Below are positions 1 through 64,000 of a stretch of 64,000 bases of DNA, in pieces; within the stretch, counting starts at the first letter, position 1; each line of letters starts with the position of its first letter. The DNA comes from Moraxella osloensis (lineage in GTDB: Bacteria > Pseudomonadota > Gammaproteobacteria > Pseudomonadales > Moraxellaceae), in the NCBI RefSeq assembly GCF_001553955.1, contig NZ_CP014234.1, positions 124,001-188,000 of the forward strand, in the 5' to 3' direction. A program made the position numbers and the translations under genes. The notes beneath the pieces are model-generated. The model searched no databases, was not told where the DNA came from, and saw only the letters and a program-made list of their open reading frames with translations.

Positions 1-600
1 TTGATAAATAATATGATCGGTATGTGAGCTTGTGGCAAACATCGGCACTTTGACCTTCATCAAAATCTCATCTACGCTGATGCCTTCAAAAATCGTTAAA
101 CTAAAATTTGCCCCCATGCCCGCTCGCAAGGTTTTGGGCGACCACGCCGATGCGGTGCCCATCGTACAGACAATGGTTTTAATTCCCACCGCTGAGGCGG
201 TGCGTAACAGTGTGCCTAGATTGCCATTGTCTTGGACACCATTGATGATTAAGCAATCGCTGGTGATGGGCTGATTAAAGTCTAAATGCGGCATATCAAT
301 CATCGCCATGATGGGCAGGCTCTCGCCCAGCGTGCGAATCTCTTTATACAGATTATCGCTAATCGTTAACGTTTTAACATTTTCAAGTCGGTTTAATAAG
401 GCATTGATTTCGTCATTGTGCAAACCACTTTCACTGACAATCACGGTTTCGGGCGTGAGATTAGCGTTTAGGTACGCTTCAAGCAAATGCGTGCCTTCAA
501 TCACGGTTTTGCCCAGTTTTTTACGCTGGCGCGACCCAGTGAGAAGGGCATGAGCAGTTTTGATGGTTGGGTTGTCTTTGGAAGATATGAAAACATTCAT
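1..600 (-). CDS. SpoU/TrmH-family RNA 2'-O-ribose methyltransferase, 5' part only
   Basis: This is the N-terminal 200 residues of an RNA methyltransferase whose 3' end lies beyond the left edge of the window. The open frame begins with ATG at 600-598 and stays open to base 1. Residues about 20-100 resemble the substrate-binding domain that precedes the SPOUT fold (RKKLGKTVIEGTHLLEAYL). Around residue 120 the SPOUT motif 1 region is visible: NGVQDNGNLGTLLRTASAVG. Members of this family use S-adenosylmethionine to methylate a ribose 2'-OH in rRNA or tRNA in the cytosol; the exact target cannot be told from the part seen. It lies 8 bases after the stop of the AIPR gene on the same strand, so the two are probably co-transcribed from upstream. 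The family is secure; the specific member (RlmB-like or other) is not. Confidence 0.85.
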   Translation of the reverse strand, partial: MNVFISSKDNPTIKTAHALLTGSRQRKKLGKTVIEGTHLLEAYLNANLTPETVIVSESGLHNDEINALLNRLENVKTLTISDNLYKEIRTLGESLPIMAMIDMPHLDFNQPITSDCLIINGVQDNGNLGTLLRTASAVGIKTIVCTMGTASAWSPKTLRAGMGANFSLTIFEGISVDEILMKVKVPMFATSSHTDHIIYQ

Positions 601-608
601 TTTTTATA

Positions 609-2465
609 TTACTTCCTATTTTTAACGAATTTTTTTATACGGGTATCTAACTCAGTTTTCCTTACAGCACTCGAAATAGATTCTCTTCTATTACCATAAC
701 CAGCTTTTACAACTTTTTCGAAGTTTTCTAAAGCATCTTGAAAATGAAAATCTAAGTTAGTTTTTAGTTCATCTAGTATTAAATTTTCACTTTTAATTAT
801 CCCTTTTTCTGAGTATTCATTTTTTAAAATAGAAGACAAGATAAAGCAACCTAAATGAAATTTACCGTACGTCATTAAAGTTTTTTTATATATATCTGTT
901 TTTTCATCAGACATAAATTTCTTAACTGCTTTATTCACCGCAATATCAATCATTAAAGGAATATAGTAAAGAGAATAATTAAGCTGTTTCACATCAGGTG
1001 CAGGAAATACATTGTCATAGTTAGAAATGAATAAGCGTTTCGGTCTAGTTCGGACTTGAGAAGGCATCATTAGAATTTGGGATGAAAAAAGTTGAAATAA
1101 CTTTTGAATATTATAAATGTTCTTTTTTCCTTTATTTCTTAACTCATTAATACGTCTTTCATAAGAAATATCTAAACTTCCTAAATACTGTTCAATTAAT
1201 TTTTGTATGTTGTCATTTGCTTTTAGGGAAAAAGCCTTTATTGGAGTCTGGGAATTAGTAGTTTCTGTAATTCTGAAAATTAAATCATCATTATTAGTTT
1301 CAATTATTTTAACTAATAGACTAGTATCATCATTAAACTGAAGCTTTATTTTTGAATCTAACTCCTCCTGCTCTTTTTGATTTAGACCTTTGTCTGAACT
1401 AGCTTTTTTATCGATTAATTCTTTGACTCTTTCTTTGTTTTTAAGAGCATGATAAATTGAATTGGATGTTTGACAGCCATTAACAATTTGCAAATCATGC
1501 AAGCGATATTTATTATTTGGTAATTCCTCAACCTTACTACAGGTCATAGTAAGTCCATTATTGAAGCTCCAAAAATATTTAGATTCATCGCTTGCGCTAG
1601 TTTCAATTATACTTCCATTCAAATCATTACGTTTATAATAATCCCTAATATTTGCCTCAAAAAGGGATGTCTGGTGCTTTCTAACTAGCTCGGCTATTTG
1701 CATACCTTTTACAATACAAATATAGCCATTCAATTTATTCTTATTATCGGTATCAGTTATATAGTTCAAAGTTTTTTGATATTCAATAGTGTCAATAATC
1801 TTCCGACTCTGAGTGGAGTAGTTTATTAATTCTTCACATCCAAGCACATTGGTTTTAACATTGTTATAACCATTGTTTTTCAAATCCCTTGTTATATTAT
1901 CAAGAACTTCTGAAAGTAGAGGGTTATCAATAATGTTGTCTTTTAGACCACCAAAAACAACGTGGGGGATGACTGCTATATTGTCAGTTGGAAAATTTGT
2001 ATAAATTTTGTTTTTTATTTCGTTAAAAATAATTAACCTATTAAAAAAATATAGATTATCTGGCTCATTAAAATTTTCATCAATAAAGATTTTCTTTATA
2101 CCATTTTGAAATTTCAGTAATTCACCTTGCTCAACTCCCGTTCCTCGTTTAAATTGAAATAAATGAATATTGAATTTTGTATCTTCGTTATAATCATCTA
2201 GCTCTTCAGGTAAATTAACAATATCGTTAGATGCTGTTATATAAATAGCGTCAATACCATAATCTAACTTTTCTTTTCTGTAGCCTGAGTCTACAATGCC
2301 CTCCTCAATGTAATCAATATCATTTTCATCAAAAATTTTTAAAAGAGAAAATAACATGAATTCAGTACCACGAAGAATACTATCATTAGCTGCATTATCT
2401 AGGATAGTTGGATAGCTTGAAACACATGAACTAATGTGGGTATCTAAAACCTTAAAAATTGACAT
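609..2465 (-). CDS. AIPR-family protein (abortive infection phage resistance type) with nuclease-like N-terminus
   Basis: A 618-residue protein. The central part carries the hallmarks of the AIPR family (PF10592): FWSFNNGLTMTC near residue 300 and LQIVNGCQTSNSIYHAL shortly after. The N-terminal ~110 residues look like a PD-(D/E)xK nuclease module: LDYGIDAIYI (acidic residue D72) and, after a spacer, HLFQFKRG with the Q104-F-K106 triad. That domain reading is my inference from pattern. Family members include abortive-infection phage resistance proteins, so an anti-phage role is likely but unproven here. The gene is clearly AT-richer than its neighbours, which suggests transfer. It lies 12 bases downstream of fbp and 8 bases upstream of the methyltransferase, all on the minus strand, with no terminator or obvious private promoter. 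It may therefore be read through from fbp. No partner restriction, modification or toxin gene is adjacent. Confidence 0.82.
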   Translation of the reverse strand: MSIFKVLDTHISSCVSSYPTILDNAANDSILRGTEFMLFSLLKIFDENDIDYIEEGIVDSGYRKEKLDYGIDAIYITASNDIVNLPEELDDYNEDTKFNIHLFQFKRGTGVEQGELLKFQNGIKKIFIDENFNEPDNLYFFNRLIIFNEIKNKIYTNFPTDNIAVIPHVVFGGLKDNIIDNPLLSEVLDNITRDLKNNGYNNVKTNVLGCEELINYSTQSRKIIDTIEYQKTLNYITDTDNKNKLNGYICIVKGMQIAELVRKHQTSLFEANIRDYYKRNDLNGSIIETSASDESKYFWSFNNGLTMTCSKVEELPNNKYRLHDLQIVNGCQTSNSIYHALKNKERVKELIDKKASSDKGLNQKEQEELDSKIKLQFNDDTSLLVKIIETNNDDLIFRITETTNSQTPIKAFSLKANDNIQKLIEQYLGSLDISYERRINELRNKGKKNIYNIQKLFQLFSSQILMMPSQVRTRPKRLFISNYDNVFPAPDVKQLNYSLYYIPLMIDIAVNKAVKKFMSDEKTDIYKKTLMTYGKFHLGCFILSSILKNEYSEKGIIKSENLILDELKTNLDFHFQDALENFEKVVKAGYGNRRESISSAVRKTELDTRIKKFVKNRK

Positions 2466-2477
2466 TTTCTAAATCCT

Positions 2478-3452
2478 TTAAACTTCTTCATGTAATTTTT
2501 TCACATATTCAACTTCGTTTTTCGCCCCTAGCACCACCGGCACGCGCTGGTGGATACTGGTCGGCTCGATATCCAAAATACGATTGACTGCATCGGTGCT
2601 CATACCACCCGCTTGCTCAATGAGTAAGCTCATCGGATTGGCTTCATACATCAGACGCAGTTTACCCGGTTTATCAGGGTGTTTGGTGTCAAATGGATAG
2701 CTAAAAATCCCCCCACGGCACAAAATACGGTGAATATCGCCCACCATCGCCGCCACCCAGCGCATATTAAAATCTTTACCACGCACGCCAGTTTTACCCG
2801 CCGTAAACTCGTCAATATAACGCTGCATCGGTGGCAACCAATAGCGATAGTTAGAGGCATTAATCGCATACTCTTTGGTGTCTGCGCTGATTTGCACTTG
2901 GTCTTTGATTTGCACAAACGCTTTGGTGTCTGGGTCAAGGCTAAACATGGCCACACCGTTACCAAGCGTGATTGACATCACAGTTGAGGTGCCATACAAA
3001 ATATAACCCGATGCCAACTGCGCCGTTCCTTTTTGCAAAAAGTCCTCATCCGTCGCAGGGTGACCTTGGTTGTTGTAGGGTAAAATCGAGAAAATTGTAC
3101 CGACTGCCATATTAATATCGATATTGGATGAGCCATCAAGCGGGTCAAACAGTACCAACACATCGCCATCTTGATTGGCAGGGGTGGCGTTATCTAATTC
3201 TTCAGAAGCCACGCCCGCGCAATGCGGATTGCTGCTCAAAGCGTCTAGCAACAAATCATTGGCAATGACATCGAGCTTTTTTTGCTCTTCGCCCTGCACA
3301 TTTTGGTTACCCGCTTCGCCCAAAATATCCGCGAGCGCGCCGCGTTTGAGCAAGTCGCTGATTTGAATGCCGACTTTGGTAATGGTGGTAATGATGTCGG
3401 CAACAGCAGGTTGGGCGTTTTGAGCGGCAAGATAAGTTTCAAGATTTGACAT
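2478..3452 (-). CDS. fbp: Class I fructose-1,6-bisphosphatase
   Basis: A 324-residue cytosolic enzyme that hydrolyses fructose 1,6-bisphosphate to fructose 6-phosphate in gluconeogenesis. The metal/phosphate-binding motif [10 protein letters not shown] is at residues 101-110 and GVASEE at about 80-85, both standard for the class I enzyme. The length is normal. The open frame extends 11 codons further upstream, but I choose the ATG at 3452-3450: it is preceded by AAGGTC at a good distance, and the protein then begins [11 protein letters not shown]. The gene is divergent from pyrB, with about 230 bases between the two starts. It is followed after 12 bases by the AIPR gene. Confidence 0.96.
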
Positions 3453-3684
3453 AGTAGACCTTATTATAAAATTATAAATTAACAACCTAAGCCAATCATA
3501 TACGATTAAGCAAGGTGAATTTAGACCTCATGAATTAAAAAAAATATAGACAATTTGCCGCAAATTGTAGCACTTTTTGAGCCGTCTTATCAGCGATAAT
3601 CGCAAAATATTGGCGTATTTATTCCAGCCGATTTACGGTAAAATAGGCAAAATTTATACAAATAACAACAAATCTAGGTGGCTG

Positions 3685-4731
3685 ATGAATATTTTAAACA
3701 CCCAAACTTTATCCAACGAAGCGCTACAGAGCAAGCTTGATCAGGCGATGGCAAAGCCGGAACTGACCGCAGCAGGTGATTTGCGGCATTTTATCGGCGT
3801 AGAAGGGTTATCCAAAACGCAGCTGATGGCCATCATCGAAAAAGCCAATGGTTACTTAACCGACAATGCCGGTCGCCCCAACAGCATTCGCAATAGTGAT
3901 GAGCTTGAAGGCTGTACGGTGATGAATTTGTTTTTTGAAAACTCTACCCGTACCCGCACCACCTTTGATGTGGCTGCCAAACGTCTTGGCGCTAGTGTCA
4001 TCAGTATCGATATTGCCAAATCCAGCACCCAAAAAGGCGAAAGCTTACGGGATACGCTGTGGAACCTTGAAGCGATGACAGCGGATATCTTTGTGGTGCG
4101 TCATTCATCGAGTGGGGCTGCGCATTTTATGGCAACCGAAGTCACCCCAAACATTGCCATCATCAACGGTGGTGACGGCTGGCACGCGCATCCGACCCAA
4201 GCGATGCTCGATATGCTCACGATTTATCGTGAAGCGCCAAGACCGTTTGAGGAATTAACGGTAGCGATTATCGGCGATATCAAGCATAGCCGCGTTGCCC
4301 GTTCAGACATTGCAGCACTCAAAACCTTGGGAGTTAAAGAAATTCGCGTTGTGGCGCCCAAGACATTATTACCAAAAGGCATTGAGCGTTATGGTGTCAA
4401 TGTCTATAACGATTTGGACGCGGCGGTAGTTGACTGTGATGTCATCATTGGTCTACGTATTCAAAATGAGCGTATTGGCTCGCCTTTGTTGCCATCGACA
4501 TCCGAGTATTTTAAAGCGTATGGCATCACTACCGAACGCCTTGCCCTTGCCAAACCTGACGCGCTTGTGATGCATCCAGGACCGATGAATCGCGGTGTTG
4601 AAATCTCATCAACTGTTGCCGATGGTGAGCAATCAGTGATTTTAAAACAAGTCAATAACGGCATTGCGGTACGTATGGCGGTGTTGGCACTGGCCATGCA
4701 AGGGCAACGTGCCGCACGCAGCGCATCTTAA
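3685..4731 (+). CDS. pyrB: Aspartate carbamoyltransferase catalytic chain
   Basis: A 348-residue enzyme that joins carbamoyl phosphate and aspartate to carbamoyl-aspartate, the committed step of pyrimidine synthesis. The carbamoyl-phosphate site [10 protein letters not shown] (STRTR at 87-91), HPTQAMLD and [12 protein letters not shown] are all present. The frame is open 36 codons further upstream, but the ATG at 3685 has a strong AGGTGG ribosome binding site 3 bases ahead and starts a typical N-terminus. It is followed by pyrC'. In Pseudomonas and relatives PyrB is only stable or active in a dodecamer with the inactive dihydroorotase, and the gene order here suggests the same complex. No pyrI regulatory subunit is present. 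Confidence 0.96.
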
Positions 4732-4750
4732 AATTTAGCAAAAAAAATGA

Positions 4751-4780
4751 CAAAGTAGGCAAAACCAAAGTAGGCAAAAC
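4751..4780 (+). repeat. Perfect 15-bp tandem duplication carrying the pyrC' ribosome binding site
   Basis: Two back-to-back perfect copies of CAAAGTAGGCAAAAC lie directly in front of the pyrC' start at 4782. Each copy contains the purine-rich AGTAGG that can serve as ribosome binding site. The second copy is at normal spacing (about 8 bases) from the ATG, and the first lies 15 bases further away. It looks like a slippage duplication. Confidence 0.9.
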
Positions 4781-4781
4781 C

Positions 4782-5948
4782 ATGACGCTTCAAAATCTTT
4801 TACCTGCCAACTGGCAATTTGATACCACGCAGCTTAACCCTATCGACAGCGATGGCAAATGGCTATTACCGCCGCTGGTGGATTTATGTGCGCGTTTGCG
4901 TGAACCTGGGCACCAGTCGCATGGTACATTAAAATCAGAAGGCGCCGCGGCTCGAAAAAACGGTTTTTTGCATGTCGTTATACCACCTGATACCAACCCA
5001 GTACTTGAGAATGGCTCGTTACTAGCAGGCTTGCGAGAGCGGGCTTATCAAGATGGTGGCATCTATCTGCATGTGCTAGGGGCGATGACCGCAGGTCTTG
5101 AAGGTGAAAAACCCGCCAATATGCTTGGGCTGAAGCAAGGTGGCATCATCGGGGTCAGCAATGCTCGTCGCAAATTCGCCAATGATGACGTACTACTGCA
5201 AGCACTGGATTATGCAGCGACTTATGACATCAAAGTATTTTTTTACCCTGATGAACCCAGTTTATCCAAAAACGGCGTCGCCCATGATGGCTACATCGCA
5301 TCTTATCATGGCTTGGCAGGGATTCCTTGGATTGCTGAAACGGTGGCGTTATCCAAGCAGCTGTTGATTGTTGAAGAAACAGGCGTATCGGCACATTTTG
5401 GTCAGCTGACCACCAAATCCTCGATTGATTTGATTCGCTGGGCGAAACAAAGGGGCTTGCCGGTGACCTGTGATGTGGCGATGCACCAGTTACATTTAAC
5501 CGATGATGCGTTGATTGGTTTTAATGCCTTGGCGTATGTGTTGCCGCCCCTGCGTTCCAATACGGATAAAAAAGCACTGCAAGAAGGCTTGCAAGATGGC
5601 ACGATTGATGCGATTTGTAGCCACCATGAGCCCTTGGCAAAAACCGCTAAACAAGCGCCATTTGCGGAGTGTAAACCCGGTATTAGCAATTTTGATACTT
5701 TTATGGGGCTAGCTTGTCAATTGGTCAAAGAAGGTGTTTTGACCCCAACGCAGTTAGTAGAAAAAATCGCACTCAACCCTGCCAAAATCGCGGGGATTGA
5801 AGCAAGCTACCATCAAACGGGCGGGGCGGTGCTGGTTGACCCCAGGCTGACTTGGACGGTAACTAAAGAATCGATGATGTCGCAGGGCAAAAATACGCCA
5901 TTTATCAATAGCGAATTGACAGGGAAAGTCGAGCAAGTCTATTTTTAA
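4782..5948 (+). CDS. pyrC': Dihydroorotase-like protein PyrC', catalytically inactive
   Basis: A 388-residue member of the type I dihydroorotase family. The zinc-binding D-x-H-x-H-x-R motif of active enzymes is degenerate. Residues 34-43 read DLCARLREPG, so the two histidines are Cys36 and Arg38. The catalytic aspartate region also differs: ICSHHEPL stands where active enzymes have a TDHAPH-type motif. In pseudomonads such pseudo-dihydroorotases are structural partners of aspartate carbamoyltransferase, and the position 50 bases after pyrB fits that role. An active pyrC should be encoded elsewhere. The start is set by the ATG after the duplicated AGTAGG site. Confidence 0.9.
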   Translation: MTLQNLLPANWQFDTTQLNPIDSDGKWLLPPLVDLCARLREPGHQSHGTLKSEGAAARKNGFLHVVIPPDTNPVLENGSLLAGLRERAYQDGGIYLHVLGAMTAGLEGEKPANMLGLKQGGIIGVSNARRKFANDDVLLQALDYAATYDIKVFFYPDEPSLSKNGVAHDGYIASYHGLAGIPWIAETVALSKQLLIVEETGVSAHFGQLTTKSSIDLIRWAKQRGLPVTCDVAMHQLHLTDDALIGFNALAYVLPPLRSNTDKKALQEGLQDGTIDAICSHHEPLAKTAKQAPFAECKPGISNFDTFMGLACQLVKEGVLTPTQLVEKIALNPAKIAGIEASYHQTGGAVLVDPRLTWTVTKESMMSQGKNTPFINSELTGKVEQVYF

Positions 5949-5991
5949 GATTGTTTGAAGCGTGTTTTAAGTTTGGATACGGTAATGAATC

Positions 5992-6516
5992 ATGCCAAAG
6001 GCGTTTAAACAGATAGCCCTGCCAGTCCCTAATAGCCATCATGCCAAGAACGCCATCATCATGGTCGCTATCTATGAGCTGGTAAAAGGATTGGTAGCGC
6101 TAGGGGTGGCGGCTATTATTTTTGTAGGGCATGATAAATTGCAATGGATTGCGCGGGTGGTTTCACAGGCGCTGCATCGTATCATGGGTATGGCACTGCA
6201 CCACCAAATAGAGGCACTGAATCACTATGCTTGGGTCGCCAACCAAAATTGGCAAAAAGCCTTTTGGATAGTTGTGGGCTATGCGCTGCTGCGTTTTGTG
6301 GAAACCTACGGTCTTTATCGAGATAAGATATGGGCGTATTGGTATAGCGTTTTGGGCTACGGCGTGTTTTTGCCGCTTGAGGTTTATGAGTTATTTAGCC
6401 ATCGGTTTAATTGGCTTAACTTTTTGATACTGCTAGTGAATATCGTCATTGTTGTGGTTGTCTATCGCAATATGCGCGCCAAAGGGTTATTGGGTAAAAA
6501 GATGACCCAGGCTTAA
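5992..6516 (+). CDS. DUF2127 family membrane protein
   Basis: A 174-residue membrane protein resembling the DUF2127 family. It has about four hydrophobic stretches: residues ~24-46, ~88-103, ~118-132 and ~139-158. The conserved AIYELVKG near the start and YALLRFVETYGLYRDKIWA in the middle are typical of the family. Function is unknown. It lies 43 bases after pyrC' on the same strand and may be in the same transcript. It ends at a strong bidirectional terminator shared with the convergent yihY-like gene. Confidence 0.75.
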   Translation: MPKAFKQIALPVPNSHHAKNAIIMVAIYELVKGLVALGVAAIIFVGHDKLQWIARVVSQALHRIMGMALHHQIEALNHYAWVANQNWQKAFWIVVGYALLRFVETYGLYRDKIWAYWYSVLGYGVFLPLEVYELFSHRFNWLNFLILLVNIVIVVVVYRNMRAKGLLGKKMTQA

Positions 6517-6537
6517 GCTATCGATAAAAAAAGCGAT

Positions 6538-6564
6538 AAAAAAGGGCAGAATCTGCCCTTTTTT
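6538..6564. terminator. Bidirectional rho-independent terminator
   Basis: Stem GGGCAG / CTGCCC with an AAT loop, flanked by A6 on one side and T6 on the other. It therefore works on both strands. It separates the convergent DUF2127 and YihY-like genes. Confidence 0.9.
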
Positions 6565-6574
6565 ATTCACCAAG

Positions 6575-8593
6575 CTAGCTGTCTGGTTTATCTTTTTCGG
6601 TAATGATACGCGGAGATTTTTTGCTTGCATTAGTTGCAATTTTTGATTTGATAAAATTGAAAGGATTATACGGGCTATCGAGTACACTAGCCGGTACAAT
6701 CTGACGAATTTTAGCCATCACCGCCGTATTATCACCTTTTGGTTTGTCATCATCTACTAGGATTTTTGATTTGGCTGTTTGGGTGGTGGTAATTTCATTG
6801 CTAAAACTCGTGTCATCTAGGTTACTGATATCCCAACGCATATTGTCAAAATTATTGGCATTCAAATAATTATCAATCGCAAATTTATGCTCATCTGCCA
6901 CATTGCCATGTTGTGCGGATGAGGGCGTCGCTTTGTTTTCGCTATGACTGTCATATTCACTGTTACTTTCTTCAAGCGTTTTTAGTGGACGTTTATCATC
7001 TCTCTCATCATTTGACAAGTGTTTTTGATTATCATGACCTTGCTTAGCAACTGATGATTCATGTGATAATTCATCCGATAACTCATCGTTATTTAGGGCA
7101 TTAAAATCACGTGGTTGACTCGATAAGCTACCTTGACCTTTAAAATCAAGCGTACCATCAAAGCCAGTCGCTTGCTCGGCATCAGTTTCCTTGATACGTT
7201 TATCTTCATTGACCACGTCACTGACTTGACCGCCTGATAGCCCTGAACCTTCACGTTGACCGGCTAGTTTGTTGCCTTTACCTTTATCTTTTTTTCCTGT
7301 ATCTGGCTTGATGTCTTCGGCATTTGGGGTCTGACGCGGTGCGATACTATCAAAAATACTTGCCATCGACACATCAAAATTATATTTGAGCATGGCTTCA
7401 CCACGCGCTAAGGTATTAATCCATTGCACAGTCCAAGGCGCGTTATTTTTAAGTTTTCGCAAATCCTTTTCATGCGGCAAAGGATAGGGCATATTTTGAT
7501 AAAAATCCCAAAAACTATAATCATCGAGCGAGCGTTTGAGCACATATTCATATTTGTCACTGGTGGTGATGAGATTGTTATCTTGTAAAAAGCTAATATA
7601 AGTGTACCAATTTGGCATCTCTTGGCGACCTAGCACATCACGCAAACCGGCTTCGGTGACGGCATTACCTTTTTTATGCTCACGGTATAACACGTTTAAC
7701 ATATCCATCAAGCTAAACAAGGCATGACGGGGAAAGATTTCTTTGGTCTCAAAAATGGTCAAACAGTAGCTGATTTGCACCCCAAGCAGAATAATATTCC
7801 AAGAAATATAAATCCAGAGTAAGAACAACGGCAAAATCGCAAACGCCCCATACACCGCTTTATAACTGGTAAAGTTATCGACAATTGCGCCAAAGGTGAG
7901 TTTTAAGATTTCAAAGATAATCCCAACCACAACACCGGCAACCAGCGCATGTTTAAAACGCACTTGGCAGCGCGGGATAAACCAATACATGGTCACCAAC
8001 CCCATCAGCACAATCGCAATCGAGCCGATTTGTACCCAAATCGCCCAGTCAATCCCATAACCGCCAATTTTTTGATTTAAAAAGCTCAAACTTTGCACGG
8101 TACTTGAGATAATCATGACGATGGCAAGCACAATAGGTAACAGGGTAATAATCACCCAGTAACGCACAAGATTGAGCCAGCTGGTCTCTTTTTTTTCAAC
8201 CCGCCAAATTTGGTTAAATGTGGCTTCAATCGTCATTAAAGTGGAAATGGTGGTAAAAAATAAAATACCCACACCCATGATGGTTAAGTTCGATGAATTA
8301 CTGGTAAATTGGTTGAGATACTTGGTGACCTGTAATCCGGTACTGGGCAAAATATTGCTAAATATCAAGTTTTGAATCTGCTCACGCGCTTCTGCTAACT
8401 GCGGAATGGTGGAGAGAATCACGAACAGTAGGGTTAAAATCGGCACAATAGACAGCAGCGTGGTATACGTCAGTAACGCAGCTTTTTGGCTACAATTATC
8501 ATCGATAAAGTTTTTGATAAGGTACATCAAAAACTGCACCCATTTATATTTAAAAATGGATAATTTTTTTAGTTTGGCAATCAGTTCATTCAT
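6575..8593 (-). CDS. YihY/BrkB-family inner membrane protein with long C-terminal extension
   Basis: A 672-residue protein. Residues about 1-290 form the YihY/BrkB domain with six hydrophobic segments and the family's opening QKAALLTYTTLLSIVPILT. This family was formerly misnamed ribonuclease BN; its real function is unsettled. Residues ~290-400 contain a winged-helix-like part typical of longer members. From ~400 to the end the chain is hydrophilic and rich in Asp, Ser, Asn and Lys, with no recognisable domain and probably disordered. Typical relatives have about 290-430 residues, so the tail of about 250 residues is unusual. The start is the ATG at 8593-8591. It is followed by the shared terminator at 6538-6564. 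Confidence 0.88.
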   Translation of the reverse strand: MNELIAKLKKLSIFKYKWVQFLMYLIKNFIDDNCSQKAALLTYTTLLSIVPILTLLFVILSTIPQLAEAREQIQNLIFSNILPSTGLQVTKYLNQFTSNSSNLTIMGVGILFFTTISTLMTIEATFNQIWRVEKKETSWLNLVRYWVIITLLPIVLAIVMIISSTVQSLSFLNQKIGGYGIDWAIWVQIGSIAIVLMGLVTMYWFIPRCQVRFKHALVAGVVVGIIFEILKLTFGAIVDNFTSYKAVYGAFAILPLFLLWIYISWNIILLGVQISYCLTIFETKEIFPRHALFSLMDMLNVLYREHKKGNAVTEAGLRDVLGRQEMPNWYTYISFLQDNNLITTSDKYEYVLKRSLDDYSFWDFYQNMPYPLPHEKDLRKLKNNAPWTVQWINTLARGEAMLKYNFDVSMASIFDSIAPRQTPNAEDIKPDTGKKDKGKGNKLAGQREGSGLSGGQVSDVVNEDKRIKETDAEQATGFDGTLDFKGQGSLSSQPRDFNALNNDELSDELSHESSVAKQGHDNQKHLSNDERDDKRPLKTLEESNSEYDSHSENKATPSSAQHGNVADEHKFAIDNYLNANNFDNMRWDISNLDDTSFSNEITTTQTAKSKILVDDDKPKGDNTAVMAKIRQIVPASVLDSPYNPFNFIKSKIATNASKKSPRIITEKDKPDS

Positions 8594-8843
8594 AGTAGTT
8601 CTTATTGATAAAAAATTTCAAAGTTTGACCATCAAATCGGCGAAAAAAGCAGTGATTGTATGGCAGTATGGTATCATATTCAAAAAAAATGTTTATTGAA
8701 TTACTGTGAACAGTTTTGGTGTTTTGCAATTGGCAATCTGGCTGGTAGATTGCCTTGACCCTACCATCAAAATTCATTCATCAAAATTTATTCACCCAAA
8801 CTAGCTTGACGTAACAATTATCAAAATTGATGTGAGAAAAACC

Positions 8844-9449
8844 ATGAGTCAACCTTATATTTTAGTGTTGTACTACAGCCAAAATGGCTCAACCAAAGAT
8901 TTGGCGTATCTGGTCGCACAAGGTATTGAAGACAGTGGCACAGGCATCGCCGCACGTATTCGCACCGTACCCAAGGTCAGTAGCGAGACTGAAAAAGTTG
9001 CGCCAAGTATTCCTGATGAGGGTGACCTGTACGCCAGCATGGATGACTTAAAAAACTGTGTAGGACTGGCATTAGGTAGCCCCACCCATTTTGGCAATAT
9101 GGCAGCATCGATGAAGTATTTTTGGGATAATAGCGTCACAATTTGGCTCGCGGGGGATTTGCAAAACAAACCGGCATCTGTATTTACCAGTACGGGCACC
9201 ATGCACGGTGGGCAGGAGACGACTTTGACTAGCATGATGACGCCGCTACTGCATCATGGCATGGTGATTGTGGGAATTTCATACAGTGAGCCTGCGCTCA
9301 ATACCACGAGCCAAGGTGGAAGCCCGTATGGTGCAAGCCATGTCAGTGGCGCAAAGCATGACCATATCATGAGCGCAGACGAAAAAACATTAGCCATCGC
9401 CCAAGGTCAACGTCTAGCCAAAATTGCCAAGGCATTACAAGCGTTATGA
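8844..9449 (+). CDS. wrbA: WrbA-type flavodoxin-like NAD(P)H:quinone oxidoreductase
   Basis: A 201-residue flavodoxin-fold protein. Members reduce quinones by two electrons using NAD(P)H and FMN, protecting the cell from redox stress. The FMN phosphate loop YYSQNGSTKDLA is near residue 10. The family motifs GSPTHFGNMAASMKYFWD and TSTGTMHGGQETTL follow, then SPYGASHVSG. The frame is open from a GTG four codons earlier, but the ATG at 8844 gives a normal N-terminus. Its stop codon lies within a 17-bp unit that is repeated three times and leads into the DUF2069 gene. Confidence 0.9.
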   Translation: MSQPYILVLYYSQNGSTKDLAYLVAQGIEDSGTGIAARIRTVPKVSSETEKVAPSIPDEGDLYASMDDLKNCVGLALGSPTHFGNMAASMKYFWDNSVTIWLAGDLQNKPASVFTSTGTMHGGQETTLTSMMTPLLHHGMVIVGISYSEPALNTTSQGGSPYGASHVSGAKHDHIMSADEKTLAIAQGQRLAKIAKALQAL

Positions 9450-9488
9450 GAAAACAAGCGTTATGAGAAAACAAGCGTTATGAGAAAA
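9438..9488 (+). repeat. 17-bp tandem triplication across the wrbA stop / DUF2069 start
   Basis: Three perfect consecutive copies of CAAGCGTTATGAGAAAA. Each contains ATGA, so each carries an overlapping stop (TGA) and start (ATG). The first copy holds the wrbA stop at 9447-9449 and the third holds the DUF2069 ATG at 9480. The two upstream ATGs each encode only MRKQAL before stopping at the next ATGA. Confidence 0.95.
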
Positions 9489-9682
9489 AAAGACCCGCAC
9501 TCACTATCTGCGCCAAAACCCATTTATCCCATCCACCGACGCTTAACCATAGTATGGTGGGTTTGGCTGGGGTTTCGATTGCTAGCAGTACCGCTATTGA
9601 CGCATTGGTTGGCAAGTGCAAAGCCTGCTATGGTCGGCGGGATTGCTTGGCAAGCTTTGTGGTTGATACCCGCGCTATTATC
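9480..9682 (+). pseudogene. DUF2069 membrane protein gene, 5' part, split by IS66-family insertion
   Basis: The first 67 codons of a small membrane protein resembling DUF2069 (conserved WLGFRLLAVPLL...WQALWLIPALL). The frame runs into the insertion element at 9683 and stops at once. Joining base 9682 to 12400 restores one uninterrupted 140-residue protein, so the break is purely the insertion and looks recent. A truncated peptide of 68 residues could still be made. Function of the family is unknown. In the ancestral layout it followed wrbA directly. Confidence 0.85.
9675..9682. repeat. Left copy of the IS66 target-site duplication
   Basis: The 8-bp sequence CTATTATC immediately before the left end of the element. 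The identical 8 bp follow the right end at 12392-12399. Eight-base duplications are standard for IS66-family transposition. Confidence 0.93.
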
Positions 9683-9763
9683 GTAAGCCCCCGACCATCC
9701 CACCTATTTCACCGTAAACTAAAGCGAGATAATGTCCATGATTTTCAGTAAATGGACATTAAC

Positions 9764-10174
9764 ATGGCAACCAACAAACCCAGACGCAAGACCTACAGTG
9801 ACGAATTCAAAGAATTTCTAGTCCAAGAAGCGATAAGCTCAGGACGGTCTATTGCCAGCATAGCCAGAGACAACGGCATCAACCAGAACCTATTGCACAA
9901 CTGGAAACGAGAACAAAAAGCCAAACAAGCCCAAACCGACCAAATACCCGCACTTATTGACAATGACGCTTACCGCAATACACCAACATTCATCCCTGTC
10001 AGTGTACAGCCAAAACCAAACCGTGAGCAAATCACCGATTTCATCACATCTAGGTCATCAGTCCTGACAGGTATAGAACTACAAATTCCCAGCCACAACA
10101 CAATGCCCATAAAACTCACTATCGACCAAATCGACACACACAGCCTACTCGAACTACTGCGGGGGCTACAATGA
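9764..10174 (+). CDS. tnpA: IS66 accessory protein TnpA (helix-turn-helix)
   Basis: A 136-residue protein with an N-terminal IS3/IS911-like helix-turn-helix (YSDEFKEFLVQEAISSGRS followed by IARDNGINQNLLHNW). It is the first gene of the IS66 three-gene set and is needed with TnpB and TnpC for transposition in characterised members. The frame is open four codons earlier; I start at the ATG at 9764 (MATNKPRRKTYS). Its stop overlaps the tnpB start as ATGA, indicating translational coupling. Confidence 0.88.
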   Translation: MATNKPRRKTYSDEFKEFLVQEAISSGRSIASIARDNGINQNLLHNWKREQKAKQAQTDQIPALIDNDAYRNTPTFIPVSVQPKPNREQITDFITSRSSVLTGIELQIPSHNTMPIKLTIDQIDTHSLLELLRGLQ

Positions 10175-10542
10175 ACCCCCTTATCAACCCCCAACAAATA
10201 TGGCTATCCACCGCTGCCATGGACATGCGAAGTGGCAGTAATAAACTACTCGCCTTCATCCTACAGCACCACCCAGGCATCCGCCCAAACTGTGCCTACC
10301 TATTTTACAACAAAGCAGGCACCCGGCTAAAAATACTCATCCATGACGGCCTGGGCATATGGCTATGCACCCGAGCACTGGATGATGGCAAATTTCACGG
10401 ACTTGGCGAACGCCTCATGCGACATCACAGTGCACCTAACCCAACCACAGGACTCACCATCAGCCATGAACAATTCAATGCCCTGATTAGTGGTTTGCCT
10501 TGGCACAACCTAGGCAAAGACATACTCACCCCTCTGACCTAA
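10171..10542 (+). CDS. tnpB: IS66 accessory protein TnpB
   Basis: A 123-residue protein of the IS66 Orf2 family. Typical features are IWLSTAAMDMRSGSNKLLAF near the N-terminus and GTRLKILIHDGLGIWLCTRAL in the middle. It overlaps tnpA by 4 bases (ATGA). Its exact biochemical role is unknown, but it is required for transposition in characterised IS66 elements. It looks full length. Confidence 0.9.
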   Translation: MNPLINPQQIWLSTAAMDMRSGSNKLLAFILQHHPGIRPNCAYLFYNKAGTRLKILIHDGLGIWLCTRALDDGKFHGLGERLMRHHSAPNPTTGLTISHEQFNALISGLPWHNLGKDILTPLT

Positions 10543-10626
10543 CCTGCCTTTATCATAAAGCCGCTAAATCTCAACTATCACCGCCCGTTAGCTGACAACC
10601 GATAACGGTTATGGCAAACTCATGCC

Positions 10627-12372
10627 ATGACCACCGCCCACCCATCCGACCCAATTGCGCCAAGCTATGCTGATTTATTAGCCCAAAACGCTCGGCTTCA
10701 ACAGCAGCTTGACGCACAAAAACAACATTACCAACAGCAAGCAGCGCAACTCAAACAGCAATACCAACAACAAATGGACGCTCAAAGGCAGCAATACGAA
10801 GCTAAGCTTGCTCGCATCAACCAAGAGCTCATTGACGCCATTGCCAAACAGCAACGTCTTATTCATCGGCTGTTTAGGCAAAAAAGCGAAGGCTTAACGC
10901 CCAAACAAACCCACTTAAACCAAGAAACCGCCCTAGAAGACCTAGCCTTGCTTGAACAAGCCCATGACAACTTCTTAGCCAATCTTAGCGATGACGAGCG
11001 AGCCAAACTGCCTGCTAGCAAGCCGATTAACACACAGAACGATAGCACAGACATTCAATCCAAAAAGCCAACTCAGCCTAGACGACAAAAACGCATCGTT
11101 ATCCCTGACAACCTCGACATTCACACCATCATTCATGAGCCACCGTCAATTACCTGTGAGTGTGGCTGTCAAATGACGCAAATGGGTCAAGATGTTCAAG
11201 ACAAACTTGGCTTTAAGCCAAAGCAGTTCTACCGTGAGCGTCATGTTTATCCCAAATACACCTGCCGTAATGCTCAGTGTCACCGTGAGAAACTGGTGCA
11301 AGCCAAAACCGAGCCTCAAATCATCGACAAAAGCATTGCCACCCCTGAGTTACTCGCTCACATCTTAATCAGTAAATACGCTGACCATCTGCCTTTATAC
11401 CGCCAAAGCCTGATTTATCAGCGTAGTGGGGTATATTTATCCGATTCAACCTTAGCCGATTGGGTCGGACGCTGTGGGGTGCAGCTTAGGTTTTTAGTTA
11501 ATCGATTAATCAAACTCATGCTTATTCAGCCAATTGTGCATGCGGATGAAACCCCAGTCAAAGTATTAAATGGCTATGGGATGAAAGATGCTAAAGGCAA
11601 GTTAAAGCAAGGCTATGTTTGGGCGTATGTGACCCCAAAGCACAGCCCAATCAAGGCGGTGGTGTATGACTTTGCTCAAGGTCGAGGTAGTGAGCATCCC
11701 AATGCGTTTTTAAAAGGCTTTAAGGGTAAGCTTATTTGCGATGGCTATAACGGCTACAAGCCATTATTTGGGCGAGGCGTGATTGAAGTGGGTTGTATGG
11801 CCCATGCCAGACGTAAGTTTCATGAGCTTCATGTGACAGGGCAGAGTCTTATTAGTATTGAGGCACTAGAACTGTTTCAATCGCTGTATGCCGTTGAGTG
11901 TGAGATTGATGAGCGGTTTGAGAAAAACCAAACCCCAATGCCCAGAGATGCCCAAATCGTTAGACAAATCAGGCAACAGAAGGCAAAGCCAATTGCGGAT
12001 AGGCTGTATGCGTGGTTACAACAGAAACGCTTAGGTACAACTAAGAATGCTGATATTACCAAGGCAATTGAGTATTGTTTAAAAAGGTGGCAGGCTCTGA
12101 CACGTTATTTGGATGATGGCAATTTGCCGATTGATAATAATTGGGCAGAGAATCAGATGCGTCCTTGGGCGCTCGGGCGTAAGAATTGGTTGTTCGCAGG
12201 GTCGCTTGAGAGCGGTCAGCGGGCGGCGAATGTTATGTCGCTTGTCCAGTCAGCTAGGCTTAATGGTCTTGACCCCTATGCGTATTTGGCAGATGTGCTT
12301 AGACGGCTGCCGACGCATAAAGATAAGTTCATTGATGATTTGCTACCTCATGTTTGGAAGCCTCCGCAATAG
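10627..12372 (+). CDS. tnpC: IS66 transposase TnpC (DDE type)
   Basis: A 581-residue transposase. Residues ~17-80 form a Gln-rich coiled coil or leucine-zipper region. Residues ~170-220 contain the IS66 zinc-binding domain (CECGCQ ... CRNAQCH). The DDE catalytic triad is visible as D307 in HADETPVKV, D372 in ICDGYNGYK and E508 in NNWAENQMRPWALGR. The length is normal for the larger IS66 members and no frameshift was seen. It is separated from tnpB by 84 bases with no gene. The stop codon lies only about 20 bases from the right end of the element. Confidence 0.93.
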   Translation: MTTAHPSDPIAPSYADLLAQNARLQQQLDAQKQHYQQQAAQLKQQYQQQMDAQRQQYEAKLARINQELIDAIAKQQRLIHRLFRQKSEGLTPKQTHLNQETALEDLALLEQAHDNFLANLSDDERAKLPASKPINTQNDSTDIQSKKPTQPRRQKRIVIPDNLDIHTIIHEPPSITCECGCQMTQMGQDVQDKLGFKPKQFYRERHVYPKYTCRNAQCHREKLVQAKTEPQIIDKSIATPELLAHILISKYADHLPLYRQSLIYQRSGVYLSDSTLADWVGRCGVQLRFLVNRLIKLMLIQPIVHADETPVKVLNGYGMKDAKGKLKQGYVWAYVTPKHSPIKAVVYDFAQGRGSEHPNAFLKGFKGKLICDGYNGYKPLFGRGVIEVGCMAHARRKFHELHVTGQSLISIEALELFQSLYAVECEIDERFEKNQTPMPRDAQIVRQIRQQKAKPIADRLYAWLQQKRLGTTKNADITKAIEYCLKRWQALTRYLDDGNLPIDNNWAENQMRPWALGRKNWLFAGSLESGQRAANVMSLVQSARLNGLDPYAYLADVLRRLPTHKDKFIDDLLPHVWKPPQ

Positions 12373-12391
12373 GGTATGGTCGGATGATTAC

Positions 12392-12399
12392 CTATTATC
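12392..12399. repeat. Right copy of the IS66 target-site duplication
   Basis: CTATTATC directly after the terminal TTAC of the element. It is identical to 9675-9682. Confidence 0.93.
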
Positions 12400-12619
12400 A
12401 ACGCCTTATATCGTCAAAGGCAAAAGCCCATATGCGCTATTGCTGCTAAGTATGCTCACTTTTGTATATTTGGGGGGCAGTGGTATGGTTGCACTAAAAT
12501 ACGGCTATCAAACGCATTGGGGGTTGATGGCTGTGTGGTTGGTGGATTTTGTTTTGCTAGGATGGGTCAATTACTGGCTATTTATTTTGTTAAAACGACT
12601 GCCAAAGATGAATGGCTAA
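12400..12619 (+). pseudogene. DUF2069 membrane protein gene, 3' part
   Basis: The continuation of the gene interrupted at 9682. Read in the restored frame it encodes 72 further residues, beginning TPYIVKGKSPYALLLL and ending KRLPKMNG, with two hydrophobic segments. It has no start of its own, although an ATG-initiated frame fused to the element's tail is open through here. It ends just before a strong terminator. Confidence 0.85.
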
Positions 12620-12624
12620 TTGCC

Positions 12625-12672
12625 AAAAGAGCGTACCTAAGTCTCGTACGCCCTGTCACGTACGCTCTTTTT
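12625..12672. terminator. Bidirectional rho-independent terminator
   Basis: Long stem AAAAGAGCGTAC / GTACGCTCTTTT, the 3' arm ending in T5. A second internal copy of GTACGC lies in the loop. It lies between the converging DUF2069 remnant and the esterase gene. Confidence 0.85.
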
Positions 12673-12699
12673 ATGCTAAAAAATTATGCTAAAACATCG

Positions 12700-13368
12700 T
12701 TAGGCCAACACATCATTTAGCCATTTACCGATAATTTTGAGTTGCGGCATACACACTTGGTGCGCAATCGGATAGCTGTAAAACTGCGGCTGATAACCTT
12801 TTGACTCAAGCCATGCTTTGGCTTCTTGCGCAAGCTGTACTGGGACAACAGGGTCTTGTGTGCCATGATGAATGGCAATGTTTAGATTTTTATTGGCATC
12901 ACTTAAAACTATGCTGTCTTTGGTCGCTAAATAAGTCGATAGGGCTAACAGTCCGGCTAATGGTTTGTCATAGGTTAACGCGGTTTGATAAGCGACGGCG
13001 CCACCTTGTGAAAACCCTGCAATCACTATATGCTCAGGTGACACGCCGCGCTCGGCTTCACGCGCGATTAATTCTCCAATCCAAGCCGCGGATTGTTCAA
13101 TCTGTGCGGTGTCGATTTTGCGCTCAAGCGACATTTCCAAAATATCATACCAAGCTGGCATCACATAACCTTGGTTGATGGTTACAGGAATGGCGGGAGC
13201 ATGGGGAAATACAAACCGCACGCCGTGGTTACCATCGAGTCCCAAGTCAGGGACGACTGGCTCAAAGTCGTGACCATTTGCGCCCAGTCCGTGTAGCCAG
13301 ATGACGGCTCTATCGATGGGTAAATTATTGGGATTGTGAATGACTTCAACGGTTTTTAAGTGCGGCAT
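12700..13368 (-). CDS. Phospholipase/carboxylesterase family alpha/beta hydrolase
   Basis: A 222-residue enzyme of the carboxylesterase/acyl-protein thioesterase group. It has the oxyanion region WLHGLGANGHDF at about residue 25, the nucleophile elbow GFSQGG near residue 117, an acidic residue in GTQDPVVP and the terminal AHQVCMPQL with the catalytic His. The physiological substrate is unknown; relatives hydrolyse short-chain esters and lysophospholipids. It is on the minus strand, 35 bases downstream of the ParA operon, with no terminator between them, so it could be read through from that operon. Confidence 0.88.
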   Translation of the reverse strand: MPHLKTVEVIHNPNNLPIDRAVIWLHGLGANGHDFEPVVPDLGLDGNHGVRFVFPHAPAIPVTINQGYVMPAWYDILEMSLERKIDTAQIEQSAAWIGELIAREAERGVSPEHIVIAGFSQGGAVAYQTALTYDKPLAGLLALSTYLATKDSIVLSDANKNLNIAIHHGTQDPVVPVQLAQEAKAWLESKGYQPQFYSYPIAHQVCMPQLKIIGKWLNDVLA

Positions 13369-13403
13369 TTTTTATTATTTCCCAATTAGTTGATTTTATA
13401 AGT

Positions 13404-14099
13404 TTAAATATTACCTTGATAAAGTAAACGTCTATCACTATCAGAAATCGATGTTAGCACTATATCTCTATAGCTTGGATTAATCTTAAAAATATTATCT
13501 CGAAATGAAAAAACAAGAATTGTAATGTATGTTTTGACAATTTTAATAGTATTTTTAATTAATTCATTTGCATATCGTTCGTCAAATATCGGAATATTTT
13601 TAAAAGCGGATAAATGCATCATATGGTGTTGATTTGCTGTATGAGTGTAAGAACATAAATTACTATATTCCGTATTCAAATTATTATACATAATTAAAAA
13701 ATTAGGATGACTGCAATTAGGATACTGTTTTGCAATATCAAAAATTTCATAAACGTGTTTTTTATTAACTATATCAGTGTCAACAAATAGCCCAATTGCC
13801 TTAATGAAATTCTCAATAGAACTTCTTAAAATCAGATTAGCAGGTTTATATAGCCCATGAGAAAAAAGAAGTATTACCTGACCGATATCAGAACAACTCT
13901 CTAGTAGTCTATTTTCAATATTTTTATCACATATATTTTGATGATTAATACCCCAAATTAAATGAGCATAAGAGAAGTAAATTTTATGTGACTTTTTTAG
14001 ATTAGAAACATATACATCATTTTGAGCTAATGTAGAAATTGAATAGTTTTTTATAAAATCATTTAATCGCTCAAAATCTTTGTCAATTTCTCTACTCAT
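13404..14099 (-). CDS. Uncharacterised helical protein, HEPN/DUF5677-like, third gene of ParA operon
   Basis: A 231-residue protein with no firm family assignment by eye. The open frame extends 13 codons upstream, but the ATG at 14099-14097 overlaps the stop of the preceding gene as ATGA, so I choose it. The chain appears mostly alpha-helical. A pattern seen in DUF5677 and related HEPN-like proteins is present: LYKPANLILRSSIENFIKA (R92 and E96) and later YSNLCSYTHT (Y145, H153). The classical HEPN RNase motif R-x4-6-H is not evident, so ribonuclease activity is only a possibility. The sequence is very AT-rich. Its coupling to the middle gene and to the ParA-type ATPase implies a joint function; I do not recognise a described system. 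Confidence 0.75.
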   Translation of the reverse strand: MSREIDKDFERLNDFIKNYSISTLAQNDVYVSNLKKSHKIYFSYAHLIWGINHQNICDKNIENRLLESCSDIGQVILLFSHGLYKPANLILRSSIENFIKAIGLFVDTDIVNKKHVYEIFDIAKQYPNCSHPNFLIMYNNLNTEYSNLCSYTHTANQHHMMHLSAFKNIPIFDERYANELIKNTIKIVKTYITILVFSFRDNIFKINPSYRDIVLTSISDSDRRLLYQGNI

Positions 14100-14602
14100 A
14101 TTATATTTCCTGAAAGAGAACGAATAACACTGTTCCAATCATATTTTTCAGTTTTATCACTTTTTATTTTTGCTAATATTTTCTCATCATGCATAATTTT
14201 ATCAATTGCATTTACCAACTTATCTAGCGAATTTTCATCCATTTCACTGATTGCACACAACATAGCCCCAATGATTTCATATCTGGATTTTTTGTCTGGA
14301 TTTTTTAGCCTTATACCTAGGAAATCACCAAAGTCAGACAAATCTGAATTCTTTTCAAAAATCTCTCTATCTTGAAAAAATTTTGGTAGTGTACCGACTA
14401 AGTAGTTTTTGTTTGAGTTTTCATGTTTATAACGTGTTAAATTATCAAATGAAGTGCTAAAATCATTTTTTTCTATTAAATACTTATATAAGTCATCTTT
14501 CCTGTTTTTAATATCAATAGAATTATATCTTGACATAATCCAAGAAAGCTCTTCCATAAAATTAAATAGCTCATTAATATCTTTCTTGGTAACATTGCTC
14601 AT
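14096..14602 (-). CDS. Uncharacterised protein, middle gene of ParA operon
   Basis: A 168-residue soluble-looking protein that I do not recognise. It has no signal peptide or membrane segment and is rich in Lys, Asp, Glu and Asn. Predicted helices lie at both ends (DINELFNFMEELSWIMSRY; ENSLDKLVNAIDKIM). Its ATG overlaps the ParA stop by 4 bases and its stop overlaps the next ATG by 4 bases. The operon therefore appears designed for stoichiometric translation of all three products. It is too unlike ParB to be called a ParB: I see no helix-turn-helix or nuclease motif. It could be an adaptor or cargo of the ATPase. That is inference. Confidence 0.72.
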   Translation of the reverse strand: MSNVTKKDINELFNFMEELSWIMSRYNSIDIKNRKDDLYKYLIEKNDFSTSFDNLTRYKHENSNKNYLVGTLPKFFQDREIFEKNSDLSDFGDFLGIRLKNPDKKSRYEIIGAMLCAISEMDENSLDKLVNAIDKIMHDEKILAKIKSDKTEKYDWNSVIRSLSGNII

Positions 14603-15438
14603 GATTTTTCCTGTGATTGAATTCTAGTTAAAATTTCATCAGTTAATTTGACTAATCTTAAACTTAAATCGGTGTCATTTAATGACAAAATATGACCACC
14701 GTTGATTTGGTCTTTCGCGATTTTTGTTTTTTTCGGTATGTGAGTTTTGAAAAGGAGTTCACTCCAATCTGATTTTTGAAGTTCCTCAATAGTTTGTTGA
14801 TGATTCAATGTAGCACCTTCTACTAAATTTAAGGCTACACCTAAACATTTTAAATCTTTCAACCTAAAATTTTTCTTTCTATATTCAATTACACTATTCA
14901 ACAAATTCATGCCAGTTACAGATAAAGGCTCTGGTTTAGAGACAATGATAAAATAATCAGAAGCAATCAAAGAGCTAGACATCCATATTGAAGGAGTAGG
15001 TGGAGTGTCTATTATTATAAAATCAAAATCGTCGTCAATTGTTTCTAAGAAATTTTCTAGCCTAAATTCTCTTCCTTCACCAGGGGACATTTCAACCTGA
15101 TATAATGACAAGTCACCAGGTAATAAGTACAAATTATCATTAATTTTAACAAATTCGAAGCATTCTTTTTGCTCATTATTTGCTGGTTGTATTCCATCCA
15201 CTGAACTAAATGAATATTGTTGCTCATTAAAAACAGATGAAATTGTACTTTTATCAAGTTTTTTATAATTAATGTATTCTTCAGCATCCATTAAGCATTG
15301 AGTAGCATTAAATTGGGGATCCATATCAATTACTAAAACTTTTTTGCTTCTTCTTTCAGCTAGACAATGTGCTAGATTAATTGCTAAAGTAGATTTTCCA
15401 ACACCACCTTTCATATTTACAAAACTTAAAACCTTCAA
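14599..15438 (-). CDS. ParA/MinD-type P-loop ATPase, first gene of three-gene operon
   Basis: A 279-residue ParA-superfamily ATPase. The deviant Walker A box KGGVGKST is at residues 10-17, with the signature lysine at residue 10. The A' region VIDMDPQFNATQ is at about 36-47 and Walker B FIIIDTPPTPS at 140-150. The start is TTG at 15438-15436. It follows AAGGGG by 6 bases and is the only start that keeps the first beta strand before the P-loop. Family members bind ATP as dimers and position plasmids, chromosomes or protein complexes. Here no ParB or parS-like repeats are adjacent, so classical partition is unlikely. Composition is much AT-richer than hrpA and the esterase gene on either side, suggesting transfer. 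The gene is driven by a good promoter at 15516-15544. Confidence 0.88.
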   Translation of the reverse strand: MKVLSFVNMKGGVGKSTLAINLAHCLAERRSKKVLVIDMDPQFNATQCLMDAEEYINYKKLDKSTISSVFNEQQYSFSSVDGIQPANNEQKECFEFVKINDNLYLLPGDLSLYQVEMSPGEGREFRLENFLETIDDDFDFIIIDTPPTPSIWMSSSLIASDYFIIVSKPEPLSVTGMNLLNSVIEYRKKNFRLKDLKCLGVALNLVEGATLNHQQTIEELQKSDWSELLFKTHIPKKTKIAKDQINGGHILSLNDTDLSLRLVKLTDEILTRIQSQEKS

Positions 15439-15515
15439 AGTTTTCCCCTTAAAATAAAATAGTATTTAAAAAATAAAAAAAATCCTAATTTTGTATAAGT
15501 TTAAAATTGCTCTTG

Positions 15516-15544
15516 ATTTTACCTAACTTTTCCCCATTTATCAA
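15516..15544 (-). promoter_or_regulatory. Promoter of the ParA operon
   Basis: On the minus strand: -35 TTGATA (15544-15539), 17-base spacer, -10 TAAAAT (15521-15516). Each hexamer is 5/6 to consensus and the spacing is ideal. Transcription would start about 70 bases before the TTG start codon. Confidence 0.6.
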
Positions 15545-15557
15545 AAAACTTTGATAA
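15538..15557. promoter_or_regulatory. Operator-like inverted repeat over the -35 box
   Basis: A perfect palindrome TTATCAAA-n4-TTTGATAA whose left arm covers the -35 hexamer of the ParA operon promoter. It also lies 25 bases before the hrpA start. A repressor bound here would block the operon, so autoregulation is plausible but not shown. Confidence 0.5.
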
Positions 15558-15581
15558 TTACAAAATAATTAGCCTAAGCAA

Positions 15582-18500
15582 ATGACCGAAATTTTAGCCG
15601 AAAAAACCGTTCAGACCGACACCCAAAACTTACCTGTCATGGCAAAAGACAGCTATTATCTGTCACGCCTTGCCCAACAATTAAAACAAATCAAAGACAA
15701 AGAAAGCGAAGACTATACGTCAAGATTTGACCGCTATCAAAAACAACTCAAACACTCGCAAGAAAGAGTGCAAAGCCGTATCGCCAGTCTGCCAACGATA
15801 CATCTCAACGAAGACTTGCCCGTCAGCCAACAAGCCGATAGACTCATCAAAGCCATCCAAGACCACCAAGTCATCATCGTGGCAGGGGAGACAGGCTCAG
15901 GCAAAACCACCCAATTACCTAAGATTGCCATGCTTGCCGGGCGAGGGGTAACAGGGCAAATCGGACACACACAGCCAAGACGATTAGCGGCGCGTAGTGT
16001 GGCAAATCGCATTGCTGAAGAATTAGGGGAAACGCTTGGACAGACAGTCAGCTTTAAAGTACGTTTTACTGAGCAAGGCTCATCCGATTCCATTGTCAAA
16101 CTGATGACCGACGGTATTTTGCTTGCCGAAATGGCGCATGACAAGTTTTTGAGCCGCTATGATACCATTATCATTGATGAAGCCCACGAGCGCAGTCTTA
16201 ACATCGACTTTATCATGGGTTATCTCAAGCGTCTATTGCCAAAACGTCCCGATTTAAAAGTGATTATCACCTCGGCAACGCTCGACACAGCAAGGTTTAG
16301 CCAGTATTTTTCTAGCGTTGATAGTAAAACCAAAAAAGCGACGCCCGCGCCTGTGTTTGTGGTTGAAGGTCGCAGTTATCCCGTGGAAGTGCGCTACCGT
16401 CCGTTGACGGAGGAGATTGTCACAGGTTCGGATGATGACAGCTTTGATGATGTCGAAGATAACTTGCCGCGAGCGATTACCGCAGCGGTGGAAGAGTGCT
16501 ACCAAGACGCTGCCAGTAAAGGGCATGCTGACCAAGCGGATATTTTGATTTTTGCGGCGACAGAAGCGCAAATTCATGATTTGGCAGATATTTTAAACCA
16601 ATACGCCCCCCGTCATACCCAGATTTTGCCGTTATTTGCCCGTCAAAGTTTTGCCGAGCAGCAGCAGATTTTTCACCCGACAGGCGGCCGTCGCATTATC
16701 ATCGCCACCAACGTTGCTGAAACCGCCTTGACCGTGCCCAATATCCGCTACGTCATTGATTTGGGATTTGCCCGGATGTCACGCTATGACTATCGCTCGC
16801 GGGTACAACGCCTGCCGATTGAAGCGATTAGCCAAGCTGCCGCCAATCAACGAAAAGGTCGCTGTGGTCGTGTCGCGGCGGGCGTGTGTATCCGTTTATA
16901 TTCAGAAGAAGACTTTACCAGCCGTCCTGAGTTTACCGAGCCTGAAATTCTGCGTACCAATTTGGCGTCGGTGATTTTGCAAATGGCAAACTTGGGTCTG
17001 GGCGAGGTAGAAAACTTTGACTTTATCCAGCCACCCGACAATCGACTGGTCAATGATGGGCGTAAACTATTAGAAGAATTGGGTGCGATTGCCACTAAAA
17101 AAACTGAAAATAGCCTAAGCACATCTAATAATAATAGCAAAGGTCAATCCAAACGCCATCCCAATCAACTCACCAAAGTCGGTCAAATGATGGCAAAAAT
17201 GCCCATAGACCCTCGTTTGGCACGTATGCTGATTGCAGGTGAGCAATACGGTTGTTTAAAAGAGCTATTGGTGATTGTATCGGGCTTGTCAGTGCAAGAC
17301 CCTCGAGAACGCCCGAGCGATAAGCAAACCCAAGCCGACCAAAAACACGCATTATTTCGCCAAGCCGACAGCGATTTTTTATTTTATCTCAGTCTTTGGC
17401 AGGCAATTCATGGGGCTTTATTTCAAAGCAGTGGATTTAAAAGCGATGGATTTAAAAGCAGTGATCTTGACCAACAAAAAAATGCAACGCTAGAGGATGA
17501 AGCCACACCAATCGCGCAAAGCCCGTATGAAAACGACAAACTAACCAACAGCCAACGTAAAAGCTTTGCCAAAAAACATTTTTTAAGCTCGCCGCGTTTA
17601 CGTGAATGGCAACAAACCCATAGCCAGTTGCTGCAAATGGTGGATGGGTTAAAATTAACAATCAACCAAGAGCCCGCCAGTTATGTGTCTATTCACCGGG
17701 CATTGCTCACGGGTCTGCTGTCGTTTATTGCCCAAAAAGTCAATGACGTCGACAAAAGCGGCAAGCTAATCAAAGCCAAACGCGGTGAGTATGTCACCGC
17801 GCGTCAGCACAAAGCCAAGATTTTTCCTGCAAGTACCTTGTTTAAGCAAAATCCGCTATGGGTGATGGCGTTTGAGGTGGTTGAGACCTCGCAGGTGTTT
17901 ATGCGTACCGCTGCCAAAATCGAGCCAGAGTGGATATTGGCGATGGCAGGGGATTTGCTCAAATACCATTATTTTGAGCCGCATTGGTCAGCCAAAACGG
18001 GGCACGTCAAGGCATACGCCCAAATCAGCTTGTTTGGTCTGATTGTGGTACACAAACAACTGATGAATTATGAGCGGGTCAACCTTGCCGAGTCTCGAGA
18101 AATCTTTTTGCGAGATGCCTTGGTGTTGGGCAATTTAAATGCCCCATCCACAGGCGATGGTAAAAAGGGCAAATTGCCGCCATTTTTGCAGCATAATATA
18201 GATAAGGTCGCTGATGTCTCGTTGATTGAAGATAAGCTGCGACGGCGAGACTTATTAGTTGATGAAGAGCAATTATACGACTTTTATGCCAAGCGAGTGC
18301 CTGAGCATATCGCTAGTCGCAAAGTATTTGAAGATTGGCGAAAAGAAGTAGAAAAAACGGACCCACAGTTTTTATTTTTTAGTGATAAAGATGTACTTAA
18401 TGAACAAGCACCCGCTACCCAAGCTTTCCCAGAAACGTGGCAACTGGGTAATTTAAAACTACCGCTGTCGTATGTTTTTGACCCGACCAGCGACGATGAT

Positions 18501-19841
18501 GGCGTGACCATTAAAGTCCCGCTCGTTGCCTTACCACAGGTTGATGCGGTTGAATTACTGTGGGGTATTGCAGGGTGGCGCTATGAGCTGGTTTTGCAGC
18601 TATTAAAGACGTTGCCCAAAGATATTCGCCGTCAAATCGTGCCCGTGCCCGATACCGCCAAACAAATTTTTGACATGCTAGAAAAAAACCACCATGGCGG
18701 ATTGCTAAAGCAACTGTGCCAAGCCTTAAACCAGCGCGGCGTGCGTGGGGCAAACAATCAATTTGTAGAGCCAAAAGACTTTAACCCAAGTGAGGTTGAA
18801 ACCTATTTGCAGCCACAAATTGCGCTGGTCGATGACAAAAACCGCCTGATTGAAAAAGGGCGAGATATTGACGCATTAAAACTGCGTCATCAAGTCACCA
18901 CAAGTCAGGCTGTAGCCAGTGGCAAAGGCGTACATAGCGAGTTTCCCGAGCATTTTAACTTTATGCAAAACCGCCACAGTGCAGGCGTGATGATCAAGCA
19001 GTTTTCGGCACTGGTTGCCGATGGACAGCCGAGCTATAGCGATAAAAAGGCTGTGTCTATTCAGCAATTTACCGATGTCAGTGTGGCACTCAACAAACAC
19101 CGTCAAGGCTTGCTTGCTTTAATCGGCAATGAATTAGGCGCAAAAGCCCGACAGCTTACCAGCCAAATTGATAAAAACTTTAAACTTGCCTTTGCGCCGC
19201 TTGGTGAGCTTGATAGACTCAAAGATTTGCTGATTCATGCTACGCTTGATGCCACTTTTGAAAAATTTGTTGCAGAGTTTGACCATGAAAAATTCACGGC
19301 AGGGATTCATGATAAAGAGTTGGTGATTGCCATCAATCAGTTGCCTTTGACGTTGGATGAATTTAACCAAGCCAAAGCCGTGGTGCTTGCCAATTTCTTG
19401 AGCGTTGGGCAAAGTGTACTAGCCCAGCTAAAATCGGTGTATGAGCAGTGGCAGCAAGTTCGCCAAAAACTGCTACTACTAGACCGTGATATTTTTGAAG
19501 AAAGTATCGAGGATATCGAAGACCAACTCGATGATTTGAGTTTGTCGGACTTTGTGTATCGCATGAGTTATCAAGATTGGCAGCAATATCCGCGTTATCT
19601 GCAGGCGTTGTTGGTGCGACTCGATAGGCTTGAGCACAATTTGGATGCCGATCTTGATGCCGTGTATCAACTTGATAAACACATGGAAAGGCTATCTGTT
19701 AAGGGTAATGATGAGACAATTATGCCGTATCGTTGGTTGGTTGAGGAGTTTCGGATTCAGCTGTTTGCCCAGCCGATGAAAACCCGCGTACCTGTGTCGG
19801 ATAAACGCCTAGAAAAATTGTGGGATGAGTTGAATGGTTAA
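15582..19841 (+). CDS. hrpA: ATP-dependent RNA helicase HrpA (DEAH box)
   Basis: A 1419-residue DEAH/RHA helicase. Walker A GETGSGKTT is at 102-110, DEAHERSLN at 200-208 and SATLD soon after. Motif VI QRKGRCGRVAAG is in the second RecA domain, followed by the helicase-associated domains and the long C-terminal region (DUF3418) typical of bacterial HrpA. In E. coli HrpA acts in mRNA processing and in rescuing stalled or collided ribosomes. It is slightly longer than the E. coli protein (about 1300). Low-complexity inserts account for some of this: around residue 510 (Ser/Asn-rich) and around 615-625, where GFKSDGFKSS is an in-frame short repeat. It is divergent from the ParA operon. Confidence 0.95.
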   Translation: MTEILAEKTVQTDTQNLPVMAKDSYYLSRLAQQLKQIKDKESEDYTSRFDRYQKQLKHSQERVQSRIASLPTIHLNEDLPVSQQADRLIKAIQDHQVIIVAGETGSGKTTQLPKIAMLAGRGVTGQIGHTQPRRLAARSVANRIAEELGETLGQTVSFKVRFTEQGSSDSIVKLMTDGILLAEMAHDKFLSRYDTIIIDEAHERSLNIDFIMGYLKRLLPKRPDLKVIITSATLDTARFSQYFSSVDSKTKKATPAPVFVVEGRSYPVEVRYRPLTEEIVTGSDDDSFDDVEDNLPRAITAAVEECYQDAASKGHADQADILIFAATEAQIHDLADILNQYAPRHTQILPLFARQSFAEQQQIFHPTGGRRIIIATNVAETALTVPNIRYVIDLGFARMSRYDYRSRVQRLPIEAISQAAANQRKGRCGRVAAGVCIRLYSEEDFTSRPEFTEPEILRTNLASVILQMANLGLGEVENFDFIQPPDNRLVNDGRKLLEELGAIATKKTENSLSTSNNNSKGQSKRHPNQLTKVGQMMAKMPIDPRLARMLIAGEQYGCLKELLVIVSGLSVQDPRERPSDKQTQADQKHALFRQADSDFLFYLSLWQAIHGALFQSSGFKSDGFKSSDLDQQKNATLEDEATPIAQSPYENDKLTNSQRKSFAKKHFLSSPRLREWQQTHSQLLQMVDGLKLTINQEPASYVSIHRALLTGLLSFIAQKVNDVDKSGKLIKAKRGEYVTARQHKAKIFPASTLFKQNPLWVMAFEVVETSQVFMRTAAKIEPEWILAMAGDLLKYHYFEPHWSAKTGHVKAYAQISLFGLIVVHKQLMNYERVNLAESREIFLRDALVLGNLNAPSTGDGKKGKLPPFLQHNIDKVADVSLIEDKLRRRDLLVDEEQLYDFYAKRVPEHIASRKVFEDWRKEVEKTDPQFLFFSDKDVLNEQAPATQAFPETWQLGNLKLPLSYVFDPTSDDDGVTIKVPLVALPQVDAVELLWGIAGWRYELVLQLLKTLPKDIRRQIVPVPDTAKQIFDMLEKNHHGGLLKQLCQALNQRGVRGANNQFVEPKDFNPSEVETYLQPQIALVDDKNRLIEKGRDIDALKLRHQVTTSQAVASGKGVHSEFPEHFNFMQNRHSAGVMIKQFSALVADGQPSYSDKKAVSIQQFTDVSVALNKHRQGLLALIGNELGAKARQLTSQIDKNFKLAFAPLGELDRLKDLLIHATLDATFEKFVAEFDHEKFTAGIHDKELVIAINQLPLTLDEFNQAKAVVLANFLSVGQSVLAQLKSVYEQWQQVRQKLLLLDRDIFEESIEDIEDQLDDLSLSDFVYRMSYQDWQQYPRYLQALLVRLDRLEHNLDADLDAVYQLDKHMERLSVKGNDETIMPYRWLVEEFRIQLFAQPMKTRVPVSDKRLEKLWDELNG

Positions 19842-19843
19842 CA

Positions 19844-19875
19844 AAAAAATCCGTCAAAATTTGGCGGATTTTTTA
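19844..19875 (+). terminator. Rho-independent terminator after hrpA
   Basis: Hairpin AAATCCG...CGGATTT with an internal G-T pair, followed by T6. It starts two bases after the hrpA stop codon. Confidence 0.82.
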
Positions 19876-20108
19876 TAAAATATTGATTTAAAATAGTTTT
19901 TCTAAACTTTGTTTGAACTAAAATCATGATCAATAGTGTTTTTTGCAGGGTATGGCTTATATTGAATAGTCATGATGGGGAGTGCGGCAGTTGGTAGGGA
20001 TTTTTACAAACAATAGATTATCAACAATAGATTGATTTTTTTAGCATTTGAAATTTTTACCTATACCTATACAGTTAATTTGAGCCGATGAAAAATTAAA
20101 AAGTTGAT

Positions 20109-20137
20109 TTGGTAAAAACAGCAAAACCTAGTAAAAT
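20109..20137 (+). promoter_or_regulatory. Candidate rimO promoter
   Basis: TTGGTA (20109-20114), 17-base spacer, TAAAAT (20132-20137), 32 bases before the rimO ATG. The -10 is 5/6 to consensus and the -35 is weaker. Confidence 0.42.
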
Positions 20138-20169
20138 AGTCAGATTAAATTATTTTCAAAGTGAAAGTC

Positions 20170-21657
20170 ATGCCAAGCCAACCGCAAGTTTTTAATCCCC
20201 AGTCTACCAATAAACCTGCCACCCATCATCAAGCCAACCACAACGAAAACCGTACTGTAGGTCAAAGCGCCAGCCAAACGGCGCACCAACTGGCTCAAGA
20301 TATAGTAGCGACAAAAGCGCCTAAGATTGGTTTTGTATCGCTTGGCTGCCCCAAAGCCTTGGTGGATAGCGAGCGCATTATCACCGAGCTTAGCCGTGAT
20401 GGCTACCAAGTCGCCAGTGACTATGATGGCGCAGATTTGGTGGTGGTCAATACTTGCGGCTTTATCGAATCTGCGGTGCAAGAATCGCTTGATGCCATTG
20501 GTGAGGCGATTACCAAAAACGGCAAGGTGATTGTCACCGGCTGCCTTGGCAAAGATGCCGAAAAAATCAAAACCATGCACCCAGCCGTGCTTGCGGTGAC
20601 TGGCGCACATGCCTATGAAGAAGTCGTCAATGCCGTGTCGCATTATGTGCCAAAACCCGCACCATCAAAAACTTACGACCCAAAAATTGACCTAATCAAT
20701 GATGCGGGCATTAAGCTTACGCCAAAACATTATGCGTATGTCAAAATATCCGAAGGCTGTAACCACCGTTGCACATTTTGTATTATCCCAAGCTTTCGTG
20801 GTGACCTCGTTAGTCGCCCGATTGACAGTATCATGACTGAAGCGGCTGCGCTCAAAAACGCAGGCGTCAAAGAGCTATTAATCATCTCGCAAGATACCTC
20901 AGCCTATGGGGTAGATCTTAAATATAAAACCAGTTTTTGGAATGGCATGCCCATCAAATCCAAATTTTACGATATGTGCGAGGCACTCAATCGACTGGGC
21001 ATTTGGGTGCGTTTGCATTACATCTATCCTTACCCGCATGTCGATGCTGTGGTGAAACTGATGAGTGAAGACAAGCTACTGCCATACCTTGATATCCCAT
21101 TCCAACATGCCAGCCCCAATGTGCTCAAAGCCATGAAGCGCCCCGCGCATAGCGAAAACGTACTGGAGCGCATCAAAACTTGGCGCTCGATTTGCCCCGA
21201 TATTGTCATTCGCTCTACCTTCGTGGTGGGTTTCCCTGGCGAGACGGAAGAAGATTTTGAATATTTGCTTGACTGGCTCAAAGAGGCGCGATTAGACAGG
21301 GTAGGGGCGTTTACCTATTCAGAAATAGAAGGCGCGGCGGCAAACGACTTGCCGAACCCTGTGCCAGAAGCTATCAAACAACAACGCTATGAACGACTGA
21401 TGGCGCTACAGCAACAAATCAGTGCCGAAAAACTGGCTGAGAAAGTCGGTAAAACCTTAAAAGTGCTGGTGGATGAGATTGATGAAGAAGAAAATATCGC
21501 CATTTGCCGTAGCTATGCCGATGCGCCAGAAATTGACGGCCACGTGTATGTAGATAATATTGATGCATCGGTTAAAGTCGGTGAATTTTTGACCGTCACC
21601 ATTGATGAAGCCAATGAGTATGACCTTTTTGCCAGTTTTACCGCTGAACTGTTATAA
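20170..21657 (+). CDS. rimO: Ribosomal protein S12 methylthiotransferase RimO
   Basis: A 495-residue radical-SAM enzyme that adds a methylthio group to a conserved aspartate of ribosomal protein S12. The UPF0004 domain begins [17 protein letters not shown] near residue 52. The radical-SAM cysteines are C197, C201 and C204 in [19 protein letters not shown] domain ends the protein ([17 protein letters not shown] and GEFLTVTI). I take the ATG at 20170; a GTG three codons earlier is an alternative. The first ~50 residues are a Gln/Asn/His-rich extension absent from the 441-residue E. coli protein and probably disordered. Confidence 0.94.
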
Positions 21658-21671
21658 GGATAAGGATTGTC

Positions 21672-22016
21672 ATGTCTCAATCAATGATAGCGTATAGTCT
21701 TTTAGCGATTGCGATTATTAGTGAAGTGACTGGTTCAACTTTTTTGGCGAAATCAGAGGGGTTTAGCAAACACTTGCCCACTATCACCACCATGATTTGT
21801 TTTGGCATTGCTTATTATCTTCTTTCACAAGTTATCAAAATCATACCACTGGGGGTTGCTTATGCCATTTGGTCAGGGGTAGGTATTGTGTTGACCGCTA
21901 TCATTGGGTACTTTATTTTGGGTAATAAACTGGATTTACCCGCCATCGCGGGAATGAGTCTAATTGTATTGGGGGTGATTGTTATTAATCTGTTTTCTCA
22001 TTCAGCCACGCATTAG
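21672..22016 (+). CDS. Small multidrug resistance (SMR) family transporter
   Basis: A 114-residue protein with four hydrophobic helices, the size and layout of EmrE/QacE-type dimeric drug/proton antiporters. The essential membrane-embedded glutamate is E18 in IISEVTGSTFLAKSEGF, matching E14 of EmrE. The motif GVAYAIWSGVGIV is also standard. Likely substrates are quaternary ammonium compounds or, as in some SMR proteins, guanidinium or polyamines; the sequence alone does not decide. It lies 14 bases after rimO and is probably co-transcribed. Confidence 0.9.
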   Translation: MSQSMIAYSLLAIAIISEVTGSTFLAKSEGFSKHLPTITTMICFGIAYYLLSQVIKIIPLGVAYAIWSGVGIVLTAIIGYFILGNKLDLPAIAGMSLIVLGVIVINLFSHSATH

Positions 22017-22214
22017 TCACGTTTTAATAATCCACACATTAATATAGTACCTTAACAGTTTAATGGCTAAAGCTGACTGAATTTTCAAGGTGAGAGCAGG
22101 GTAAAAATTAAAATGACTGTTGAAATTATCTTTACACTATCTAAAAACCGTTAATTTTGTTAAAATTTCGCCATTTGCATTATTTGCTATCCAACAGCCA
22201 ACAAGAGGTCAACC

Positions 22215-22943
22215 ATGTCTGATAAAGCTCCCCGTTACCAACGTATTTTGCTCAAACTCTCTGGCGAGGCCTTGGCAGGCAAAAATGATATGGGGATTGA
22301 TTCAGGCGTGTTAGACAACATGAGTCTTGCGATTGCGCACTTGGTAGGATTGGGTGTGCAAGTGGGTATCGTGGTCGGTGGTGGCAACTTGTATCGTGGC
22401 GCTGCGCTACAAAAACAAGGCTTGGTAGGTCGTGTCACAGGCGACCAAATGGGTATGCTTGCAACCGTGATGAATGGCTTGGCGATGCGTGACGCCTTGG
22501 AGCGCCGTAATATCAAATGCCGTTTGATGTCAGCCTTACCAATTGGCGAAGTGACTGAAAACTACAGTAGCCGCAACGCTATTCGCTATTTACAGAACAA
22601 TGAAGTGTGCGTGTTTGTCGCAGGTACCGGCAATCCATTTTTCACCACAGATACCGCAGCGTGTTTACGTGGCATCGAGATTGAAGCCAATTTAATCCTA
22701 AAAGCCACCAAAGTCGATGGCGTGTATAACAAAGACCCAAACACCCATGAGGATGCCGTCAAATACGACGAACTCACCTTTGACCAAGTGCTAGATCAAA
22801 AATTGGGGGTGATGGATTTGACTGCAATTGCGTTACTGCGTGAGCATAACGTACCGCTGCAAGTATTTGATATGGCAAAACCCAACGCGCTACTTCATGT
22901 GGTGATGGGCGAGTCAGAAGGCACCAAAGTTATCAATCACTAA
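22215..22943 (+). CDS. pyrH: UMP kinase
   Basis: A 242-residue amino-acid-kinase-fold enzyme that phosphorylates UMP to [12 protein letters not shown] near residue 14, GGGNLYRGA near 54, [13 protein letters not shown] near 140 and [14 protein letters not shown] near 162 are typical. It starts the pyrH-frr-uppS-cdsA-dxr-rseP-bamA order found across gammaproteobacteria. rpsB and tsf, which usually precede it, are not here. The upstream AACAAGAGGTC supplies the ribosome binding site. Confidence 0.96.
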
Positions 22944-22968
22944 AATAGTTTATATACTAAAATAGTTT
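22939..22968 (+). repeat. 17-bp-period direct repeat at the pyrH stop
   Basis: ACTAAAATAGTTT occurs at 22939-22951 and 22956-22968. The first copy contains the pyrH TAA stop. The period matches the wrbA junction repeat. Confidence 0.8.
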
Positions 22969-23004
22969 CTAAATTTGACATACAGAGTTTTAAAAGGATA
23001 CAAC

Positions 23005-23559
23005 ATGATTAACGATATTAAAAAACAAGGCGAAGACAAAATGAAAAAGGCGATTGAAGCCTTAGAAAATGCCTTTAGCAAATTACGTACAGGCCGTGCC
23101 CATCCTGGTATTTTGCAGGGTGTGATGGTGTCTTACTATGGTTCTGAGATGCCACTTAATCAAGTGGCGAGCATCAACGTTGAAGACTCGCGTACCCTGT
23201 TAGTGCAGCCTTTTGACCGTAGCATGGTGCAGGCAGTCGACAAAGCAATTCGTGAATCAGATTTGGGTCTCAACCCAATGAGCGCAGAAGTGATTCGGGT
23301 ACCGCTACCCGCATTGACGGAAGAAACCCGTAAAGACATGCAAAAGTTGGCACGTCATGAAGCCGAAGAGCGCCGTGTATCTGTGCGTAATGCCCGCCGT
23401 GATGCCAATAATGCCTTAAAAGCCTTGGTAAAAGACAAGCAAATCTCAGAAGACGATGAACGCCGCGCCAATGACGACATCCAAAAAATGACTGATAAAT
23501 ACATTGATAGCATTGATAAAATGCTCTCTAGCAAAGAAGCAGAATTAATGGCCGTTTAA
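23005..23559 (+). CDS. frr: Ribosome recycling factor
   Basis: A 184-residue protein that splits the post-termination ribosome with EF-G. The opening [20 protein letters not shown] and [12 protein letters not shown] are standard, as is [21 protein letters not shown] near the C-terminus. The frame is open 10 codons earlier, but the ATG at 23005 follows AAAAGGATA and matches the family length (185). It lies 61 bases after pyrH. Confidence 0.96.
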
Positions 23560-23603
23560 TCGTTATTTATCCAACAAAAGAACTAATTCATAAGAAGTAG
23601 GTC

Positions 23604-24344
23604 ATGGTTGAGTCAAAGGCAGCAATGCCACAACATATTGCCATCATTATGGATGGCAATAACCGATATGCCAAAGCACATGGGCTACCAACCGGTGGCG
23701 GGCATATTGCCGGCAAAGATAATTTAGACCCTTTGGTTGAGCATTGCATGGATATTGGTATACGTGCGTTGACGGTATTTGCTTTTTCTAGCGAAAATTG
23801 GCAGCGCCCAGCCAATGAAGTGGCGCTATTGATGAAGCTACTGGAGCAAACCGTCCATGACCAATTACCGCGGATGCTGCGCCATCAAATTTCTTTGCGC
23901 TTTATCGGTGACAGGAGTACCTTAACGCCGCATTTACGCGCGATTATGCAAGATGCAGAAGAGCAAACTGCCCATTTTACTAAAATGAGTTTGGTGATTG
24001 CTATCAGCTACGGCGGTCAATGGGACATCGTCAATGCCTGCCGCCAAGTCGCCAAACAAGTGGCACAAGGCGCGCTTACTGCTGATGCCATTACCCAAGA
24101 CGATTTTGCACGTCACCTGTCGCTATCGGATTTACCAGCCGTTGATATGTTAATCCGTACGGGGGGTGATTACCGTATTTCTAATTTTTTACTGTGGCAA
24201 TGTGCGTATGCTGAGTTATTTTTTACCGAAACGCTTTGGCCAGATTTCAAGGCGGCTGAATTAGACCAAATGATTGATATTTTCATGGGTCGTGAGCGTC
24301 GATTTGGTAAGACCAGCGAGCAATTATTAGGTTTGGGCTTTTAA
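23604..24344 (+). CDS. uppS: Undecaprenyl diphosphate synthase (cis-prenyltransferase)
   Basis: A 246-residue enzyme that extends farnesyl diphosphate with isopentenyl units to the C55 lipid carrier for peptidoglycan and polysaccharides. IAIIMDGNNRYAK contains the catalytic D17; most relatives have NRW where this has NRY. FAFSSENWQRP and RTGGDYRISNFLLWQCAYAE also fit the family. It lies between frr and cdsA with short gaps. Confidence 0.95.
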   Translation: MVESKAAMPQHIAIIMDGNNRYAKAHGLPTGGGHIAGKDNLDPLVEHCMDIGIRALTVFAFSSENWQRPANEVALLMKLLEQTVHDQLPRMLRHQISLRFIGDRSTLTPHLRAIMQDAEEQTAHFTKMSLVIAISYGGQWDIVNACRQVAKQVAQGALTADAITQDDFARHLSLSDLPAVDMLIRTGGDYRISNFLLWQCAYAELFFTETLWPDFKAAELDQMIDIFMGRERRFGKTSEQLLGLGF

Positions 24345-24363
24345 TTAATCAATAGGAATTGTC

Positions 24364-25251
24364 ATGTGGGAACGCATTAGAACCGCCATTATTTTGTTAG
24401 TGATTGTTGGCGTTGCGATGTTTGCTACCCGCGAGCCTATTTTGATGTTGCCGCTATTGTTAGTCGGTGCAGGTTTTGGGGCTTTTGAGTGGTCAAAGCT
24501 CATGCCGTCACTTGAACAAAATCCCGACAGTTATGTACCGCCTACCACCCAAATTCCCACCAAACCTGCCAAACCAATTGATTATATGTATACCCTTGTG
24601 ATGTTAGGGATTGTCAGTGTGTTATTGGTGATGGCAAAGCTAACTGGCAGCATAGCCTCTTGGGTGTTTTTTTGGCTGGTCGCGGCGCTGATTTGGTCGG
24701 TAGCGATTGGCTGGATTCGCCGTTATCCCAACAATACGCAAGCTTGGTATGGTAAGCATTTGTACATCATCGGTATGATTGTACTGTCATCTGCCATTAC
24801 TGCGATGTACTATCTGTGGTCAATTTCAGCTTGGTGGCTGCTATATGTGTTTGTATTGGTGTGGTGCGCCGATAGCGGCGCTTATTTTGTCGGACGAAAA
24901 ATTGGTAGACGCAAGATGTCCCCACACGTCTCACCCAATAAAAGTGTGGAAGGCTTATTAGGTGGACTTGCTACAGGCACGCTTGTGGTGATTGGCGTCT
25001 CTTTTGGGTTGTTAAACGATTGGTCGATGCTGGCCATTGGCGTGTTTTTGCTCTTATCGCTGATCACTATCATCATGTCCGTGTTCGGTGATTTATTTGA
25101 AAGTATGCTAAAGCGCCATGCAGGCGTCAAAGATGCCGGGGCATTGTTGCCAGGACATGGGGGCATTCTTGATCGTATTGATTCGCAGCTTTCAGCCGTG
25201 CCAATTTTTGCGTTGGGGTTTTGGGCGATGAAATTTTACGGCTTAATTTAA
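24364..25251 (+). CDS. cdsA: Phosphatidate cytidylyltransferase
   Basis: A 295-residue inner-membrane enzyme that makes CDP-diacylglycerol from phosphatidate and CTP. It has about eight hydrophobic segments. The C-terminal signature (SMLKRHAGVKDAGALLPGHG, then GILDRIDS) and WCADSGAYFVGRKIGRRK in the middle are typical. AGGAATTGTC precedes the ATG. It is 19 bases from uppS. Confidence 0.95.
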   Translation: MWERIRTAIILLVIVGVAMFATREPILMLPLLLVGAGFGAFEWSKLMPSLEQNPDSYVPPTTQIPTKPAKPIDYMYTLVMLGIVSVLLVMAKLTGSIASWVFFWLVAALIWSVAIGWIRRYPNNTQAWYGKHLYIIGMIVLSSAITAMYYLWSISAWWLLYVFVLVWCADSGAYFVGRKIGRRKMSPHVSPNKSVEGLLGGLATGTLVVIGVSFGLLNDWSMLAIGVFLLLSLITIIMSVFGDLFESMLKRHAGVKDAGALLPGHGGILDRIDSQLSAVPIFALGFWAMKFYGLI

Positions 25252-25293
25252 TGCTACATTGCGTTTATTTTTCAAAAATTTTCACATCTGCTT

Positions 25294-25344
25294 AATATTA
25301 ATTTGTTCAATTCCAATCTAGCCAATATCAATTTGTTTAATTCA
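25294..25344 (+). repeat. Imperfect 21-bp direct repeat between cdsA and dxr
   Basis: AATATTAATTTGTTCAATTC at 25294 recurs as AATATCAATTTGTTTAATTC at 25324, a 30-base period with two mismatches. It lies in the 264-base gap between cdsA and dxr. Otherwise that gap shows only a weak extended A/T region and no gene. Confidence 0.7.
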
Positions 25345-25515
25345 CTAATCAATGCAAGCTTGTGTTTCATCCAATCTTTTTTGCGCAACTGCTTGTTGAT
25401 TGCTGCTTAAAAATCTTCTCGCGTGTTAATATGCTTATCACAGTGGCAATTTGCCGCTGTAAACGTAAAATGTTAGGTTTAACCGCCGTCTGCCCCAACT
25501 TACTAGGTCATTGTA

Positions 25516-26736
25516 ATGCTATCTTCAACTCACACTATACCGCAAAAAAACATTGCTATTATGGGCGCAACTGGCTCTATCGGCGATAGTACACTATCGG
25601 TCGTCAGTCAGCATCCTGATTTGTATAACGTGGTCGGGGTGACAGGGTTTTCGCGGCTCGATAAACTGTTGAGTATTTGTCAGCAATTTGAGCCAACTTA
25701 TGTTTGTGTTGCCAAAGAAAAGGAAGCAACATTTGCGCAGATGCTCAGCGACGCTAATCTGGACTGCAAGATTTTGATTGGTGAGCAAGGTTTAGTTGAG
25801 CTTGCCACACTAGCAGAAGTGGACATGGTGGTTGCGGCTATCGTCGGTGCTGCAGGCTTGCCATCAACGCTGGCAGCGGCTAACGCGGGTAAAACGATTT
25901 TGCTTGCCAATAAAGAAGCATTAGTGATGGCAGGTGAACTGATGATTAAAGCCGTCAAACAGTCAAATGCCAAATTGCTGCCAATTGATAGCGAGCACAA
26001 TGCCATTTTTCAATGTTTGCCTACCGCGGTGCAACAACAGCGCAATGCCATTCATGATGATAACCATGGTATTAAAAAGCTTTGGTTAACGGCCTCAGGT
26101 GGACCGTTTTTACACAAAACACTTGACGATATGAAACACGCCAGGGTGGCAGAGGCTGTCAAACACCCCAACTGGTCCATGGGGCAAAAAATATCGGTAG
26201 ATAGTGCTACTATGATGAATAAAGGCTTGGAGCTGATTGAAGCGAGTTTTTTATTTGATATGCCCGTCTCTGAGATTGAAGTGGTCATTCATCCGCAAAG
26301 CATCGTGCACTCTATGGTTGAATACAATGATGGTAGTTTTTTAGCGCAGCTGGGCAGTCCTGATATGCGTACCCCAATTGCCCATGCCATGGCATACCCC
26401 AATCGTATCAGCAGTGGGGTGCAGCGATTAGATATTTTTAAGTTAAGTAATTTAAATTTTGTCCGACCGGATTTAGAAAAGTTTAAATGCTTAGGGTTGG
26501 CTTATCAAGCCATGCAACAAGGCAGCTATGCGTGTATCGCCTTGAATGCCAGTAATGAGATAGCCGTTCAAGCGTTTTTAAACGGCGACATCTGTTTAAC
26601 CGATATTGCTGATATCAATGAAAAAGTGCTATTGCAAGCCGAAAAACAGCCGATTGGGTCATTGCAAGCAATTTTGGCGGTCGATAAACTAAGCCGTGAA
26701 CAAGCACACCAATGTATTGCCGCTTTAAACGCTTAA
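25516..26736 (+). CDS. dxr: 1-deoxy-D-xylulose 5-phosphate reductoisomerase
   Basis: A 406-residue enzyme of the non-mevalonate (MEP) isoprenoid pathway. It converts DXP to MEP with NADPH and is the fosmidomycin target. The dinucleotide-binding motif MGATGSIGDSTL is at 16-27, LLANKEALVMAG near 130, LPIDSEHNAIFQCL near 155 and SVDSATMMNKGLELIEA near 230. The length is normal. It feeds the isoprenoid units used by uppS two genes upstream. Confidence 0.95.
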   Translation: MLSSTHTIPQKNIAIMGATGSIGDSTLSVVSQHPDLYNVVGVTGFSRLDKLLSICQQFEPTYVCVAKEKEATFAQMLSDANLDCKILIGEQGLVELATLAEVDMVVAAIVGAAGLPSTLAAANAGKTILLANKEALVMAGELMIKAVKQSNAKLLPIDSEHNAIFQCLPTAVQQQRNAIHDDNHGIKKLWLTASGGPFLHKTLDDMKHARVAEAVKHPNWSMGQKISVDSATMMNKGLELIEASFLFDMPVSEIEVVIHPQSIVHSMVEYNDGSFLAQLGSPDMRTPIAHAMAYPNRISSGVQRLDIFKLSNLNFVRPDLEKFKCLGLAYQAMQQGSYACIALNASNEIAVQAFLNGDICLTDIADINEKVLLQAEKQPIGSLQAILAVDKLSREQAHQCIAALNA

Positions 26737-26863
26737 ACAATGCTAAAAAAGTTTAAAAATAGTTGGCAACACTGGTTGATAATCGTTAAGAATGACTACA
26801 TAACTTATCAAGATAACGATAGTTAAATTATTTTTAGCCTGTGATTTTGTCAAAAGGATACCC

Positions 26864-28231
26864 ATGAATTTCATCTTGACCGTTTTAGCTGCGATTGTGG
26901 TATTAGGACCTTTGGTTGCGCTACATGAGTGGGGGCATTACATTGTCGCTCGGCTATGCGGTGTCAAGGTATTGACCTATTCAATTGGGTTTGGTCCAAA
27001 GCTGCTAAGCTGGACCAGTAAAAAAACTGGGATTAATTATGCTCTCTCTGCAATTCCGCTTGGCGGTTATGTCAAAATGCTCGATGAGCGAGAAGGCAAA
27101 GTCAATCCAGCTGAACGTCATTTAGCCTTTAATAACCAAAAACCTTGGAAAAAAATCGCCATCGTCGCAGCAGGTCCAGTGATGAACTTACTGATTGCGA
27201 TTTTTTTGTATTGGCTGCTATTTATCACCCCAACCCAAGTATTGGCGACCAAAGTCGGCAGTATTTTGCCCAATTCACCCGTCAGTCAAACCAGTCTAAA
27301 AGTCGGTGACGAAATTGTTGCGGTCGATAATAAACCCATTCAAAGCTGGCAAGATATTAACTATGCGTTAGCCGATCGCATGGGTGAGTCGGGGCAAGTT
27401 AATTTAACAGTGAATGGCGCGCAAGGTCAAACCAATGTTGCCGTGCCGATACAGCGCTTTATGAAAGTAGAAGCGGGTAAAGCAACCAACCCCATTGATA
27501 GTCTAGGCGCGATTCCATGGCAACCAAAAATTCCGGCGGTAATCGGTGAAATTGTCCCAAATAGCGCTGCCGCGCGTCAAGGTCTGCAAGTCGGTGATAC
27601 CATCACCCGTGTCAACGGTCAACCGGTGAGCGATTGGCTGGCGTTTTCACAAGTTGTCAAATCAAGCCCCGAGCAGTTATTAACCCTTGAAGTACAGCGC
27701 CAAGGCAAAATTACTACCTTACAAGTCATGCCACAAGCAAAAAAAGATACTATGGGCAATCGATTTGGACAAATTGGCGCAGCGGCAGCAGCATCTAAGG
27801 TCACGCCGCCACCTGATTATATAAAAACCATTCAATATACCCCCATCCAAGCGGTGGAAAAATCCGTGCATCAAACTGTCGATTTAAGTGCCATGACCCT
27901 CAAATCAATGGGTAAAATGTTGACGGGCACCATTGGGGTAGAGAACCTATCAGGTCCCATTACCATTGCCAAAGTCGCCAATCAAAGCTTTAGCATCGGT
28001 TGGGAAGCGGTATTGTCGTTTATGGCGATTATCAGTTTAAGCCTTGCTGTGCTCAATTTATTACCCGTACCTGTGCTCGATGGCGGTCATATTGTCATGT
28101 ATGCCTATGAGGCTATTTTTGGTAAACCTATGCCCGAAAAGGTACAAATGATGGGAATGAATATTGGTTTAGTTTTGCTTGCAGGTTTCATGCTGTTGGC
28201 GATTGGTAACGATATCTCACGCTTGTTTTAA
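26864..28231 (+). CDS. rseP: RIP metalloprotease RseP (site-2 protease)
   Basis: A 455-residue intramembrane zinc protease. The HEWGH active site is at residues 21-25 in the first membrane helix, two PDZ domains follow (about 115-190 and 205-295), and LLPVPVLDGGHIV lies in a C-terminal helix. In E. coli it cleaves anti-sigma factor RseA to release sigma E and clears signal peptides. Its place just before bamA is conserved. AAAGGATACCC precedes the ATG. Confidence 0.95.
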   Translation: MNFILTVLAAIVVLGPLVALHEWGHYIVARLCGVKVLTYSIGFGPKLLSWTSKKTGINYALSAIPLGGYVKMLDEREGKVNPAERHLAFNNQKPWKKIAIVAAGPVMNLLIAIFLYWLLFITPTQVLATKVGSILPNSPVSQTSLKVGDEIVAVDNKPIQSWQDINYALADRMGESGQVNLTVNGAQGQTNVAVPIQRFMKVEAGKATNPIDSLGAIPWQPKIPAVIGEIVPNSAAARQGLQVGDTITRVNGQPVSDWLAFSQVVKSSPEQLLTLEVQRQGKITTLQVMPQAKKDTMGNRFGQIGAAAAASKVTPPPDYIKTIQYTPIQAVEKSVHQTVDLSAMTLKSMGKMLTGTIGVENLSGPITIAKVANQSFSIGWEAVLSFMAIISLSLAVLNLLPVPVLDGGHIVMYAYEAIFGKPMPEKVQMMGMNIGLVLLAGFMLLAIGNDISRLF

Positions 28232-28575
28232 TCGACCCAAATTTGGCTAAAATATTGATTTATAGTTTTGTTTTTTCGCTAGACTTTACGCAAAATTTAG
28301 CTTACCTTATGCCAGTAAAATTTATTTACGGATCTCTTGTACTTTGATAATACAAGCTACACATCAAAGACAAACTATTACTAGAAGTTTAATCAAGTCA
28401 CCCTTTTTGATAGCATTTGTCATTTTTAGCGAACTAAACTTAGATTACCAAACTTAGATTACCAAACCTAGATACAAACCTAGATAAATACCTTTGGCTA
28501 ACTAATTTTGGATACCTAAAAGTGACAGGTTTCATGCATTATCTTTGGGCAGTCGTCAATTCGGAAACAAGTTAT
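28232..28575. other. Intergenic stretch before bamA
   Basis: 344 bases without a gene. It contains a palindrome CTTGTA-n9-TACAAG (28336-28356) whose interior includes the -10-like GATAAT, and then the four-copy repeat described separately. No clear terminator follows rseP. Confidence 0.5.
28436..28486 (+). repeat. Four-copy short direct repeat upstream of bamA
   Basis: Two perfect copies of AAACTTAGATTACC (28436, 28450) are followed by AAACCTAGATAC (28464) and AAACCTAGATA (28476). The periods are 14, 14 and 12. They end about 90 bases before the bamA start. Confidence 0.88.
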
Positions 28576-30969
28576 ATGCGAAATTCAGCGTTATTTTTGG
28601 TTGCACCGTTAGCACTCGTTACCTCGTATGCACAAGCGGCAAATTTTACCGTGAGCGATATTCAATTTAATGGATTGACACGGGTATCCGCTGATAACCT
28701 CTATCCAGTGCTTGCTGTCAATACCGGTGAAGTAGCAAACAATGCCAATATCGCAGCTAGTATCAAAGCCCTGTATGAAACGGGTAATTTCTCAGACGTT
28801 AAAGCATCCCAATCAGGCAATAAGTTGGTATTTGACGTGGTAGAGCGCCCAATTATCGCAAGTGTCACTTATGAGGGTAATAAACTCATTCCAAAAGAAG
28901 CATTGACCGAAGGCCTAAAACGTATTGGCATCGTAGAAGGCAATGTATTAAAACAGGCGACAGTTGAGCAGGTTCAAAATGAGCTAAAACAGCAATACAA
29001 TCAGCAAGGTTATTATAATAGCGAAGTTACGGTGACCCAAACGCCTTTAGACAATAACCGCGTTGCGCTTAAATTTAATTTTGTTGAAGGTAAAGCGGCG
29101 CGTGTTGTCGATATCAAGGTGATTGGTAACAAACATTTTAGCGACAAAGAAATCAGACAGGCGATGAGCATCAAAGAAAGCTCATGGGTCAATGTGATTA
29201 GTAAATCTGACCGCTATGCCAAAGAAAAGCTTGCGGCAAGTTTAGAAAATGTCACCGCCATGTACCAAAATGCGGGCTTCGTCAAATTCACCATCAATGA
29301 TGCCACCATTAATTTAAGTCCAGAAAAAGACAAAGTGTTTATTGAGATCAATCTTACTGAAGGTGAGCAATATAAATTTGGCAATGTCAACTTTATGGGT
29401 ACGCCCAACTATGACACCGACAAGCTTCGTAAGCAGGTGGCATTTAAGCCAGGTGAGCGTTATTCACAACGTCAAATGACGACAACCTTACAAAATCTTG
29501 GCACACTGTATGGTAACGATGGCTACTATTTTGCCCAAATCCGCCCAGTGCCGCGCATCAATGAAGATACTCGCACCGTAGATGTCGATTTCTTTATTGA
29601 TCCTGTGCGTCCTGTGTATGTTCGCCGTATCAATTTTACCGGTAACAATAAAACCGCAGATGAAGTATTGCGCCGAGAAATGCGCCAAATGGAAGGTACA
29701 TTGGCCGCCAATGAAAAAATCGATTTGTCGCGCACGCGTTTGATGCGTACAGGCTTCTTCAAAACTGTCAACATGGATGTCAAACCTGTCCCCAACACCC
29801 CCGATCAGGTAGATATCAATGTTGCAGTAGAGGAGCAGCCATCAGGTACCAGTACCATTGCGGCTGGTTATTCACAAAGTGGTGGTATCACTTTCCAAGC
29901 AGGTTTAAGTCAATCTAACTTTTTGGGTACAGGTAATCAAGTCAATATTTCGTTATCGCGTTCTCAGACGTTAGATAGTTATAATTTGGGCTATACCAAC
30001 CCGTACTTTACCCCAGATGGGATATCGCAAAGTGCCAGTATCTATACACGCAAAACCAAATATGACAGAAAAAACATTTCAAACTATGTAACAGACTCGT
30101 ATGGTGGCACCTTAGGTTTTAGCTACCCGATTGATGAAAATAAGAGTTTAAGTGCTGGTCTCACACTTGATAGTACCAAAATCAAAGCAGGCGCTTTGTT
30201 AGCGGTATCAAACTATCAGTACTTAAAAGACGAGGGTAATCTGCAAGTAGGTTCAGACTCTGATGGCAATGAATCATTCGAATCAGACCCATTTAATACG
30301 GCTAGCCTAAATTTAGGCTGGAATATGAACACGCTTGACCGTGGACGTTTTCCAACCAACGGTATGTCACATAACGTCAATTTGGAACTGGCTTTTGGTG
30401 ATGCCACCTACCAAAAACTGGTCTATCAAGGCAACTACTATCGCCCATTCCTAAAAAATACCGTACTACGCGGTTATACCAAGTTAGGATATGGTAACGA
30501 TTTACCTTTCTGGAAAAATTTCTTCGCAGGGGGTTATGGCTCAGTGCGTGGTTATGAGAATGCCACGTTAGGCCCTACCAGTAATCGTTATTACCAAGTG
30601 AAAAATAATAGTGGGGTCGATAATTACCCAGAAGAGATTGGCGGTAATGCACTCGCGCAAGTGGGTACTGAACTAATTCTGCCGATGCCGTTTAAAGGCG
30701 ATTGGGCAGACCAAATCCGTCCGGTGTTATTTGTTGAAGGGGCACAAGTGTTTGACACCACCAATAAATATGACCAAAAAGTCACAGTGAATGGCAATAC
30801 CGTATCGCTATTAAATGAAAAAGACAATAACATGCGTTTTAGCGCGGGTGCAGGCTTCACTTGGATTACCCCAATTGGTCCAATCTCATTAAGCTATGCC
30901 GTTCCGCTTAATGATAAAGATAAAGATAAAGTCGACAATGTACAGTTCGAAATTGGACGTACATTCTAA
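28576..30969 (+). CDS. bamA: Outer membrane protein assembly factor BamA
   Basis: A 797-residue Omp85 protein, the core of the BAM complex that inserts beta-barrel proteins. A signal peptide (MRNSALFLVAPLALVTSYAQA, cleaved after AQA) is followed by five POTRA domains (about 22-420) and a C-terminal 16-strand barrel. GGYGSVRGYE holds the family VRGY/F loop motif and the chain ends in Phe (EIGRTF). The frame is open 18 codons upstream, but only the ATG at 28576 puts the signal peptide at the N-terminus. Confidence 0.96.
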   Translation: MRNSALFLVAPLALVTSYAQAANFTVSDIQFNGLTRVSADNLYPVLAVNTGEVANNANIAASIKALYETGNFSDVKASQSGNKLVFDVVERPIIASVTYEGNKLIPKEALTEGLKRIGIVEGNVLKQATVEQVQNELKQQYNQQGYYNSEVTVTQTPLDNNRVALKFNFVEGKAARVVDIKVIGNKHFSDKEIRQAMSIKESSWVNVISKSDRYAKEKLAASLENVTAMYQNAGFVKFTINDATINLSPEKDKVFIEINLTEGEQYKFGNVNFMGTPNYDTDKLRKQVAFKPGERYSQRQMTTTLQNLGTLYGNDGYYFAQIRPVPRINEDTRTVDVDFFIDPVRPVYVRRINFTGNNKTADEVLRREMRQMEGTLAANEKIDLSRTRLMRTGFFKTVNMDVKPVPNTPDQVDINVAVEEQPSGTSTIAAGYSQSGGITFQAGLSQSNFLGTGNQVNISLSRSQTLDSYNLGYTNPYFTPDGISQSASIYTRKTKYDRKNISNYVTDSYGGTLGFSYPIDENKSLSAGLTLDSTKIKAGALLAVSNYQYLKDEGNLQVGSDSDGNESFESDPFNTASLNLGWNMNTLDRGRFPTNGMSHNVNLELAFGDATYQKLVYQGNYYRPFLKNTVLRGYTKLGYGNDLPFWKNFFAGGYGSVRGYENATLGPTSNRYYQVKNNSGVDNYPEEIGGNALAQVGTELILPMPFKGDWADQIRPVLFVEGAQVFDTTNKYDQKVTVNGNTVSLLNEKDNNMRFSAGAGFTWITPIGPISLSYAVPLNDKDKDKVDNVQFEIGRTF

Positions 30970-30982
30970 AAGGTCTATGTAT

Positions 30983-31495
30983 ATGAAAATAATCACTCAG
31001 TTAGCCACAGCAAGTATTTTAAGTGTATTGGCAATGCCAGTGTTTGCCAATACCGTTGCGGTTTGGAATTCCCAAGTTGCCATTAACAATACTAACATCG
31101 CCAAAACCAAAATTGGCGTGGTGCAAGCGGCGGTCAAACCAAAGCAGCAGCAGCTTGATAGCTATAAAGCGACCATTGAGCGTTTGCAAAAACAATATGC
31201 CACGCAAAACGCTCAGATGACCCAAGCACAAAAGGATGATTTGCGTAAGCAAATTCAAACCAACCTACAAAATTATGAACAGGTTGCCAGTCAAATCCAG
31301 TCCATCATTGATGCCAATGAGGCAGAAGTGATGCAGCGAATTGTCCCCAAAATCCAAGCCATTAAAGAAAATATTGTGCGTCAAAAAAATATTGATGTGC
31401 TCATTGATAATCGTGATAGAACGGTTAGTTATGTCAAACCTGAATGGGATGTAACGGCAGATTTTACCAAAGCGATTAACGATCAAGTAAAATAA
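30983..31495 (+). CDS. skp: OmpH/Skp-family periplasmic chaperone
   Basis: A 170-residue protein with a signal peptide (cleavage after VFA, about residue 22) and a long helical coiled-coil region (about 50-120), as in Skp trimers that shield unfolded outer-membrane proteins. Position between bamA and lpxD is the conserved skp slot. The ATG at 30983 has AAAGG 9 bases ahead; an ATG two codons earlier is too close. It is followed by a good terminator. Confidence 0.88.
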   Translation: MKIITQLATASILSVLAMPVFANTVAVWNSQVAINNTNIAKTKIGVVQAAVKPKQQQLDSYKATIERLQKQYATQNAQMTQAQKDDLRKQIQTNLQNYEQVASQIQSIIDANEAEVMQRIVPKIQAIKENIVRQKNIDVLIDNRDRTVSYVKPEWDVTADFTKAINDQVK

Positions 31496-31523
31496 TATTT
31501 TTTAAGCTTAGAGGTTTTAGCAA

Positions 31524-31553
31524 AAACGCAATATTCGACTATTGCGTTTTTTA
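31524..31553 (+). terminator. Rho-independent terminator after skp
   Basis: Stem AAACGCAATA / TATTGCGTTT with a six-base loop and T6 tail. The downstream TGTGTAAAAT (about 31560) may be the extended -10 of an lpxD promoter. Confidence 0.88.
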
Positions 31554-31604
31554 TTTTCTGTGTAAAATTAAGGCAAATTTTAAGCAAACGATTGGAGTAA
31601 TCAA

Positions 31605-32657
31605 ATGGCGTTCACCCTCACACAAATTTTGGATTTTTTAGCTAGTGACGTCATTGACCAAGGGGATGCGCAAACCGACCAAAATTTGCAGAAACAAATT
31701 TCCAAAATCGCTGCCCTTGAGGATGCCACCGACAGCGATATCACGTTTATTGCCAATTCTCTATTTGAATCAAAATTGCAAACCACGGGCGCGGGCGCCG
31801 TGCTAGTCCCCGCATCTTTGCAGGAAAAATGCCCAAGCCATAGCGTCGCCATCGTGGTCAAATCACCTTATGCCGCGTATGCCAAACTGACCGCATTGTT
31901 TGAACCAACCCAAGCGTATCATCAGACAGTCAACCCTAATTTATCGGACAGTTTGATTCACCCGACTGCCATTTTGGGTAACAATCTGCAGTTGGGCGAC
32001 AACGTGCGTATTGGGGCGTATAGCCAAATCGGTGATAACTGCGTCATTGCTGATGGCGTTAAAATTGATGCCCAAGTCAATATTCAGCCCAATGTCGTAA
32101 TTGGCGAAGGTAGTTTAATTGCGCCGCACGTGTACATCGGGCATGATTGTGTACTGGGTAAACATGTCAGCTTGCACAGCCATGCCAGCATTGGCAATGA
32201 CGGCTTTGGCTTTGCCCCTAGAGGCAGTACAGATGAAGCAGGTTGGCAAAAAATTCACCAATTAGGACGAGTGATACTGGGCGATTATGTCAGCGTAGGC
32301 AGCCATACCTGTATCGATCGCGGCGCGCTGAATGATACGGTTATCGGTAATCATGTCATTATCGATAATTTGGTGCAAATTGCCCATAATGTAAAAATTG
32401 GTGCTGGCACGGCGATTGCAGCGTGTGTGGGGATTGCTGGCAGTACAGAAATTGGTAAACGCTGCATGATTGGCGGGGCATCAGGTTTTGCAGGTCATAT
32501 CAAAATTTGTGATGATGTCACGATTACTGGCATGACGATGGTAACCAAATCGATTCACCAACCGGGGGTATATTCTTCAGGCATGCCAGTGATGCCCAAT
32601 AGCTTATGGAAAAGAGCCTATATTAATTTTAAGCAACTTGGCAAACCAAAAAGTTAA
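31605..32657 (+). CDS. lpxD: UDP-3-O-(3-hydroxyacyl)glucosamine N-acyltransferase
   Basis: A 350-residue lipid A biosynthesis enzyme adding the second (N-linked) acyl chain. After an N-terminal domain it shows a long left-handed beta-helix of hexapeptide repeats (about 110-300), with NDGFGFAP and the catalytic-His region AHNVKIGAGTAIAACVGIAG. It is normal in length. AACGATTGGAGTAATCA precedes the ATG. Confidence 0.95.
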   Translation: MAFTLTQILDFLASDVIDQGDAQTDQNLQKQISKIAALEDATDSDITFIANSLFESKLQTTGAGAVLVPASLQEKCPSHSVAIVVKSPYAAYAKLTALFEPTQAYHQTVNPNLSDSLIHPTAILGNNLQLGDNVRIGAYSQIGDNCVIADGVKIDAQVNIQPNVVIGEGSLIAPHVYIGHDCVLGKHVSLHSHASIGNDGFGFAPRGSTDEAGWQKIHQLGRVILGDYVSVGSHTCIDRGALNDTVIGNHVIIDNLVQIAHNVKIGAGTAIAACVGIAGSTEIGKRCMIGGASGFAGHIKICDDVTITGMTMVTKSIHQPGVYSSGMPVMPNSLWKRAYINFKQLGKPKS

Positions 32658-32786
32658 TCGTTACCTTTATCCATCAAATAATTTGAGAAAACAACTGTAA
32701 ACTCAATCTTAAAACCGTTACAATAGCTATTTCTCACAAATCTATTTTTTTGATAAAGACGATTTAAAAGTATAAAGGATATATCC

Positions 32787-33302
32787 ATGGATTTTGATAA
32801 GTTGATTGATGAAGACATCGCTGGCCTTGCACAGATTGGGGTGACATTACCTCTCAATGCCGCTGTGTTACGTGATTATCTGCCTCACCGTTATCCTTTT
32901 ATGCTATTAGACAGAGTCACTGCGGTAAAACCCAATGAATGGATTACCGGTGTTAAAAACATCACCATTAACGAGCCTTTCTTTAATGGTCATTTTCCTG
33001 AAGAGCCTATCATGCCAGGCGTGTTAATGATTGAAGCCATGGCGCAGGTAGCGGGTGTGCTAGGTTTTATCAGCAAAAATGTCAAACCTAGAGATGGTTA
33101 TATTTATCTGTTCGCTGGGGTCGATAAAGTACGTTTTAAACGTCAAGTCATCCCCGGTGATCAGCTCATTTTACGCGCCGAAAAGACCATGGAGCGTCAC
33201 AGTATCTATAAATTTAGTTGCACAGCGTGCGTGGGTGATGAGTTGGCAGCGAGTGCCGAAATCACCATTGCAGAGCAGCGTACCCAATATCACCAGTCAT
33301 GA
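32787..33302 (+). CDS. fabZ: 3-hydroxyacyl-ACP dehydratase FabZ
   Basis: A 171-residue hotdog-fold dehydratase of fatty acid elongation. [13 protein letters not shown] and [20 protein letters not shown] contain the catalytic His and Glu. The N-terminus is about 15-20 residues longer than in E. coli (151). It sits between lpxD and lpxA as in most proteobacteria, where FabZ and LpxA/LpxD draw on the same hydroxyacyl-ACP pool. Confidence 0.95.
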
Positions 33303-33530
33303 CTTTAACATCATTTTTACATGGCTTGAATAAGGCGCGTTTGGGTAAGCTATACCGATAAAATCTGTTTAAGTTAAGCAAAATCCTTGATAAAAATGGC
33401 ATACTTTAGTAAAAATGCTATAATGTCGTTTTTATTTTAACCTGCTGTTTATAGTTAGCTTTGCCTATGGTCTCAGCTAAACCTGTATTTTTAGTTCTCC
33501 TTGAATAGTGGGCTGGTATAAGGATTTTTC

Positions 33531-34307
33531 ATGACGATTCACCCAACGGCGATTATTGATGCCACTGCAACGATACACCCGTCGGTCAAGATAGGGCCGT
33601 ATTGCATTATTGGTGAACATGTCACAATTGGGGCGCAGACCGTGCTTCACCCCCATGTCGTCATTAGCAAGTTTACCCGTATCGGTGAGCGCAACCAGAT
33701 TTTTCAATTCGCTAGCATCGGCGAAGACTGCCAAGATCTCAAATACCAAGGCGAGGAGACGTGGCTAGAAATTGGTGATGACAATCGCATTCGCGAAGCC
33801 TGTAGCATTCATCGCGGCACGGTACAAGATAAAGGCATCACACGCGTTGGTAGCCGTAATCTGTTTATGGTCAATACCCATATTGCGCATGATTGCGTGA
33901 TTGGGAGCGACAACATTGTGGCTAATAATGTGGGGATTGCGGGGCATGTCCGCATCGGTAACCATGTGATTGTCGGTGGTAATTCAGGTATTCACCAATT
34001 TTGTAGCATTGATGATTATAGTTTGATTGGTGGCGCAAGCTTGATTTTAAAAGATGTTGCGGCTTTTAACATGGTATCGGGTAACCCTGCCAAAAGCCAT
34101 GGTCTTAATATCGAAGGCATGCGCCGCAAAGGTTGGTCAAAGCAGACTATTGATTATCTGCGACAAGCTTATCGGGTGATTTTCCGTTCAGGATTGACCA
34201 AAGAAGAAGCCATTGTCGCGGTGAGCGAGCAACTGTTACCCCAAGAACCTTTGGTACAATTGCTATTGGATTCCCTGATTCATAGTGAACGTGGTTTAGT
34301 CAGATAA
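33531..34307 (+). CDS. lpxA: UDP-N-acetylglucosamine acyltransferase
   Basis: A 258-residue enzyme for the first step of lipid A synthesis. Hexapeptide repeats form a beta-helix (about 2-190). The catalytic His lies in THIAHDCVIGSDN near 125 and NNVGIAGHVRIGNH follows. The alpha-helical C-terminal domain ends the protein. lpxB, often next, is absent here. AAGGATTTTTC precedes the ATG. Confidence 0.95.
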   Translation: MTIHPTAIIDATATIHPSVKIGPYCIIGEHVTIGAQTVLHPHVVISKFTRIGERNQIFQFASIGEDCQDLKYQGEETWLEIGDDNRIREACSIHRGTVQDKGITRVGSRNLFMVNTHIAHDCVIGSDNIVANNVGIAGHVRIGNHVIVGGNSGIHQFCSIDDYSLIGGASLILKDVAAFNMVSGNPAKSHGLNIEGMRRKGWSKQTIDYLRQAYRVIFRSGLTKEEAIVAVSEQLLPQEPLVQLLLDSLIHSERGLVR

Positions 34308-34387
34308 CGTGGTAAGATAAGGTTGTAAGAAAGGATAGCGTTGCTATTTAGCGTATTTTAGCGTATCAACAGCAGCATCTGAAAAGT

Positions 34388-34416
34388 AAAAAAGAGCCAA
34401 ATCGGCTCTTTTTTTT
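34388..34416. terminator. Bidirectional rho-independent terminator
   Basis: Stem AAAAGAGCC / GGCTCTTTT with A and T runs on both sides, between the convergent lpxA and tgt genes. Confidence 0.9.
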
Positions 34417-34425
34417 AGGTGGTTT

Positions 34426-35565
<1,140 letters not shown>

Positions 35566-35618
35566 CTAAAGTTTCTGTAACAAGTTTTTTAAAAGGTTAA
35601 AATCATAAAAGGTTGAAA

Positions 35619-36692
35619 TTATACCAGTTTTTCCAACAACATCGCATCACCGTAACTAAAGAAACGATAGCGTTGCTCGATGGCGTGCTGATAAGCCTGT
35701 TTGATAGGCTCACTGCCTGCAAACGCTGACACCAGCATCAATAGCGTGGATTTTGGCAAATGAAAATTGGTGATGAGCTTATCAATCACCCCGAACCTAA
35801 ATGACGGATAAATAAAAATATCGGTGTCACCTGACCAAGCCGATAGCATCGGGTTTTCAAAATTGGCGGTTTTTTGAAACGCCGTTTCTAATACCCGTGT
35901 CACCGTGGTACCGACTGCAATCACTTGCCCGCCAAGGGCTTTGGTTTGGTTAATCAAATCGGCAGTCGCTTGGGGCAACTCGGCATATTCTGAGTGCATT
36001 TTATGGCGCAAAACATCCTCTGTCTTGACAGGGGCAAATGTGCCTGCACCGACATGCAACGTGACAAAGGCGGTATTAATGCCTTTGGACTTGAAGGCAG
36101 CCAATACGTTATCATCAAAATGCAGGCTTGCGGTCGGTGCGGCTACGCTGGCAAGTTTGGTTGGGTCATGAAATACCGTTTGATAGCGGGTTTCGTCATT
36201 GTCATCGGCATGGCGCTCAAAATAGGGCGGAATCGGCAGTTCACCATAGTGCTCAAGCACAGGCAAGATCGGCTGGTCAAACGCTAGCAAAAATAAATTG
36301 TCCTCACGCCCCATGACCGTGGCATGGATGTTACCATCGGCAAGGCTCAACGTTTGCCCCTCTTTTGGGCTGCGGCTGGCGCGTACATGACACAACGCTG
36401 TGTGCTTTTGGCTCATAGTAACATCATCGGGCAAAATACGCTCGACCAATACTTCGACCGCGCCGCCACTGGCTTTTTGCCCAAACAGCCTTGCTTTCAT
36501 GACCTTGGTGTCATTAAACACCACCAAGTCACCACTATTTAATAGCTCTGGCAAATCCACAAATTGTTGGTCTTTGGGTTGACCATGGGCAGGCAAATAC
36601 AGCAATCGAGAGGCTGAGCGCACCGCTAACGGATAGCGGGCAATGAGTTCATCGGGCAGTTGATAATCAAAATCATCTAAAGTTAAAGGCAT
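35619..36692 (-). CDS. queA: tRNA preQ1(34) S-adenosylmethionine ribosyltransferase-isomerase
   Basis: A 357-residue enzyme that transfers the ribosyl part of SAM to preQ1 on tRNA, making epoxyqueuosine. The opening [47 protein letters not shown] and [19 protein letters not shown] are all family signatures. It lies between the thioesterase-like gene (7 bases upstream) and tgt. Confidence 0.96.
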
Positions 36693-36699
36693 TTATGGG

Positions 36700-37281
36700 T
36701 TACTCGGTGATAGCAGAATCTTTGGCAAGGTGGACATTGGCTTTAGGAAATGGGCGGATTTTATCGGCGTCCGACCAAGCTTTGACCCAGTCATCAGGTG
36801 GCATATGGATATCTTTATAATCCAGCGCGCTGAGCACTTGCTCAGTCGGCAAAACCTTGCCAGTCACGATGTTGGTAATACCGGTGCGTAGCAGCGCAGA
36901 GCAAGTAGGCTGACCTTTGACCCACATGCTTTGCTCGATGTAAAACCAGCGCTCATCAACAGCTATCAATCGGGTTTTGATGGTGACCTTATCAAATAAA
37001 CGAACACGCTTACGATATTGGATGGTACTACCAGCGACCACCAGCCCCCAGCGATGCTTGAATAATTTTTTGGCAAGCCCAGAGCGAATGGCAAGATCGT
37101 TTCGCCCCAAATCAAACAGCGTAAAAATACGCCCGTTGTTCATTTCAAAAAAATTGTCAATGTCGTTGATATTAGCGGTCAAGGTGATTTCGCTGGTATC
37201 GGTTAATTGAAGCGAATGACCTTGCTTTTGTTTAATCGCACTTTTGATGGCATGGGTGCCCAGTCGTAAAAAAGGATACAT
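36700..37281 (-). CDS. Acyl-CoA thioesterase-like protein (hotdog fold, THEM6-like)
   Basis: A 193-residue protein resembling the 4-hydroxybenzoyl-CoA thioesterase-like/THEM6 group: DIDNFFEMNNGRIFTLFDLGR is the start of the hotdog domain and MWVKGQPTCSALLRTGITN its later strand. Substrate unknown. I start at the ATG at 37281-37279, which follows AACCATG-side TTGAGAACAACC on the minus strand; the frame is open 19 codons further. It ends 7 bases before queA and is likely in the same transcript as queA and tgt, although no link to queuosine is known. Confidence 0.72.
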   Translation of the reverse strand: MYPFLRLGTHAIKSAIKQKQGHSLQLTDTSEITLTANINDIDNFFEMNNGRIFTLFDLGRNDLAIRSGLAKKLFKHRWGLVVAGSTIQYRKRVRLFDKVTIKTRLIAVDERWFYIEQSMWVKGQPTCSALLRTGITNIVTGKVLPTEQVLSALDYKDIHMPPDDWVKAWSDADKIRPFPKANVHLAKDSAITE

Positions 37282-37343
37282 GGTTGTTCTCAATCTAAAT
37301 TTGTGCCACATTATAGGTAAATCGCGCTTGTTTAGCAAAATTT

Positions 37344-37385
37344 GTCACTATCATTACCCGACAAGTCACTATAATTACCCTACAA
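37344..37385 (+). repeat. 21-bp tandem duplication upstream of the DUF924 gene
   Basis: Two adjacent 21-base copies starting GTCACTATCATTACCC and GTCACTATAATTACCC match at 19 of 21 positions. They end just before the AAAGGA ribosome binding site. Confidence 0.88.
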
Positions 37386-37396
37386 AAGGAAATCAC

Positions 37397-37975
37397 ATGA
37401 CCATTCAATCACCCCTAGCAGCGCAACCCTTATTAGCGGACGCTAAAAAGGTATTAGATTTTTGGTTGCAGCAAAATACCAAGCCATTTTGGTTTGCCAA
37501 AGATGAGAATTTTGATAAAACTGTAACCGCTAAATTTTTAGCCACACTTGAGCAAGCCAAACGAGGCGAGTTGGGGGATTGGCGAACCAGTACAAAAGGG
37601 CGATTGGCAGAAATCATTGTATTGGACCAGTTTTCGCGCAATATTTTTCGAGATTCTCCACAGGCTTTTGCCCAAGATGGCATGGCGTTAGTATTGGCAC
37701 AAGAAATCGTCAAACAGCCAGATTTTGACAAGTTAAATCAAGACGAACGCAATTTTGCTTTAATGCCTTTTATGCATGCAGAATCGGCAAACATTCATCA
37801 GCAGGCGTTGCCACTGTTTAAAAAATACGCCAGTGCCGATACGTTAGCATTTGAATATAAGCATCAAGCCATTATTGAAAGATTTGGGCGCTATCCGCAC
37901 CGCAATGCGATTTTGGGTAGACAATCCAGTGAGGACGAAATTGCCTTCTTACAACAACCCAACTCGTCATTTTAA
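37397..37975 (+). CDS. DUF924 family protein
   Basis: A 192-residue soluble helical protein of the DUF924 family. KKVLDFWLQQNTKPFWFAKDENFD, then GRLAEIIVLDQFSRNIFRDS and MPFMHAESANIHQQAL are characteristic. Its biochemical role is unknown. The ATG at 37397 has AAGGA 6 bases ahead. Its TAA overlaps the end of the convergent queG gene by 4 bases, so there is no room for a terminator between them. Confidence 0.88.
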   Translation: MTIQSPLAAQPLLADAKKVLDFWLQQNTKPFWFAKDENFDKTVTAKFLATLEQAKRGELGDWRTSTKGRLAEIIVLDQFSRNIFRDSPQAFAQDGMALVLAQEIVKQPDFDKLNQDERNFALMPFMHAESANIHQQALPLFKKYASADTLAFEYKHQAIIERFGRYPHRNAILGRQSSEDEIAFLQQPNSSF

Positions 37976-39099
37976 CTTTTATTAAGTTGTTGCTGGATCG
38001 CCCAATCAATATGTTCTTGTGTGTTTTCGCTTAGCATGGGGCGTTTTTCTTGCAATTTGTCAATAATTGCTTGGCTAAACGGTGCATTACCCAATGCTAC
38101 CGCCACATTGCGCATAAAATTGTCGTAGCCCGTGCGGCGAATCGGCGAGCCTTCAGTTTTTGTCAAAAAATCCTGTGCATCCCACGCCCATAACTCAAGT
38201 AGTGACACCTCATCTAAACGGTGACGCGGATTAAAATCCTCAATCGTCGCTAATCTGGCAAATTTATTCCAAGGACAAATCAACTGACAATCATCACAGC
38301 CAAAAATGCGATTGCCAATTTTTGGGCGAAGTTCTACAGGGATTTTGCCATCTAATTCAATGGTTAAATACGAAATACACAGCCGTGCATCGACATCATA
38401 ATGCCCGGTGGGTGTTTTGCGGATGGCATGGGTAGGGCACACATGAATACAAGCACGGCAACTGCCACAATGCGATGATATGGTTTCGATTTGCTTTTTA
38501 TCCTCTGCCAACGGCAAGCTGGTGAATAATTCCCCCAACACAAAAAATGACCCCGCTTGTGGATGAATCAGCAAGGTATGTTTGCCTGTCCAGCCCAAAC
38601 CTGCTTGCTCAGCCAACGCGCGCTCAAATATAGGCGCGGAGTCGCTAAAGGGACGAAATACAAAGTCGTTGGCATATTGCGGATAATCGGTGGTTAGTTT
38701 TTCTTGAATCAGTTTGGCTAGGGTTTTTAGTAACCCTCGCATGGTTTTATGATAATCACGTCCTCGAGCATAGCGGGCAATAATCGCTGAGTTGGGGCGC
38801 TCGTTGTCTGGCACACTGCGTTTGGGCGGCGGCGTGACCAGATAATCTAAACGCACGCTAATGATACTTTGCGTCTTGTCAACTAACAGGGCAGGGTTAG
38901 CACGTTTATCATGATTGTCTTCAAAAAACAGCATATCCCCATGTTTACCTTGTGCTAGCCAAGTTTGCAACGCGCCAAGCTGTTTGCTAAAGATGGGATT
39001 GGCGGGATGGACAAAGCCACAATCAGCAAACCCCAACGCCTTGGCTTGCGCCTTTATCCAGCCCTTGAGAGCATTGAGTTCGTTTGTAGTGTCCAACAT
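37972..39099 (-). CDS. queG: Epoxyqueuosine reductase
   Basis: A 375-residue cobalamin- and iron-sulfur-dependent enzyme for the last step of queuosine synthesis. The two 4Fe-4S clusters are visible as CGSCRACIHVCP and CDDCQLICPWNKFA. GWTGKHTLLIHPQAGSFFVLG is typical. The C-terminal helical part is present. It lies near tgt and queA but is separated from them by the thioesterase-like gene and the opposite-strand DUF924 gene. A cobalamin adenosyltransferase gene is also in this window (57888-58496), although QueG uses a different cobalamin form. Confidence 0.95.
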   Translation of the reverse strand: MLDTTNELNALKGWIKAQAKALGFADCGFVHPANPIFSKQLGALQTWLAQGKHGDMLFFEDNHDKRANPALLVDKTQSIISVRLDYLVTPPPKRSVPDNERPNSAIIARYARGRDYHKTMRGLLKTLAKLIQEKLTTDYPQYANDFVFRPFSDSAPIFERALAEQAGLGWTGKHTLLIHPQAGSFFVLGELFTSLPLAEDKKQIETISSHCGSCRACIHVCPTHAIRKTPTGHYDVDARLCISYLTIELDGKIPVELRPKIGNRIFGCDDCQLICPWNKFARLATIEDFNPRHRLDEVSLLELWAWDAQDFLTKTEGSPIRRTGYDNFMRNVAVALGNAPFSQAIIDKLQEKRPMLSENTQEHIDWAIQQQLNKS

Positions 39100-39169
39100 G
39101 CCAACAACCAGGTAAAATTAAAATGCTATTATAGCAAAATAAACACCTACCACATCATTGGAACATCTT

Positions 39170-40813
39170 ATGCAAAGTAATGCACGGACGGATAAAAATA
39201 CTGTGATGCAAAACGCCATTGCCTTATATAGCCCCAAACAAATTTATGACATTGAAAAAAACTGGTTTAGCAATAATGACAGTTTTGCCTTAATGCAACA
39301 AGCTGCATGGCAACTTGCACACATCATCAAGCAGGAAAGTAGCAATCAAAAAGGCAGTTACCTTCAAAAAAGCAGTCACCCTCAAAAATCGGTATTGGTA
39401 GTGGCAGGCGCGGGTAATAATGGCGGCGATGCTTGGTTGGTGGCGCATTATGTGAACAAGCTTTGCCCACATTGGTCAATTACCGTAGTACAAGTCGCAG
39501 CGCCTAGCACCGTCGACAGCCAAACAGCAAAGCACCTATACCAGTCAAACTGTGCAAATGCGGCAAAATATTTGACGTTGACAGCATTTTTACAGCCGCT
39601 CCATGAGCTTGGTTTAAGCTATCAGTATGATGTGGTGATTGATGGGTTATTGGGGATTGGGCTCGATGGCAAGCCTAGCGGTGATTATCAGACAATCATC
39701 AATTGGATTAATCAATACCGCAAGCAAGTTCACGCTTGTCAAGTCATCAGCATCGATGTACCCAGCGGACTTAATGCCGCTACGGGCGAAGTATATGATG
39801 ATACTGCGATTAAGGCAGACAAGACACTTTGTTTAATTGGGCGAAAAGTCGGACTGCATATCGGCGATAGTAAAGATTATGTTGGCACTGTGATTGATGT
39901 GCCTTTGCTCCCTGTTGAGCAATCAAGTATCTTGTTACACACGAAGCTACCTAACTTGCCACAACGTCAGCAGGTGAGCCATAAAGGTACGTATGGTCAT
40001 GTACTTATCATCGGTGGCAATCGGTTACAGGATGGGCATGGCATGGCAGGGGCGGCGATATTGGCCGCCAGTGCAGCATTGAGCAGTGGTGCAGGCAAAG
40101 TCACTGTTGCCTGTCATGGTGATTTTCATTCAGCTATTATCACCGCTTTGCCCAATGCCATGACCGCGGATTTACATAATATCGCTAGCGTCATCGAGCT
40201 GATTAACGCGGTGAATGTAGTTGCCATCGGCATGGGTTTGGGTAGAGATAAAGCAACGCTTGATTTATTTAACCAGTATCTTACGGCGATCATACAATCA
40301 GAGAAGCTATGTGTCATTGACGCCGATGGTTTATACCATTTGGCAGATTGGGCAGGCACGAGTGACGGTTTAACTGCGCCCATTCAACCACGATTGGGAC
40401 AGTCGAACCAACGGTTTTATCTAACGCCGCATTCAGCGGAAGCAGGTCGTTTGCTCAATCAACCCTATGCCGACATCGATCGAGACAAAATCAGCGCGAT
40501 TCGGGCGTTAGCTCACCAATATGGGGGCAATTGGCTTATCAAAGGGGCACAAACGATTGTGCTTGAACGAGACAGCATTGATATTTGCGGCTTGGGTAAT
40601 GCCGGTATGGCAACCGCTGGCATGGGCGACTGCTTGGCAGGTCTGATGGCGAGCTTATTGGCGCAAGCAATTACCGCACCCATGCTAACCGCCGTGCTCA
40701 TACATGCCAAAGCGGGTGATACGTTAGCAGAAAAAATGGGTGAATATGCGTTGCAAGCCAATCACATGGCATCGGCAATCGGTGACATCATCCATCAAAT
40801 CACGCAAGATTAA
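39170..40813 (+). CDS. nnr: Bifunctional NAD(P)H-hydrate epimerase / ADP-dependent dehydratase
   Basis: A 547-residue metabolite-repair enzyme that restores damaged NAD(P)H hydrates. The N-terminal epimerase domain (about 15-240) has VVAGAGNNGGDAWLVAHY; the C-terminal dehydratase (about 265-545) has KGTYGHVLIIGGN and GNAGMATAGMGDCLAGLMAS. I use the ATG at 39170, preceded by TTGGAAC; a TTG four codons earlier is also open. Residues ~60-75 contain a short in-frame repeat, the 18-base unit AGCAGTYACCYTCAAAAA twice. In E. coli this gene neighbours tsaE; here it is alone. Confidence 0.94.
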   Translation: MQSNARTDKNTVMQNAIALYSPKQIYDIEKNWFSNNDSFALMQQAAWQLAHIIKQESSNQKGSYLQKSSHPQKSVLVVAGAGNNGGDAWLVAHYVNKLCPHWSITVVQVAAPSTVDSQTAKHLYQSNCANAAKYLTLTAFLQPLHELGLSYQYDVVIDGLLGIGLDGKPSGDYQTIINWINQYRKQVHACQVISIDVPSGLNAATGEVYDDTAIKADKTLCLIGRKVGLHIGDSKDYVGTVIDVPLLPVEQSSILLHTKLPNLPQRQQVSHKGTYGHVLIIGGNRLQDGHGMAGAAILAASAALSSGAGKVTVACHGDFHSAIITALPNAMTADLHNIASVIELINAVNVVAIGMGLGRDKATLDLFNQYLTAIIQSEKLCVIDADGLYHLADWAGTSDGLTAPIQPRLGQSNQRFYLTPHSAEAGRLLNQPYADIDRDKISAIRALAHQYGGNWLIKGAQTIVLERDSIDICGLGNAGMATAGMGDCLAGLMASLLAQAITAPMLTAVLIHAKAGDTLAEKMGEYALQANHMASAIGDIIHQITQD

Positions 40814-40842
40814 AATCACGGCAGGTTAACAAGGTTCAATAA

Positions 40843-40868
40843 AAAAAGGTGAGAATTCACTCACCTTT
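40843..40868. terminator. Bidirectional rho-independent terminator
   Basis: Stem AAAGGTGAG / CTCACCTTT with loop AATTCA, A-rich 5' flank and T-containing 3' flank, between convergent nnr and the DUF4124 gene. Confidence 0.75.
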
Positions 40869-40915
40869 AACCTTTATATATCTTTAATCTTTACACGCCT
40901 TTAACCTTTGATTGA
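40865..40915 (+). repeat. Three degenerate 17-bp repeats
   Basis: CTTTAACCTTTATA, CTTTAATCTTTACA and CTTTAACCTTTGAT start at 40865, 40882 and 40899, an exact 17-base period, between the terminator and the end of the DUF4124 gene. Confidence 0.75.
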
Positions 40916-40941
40916 ACGCTAAAGTTATATAGCATGCAAAA

Positions 40942-41418
40942 TTATTTACAGTATTGGCTCACTGTTTGCGCGACTTGCTGACGGCGTAGCTCAATTTCAC
41001 GACCATCTAAATATTTACGTTCACCTTTATTATCCATCTCATAGACGCGCCCGCCTTGGTTTAGATTAGCAAGGGTATTTTGTAAGGCTTTACAGCGCTC
41101 CGCATCTTGCTGCTTTTTGAGTTGCTGATTTTGTGCTTCAAGTTCAGCAGCACGTTTTTGATCGGCTGTCAGCGTTGGTGATACACCTGATGCAGCACCT
41201 GTGCTATTGCCAGCGGTTGCAGGTGCACGACTACTAGGTCCAAGTTCACGGGTATTAATCACTTGCACTTGTCGCAAATTAACACCATTGGTCGGGGCAT
41301 ATTGGCTATAATGCGGCACACCATTTTTGTCAGTCCACTTGTAGTAAGTGGCTGCATTTGAATTCGCCATAATGAATGGTGATAACATGAGTGATAACAA
41401 AAACAGTGGCTTTAACAT
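40942..41418 (-). CDS. DUF4124 domain-containing secreted protein
   Basis: A 158-residue exported protein. The signal peptide (MLKPLFLLSLMLSPFIMANSNA) is followed by the DUF4124 motif TYYKWTDKNGVPHYSQYAP. A Pro/Ala/Thr/Ser linker comes next, then a charged coiled-coil region (DQKRAAELEAQNQQLKKQQD) and a C-terminal part with two cysteines. The domain is common in proteobacterial periplasmic proteins of unknown role. Confidence 0.87.
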   Translation of the reverse strand: MLKPLFLLSLMLSPFIMANSNAATYYKWTDKNGVPHYSQYAPTNGVNLRQVQVINTRELGPSSRAPATAGNSTGAASGVSPTLTADQKRAAELEAQNQQLKKQQDAERCKALQNTLANLNQGGRVYEMDNKGERKYLDGREIELRRQQVAQTVSQYCK

Positions 41419-41706
41419 TGTTTTTCCTATGCAAGAAACGAGAAAATTATGCGATAGCCTATCACAGCTTGATAGCTTTTAGCAGTAAATTTCGACAAGA
41501 TAATTGTTTAATTTCCTAAAGGTTATTTTCTAAAAACGACTGGCTCAATCAGTCTGAGATTTTAAAGTTTATCAAGCCTTAAAACCAATCCTTAAAATCA
41601 AGCCTTAAACGATTCATTTACCTATAACTAAAAGTTATAAATTATAGTAGCTTTTTTTTATTGACAAGTGTTAAAAAAACTCACATCATAAGTCCTCTAC
41701 TGGTCG

Positions 41707-41733
41707 TTAGTAACAATTATCGTTGGTTACTAA
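41707..41733. promoter_or_regulatory. Inverted repeat upstream of the ilv leader
   Basis: Perfect arms TTAGTAAC and GTTACTAA separated by 11 bases, directly before an extended -10 (TGGTAAAAT at 41735-41743). The position suits an operator or activator site for the ilv operon. The binding protein is unknown. Confidence 0.42.
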
Positions 41734-41734
41734 T

Positions 41735-41743
41735 TGGTAAAAT
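41735..41743 (+). promoter_or_regulatory. Candidate extended -10 element of the ilvBNC operon
   Basis: TGGTAAAAT, a TGn-extended -10 with 5/6 core match. A transcript from here would start near 41750 and include the leader peptide and attenuator hairpin. A separate TTGACA at 41661 has no good -10 partner. Confidence 0.4.
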
Positions 41744-41786
41744 CTAAGCTAATTGGCGCTATCCGCTGATTAGGCTCTACAATTGG

Positions 41787-41876
41787 ATGAGAGCATTTTT
41801 TACCGTTGTTGTTGTTTATGAATCTAAAAAAGAATCTAACAACCCTGACTTATCGGTCAACAAAGACAAAAAGTAG
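41787..41876 (+). CDS. Candidate ilv leader peptide with four consecutive valine codons
   Basis: A 29-codon open frame in the 640-base gap before ilvB. It begins MRAFFTVVVVYES and ends with TAG at 41874. Codons 7-10 are four GTT valines in a row (41805-41816). These bases can pair with the AACAAC at 41838-41843 and a second AACAA at 41859-41863. An intrinsic-terminator-like hairpin follows at 41987-42009, before ilvB at 42059. This is the architecture of classical peptide-mediated attenuation, in which scarce charged tRNA-Val would stall the ribosome and let RNA polymerase read through. No strong ribosome binding site precedes the ATG (AGG is 13 bases away), which lowers confidence. The rest of the 41419-42058 gap contains no other gene. 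Confidence 0.55.
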   Translation: MRAFFTVVVVYESKKESNNPDLSVNKDKK

Positions 41877-41986
41877 CCATCAATTTATACATTACGTAAT
41901 TTTTGTGATGCTTTCTTTTTTGGTTATCATGCTTTTTGCCCTCGTCTGATTTGTTCACTGTTACCTTATGGCAGTGTTGAAGATTC

Positions 41987-42009
41987 TTGCTAATCATTTA
42001 GCAATTTTT
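41987..42009 (+). terminator. Candidate attenuator terminator upstream of ilvB
   Basis: Stem TTGCTAA / TTAGCAA with a TCAT loop followed by T5, 50 bases before the ilvB start and 110 bases after the leader stop codon. The stem is AT-rich, so it would be a moderate terminator. A smaller hairpin CACTG...CAGTG lies just upstream (about 41956-41976) and could be part of an alternative fold. Confidence 0.5.
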
Positions 42010-42058
42010 ATCTAAAACAACTTCCCAGTATCATTTTTGAAGACGACCATAAAAGGTG

Positions 42059-43888
42059 ATGACAGTGACTCAAACTACCCAAGCTCCCAATATGACGGGA
42101 GAAAACCAAACGGCTCACGCTGCACCCAATTTTGACAAAAAAACCGCCAAAGCCTCAGCAGGTGAACCTGTGATGATGTCTGGTGCAGAAATGCTGGTGC
42201 AAGCGCTAATTGACGAAGGTGTCGAATACATTTTTGGCTATCCAGGCGGCGCCGTGTTGCATATTTATGATGCCTTGTTCAAACAAGATACCATTGAGCA
42301 CATCCTCGTGCGTCATGAACAAGCAGCGGGTCATATGGCAGATGCTTATTCCCGTGTGACAGGTCAAACCGGGGTGGTATTGGCGACATCAGGTCCAGGC
42401 GCCACCAATACGGTTACCGCCATCGCTACCGCATTTATGGATTCCATTCCGATGGTTGTGATATCAGGTCAGGTGCCTTCAAGCCTCATCGGTGATGATG
42501 CGTTCCAAGAAACTGATATGATTGGTGTGTCACGTCCTGTCGTCAAACACAGTTTTCAAGTACGTCATGCCAGTGAAATCCCGGAAATCGTGCGTAAAGC
42601 ATTTTATATCGCAAGCTCTGGTCGCCCAGGCCCTGTGGTGATTGATGTACCCAAAGACAAAACTGCGCCTAACGAAAAATTCCCTTATCATTTCCCTGAG
42701 TCGGTCAGTATGCGTTCTTACCAACCATCGGTTCGCGGTCATTCAGGACAAATTCGTAAAGCCATCGAAACCTTAATTGCAGCCAAACGCCCTGTATTAT
42801 ATTCAGGTGGTGGCGTGATTGCATCAAACGCAAGTGCAGAATTAACCGCATTAGCCCGTTTACTTAATTTGCCGGTAACCAATACTTTGATGGGGCTAGG
42901 CGCTTTTCCAGGGTCGGATGAACAGTTTTTAGGTATGCTTGGAATGCATGGTACGTATGAAGCCAATATGACCATGCACAATTCAGATGTAATTTTGGCC
43001 GTGGGTGCGCGTTTTGACGACCGTGTGACCAACAATACGCAAAAATTCTGTCCAAACGCTAAAATTATCCATATTGATATCGACCCTGCATCAATCTCAA
43101 AAACCATCAACGCACATATCCCGATCGTCGGTGATGTAAAAAATGTGCTAAGCGATATGCTCGCCGTATTAACAGAAAATAACGCACAGCTTGACCAAGC
43201 CGCGCTAAATGATTGGTGGGCGCAAATCAATGAATGGCGTAAACGTCATGGTCTACGCTATGACAAAGACGACAGCAATGGCATGAAACCACAGCACGTT
43301 GTTGAGCGCTTATACGAGTTAACGCATGGTAAAGCTATCATCACCTCTGATGTGGGTCAGCACCAAATGTTCGCCGCCCTATACTATAAATACGATGAGC
43401 CGCGTCAATGGTTAAACTCAGGTGGTTTAGGCACCATGGGGGTAGGGTTGCCTTATGCAATGGCAGCCAAACTTGCTAATCCAGAGCGTGATGTAGTGTG
43501 TATCACAGGTGAAGGCTCAATTCAGATGAATATCCAAGAGCTTTCAACTTGCCTACAATATAACTTACCCGTGAAGATTTTAAATCTTAACAATGCCCAG
43601 TTGGGTATGGTCAAACAATGGCAAGACATGATTTATGAAGGTCGCCATTCGCACTCTTATATGGATTCATTACCAGATTTTGTCAAACTTGCAGAAGCTT
43701 ACGGTCATGTCGGTATCCAAATCACTGACCCAGCCAAACTTGATGAACAACTTGCTTATGCCTTATCACTCAAAGATCGATTGGTATTTATCGATGTACT
43801 CGTCGATAAAAACGAGCATGTTTATCCAATGCAATTAGCAGGTCAGTCAATGCGTGATATGTGGTTAGCCAAAGGGGAGCGTACCTAA
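42059..43888 (+). CDS. ilvB: Acetolactate synthase large (catalytic) subunit
   Basis: A 609-residue thiamine-diphosphate enzyme condensing pyruvate to acetolactate, or with 2-ketobutyrate to acetohydroxybutyrate, for valine, leucine and isoleucine. [15 protein letters not shown] with [19 protein letters not shown] in the N-terminal domain, FAD-binding middle, and the ThDP motif [15 protein letters not shown] ... [12 protein letters not shown] are present. The first ~40 residues are an extension rich in Thr, Gln and Ala. AAAAGG is only 2 bases from the ATG at 42059 but 8 from a GTG at 42065, so the true start may be that GTG. Orthologues are also named ilvI. Confidence 0.95.
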
Positions 43889-44379
43889 TGAAACATTTAA
43901 TTTCTGTCTTAATGGAAAATGAATCAGGGTCACTGTCTCGTGTGGTTGGCTTATTTTCACAACGTGGCTACAACATCGAGACATTGAACGTCGCGCCAAC
44001 CGATGACCCGACTTTATCGCGTTTAACCTTGACCACAGATACCGATCAAAATAAGATTGAGCAAGTGACCAAACAGTTGCACAAGCTGATTGAAATCGTT
44101 AAAGTAACCACGCTGACCGATAGTGTACATATTGAGCGCGAACTCATGCTGATCAAAGTACGTGCCACGGGTAGCAACCGCGAAGAAGTCAAGCGCTGTG
44201 CAGATATCTTCCGTGCAAGTATTGTTGATATCACGCCCAATGTCTATACCATTCAAATTGTCGGTGACACCGCAAAATTGGACGGCTTTATCGAATTGAT
44301 GGGACGTGAACGCATTTTAGAGGTGGTACGTTCTGGTGTTATTGGTATCGCTCGAGGTGAAAAAATCCTCAGCGTCTAA
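43888..44379 (+). CDS. ilvN: Acetolactate synthase small (regulatory) subunit
   Basis: A 163-residue regulatory subunit. The N-terminal ACT domain (LISVLMENESGSLSRVVGLF, RGYNIETLNVAPTDD) normally binds valine for feedback inhibition; the C-terminal half is the second ACT-like domain. The ATG at 43888 overlaps the last base of the ilvB stop and has AAAGGGGAG ahead, so the subunits are translationally coupled. It is also called ilvH in relatives. Confidence 0.95.
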   Translation: MKHLISVLMENESGSLSRVVGLFSQRGYNIETLNVAPTDDPTLSRLTLTTDTDQNKIEQVTKQLHKLIEIVKVTTLTDSVHIERELMLIKVRATGSNREEVKRCADIFRASIVDITPNVYTIQIVGDTAKLDGFIELMGRERILEVVRSGVIGIARGEKILSV

Positions 44380-44396
44380 ATTTACCAACCTTTTAA

Positions 44397-45452
<1,056 letters not shown>

Positions 45453-45517
45453 TTTTTCACCCCGTTAGTTTTGCCGATGGCATCATGCCCAATTGGTAAA
45501 AACAATAAAATGACAAT

Positions 45518-45556
45518 AACCCTGCGCTGTGTAAAGTTACATAGACAGGGTTTTTT
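45518..45556 (+). terminator. Rho-independent terminator after ilvC
   Basis: Outer stem AACCCTG / CAGGGTT and inner stem TGTGTAA / TTACATA, then T6. It closes the ilvBNC operon. Confidence 0.88.
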
Positions 45557-45567
45557 AGTATAAAATA

Positions 45568-46140
45568 ATGGGCATCGATATAAAGTTTATGAGATTTGTT
45601 TTGAATATAGCGTCTGTTTGGCAGTTGTCCACTGCAACTTTGTTACACACTTTTAGCGGCATAAGTTCTTTGCCTGCATTGGCAAATCCTTTGAATCACC
45701 TGATGGGGGATAGCTATACGTTAAATTGGCAAGCAATTTATCTGGTCGGTACGCTAATTGTCGCGCTACTGATTGCGTATGAATCCATTGTTTTGAAGAA
45801 AAACTTAGGAAAACTGCCGAAATCGACGTTATTTAATGTGAGCTCCATATTAGAAACTGTGTGGCTCATGGTATCTGTGGTTGCCGTATATTATGGCGGA
45901 TTTAGTAGCATCGCCAAAGTCGTGCCATTTGCCTATATTTTGTATAGCATATTTGGTTGGATTTATGGGTTTTATCTACTTAAAGATCAGGCGGGCGATA
46001 TTAAAGATGTCGATGACATGAGTATGCCCATCAAATATATGGACTACAGCCTATCATTTTCACTGGTGATTACTGTGACTAGTATTGCGATATTTATCAA
46101 CATGTTGATGAACGGTGTAATCGCCTTTAATGTAGCTTAA
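45568..46140 (+). CDS. Uncharacterised membrane protein
   Basis: A protein of up to 190 residues that I do not recognise. It has four or five hydrophobic segments (about 8-30, 56-75, 90-108, 118-138 and 160-183), so it is an inner-membrane protein. A short charged loop, DQAGDIKDVDDMSM, lies between the last two. The start is uncertain: the ATG at 45568 or the one at 45589 (MRFVLNIASVW), which gives a more usual signal-anchor N-terminus. It lies downstream of the ilvC terminator and is followed by about 210 bases before csp. Confidence 0.6.
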   Translation: MGIDIKFMRFVLNIASVWQLSTATLLHTFSGISSLPALANPLNHLMGDSYTLNWQAIYLVGTLIVALLIAYESIVLKKNLGKLPKSTLFNVSSILETVWLMVSVVAVYYGGFSSIAKVVPFAYILYSIFGWIYGFYLLKDQAGDIKDVDDMSMPIKYMDYSLSFSLVITVTSIAIFINMLMNGVIAFNVA

Positions 46141-46222
46141 TAAAGTCAATTTAAATCCCTTGTTAATTGTAACTTTGTGGTAAAAAATTCAAAAAATAGT
46201 AGGTGAAACGCTAAAACTAGGC

Positions 46223-46228
46223 TATACT
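46223..46228 (+). promoter_or_regulatory. Candidate -10 element for the cold-shock gene
   Basis: TATACT in GGCTATACTGTC, 5/6 to consensus, with no strong -35. It implies a 5' leader of about 118 bases, long as in cspA-type genes. The leader contains a perfect 12-bp palindrome TTACCTAGGTAA at 46292-46303. Confidence 0.35.
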
Positions 46229-46351
46229 GTCATTATTCGCTAAAATACACTTAACAAACTTTTGGCGATGACAATTTATAACACCCTGTATTTACCTAGG
46301 TAATTGCAAGCGTTATAGATAACATAGTTAATTTTTAATGTAGGATTTTTT

Positions 46352-46564
46352 ATGTCAGATAAAGCTACTGGTACTGTAAAATGGTTCAATGAGAGCAAAG
46401 GCTTCGGCTTCATCGCTCAAGACAATGGCGGTCAAGACGTTTTTGCTCATTACAGTGCAATCGAAGGTTCAGGTTTTAAAACACTTAAAGAAGGTCAACG
46501 TGTGAGCTTCGTATTGAGCCAAGGTCAAAAAGGCCCACAAGCCGAACAAATTGAAGCACAATAA
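46352..46564 (+). CDS. Cold-shock domain protein (CspA family)
   Basis: A 70-residue single cold-shock-domain protein that binds single-stranded RNA/DNA. RNP1 is KGFGFIAQ (about 16-23) and RNP2 is DVFAHYSAI (about 30-38). The opening [16 protein letters not shown] is typical. The gene has its own terminator and a long AT-rich leader, but whether it is cold-inducible cannot be told from sequence. Confidence 0.96.
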
Positions 46565-47031
46565 TAATAACTACAAGCTTAATTGTTTGTTTATTAACTG
46601 CTTATCTTAATTAGCTTGCAATAAAGAAAAACAACCAGACGATAGGTTGTTTTTTTTATGCGCGTTTGTTTTGTGTTTAATGTTTATATCAAGCACAAGA
46701 CATTGTATGTTGAATATTTAGTTAAAAAATTTCCCTAATTATTTTAGTTATGATATATTCGAAAAATTCAAGAATTTTTGATGTTTTCCAACCATTTTTT
46801 TATGACTTAAAATTCATAGGATTTTCTTGATTTGTTGGGTAAGTTATCGCAACATATATTATTAACGAAGATAATGGGTATTGTGAGTATTCACAGTATA
46901 AGTATTCTTTTTAGCTTGCCAAGTTGGCTCACCAAGCTTTAAGTTAAGAAGAATAGGATGTTTATTTTATCATGACTGGGGATACTTGGATTTATCCTCC
47001 TTTTTTAATTCATATAACAAACGAGGAACGT
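46565..47031. other. Intergenic stretch between csp and etfB
   Basis: 467 bases. After the csp terminator there is an extended -10-like TGATATATT (46751-46759) followed at once by a palindrome AAAAATTC-AA-GAATTTTT (46762-46779), which could be an operator for etfBA. An open frame begins at 46972 in phase with etfB but has no family support. Confidence 0.5.
46627..46657 (+). terminator. Rho-independent terminator after the cold-shock gene
   Basis: Stem AAACAACC / GGTTGTTT with an eight-base loop and a T8 tail. Confidence 0.9.
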
Positions 47032-47781
47032 ATGAAAGCATTAGTTGCTGTTAAACGTGTAGTTGACTATAACGTAAAAGTTCGTGTAAAAGCGGACAAC
47101 ACTGGTGTTGACTTAACCAATGTTAAAATGTCTATAAACCCATTTGATGAGATTGCTGTGGAAGAAGCTGTACGCCTAAAAGAAGCGGGCGTGGTCTCTG
47201 AAATTGTTGTTGTATCTATCGGACCTAAAGAAGCACAAGAACAAATCCGTGGTGCAATGGCACTGGGTGCAGATCGTGGTATTTTAGTTGAAACTACCGA
47301 CACTGTACGTCCGCTACAAGTCGCAAAAATTTTAAAAGCGATTGCACAAGCTGAAGCTGCTGACATCATTTTACTAGGCAAACAAGCGATTGATGATGAC
47401 AACAACCAAACAGGTCAAATGTTAGCGGCATTACTAGACGTGGGTCAAGCAACCTTTGCATCACAAGTAAAAGTCGACGGTGGCAGTGTCAACGTAACAC
47501 GTGAAATCGATGGCGGCTTACAAACCGTTCAGCTATCATTGCCTGCGGTCATCACCACTGATTTACGTTTAAATGAACCACGTTATGCCAAACTGCCTAA
47601 CATCATGAAAGCGAAGAAAAAACCATTAGAAGAGAAAAAACCAGAAGATTATGGTGTTTCTACCGCTAGTAACATTCAAATCGTAAAAGTGACGCCACCT
47701 GCAGAACGTAAAGCGGGTGTTAAAGTTAAATCGGTTGACGAGTTAGTCGATAAATTAAGAAACGAAGCTAAAGTTATCTAA
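47032..47781 (+). CDS. etfB: Electron transfer flavoprotein subunit beta
   Basis: A 249-residue subunit that binds AMP and, with EtfA, carries electrons from acyl-CoA and other dehydrogenases to ETF:quinone oxidoreductase. [20 protein letters not shown] at the N-terminus, the signature [21 protein letters not shown] and [15 protein letters not shown] are typical. The open frame extends 20 codons upstream, but the ATG at 47032 follows GAGGAACGT and gives the family N-terminus. Confidence 0.96.
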
Positions 47782-47864
47782 TTATTAGTTATCTAATCAT
47801 TTAACTACCTTCAATTTAATTCGTCATTTAACGATAGCGATTATCAAATATTAAGGAAAATCTC

Positions 47865-48803
47865 ATGGCAATTTTAGTATATGCAGAACATGATAATAAA
47901 GAGCTGAAAAAAGCAACCCTCAACACCGTAACGGCAGCAAGCAAAATCGGTGGCGATATCGTTGTATTAGTTGCAGGTCTTGGCTGTGAAGCCGTGGCAG
48001 AACAAGCCGCTAAAGTAGCGGGTGTTTCAAAGGTGCTTTGCGCAAATAACGCTGCTTTTGAACACCAGCTGGCTGAAAACGTTGCTAAACTCGTGGTATC
48101 GCTGGCAGGTGATTATAGCCATATCGTTGCACCAGCAACAACAACGGGTAAAAACTTCTTACCACGCGTTGCCGCTTTGTTAGACGTAAATATGCTAACT
48201 GATGTGACCGCTGTGATTGATGCAGAGACATTTGAACGTCCAATCTACGCAGGCAATGCTATTGCAACCGTTAAAGATACTGAAAGCAAAAAAGTCATCA
48301 CAGTTCGTACCACTGCATTTGATGCAGCGCCAGCAGAAGGCGGCGCAGCCAGCATAGAACAAGTAAGCGTAGGTGAAGATGCAGATGCAGGTAAATCAAA
48401 ATTTGTCAGTGAAGAGTTAGCAAAATCTGATCGTCCAGAATTAACTGCTGCAGAAATTGTTGTATCGGGTGGTCGTGCATTAGGCAGCGGTGAAAACTTC
48501 ACCAAATATATTGAGCCACTCGCTGATAAACTAGGCGCTGCGATGGGTGCATCACGTGCCGCAGTTGACGCAGGTTATGTGCCAAACGACCTACAAGTGG
48601 GTCAAACAGGTAAAATTGTTGCGCCAAACCTATACATTGCCGCAGGTATCTCAGGTGCCATTCAGCATTTGGCAGGTATGAAAGATTCAAAAGTTATCGT
48701 TGCCATCAACAATGACCCAGAAGCACCAATCTCTCAAGTGGCTGATTATTTCCTAGAAGGTGATATTTTTACAGTCTTGCCAGAACTAACTAGCAAATTG
48801 TAA
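47865..48803 (+). CDS. etfA: Electron transfer flavoprotein subunit alpha
   Basis: A 312-residue FAD-binding subunit, partner of EtfB. The C-terminal FAD domain has VVSGGRALGSGENF and LYIAAGISGAIQHLAGMKDS followed by VIVAINNDPEAPI, the standard signature. It lies 83 bases after etfB, with AAGGAAAATCTC before its ATG, and is followed by a strong terminator. Confidence 0.96.
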   Translation: MAILVYAEHDNKELKKATLNTVTAASKIGGDIVVLVAGLGCEAVAEQAAKVAGVSKVLCANNAAFEHQLAENVAKLVVSLAGDYSHIVAPATTTGKNFLPRVAALLDVNMLTDVTAVIDAETFERPIYAGNAIATVKDTESKKVITVRTTAFDAAPAEGGAASIEQVSVGEDADAGKSKFVSEELAKSDRPELTAAEIVVSGGRALGSGENFTKYIEPLADKLGAAMGASRAAVDAGYVPNDLQVGQTGKIVAPNLYIAAGISGAIQHLAGMKDSKVIVAINNDPEAPISQVADYFLEGDIFTVLPELTSKL

Positions 48804-48826
48804 TTGCCGCTATCATCAGCTACTAA

Positions 48827-48853
48827 GCGATAAATATATAGGCGATAAATATA
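48827..48853 (+). repeat. 15-bp-period direct repeat after etfA
   Basis: GCGATAAATATA occurs at 48827-48838 and 48842-48853, between the etfA stop and its terminator. Confidence 0.75.
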
Positions 48854-48883
48854 AAAAAACCTCATGCTTTTTGAGGTTTTTTT
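48853..48883 (+). terminator. Rho-independent terminator after etfA
   Basis: Stem AAAAACCTCA / TGAGGTTTTT with a seven-base loop and T7 tail. Confidence 0.9.
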
Positions 48884-49016
48884 ATTTGCTATTTACTGGC
48901 TAAGCACTGACTTAATTATCGCTAAAAGTATATTGATTGTTGTATAGCGACTAGGTAATATAATAAAAATTGTGGGATTTAATTGATAGTAAATTTTCTG
49001 GGAATAAATTGTGAAA

Positions 49017-49646
49017 ATGGATTTAAAAAAATTCCGTACAGAGATGCAGCAGCTGCTTAGCGAGCAGCAACTAGACAATGTGAAAGTACGTCCCTTTATC
49101 TGTTCAGGGTCCCCCCTTAATTGCAAAATCATGATGGTCGGCTACAATCCGGCTCGAGAAGTTAATTTAGACGTGTTTGATGCAAGTATTTGGCATGATG
49201 ATATAGGGTTTGATCGTGAATCGTTTGCTGAGCATTATGACATCGCGAGCTACAATGATGATTTACAGTGGAATCGCAACCATATATTTCAGCAAAATTT
49301 GATTGATGAAATCTCAAATCATCCTGTGATTGAAACTTATCTTTATAGTGTTATCACCCCTAAAAAAACTCTATTAAGCCCCCAGCATAAACACACCCAT
49401 TTATTTGATTGGCTATATGGTATTCTCAAACCTGTTTTAATCATTACCCAAAATATGGATGTCATTAAATATTTTGAGCGAGAAGCCAATAAAACTCTTG
49501 TGAGAAATACATTTAACGCCATTACTTATCGCGATTTACACTGTGTGATTTTGCCCATCAGCCATTTATCCAAAAAATGGAATGACACCGAAATGTACCA
49601 TTTGAAAGCAGAAATTGATGAGCTGTTTAACTTAATAGATGTATAG
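49017..49646 (+). CDS. Uncharacterised protein with uracil-DNA-glycosylase-like N-terminus
   Basis: A 209-residue soluble protein without a firm family. The segment VRPFICSGSPLNCKIMMVGYNPARE (residues about 23-47) resembles motif 1 of the uracil-DNA glycosylase fold, in which a hydrophobic strand ends in VG-x-(D/N)-P. The catalytic acid of true glycosylases is not certain here. Later, CVILPISHLSKKWN could be the strand-turn motif carrying a histidine. I start at the ATG at 49017; a GTG two codons earlier is open. It has its own terminator and is not in an operon. A DNA-repair role is only a suggestion. Confidence 0.6.
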   Translation: MDLKKFRTEMQQLLSEQQLDNVKVRPFICSGSPLNCKIMMVGYNPAREVNLDVFDASIWHDDIGFDRESFAEHYDIASYNDDLQWNRNHIFQQNLIDEISNHPVIETYLYSVITPKKTLLSPQHKHTHLFDWLYGILKPVLIITQNMDVIKYFEREANKTLVRNTFNAITYRDLHCVILPISHLSKKWNDTEMYHLKAEIDELFNLIDV

Positions 49647-49684
49647 ACAATTATTGGTCATTGATAAATTAATAGCGCAATAAA

Positions 49685-49716
49685 AAAAGCTTAATAGCAT
49701 TATCTATTAAGCTTTT
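49685..49716. terminator. Bidirectional rho-independent terminator
   Basis: Stem AAAAGCTTAATAG / CTATTAAGCTTTT with a six-base loop. It lies between the convergent hypothetical gene and corA. Confidence 0.88.
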
Positions 49717-49752
49717 ATGGTTAAAGTCTATGATTAAAGTCTATCGGTAAAG

Positions 49753-51075
49753 TTACAACCAACCTGACTTCTTAAATCGATAGTAAAGCGTGAAACAAAT
49801 GGTCAAAATAACGGCTAATAAGACATAGTAGGCATAATGCATTTTTAGTTCAGGCATATTTTCAAAGTTCATCCCATAAATCCCTGCGACCGCGGTCGGA
49901 ACCGCGAGGATACCTGCCCAAGCGGCAAGTTTTCGTACCACATCATTCTGACCCGTATTTACCACTGCCATGTAAGTATCCATGGCAACACTGAGCATTT
50001 CGTTGAGTCCATTGACCGCATCGAGCGCACGCAGTAGATGGTCATTGACGTCGCGAAAATACGGTTTGGCTTGGCTAGGGAAACTTGGAATCAAATCAGT
50101 CTTTTTATGATTGATAAAAAAATTACAGATATCTTGTACGGGCAAGATGACAGCACGCATATGTACGAGCTGTGATTTTAATTCATACAAATTGCGCAGT
50201 GTATGCTTGTTAAAGTTTTCAGAGAAAATTTCCCGTTCTTGCTCGCGCAAATAACGCCCTAATTTTTCAGTGATAGGTAAATAGTTATCGACGATAAAGT
50301 CTAAGATGGCATGCAGCACAAAGATGGGTCCAAGGCGCAATTTTTCTGGTCGGCGATGACAAAAATCTCGCACACTTTGGTAGCTATGAGAGGCACCTTG
50401 ACGAATAGTGATGATATATTGCTTGCCCATAAAGATGGCCGTAGTGCCATAACGAATGGTGTTTTCGGTCAATTTGGCGGTTCGTACCACCACGAACACA
50501 CTATCATTACCATAGCTTTCAACTTTGGCGCGTTGATGTTCAGCAAAAGCATCTTCAATGGCAAGTTCGTGCAAGTCAAATGCCTCTTGAACTTCTCGAA
50601 TGGTTTCGATACTTGGGTCATGCAGTCCTACCCAAACAAATACGTTGTTGTTGGATAATTCGCGGCGCACATCATCAAGTTCAATCTCGCCGATTTTTTC
50701 CCCAGATTTACGAGAGTAGGCGAAGCAGTTGGCAATCTCATTTTTCCCTTTAAAGCGATCTTCGGTGATTTCAGCTTCAGGGTTGTACTCAGGGGGTGGT
50801 ACATCGGTCGGTGCATAGACTTCGACAGTGCCGTCATCGTCATAATTTTCGCCATAGATATAACTATCATCACCGTGCAAATCGAGTTCTTCATCAGTGA
50901 TTTCATCATACATGACATCCGCATTGGCAAGGGTAAAAGAATCCGTCGACATATCATGTGGCGGATTAAGTGTTGAGGCTAACGGCAGCGTGACGTGCTG
51001 GGTCGTCTGAGTGGGGTGCTCTAATAAATCGTCGCTGCGTTCAGATAAATTTTTGTTTTGGTGGGGTGGCGTCAT
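49753..51075 (-). CDS. corA: CorA-family divalent metal ion transporter
   Basis: A 440-residue magnesium/cobalt channel. The two C-terminal membrane helices carry the signature YGMNFENMPEL in the loop between them, which forms the pore selectivity site; the large helical cytoplasmic domain precedes. Typical CorA has about 320 residues. Here residues 1 to about 110 are an extra acidic region rich in Asp, Glu and Thr (for example DEITDEELDLHGDDSY). The ATG at 51075 (MTPPHQNKN) is chosen; the frame is open 32 codons further, with a hydrophobic stretch that I judge untranslated. Confidence 0.9.
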   Translation of the reverse strand: MTPPHQNKNLSERSDDLLEHPTQTTQHVTLPLASTLNPPHDMSTDSFTLANADVMYDEITDEELDLHGDDSYIYGENYDDDGTVEVYAPTDVPPPEYNPEAEITEDRFKGKNEIANCFAYSRKSGEKIGEIELDDVRRELSNNNVFVWVGLHDPSIETIREVQEAFDLHELAIEDAFAEHQRAKVESYGNDSVFVVVRTAKLTENTIRYGTTAIFMGKQYIITIRQGASHSYQSVRDFCHRRPEKLRLGPIFVLHAILDFIVDNYLPITEKLGRYLREQEREIFSENFNKHTLRNLYELKSQLVHMRAVILPVQDICNFFINHKKTDLIPSFPSQAKPYFRDVNDHLLRALDAVNGLNEMLSVAMDTYMAVVNTGQNDVVRKLAAWAGILAVPTAVAGIYGMNFENMPELKMHYAYYVLLAVILTICFTLYYRFKKSGWL

Positions 51076-51421
51076 AACCAAAAACCTCGCTATCACGATT
51101 TGAAAGAGTTGTATCAGATCGAATAAATGTGTCCAGTCGTTATCAAAGTACTTAAAAGGTAGCAACCACAAAACAGCAAGTAAACATCAAAGTAGGCAAA
51201 TGCGCCTGTGTGTTCTTGCTATTTTGTAACTCTCAGTGATTTTTAAACGAATAAAAAAAGAAGTCATGCATTAACAATGCAATCATACGGCTAAAATTAG
51301 ATGGATAATGATAACAGTGAAAAATGACAATCTCAAGATAATTATACGTGACAAGACCGCTAAAACCTAGTTGAATCTAGTTAACCATGCACTTAGCAAC
51401 GGGCATTTTTTCACTATCGCC
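51076..51421. other. Intergenic stretch upstream of corA
   Basis: 346 bases without a gene. It contains a short palindrome TGCATTAACAATGCA (about 51268-51282) and GATAATGATAACAGT near 51304, which resembles half of a Fur box. Neither is convincing enough to call as a site. Confidence 0.4.
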
Positions 51422-51805
51422 TTAAATAGCATACTGCTGCAGTGTCTCTATATCTACTAACTCTAAGAGACTCTCATGGCATGCGGCAAGCTTTAGCGGC
51501 GGCGCAACCCCTGCATCCAATGCTTCCACCCAGCGCAGGGCGCACACGCACCAAAAATCATTGGGCTGCAGCCCTGGAAAACCAAATTCGGGTAAAGGGG
51601 TCACCAAATCATTGCCCTTGGCAACAGAAAATTCCAAGAATTCTCGGGTCATTTTGGCGCAAACCGTGTGTAGGCCGATGTCACCAGCACCGGTATGACA
51701 AAAACCATTTCGATAATAACCTGTTAACGGGTCGAAACAGCAACTCGCTAGTGCGGTACCCAGTACATTGGTTTGGTTTAATTCAGCTTTTGGATGATAG
51801 GACAT
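51422..51805 (-). CDS. DUF2237 family protein
   Basis: A 127-residue protein of DUF2237: NVLGTALASCCFDPLTGYYRNGFC at the start, then GLHTVCAKMTREFLEFSVAKGNDL and LPEFGFPGLQPNDFWCVCALRW. Several conserved cysteines suggest metal binding, but no function is established. It lies 43 bases downstream of the GST gene on the same strand and may be co-transcribed with it. Confidence 0.88.
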   Translation of the reverse strand: MSYHPKAELNQTNVLGTALASCCFDPLTGYYRNGFCHTGAGDIGLHTVCAKMTREFLEFSVAKGNDLVTPLPEFGFPGLQPNDFWCVCALRWVEALDAGVAPPLKLAACHESLLELVDIETLQQYAI

Positions 51806-51848
51806 AATAAGCTCTTTTAATGTTTTAATGGGTTAGATGAATGATTGG

Positions 51849-52442
51849 TTAAAGTTGAGAGATAGCGGTTGGTAGTTTTTCTAAAGCAGTGCTTTGAGTT
51901 TTTTGCATAAAATCTCGCTGACAAAATTGCTCGAGTGCCACTTTGTTTGCCTCAGTGACTGCCTTGTCAAACACCCCAGCCAAACGTAATTTTAAATACC
52001 CTAAGGCAATGCCAAAGAAGATTTGGCCGAGCGCATCGCTTTGTGCATCGAGCTGTGGTGCATTGGGCAGTAAATTCGACAATAGACTGGTAGAGCGCTC
52101 AATAAATGGATGAGGGGTAGCGCTTGATGGCTGAAAGCGCTCGGTGGCAAAGGCGCGAACAGTTTGGTTGATAATGCCGAGGCTCAGGCTCGTTAAAGCG
52201 GCAGATTTTTCATCAGTGAAAATTTGCGGCATCAGATGCGCCAAAATCACACTGCTTTCGGTGATGAGTAATTGATTATCGGTGAGCAGGGCAGGTACTT
52301 GGCTAAAAGGGTTGACCGCTAATAATTCTTGTGGGTTTTCCCAAGGCATGACAAATATAAGCTTAGCATCAATTTGCTGGCGTAAACAGGCGACCATCAC
52401 GAGACGGGAAAAAGGGGAAGTAGTTGAGACAAAGAGTTTCAT
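51849..52442 (-). CDS. Glutathione S-transferase family protein
   Basis: A 197-residue protein with an N-terminal thioredoxin-like domain (MKLFVSTTSPFSRLVMVACL; VNPFSQVPALLTDNQLLITES holds the cis-proline and glutathione-contacting Ser) and a helical C-terminal domain. The closest style is the YibF/GST-like group. Substrate unknown. Confidence 0.87.
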   Translation of the reverse strand: MKLFVSTTSPFSRLVMVACLRQQIDAKLIFVMPWENPQELLAVNPFSQVPALLTDNQLLITESSVILAHLMPQIFTDEKSAALTSLSLGIINQTVRAFATERFQPSSATPHPFIERSTSLLSNLLPNAPQLDAQSDALGQIFFGIALGYLKLRLAGVFDKAVTEANKVALEQFCQRDFMQKTQSTALEKLPTAISQL

Positions 52443-52745
52443 GGGTAAATTGGATTTCCCTATAATGATTGCATGGCTGTAAGTTTCAATAAATAAATTT
52501 CAATAAAATTTTATAGCAGTTTAGCATAAAAAATTGGGCAATAAAAAAATGCCTAAGCCCAGTGAAGCTATGATACAATGAAAAGGAAAAGTGCCCTTAT
52601 TTTTATTCTTAGCATTTTATTTTTGTAAGTGCCTTTCTCATCGATTATTCTATGATTTTACATGGTAATTCATGGTCTATGTTTTCATATGGCCGCTTGT
52701 TGTCATGTCTAGTGATATATCATTTAATCATCCTTAGGATTTATT
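52443..52745. other. Intergenic stretch between divergent GST and hisZ
   Basis: About 300 bases serving both genes. An extended -10-like TGATACAAT is at 52571-52579 in the hisZ direction, about 165 bases before its start. A stem TGGGC/GCCCA flanks an A-rich loop just upstream. No gene was found. Confidence 0.45.
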
Positions 52746-54041
52746 GTGTCAAATTTAGCATCAAATTCCACCAATGTGGCAAATCAGTCTGCTTTTTATC
52801 TTAATACAAAAAATACTTGGCTATTACCCGATGGGGTTGTCGATTTACTGTCAACCGAAGCGGTAAAGCAAGAAACCCTGCGTTATCAATTGACCCGTAT
52901 TTTAATCAGCCATGGCTATGAATTTATTAGCCCGCCTATGATTGAATATACCGAAAGCTTGCTCGGCTATGCGTCTGAAGATGTTAAATTACAAACTTTT
53001 AAAATCATTGATCAGCTAACCGGTCGGCTCATGGGGGTACGCGCAGATATCACCCCACAAATTGCGCGGATTGATGCGCGGCTACACAATAATCAAGACA
53101 CTAGTAACCCATCAAAATCAATTTCCCGCTATTGTTATGCCGGGCATGTAATCTATACCATGCCAAAGGGCTTATTTGGTTCGCGTACCCCGCTACAGTT
53201 GGGCGCTGAGATTTTTGGTACCGACTCACTAGCCAGTGAAGTAGAATTATTAGATGTGCTATTTACCTTGTTAGATAGCACAGATGTGATTGCACGCTCA
53301 CATATTGATATCGGTCATGTGGCGATTTTTCAGCAGCTTTGCCAGCTTGCTGGTGTACCTACGCATCTGCAAGAAAAACTCATTGAGCTCTATGCTAATA
53401 AAGCGTTACCCGAGCTGAAACTTTTGACCAGTAAAATGAGCCAGTTTGGCGAGCTTGCCAACGATTTTTATGTGCTTGGCGAGGCAGGTAATGACTTGCA
53501 AAAACTGAGCGAACGACTGTCAACTCAAGCCAAACACGATGCTATCATTGCCAAAGCCTTGTCTGATTTGACTTATTTGGTGAGCTATCTTGAAGAGCGC
53601 TGGGATGCCAATGTCAGTGTCGATGTCACAGGATTGGGATATCACTATCATACAGGTGTTGTCTTTAATGTGTACGTGGCAGATGAGTCATTGCCGCTGA
53701 TTCGTGGTGGTCGCTTTAGCAATCATTTTCATCATGAAGTTGATAATACCGATGCCGTGCGTTCGGGCGTTGGGTTTAGCTGCGAGCTAAACCGTTGGCA
53801 AAATCATATCCAAGTACATGAGCAGCCTTTTACCGTGGTGCCTTATAGCCATGTACGAACTATTTTACATGTACCCAATCATCCGGATGCGCCAGCGCTC
53901 AAACAAGCGATTGACTCACTACGCCAAGAAGGGCATCGGGTGATTATTGCGCTGGATGAGACCGATGAACCTGAGCAAACCACCCATCGCTTGCAAGTAG
54001 CGAATGGGGTTTGGTACTTAGAGCATTTGGCAGAAAATTAA
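52746..54041 (+). CDS. hisZ: ATP phosphoribosyltransferase regulatory subunit
   Basis: A 431-residue paralogue of histidyl-tRNA synthetase lacking the anticodon domain. HisZ pairs with short-form HisG for the first step of histidine synthesis and its feedback control. WLLPDGVVDLLSTEAVKQETL, the motif-2-like LTGRLMGVRADITPQIARI and GLGYHYHTGVVFNVYV fit. The start is GTG at 52746 after TTAGGATTTATT. Its place directly before purA is common in gammaproteobacteria that have HisZ. Confidence 0.9.
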   Translation: MSNLASNSTNVANQSAFYLNTKNTWLLPDGVVDLLSTEAVKQETLRYQLTRILISHGYEFISPPMIEYTESLLGYASEDVKLQTFKIIDQLTGRLMGVRADITPQIARIDARLHNNQDTSNPSKSISRYCYAGHVIYTMPKGLFGSRTPLQLGAEIFGTDSLASEVELLDVLFTLLDSTDVIARSHIDIGHVAIFQQLCQLAGVPTHLQEKLIELYANKALPELKLLTSKMSQFGELANDFYVLGEAGNDLQKLSERLSTQAKHDAIIAKALSDLTYLVSYLEERWDANVSVDVTGLGYHYHTGVVFNVYVADESLPLIRGGRFSNHFHHEVDNTDAVRSGVGFSCELNRWQNHIQVHEQPFTVVPYSHVRTILHVPNHPDAPALKQAIDSLRQEGHRVIIALDETDEPEQTTHRLQVANGVWYLEHLAEN

Positions 54042-54092
54042 TTTTTAAGCTGTTGTAAACTTGTTTTTAGTAATTACTCTGATAAAAGGTGA

Positions 54093-55397
<1,305 letters not shown>

Positions 55398-55410
55398 CCC
55401 TTATTCATCA

Positions 55411-55438
55411 AAAAACCCGATGTGATGTCGGGTTTTTT
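55411..55438 (+). terminator. Rho-independent terminator after purA
   Basis: Stem AAAACCCGA / TCGGGTTTT with T6. It overlaps the first codons of the TSUP-like remnant. Confidence 0.9.
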
Positions 55439-55628
55439 ATCGCGCGCTTGGTTTGGTCGGGATGCCTTAGACTTTACCTATTTTTGGCAATTTTTGGTGG
55501 GCTCATGGCTTGGTACCCGACTGCGCCATAAAATCCGTTTAGACTGGCTAGAAAAAATCCTGCCGTATCTACTCACCCTCATAGCGCTCAAATTGATTGT
55601 TGATATCGCCCGCCAGTATTTTTTTTGA
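55422..55628 (+). pseudogene. Remnant resembling the C-terminus of a TSUP (TauE/SafE) permease
   Basis: A 68-codon frame whose second half, SWLGTRLRHKIRLDWLEKIL followed by PYLLTLIALKLI, resembles the last helices of TauE/SafE-type permeases. Full members have about 240-270 residues and eight helices. The frame begins inside the purA terminator hairpin and has no good ribosome binding site. It is therefore best read as the tail of a deleted gene, though a small membrane protein cannot be excluded. Confidence 0.42.
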
Positions 55629-55630
55629 AC

Positions 55631-56257
55631 CTAATGCCAAAAAATCTCAGTGATAAGCGCCATCGCAATGATGATAAATATCAAGCCACATAAGCGATTA
55701 AGCCACATCAAGCGATTGCCCAATTGCAGCCAATCCGACAGTTTTTTGCCACTCATGGTATAAACCAGCTGCCACGTTATCTCAATCATAAAAAAGCCCA
55801 CCGTGAGCATGAGGTATTGCGGCAGTAAAGGCGCGGAAAAATTGATAAATTTGGGGAAAAATGCGGCAAAAAACAAAATTGCCTTGGGGTTCGACAACGA
55901 CACCCAAACCCCTGTTTTAAACAGTTGCGCGGGGGTCGGTATCACCTGTAACTGGTTACTGTGCAATTCGCTGTCAGCTTGGCGCCAAGATTTTATGCCA
56001 AGATAGGCTAAATACAGCGCACCCACGACTTTGATAATGGTCAGCAAAAAAGGCGCGTTGGTACTGATAAGCCCTAGCCCTAACAGTGACGTTGTCAATA
56101 ATATAAATAAACCCATGCTCAGCCCTGCTAACGTCCACAGGGTTTTTTTGATGCCATAATTGACACCAAATTGGAACGCTAACAGCATATTAGAGCCAGG
56201 CGCTGCTGAGATAAGGCAAGTACTGATTAAAAAAAATAAGAAATTTTGCAGGGTCAT
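55631..56257 (-). CDS. LysE/RhtB-family amino-acid exporter
   Basis: A 208-residue inner-membrane protein with six hydrophobic helices. The N-terminal AAPGSNMLLAFQFGVNYGIKK is the family signature and GVWVSLSNPKAILFFAAFFPKF the second conserved motif. Such proteins export amino acids (homoserine, threonine, leucine or lysine); which one is not clear. It converges on the TSUP-like remnant, with only 2 bases between. Confidence 0.9.
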   Translation of the reverse strand: MTLQNFLFFLISTCLISAAPGSNMLLAFQFGVNYGIKKTLWTLAGLSMGLFILLTTSLLGLGLISTNAPFLLTIIKVVGALYLAYLGIKSWRQADSELHSNQLQVIPTPAQLFKTGVWVSLSNPKAILFFAAFFPKFINFSAPLLPQYLMLTVGFFMIEITWQLVYTMSGKKLSDWLQLGNRLMWLNRLCGLIFIIIAMALITEIFWH

Positions 56258-56298
56258 TAGAATTTATAGTAAATAAGTGAAAGATAGCCAATCAACGG

Positions 56299-57117
56299 TT
56301 AATGAGAAGTCTTGGCAGAAGGTGGAATGACAAACTGCCACTGCGGGTTAAAAAACCGCCGAAAAATCAGCAAAGTCGCTATTGTACACCCTAAGGTACT
56401 GCTGGTGGCAATTAAAAACAGGGTTATAATTTGATAAAGCACGGCTTGGTGCGGGTCTGCGCCTGCCAAAATTTGTCCTGTCATCATACCCGGTAAGCTC
56501 ACTACCCCCACCACCATCATGCTGTTAATCGTCGGTGTGATACCATTTTGAATGGCAGCGATGACGTAGGGTTTTGCGGTTTCCCAAGGCGTGGCGGACA
56601 ATGCCAAATAGGTATTAATCATATTTTGTTCGCGATGAAAACTGCTGACAAGTTGGTTCATAGAGAGTGAGACAGCGGTCAATGAATTACCTAAAATCAG
56701 CCCCAATAATGGTATCATCACTTGCGGACGAAACCACGTAGCAGCGTTGTCTGACAGCACCCACCAACCACCAAATATAGCCACCACCCAACTACTGACA
56801 AACACCGCCAATGCCGTATCCCAAAATAAACCTTGATAAGGCTTTTTAACCCGATTTTTGGCAGCGATAGTGGCGACAATCGACATAAAGGTCAAAATCG
56901 CCAACACTTCATACCATTGCTCTCTGGCAAAAATCCACGCAAGTACCAGTCCAATGAGACTTAGTTGGACCACCGTGCGAAAACTTGCAATGAGCAGGGA
57001 TTTGACGATACCCAATTTCAACCAAACACTGATTGCCATCACCAGTAATAATGCCAGGCTTGCCAGCGCCACTTGTAGGTAGGAGATAGGTGGCATGGTG
57101 ATGGCTAACATCATCAT
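56299..57117 (-). CDS. fetB: ABC transporter permease, FetB/YbbM family
   Basis: A 272-residue membrane protein of UPF0014. SFRTVVQLSLIGLVLAWIF, LILGNSLTAVSLSMN and VVGVVSLPGMMTGQILAGADP are characteristic. In E. coli FetAB is implicated in iron export and peroxide tolerance. Its start overlaps the fetA stop by 4 bases (ATGA), so the pair is translationally coupled. Confidence 0.88.
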   Translation of the reverse strand: MMMLAITMPPISYLQVALASLALLLVMAISVWLKLGIVKSLLIASFRTVVQLSLIGLVLAWIFAREQWYEVLAILTFMSIVATIAAKNRVKKPYQGLFWDTALAVFVSSWVVAIFGGWWVLSDNAATWFRPQVMIPLLGLILGNSLTAVSLSMNQLVSSFHREQNMINTYLALSATPWETAKPYVIAAIQNGITPTINSMMVVGVVSLPGMMTGQILAGADPHQAVLYQIITLFLIATSSTLGCTIATLLIFRRFFNPQWQFVIPPSAKTSH

Positions 57118-57830
57118 AGCTGATTGCCTTGTGCTACGGATGCGCGTACTTTGCTATCCACCGTTAACTTGTGATTGCTCAATTGACCATCAGCCATCGT
57201 CCAGTGGCTAGTGCCAATCGCCAATAAGCGCTGAATTTGGGTTGGTTCATGGCTGATCCACACGACGCTGGCATTGGGGGTGGATTGATACCAGTGGTTA
57301 ATCAATGTTTCGACTTGGTGGGTGGTGGTGGTATCAAGGGAGGCGGTAGGTTCGTCGAGTAATAAAATGGTCGGGTGCAACTGTAGCGTGCGTAATAAAT
57401 TGACAAGCTGTTTTTCGCCACCCGATAAGCTGCGGCTATCTTGCTGTAAAAACTGGGGTGATTTGCCAAGGTAAACTAGCTGCTGCTCGTGCCAAGATAC
57501 ATCGAGTTTTTTGTCTTTATAAAGTGCAAAGCTAAAGGGCAGAGCTAAGTTATCTAAGACGCTGCCCTCAATCATCTCACTTAGTTGCGCAATATAGGCA
57601 ACCTGTGAGCGCCAAATAGCCGGCGTCAAATCGGTCAAATTTTTGCCGTTTAAGGTGATGTGACCTGCTGACATAGGTAAGAGGCTTGCTAGCAGTTTTA
57701 GCAGTAACGATTTGCCACTGCCAGACTGTCCCGTGATGACAATAAAATCGTGGTCATGGATTTCAGCTGAAACATGATTGACGAGTGTTCGATTGTCGAT
57801 TTGGTAGGACAGTTGGATAAATTGCAGCAT
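57114..57830 (-). CDS. fetA: ABC transporter ATP-binding protein, FetA/YbbL family
   Basis: A 238-residue ATPase. Walker A GQSGSGKS is at 34-41, signature LSGGE at 135-139 and Walker B ILLLDEPTASLD at 155-166. It forms the transporter with FetB. The 57 bases before its start hold three copies of a 16-bp unit. Upstream on the same strand is the cobalamin adenosyltransferase gene. Confidence 0.9.
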   Translation of the reverse strand: MLQFIQLSYQIDNRTLVNHVSAEIHDHDFIVITGQSGSGKSLLLKLLASLLPMSAGHITLNGKNLTDLTPAIWRSQVAYIAQLSEMIEGSVLDNLALPFSFALYKDKKLDVSWHEQQLVYLGKSPQFLQQDSRSLSGGEKQLVNLLRTLQLHPTILLLDEPTASLDTTTTHQVETLINHWYQSTPNASVVWISHEPTQIQRLLAIGTSHWTMADGQLSNHKLTVDSKVRASVAQGNQL

Positions 57831-57833
57831 CGC

Positions 57834-57879
57834 TTTTTAAAGTATAGTATTTTTAAGGTATAGCGTTTTTAAAGTATCG
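57834..57879 (-). repeat. Three-copy 16-bp tandem repeat directly upstream of fetA
   Basis: On the minus strand the units read CGATACTTTAAAAA, CTATACCTTAAAAA and CTATACTTTAAAAA with an exact 16-base period, ending 3 bases before the fetA ATG. Each carries a -10-like TATACT/TATACC or GATACT. Confidence 0.85.
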
Positions 57880-57887
57880 TGATAGGG

Positions 57888-58496
57888 CTATGACAGGGTG
57901 TTTTTATCCCAAAGCACTTCTTGACCGGCATCCAACCGAGCAACGACGCGCGCCAATACAAACAGCCAATCGGACAGACGATTGATAAACTGTAGACTGA
58001 GTGGTGAGACATTATCATCCCGCGAGTTTAATGCCACGAGTAGGCGCTCAGCGTCTCGGCAATAGCAACGAGCGATATGCACTTGGCTGGTCACAATGGT
58101 GCCTGCAGGCAAGATAAAATCTTTGAGAGGTGGTAAATGGCTGTTCCACTCATCAATTTGATTTTCAAGTTCTATCACATACTCTGCCAAAATCCCGCGG
58201 TATTCGGGCATGGCAAGCTCACCCCCTAAATTAAAAAGCTGGTGCTGCAAGCGGCTTAGTTTGGCATCAAATTGGGCATGGTTGGGTTGGACATGGTTAG
58301 GTTGGGCTTGGCGATTTTGAGTATGATTATCTTGACTAAGATAGCCCCGCAATAAACCGATTTGTGAGTTTAATAAGTCAATTTTGCCCATGGCGTCAAA
58401 GCGTAAGTCTGACTTGGAAATGCGTGAACCATCCGCCATGCCAGTGGTGCCGTCATCGCCCGTTCGGGTGTAAATCTTTGATAATCGATTGCCCAT
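57888..58496 (-). CDS. Cob(I)alamin adenosyltransferase, PduO type
   Basis: A 202-residue ATP:cob(I)alamin adenosyltransferase that makes adenosylcobalamin. The ATP-binding motif KIYTRTGDDGTTG is at residues 7-19 and HIARCYCRDAERLLVAL later. The ATG at 58496 (MGNRLSK) is chosen; upstream codons overlap the cysS promoter region. A proline/asparagine/histidine-rich insert with repeated PNHVQ/PNHAQ units lies around residue 70. No adenosylcobalamin-dependent enzyme is in the window. Confidence 0.92.
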   Translation of the reverse strand: MGNRLSKIYTRTGDDGTTGMADGSRISKSDLRFDAMGKIDLLNSQIGLLRGYLSQDNHTQNRQAQPNHVQPNHAQFDAKLSRLQHQLFNLGGELAMPEYRGILAEYVIELENQIDEWNSHLPPLKDFILPAGTIVTSQVHIARCYCRDAERLLVALNSRDDNVSPLSLQFINRLSDWLFVLARVVARLDAGQEVLWDKNTLS

Positions 58497-58603
58497 TATA
58501 GAGACCTTAAAGTGTGAAATATGCCAAATCATAGCACTTTTAACAAAATTTCGGTATGATAACCGATTGTCTTTTTTACCCAATTTGCAAAGGTGACTAT
58601 CCC

Positions 58604-60052
58604 ATGACACAGCTGACACAGCCCATGCCGATTACCATATATGACTCGATGAGTGGACAAAAACGCCCATTCACGCCCTTAGAAGCAGGCAAAGTTGGCA
58701 TGTATGTCTGTGGGATGACGGTGTATGATTATTGCCACATCGGTCATGCGCGGGTCATGGTCGGCTTTGACGTGGTCGTGCGCTGGCTACGTCATATGGG
58801 CTATGATGTCAACTATGTGCGTAATATTACCGATATTGATGACAAAATTATTAACCGTGCTAAGGACAATGGCGAAAGTATCTATCAGTTGACAGACCGC
58901 TTTATTAAAGCCATGCACGAAGATGCTGATAATCTGGGCTGTGAGCGTCCTAACAGTGAGCCAAAAGCCACGGATTTTATCCCGCAGATGCAGCATTTAA
59001 TCCAAACGCTAGAAAGCAAAAAGTTAGCCTATCAAGGCGCAACGGGCGACGTCTATTATGCGGTCGAAAATTTTGCTGAGTATGGCAAGCTCTCAAAACG
59101 TCGCCTAGCCGATATGCAAGCGGGTGCCAGTGAGCGGGTGAATGTTGAGACAGACAAAAAAAATCCGTTTGACTTTGTATTGTGGAAATCTGCCAAACAA
59201 ACAGAGCCATCTGAGACCAAATGGCAGTCGCCTTGGGGTGTGGGTCGCCCAGGTTGGCATATCGAATGCTCAGCAATGAGTACTTGCTGCTTGGGCGACA
59301 CGTTCGATATCCACGGCGGCGGGCATGATTTGCAGTTTCCACACCACGAGAACGAAATTGCCCAATCTGAAGGCGCAACCGGTAAAACCTATGCCAACAA
59401 CTGGATGCACGTGGGATTTATCAATGTTGACGGTGAGAAAATGTCAAAATCACTAGGTAATTTCTTTACCATTCGCGATGTGATGGGACAGTTTCACCCA
59501 GAGACCATTCGCTTCTTTATTTTATCGAGTCATTATCGCAGCCCAGTGAATTTCTCAGATAGCGCGCTTAAAGAAGCCCAAACCAGCCTCACGCGTTTGT
59601 ATCAAGCCTTAAAATCTGTAGAAAGCCTGACTCAACCAGCAGGTAAAATTGATAAAACCCCATTTGAAACCCCTTTTAATCAAGCGATGGGCGATGATTT
59701 TAACAGTGCAGGGGCAGTGAGCGTATTATTTAGTCTGGCGCGTGAAATCAACAAAGCGGTCAATCTTGAAACCGACGAAGGCAATGCCCAAGCGCTGGCA
59801 TTGGCAACATTGCTAAAAGATTTGGCACAACCGCTCAATATTTTACAGCTTAATCCAACCGATTTTTTACAAGCGCGAGTTGGTGAGGCTGACGGTTTAA
59901 GCGATGCGGACATCCAAGCCCAAATTGATGCGCGTAAACAAGCCAAAGCGGACAAAGACTTTGCCAAAGCTGACCAAATCCGTCACGACTTAAAAGCGCA
60001 AGGCATTGAACTGGAAGACGGTAAAAATGGCACGACTTGGCGCCGCGTGTAA
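58604..60052 (+). CDS. cysS: Cysteinyl-tRNA synthetase
   Basis: A 482-residue class I synthetase. [19 protein letters not shown] contains the zinc cysteine and HIGH motif; [11 protein letters not shown] is the KMSKS loop; the zinc-site CSAMS and [14 protein letters not shown] are present. The ATG at 58604 has AAAGGTGA ahead. The frame is open 16 codons earlier without family support. It is followed with no gap by yqaA. Confidence 0.96.
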
Positions 60053-60478
60053 TTGGCTTATTGGTTCCTATGGTTAGCCGCCTTTGGCTCGGCAACCCTA
60101 TTGCCCATGCAATCTGAGGCGGTGCTTGTCACCTTATTGGCCAAGGGACACTATAAGGCTTGGCTGCTATTGGTGGTGGCAAGCGTTGGTAATGTATTGG
60201 GTTCGTGTGTCAATTTTTGGCTTGGGCATCAGATCGACCGCTTTTATGACAAGCCTTGGTTTCCGGTATCGGCTGTCAAGCTTGCCAAAGCCAAGCGTGT
60301 CTATCAAAAATATGGGTTTTGGTCATTGCTTGCTAGCTGGGCACCCATGATCGGTGATCCGATTACGTTGTTTGCCGGTGTGTTCGGTGAACGGTTTTGG
60401 CGCTTTTTGCTGTTGGTGACGATTGCCAAGACCGCCCGCTATGTAAGCTTATATGCGCTTTATCTCGGTGTAATTTAG
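60053..60478 (+). CDS. yqaA: YqaA-family membrane protein
   Basis: A 141-residue inner-membrane protein related to the DedA/VTT group, the same size as E. coli YqaA (142). SATLLPMQSEAVLVTLL, GNVLGSCVNFWLG and SWAPMIGDPITLFAGVF match. The TTG at 60053-60055 immediately follows the cysS stop TAA in the same frame, so it is the only start that keeps the family N-terminus. Translation presumably depends on termination-reinitiation from cysS, since no separate ribosome binding site can lie upstream outside cysS. Confidence 0.85.
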   Translation: MAYWFLWLAAFGSATLLPMQSEAVLVTLLAKGHYKAWLLLVVASVGNVLGSCVNFWLGHQIDRFYDKPWFPVSAVKLAKAKRVYQKYGFWSLLASWAPMIGDPITLFAGVFGERFWRFLLLVTIAKTARYVSLYALYLGVI

Positions 60479-60565
60479 AAAAATGATTGCAATAGACATG
60501 TTTTTTATCTAAAATAGGCGGTTAATTTAAAACTTAAATAAAAGATGGTGTCAATTGCGATTTAA

Positions 60566-62164
<1,599 letters not shown>

Positions 62165-62183
62165 GTGATACGTTGATTGCACT

Positions 62184-62210
62184 AAAACTGGGTTAAATAC
62201 CCAGTTTTTT
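62184..62210 (+). terminator. Rho-independent terminator after guaB
   Basis: Stem AAAACTGGG / CCCAGTTTT with loop TTAAATA and a T7 tail. A perfect 12-bp tandem duplication TTTATCGCCCAA follows at 62209-62232. Confidence 0.9.
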
Positions 62211-62232
62211 TATCGCCCAATTTATCGCCCAA
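62209..62232 (+). repeat. 12-bp tandem duplication after guaB terminator
   Basis: Two adjacent perfect copies of TTTATCGCCCAA, the first beginning in the terminator's T run. Confidence 0.9.
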
Positions 62233-62364
62233 AGTTTTTATAGCCTAAAGTAACGTGTTGCGCCATCACCCATAAAAACAAACAGATGTCGCAACATGCG
62301 TGAAATTTTGCTATGCTAAAATTTTATATTGTGATAACAACGACGGGCGGCAAAGGAGAATTAA

Positions 62365-63720
62365 ATGAGTTATTTTGGTACTGATGGTATTCGTGGTAAG
62401 TTTGGGGAATTTCCGATACATCCGCAGTTTTTAATCAAATTAGGCTATGCTACGGGTAAAGTGCTGCTAGCCAACCAAGCGACCCTCAATGAAAATCATC
62501 GTCCCAATGTCGTCATTGGTAAAGATACACGGCTCTCCGGCTATGTTATTGAAGCCTGTCTGCAAGCAGGATTTAACGCCGCAGGGGTAGATGTGCATAT
62601 GCTAGGCACCATTCCAACCCCTGCCATCGCGCATTTGACCCGAAGTTTTCACGCTGATGCGGGCGTGGTGATATCGGCATCCCACAATCCGTTTTATGAC
62701 AACGGTATCAAATTTTTCTCTAATGAAGGCAAAAAGCTGTCAGATGAAATTCAGCAAGCCATCAATGAAAAAATTTATGAAATCAAAGATATCAATGTTG
62801 TTATTGATACCCCAGAAGCGCTAGGCAAAAGTTATCGTGTGGAAGATGCCAAAGGCCGCTATATCGAGTTTTGTAAGGGCACTTTCCCCTACAACCTAAA
62901 TTTAAATGCCCTAAAAATTGTCGTTGACTGTGCCAATGGGTCAGGATACAGCGTCGCACCCCGTGTATTACGTGAGTTAGGCGCAACCGTAATTGCGATT
63001 GGCGATAAACCCGATGGCATTAATATCAACGACAATGTCGGCTCTACCCATCCGGCAAACTTGCAACAAGCGGTGCTTGACCATGATGCCCAAGTGGGTA
63101 TTGCCTTAGATGGCGATGGCGACCGTATCGTCATGGTCAATGAAAAAGGCGAGTTGGTTGATGGTGACGGCATTTTATATATTTTAGCCACCCAAGCAGA
63201 GCAACAAGTCGATGGCGTGGTAGGTACCTTGATGACCAACATGGGTCTGCAATTGGCGTTTGACAAAGTCGGTATTGCCTTTGAGCGCGCCAAAGTCGGC
63301 GACCGCTATGTCATGCAAGGGCTTGAAAAAAATGGCTGGGTACTGGGCGGTGAGTCATCGGGTCATATTTTAACGTTAGATAAAGCCAGTACGGGCGATG
63401 CCATTGTGGCAGGTTTGCAAGTGCTTGCGGTGATGGCGCAGCGCAAACAATCACTATCAGAGCTGATGAAGGGTTATACCCAGCTACCACAAAAATTGGT
63501 CAATGTCAGATTGGCGCAAAAACAAGATCCCTATACCTTTCCAGAATTGGCAAATGCGTTTAAAGCTGCCGAAGAAAAATTGGCGGGACGGGGTCGTTTA
63601 CTAATTCGTCAATCAGGTACAGAGCCATTAATTCGAGTGATGGTCGAAAGCGATGATGAGATTGAGTGTGATATGTTAGCCAATGAACTTGCTGAAAAAG
63701 TACGCCAAGTGATGGCGTAA
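62365..63720 (+). CDS. glmM: Phosphoglucosamine mutase
   Basis: A 451-residue enzyme converting glucosamine 6-phosphate to glucosamine 1-phosphate for UDP-GlcNAc, which feeds peptidoglycan and lipid A (lpxA is also in this window). The phosphoserine loop VISASHNP has S106; the metal site [10 protein letters not shown] and the phosphate-binding [12 protein letters not shown] near the C-terminus are present. AAAGGAGAA precedes the ATG. Confidence 0.97.
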
Positions 63721-63745
63721 AGTTGACATTTCATAAGGATAAAAA

Positions 63746-64000
63746 ATGAGTATTGATTTTACCAGTCAACGATTATCGTATGAGCAAGGCGAGCTTATCG
63801 AATCACACTTGCCAAAGCAGCCGTTTAGCTTACTACAAACTTGGGTGCAGCAAGCGATTGATGCCAAGCAAGGAGAAGCGTATGCGTTTTCACTGGCGAC
63901 TTGTGGAAGTGATAGGCAGCCAAGTGTGCGCACCTTACTCATGCGTGAAATTATCCAATTGGATAACGCAGGCATTGGCCTCGTGTTTTATACCAATTAC
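63746..64000 (+). CDS. pdxH: Pyridoxamine/pyridoxine 5'-phosphate oxidase, 5' part only
   Basis: The first 85 residues of a protein cut by the right edge. LSYEQGELIESHLPKQPFSL with LLQTWVQQAIDAKQGEAYAF, then PSVRTLLMREI and GLVFYTNY, match PdxH, the FMN enzyme making pyridoxal 5'-phosphate. AAGGAT lies 5 bases before the ATG. It is 25 bases after glmM and probably co-transcribed. Confidence 0.92.
   Translation, partial: MSIDFTSQRLSYEQGELIESHLPKQPFSLLQTWVQQAIDAKQGEAYAFSLATCGSDRQPSVRTLLMREIIQLDNAGIGLVFYTNY

What the first reader, a model, noticed from the sequence alone, without database searches (positions are those of the whole stretch)
13404..15438. Three-gene ParA-type ATPase operon: candidate undescribed system
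Seen: an AT-rich island on the minus strand between a carboxylesterase gene and hrpA. It encodes a ParA-superfamily ATPase (KGGVGKST, DTPP), a 168-residue unknown protein and a 231-residue helical protein. Both junctions are 4-base ATGA overlaps. A promoter with 5/6 hexamers and 17-base spacing drives it. Established: ParA ATPases need a partner (ParB, MinE-like or cargo adaptor), and no ParB or parS-like cluster is present. Inference: the middle protein may be the ATPase adaptor. The last, with the R-S-S-I-E and Y..LCSYTH pattern, may be a HEPN/DUF5677-type effector. The foreign composition and presence in a core-gene neighbourhood fit a mobile accessory or defence cassette. I know of no described defence system with this gene trio, but I could not search.
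Basis: partly seen in the sequence, partly recalled or inferred. Interest (0 to 1): 0.75.

Follow-up and report, generated by a model that had tools for sequence, protein, structure and literature searches.

The report
ParA–adaptor–HEPN-like prophage defence-like trio
A three-gene cassette, made of a ParA-type ATPase, an unknown helical protein and a likely RNA-cutting HEPN-like protein, recurs as a unit in prophages and defence islands, sits here in a slot where a sister genome carries a known anti-phage system, and looks like an undescribed phage-defence or toxin–antitoxin system.

Summary
In detail: three overlapping minus-strand genes (ParA ATPase 279 aa, 168 aa, 231 aa; GC 28% against 43% for the window) lie between an esterase gene and hrpA. 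The trio is a conserved unit: 76 of 78 usable viral loci found by ParA alone carry the same three genes in order, and copies occur in E. coli, a Plesiomonas plasmid, a Blautia prophage and phages LF1, Javan1 and PLg-TB25. The three proteins' distances co-vary. Of five same-genus relatives, two have esterase and hrpA adjacent and one has PARIS in that slot. In E. coli the trio lies beside type I restriction and DarTG, or in prophages. The commonest typed neighbours in viral loci are integrases and repressors, not ParB. The third protein has invariant R, E and H (53 of 53), placed as in HEPN RNases, but lacks the canonical Rx4-6H. In two viral loci the third gene is missing and an FRG-domain gene precedes ParA plus the middle gene, suggesting exchangeable effectors. 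Best reading: an undescribed abortive-infection or TA-type defence module. A ParA–HEPN dyad was predicted in 2013, so this is a new variant. Activity is untested.

The parts
14599..15438 (-). Gene 1: ParA/Soj-type ATPase (279 aa, TTG start), deviant Walker A KGGVGKST, DPQFNAT, DTPP
   Evidence: AAA_31 1.1e-40; phrog_164 1.1e-56
14096..14602 (-). Gene 2: middle protein (168 aa), predicted all-helical; N85 and R107 the most conserved of 54 members; proposed adaptor/regulator
   Evidence: (phrog_12497 1e-22)
13404..14099 (-). Gene 3: HEPN-like/DUF5677-like helical protein (231 aa) with invariant R92, E96, H153; proposed RNase effector
   Evidence: (phrog_12265 9.9e-36)
15516..15544 (-). Promoter-like site TTGATA-17-TAAAAT upstream of ParA (not above chance in this AT-rich stretch)
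13372..15531 (.). Accessory slot: stretch not shared with the PARIS-bearing same-genus genome G759; in G758 about 230 bases separate the shared flanks

Best explanation
The operon is a mobile three-component phage-defence (abortive-infection or superinfection-exclusion) module of toxin-antitoxin type. Shown: a conserved, co-inherited trio; prophage, plasmid and defence-island settings; a PARIS / trio / near-empty polymorphism at this very site; an HEPN-like predicted fold with an invariant R/E/H set; and, in two loci, an FRG-domain protein with ParA plus the middle gene in place of the third gene. Inferred: the ATP-dependent ParA dimer, bound to nucleoid DNA and joined by the middle protein, holds the HEPN-like protein inactive; infection (DNA damage, takeover or degradation of the nucleoid, or a phage product) changes the ParA state, frees or assembles the HEPN-like RNase, and RNA cleavage stops growth before phage release.
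Against: No phage, toxicity or RNase assay exists. The canonical HEPN Rx4-6H motif is missing (R at the right spacing in only 5 of 53). Foldseek found no PDB match at E<=0.001 for the third protein, and HEPN rows in the VIA list are tied in Z with unrelated seven-helix bundles. The middle protein has no useful structural match. In plasmid p11184 the trio follows the rep gene directly, as partition genes do. Two of five same-genus relatives (G755, G757) have other genes beside hrpA, so the slot is not genus-wide. ParA's role as a nucleoid-state sensor is not tested.
Confidence: 0.6

Rival explanations
1. A toxin-antitoxin (addiction) module that stabilises prophages and plasmids, with the HEPN-like toxin and ParA plus the middle protein as antitoxin, without selected anti-phage activity.
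For: Overlapping operon of a predicted RNase and an ATPase; on a small mobilisable plasmid and in prophages; a ParA-HEPN dyad was proposed as TA.
Against: The site swap with PARIS, the placement next to RM/DarTG and the exchange of the third gene for an FRG protein point to conflict with other elements, not only self-maintenance.
Confidence: 0.2
2. A plasmid/prophage partition system: ParA plus the middle protein as centromere-binding partner, with an accessory third protein.
For: ParA family; PHROG and GenBank names 'partition'; trio directly after rep in p11184; a putative partition system (genes not named in the text I read) is reported in about a quarter of P2-like phages (PMC9122126 section 10).
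Against: No ParB hit for the partners and none among the 25 commonest families of the neighbours; no three-copy repeat cluster in four trio loci; chromosomal, integrase-linked settings; third gene exchangeable for FRG.
Confidence: 0.12
3. A lysogeny-control module acting on the prophage's own repressor or integrase.
For: Position between repressor and integrase in LF1 and Javan1 and near such genes in other viral contigs.
Against: Also found outside prophages: this window, the E. coli RM/DarTG island, p11184.
Confidence: 0.06

Closest known systems
MAE_18760-family HEPN + ParA/Soj ATPase dyad (predicted TA, Anantharaman et al. 2013, PMC3710099; passages read)
   Same: ParA/Soj-like ATPase gene paired with an HEPN-type gene; ATPase proposed as antitoxin, HEPN as RNase toxin.
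   Different: Dyad, not trio: no middle gene is described in the passages read; that HEPN family keeps Rx4-6H, the present one does not; direct sequence comparison was not made.
DUF5677 (PF18928)
   Same: R-S-x2-E and Y-x3-S-x3-H signature; the L189 third protein resembles it by eye.
   Different: Below Pfam threshold (16.7 of 27.1 bits); hhalign probability 60.8 over 37 columns only.
PARIS (AriA/AriB)
   Same: ATPase plus effector cassette known from prophages and satellites; occupies the same slot in a sister genome.
   Different: AriA is an ABC-type ATPase and AriB a Toprim-like nuclease (recalled); the trio's proteins gave no AriA/AriB hit in PADLOC.
ParABS / MinD-MinE type systems
   Same: Deviant-Walker ATPase with a small partner protein.
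   Different: No ParB hit, no repeat centromere found, extra HEPN-like or FRG partner.

Membership tests
HEPN superfamily (third protein) | HEPN helical-bundle fold | tested here: inconclusive
HEPN superfamily (third protein) | Rx4-6H motif | tested here: not met
   H153 in 53 of 53, but R 5-7 residues before it in only 5 of 53; an HEPN family lacking this R is described in PMC3710099
HEPN superfamily (third protein) | Second conserved acidic residue, typically E-x3-[KR], in helix 2, with His at the end of helix 3 | tested here: met
   E96 53/53, with [KR]100 49/53; in the model E96 lies in helix 84-106 and H153 ends helix 132-153, which I count as helices 2 and 3 of the 2hsb-aligned range; layout from PMC3710099
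DUF5677 (PF18928) | Pfam gathering score 27.1 bits | tested here: not met
   16.7 bits; 1 of 53 members hits at E<=0.01
ParA superfamily (first protein) | Deviant Walker A KGGxGKT/S and Walker B in an AAA_31 domain | tested here: met
   KGGVGKST, DTPP, AAA_31 139.9 bits against cut-off 27
ParABS partition system | ParB-type partner gene | tested here: not met
   no Pfam/NCBIfam ParB hit at E<=1 for the two partners; none in the 25 commonest families of 144 neighbour ORFs (rarer families not shown)
ParABS partition system | Centromere repeat cluster | tested here: inconclusive
   only two-copy short repeats in four trio loci; single-site parS would be missed
Named defence systems in PADLOC-DB 2.0.0 | Model match for the accessory proteins | tested here: not met
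   no hit at E<=1 for the window's middle and third proteins; ParA hits only candidate PDC-M28B by its P-loop; over 53 third and 54 middle members only single-member hits, best 0.0028 and 0.00054
MAE_18760 HEPN-ParA dyad | HEPN protein of that family | not tested
   no model or sequence of that family was on hand
Anti-phage defence system | Measured protection against phage | not testable with these tools
   needs a bench assay

The most novel reading that the evidence does not exclude
ParA plus the middle protein form a widespread, undescribed immune-sensor core, built on the ParA ATPase cycle on nucleoid DNA, that is fitted with interchangeable effectors: an HEPN-like RNase with a rearranged R/E/H active site (nearly all loci seen) or an FRG-domain protein (possible NADase; two loci). 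It would be a ParA-based innate immune system spread over Gram-negative and Gram-positive prophages and mislabelled as 'partition'.
Probability: 0.4. Interest if true: 0.85.

Novelty: new variant of a known kind. Interest (0 to 1): 0.72.

Why it matters
Genes labelled 'ParA, partition' in temperate phages are usually passed over. If the trio is an immune module, some of those labels hide a phage-versus-phage weapon, ParA joins the ATPases used as immune switches, and the third family adds an HEPN-like active site without the canonical arginine. The FRG exchange makes 'one sensor, several effectors' directly testable.

Tried and rejected
Partition system: considered and kept as a rival (0.12); repeats searched in four loci. 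Known PADLOC system: no match for the accessory proteins. The promoter as evidence: rejected, chance level. Middle protein fold: no useful PDB match by Foldseek, VIA or sequence, so no function is assigned. PDB sequence search with the third family: only chance-level rows (best E 0.22); with DUF5677: none. tblastn of phage records: no match for the window's middle gene, its third gene, the E. coli third (E<=0.01), L033's third (E<=0.001) or the window ParA (E<=1e-25); L030's ParA found 4 records of 3 phages. Viral scan with the single middle protein: none. Genome-contig scan: 1 locus, Blautia An249, from a single peptide pattern, so its low count says little. The genome search with the third family: 2 of 390 genomes of the order and 1 of 369 of the class, own genome included in both.

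Limits: the 80 viral ParA loci were found by the patterns [VI]NMKGGV and DPQFNAT and are the best 80 of 121 confirmed, so F in DPQFNAT (53 of 59 trio ParAs) and the tree's split are partly selected. In the tree 21 rows filled under half of the kept columns (the 12 named are all references), long branches meet, and reference L176 joins the trio side weakly. The positional trio criterion was mine. Over all 92 loci held then, 85 of 87 usable had the trio, but some of those were fetched with the third or middle gene as query and some overlap, so I quote 76 of 78; even those include near-copies (58 distinct third proteins among the 85; 51 after thinning with the window added). I loaded decoy ORFs but did not search them, so there is no false-positive count. 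A7 (53 rows) leaves out L026 (third 185 aa), near-copies such as L006, and L020 and L089. The neighbour set took 40 of 49 loci and 144 of 177 ORFs, and the same ORF can hit several integrase families. A weak FRG-like hit (9.4e-4) also lies 2.4 kb downstream of an intact trio in L056.

Literature: searches showed no description of this trio; one search was poorly worded ('para' matched 'parasite'). The library lacks most subscription papers, and supplementary tables (for example the 169 P2-hotspot systems of PMC9122126) were not seen. Passages only of PMC9519451 and PMC13092281 (the word 'ParA' occurs in neither main text), PMC3710099, PMC7159879 and PMC9503650; passages and section 10 of PMC9122126; all others as listings.

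Full report
1. Observation. The window carries three overlapping minus-strand genes in an AT-rich block between an esterase gene and hrpA: ParA 14599-15438, middle 14096-14602, third 13404-14099; both overlaps are ATGA. GC is 0.280 against 0.432; the 2,035-base stretch starting at 13501 is the lowest of 620. ParA is a clear AAA_31/ParA protein. The middle and third proteins match PHROGs of unknown function (best phrog_12497, 1e-22, and phrog_12265, 9.9e-36) and nothing in PADLOC. The promoter is real as a string but not above chance.

2. It is a conserved unit. tblastn found both accessory proteins together in Plesiomonas plasmid p11184 and in E. coli, and an HMM search found the trio in G075 of the same order. 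A Blautia prophage has the trio between an ImmA-like gene and an integrase-like gene (named from ORF translations). A viral-contig scan with a ParA alignment alone gave 80 loci; 2 end at ParA, and of the other 78, 76 have a second and third gene of the right size in order; L020 lacks the third and L089 has it in two pieces. Among the distinct trios the middle gene is 111-184 aa and the third 185-260 aa. In 10 random half-splits, models of one half recovered 244 of 260 third and 246 of 260 middle proteins of the other at E<1e-3 (no decoy count). Pairwise distances of the three proteins correlate (0.76, 0.87, 0.70; permutation maxima 0.21-0.23; n = 51). In a tree with 30 other ParAs the 59 trio ParAs lie on one side of a 98/99 branch, with the caveats in Tried and rejected. 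Three named phages not used in the models also carry it: Lactobacillus LF1, Streptococcus Javan1, Lactococcus PLg-TB25 (third-protein E-values 2.1e-40, 1.5e-22, 3.5e-32; middle 4.9e-25, 1.8e-30, 1.2e-20).

3. Where it lives. Five same-genus relatives were seen. G758 and G756 have esterase and hrpA adjacent (near-empty slot); G759 (first 473 aa of HrpA 97% identical) has AriA and AriB, the PARIS genes, at the same place and in the same orientation; G755 and G757 have other genes there. E. coli carries the trio in 133 of 5,426 genomes. I opened 9 annotated records: 5 beside type I restriction-modification and DarTG (H5, H12, H20, H37, H38), 1 beside the same GTPase/Ag43 genes without them in the stretch shown (H43), 2 in a lambdoid prophage (H41, H42), 1 in a P2-like prophage between a truncated tail sheath gene and the tail-fibre assembly gene (H44). 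That P2 position is, from recall, the Z/fun accessory site. These records were chosen by me, not at random. Of 144 ORFs next to 40 viral trios, 13 hit each of two integrase families (possibly the same ORFs) and 8 a repressor family; holin and endolysin hits also occur (3 each); ParB was not among the 25 commonest families.

5. The middle protein. Helical (pLDDT 82.5, pTM 0.63), no useful fold match; most conserved are N85 and R107. In L020 and L183 it follows ParA with no third-family hit in the locus (L183 ends about 350 bases past it, in an ImmA-like ORF); an FRG-domain protein (Pfam 2e-21 for L020; L183's similar to it at about 1e-87) precedes ParA. FRG is described as a potential antiviral effector and possible NADase (PMC9503650 passages). 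This exchange suggests that ParA plus the middle protein are the constant core and the third protein the variable effector; it rests on two loci.

6. Mechanism (inferred). ParA dimers bind ATP and DNA; the middle protein joins ParA to the effector; infection changes the ParA-nucleoid state and releases or activates the RNase. The 2013 proposal for a ParA-HEPN dyad made the ATPase the antitoxin; the trio fits that scheme with an added adaptor.

7. Verdict. New variant of a known (predicted) kind; defence function likely but untested.

Noticed in passing
9682-12395: IS66-type transposase genes (9752-12372; named by eye from the ORFs) split a small membrane-protein gene that is whole in sister genome G759 (L124:5545-6006); the flanks overlap by 5 bases in L124 and 8 in L125, as expected of a target duplication.
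   Followed up: partly
1-2935: A second low-GC stretch at the start of the window (2,035-base windows under 0.34 starting at 1 to 901).
   Followed up: no
L124:6777-8715: PARIS (AriA + AriB) in the esterase-hrpA slot of a same-genus genome: this slot looks like a small defence hotspot.
   Followed up: partly
L020:1330-3426 and L183:4114-6301: FRG-domain gene + ParA + middle gene without the HEPN-like third gene; L183 also has a 431-aa endonuclease-like ORF upstream and an ImmA-like ORF downstream (both named by eye).
   Followed up: partly
L001:3664-4482: The ParA of plasmid p11184 is broken into two frames in the deposited sequence, while the middle and third genes are intact.
   Followed up: no
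L189:6449-7186: A diverged third protein with R-T-A-L-E and Y-x3-S-x3-H, missed by the family model, that looks like a bridge to DUF5677.
   Followed up: no
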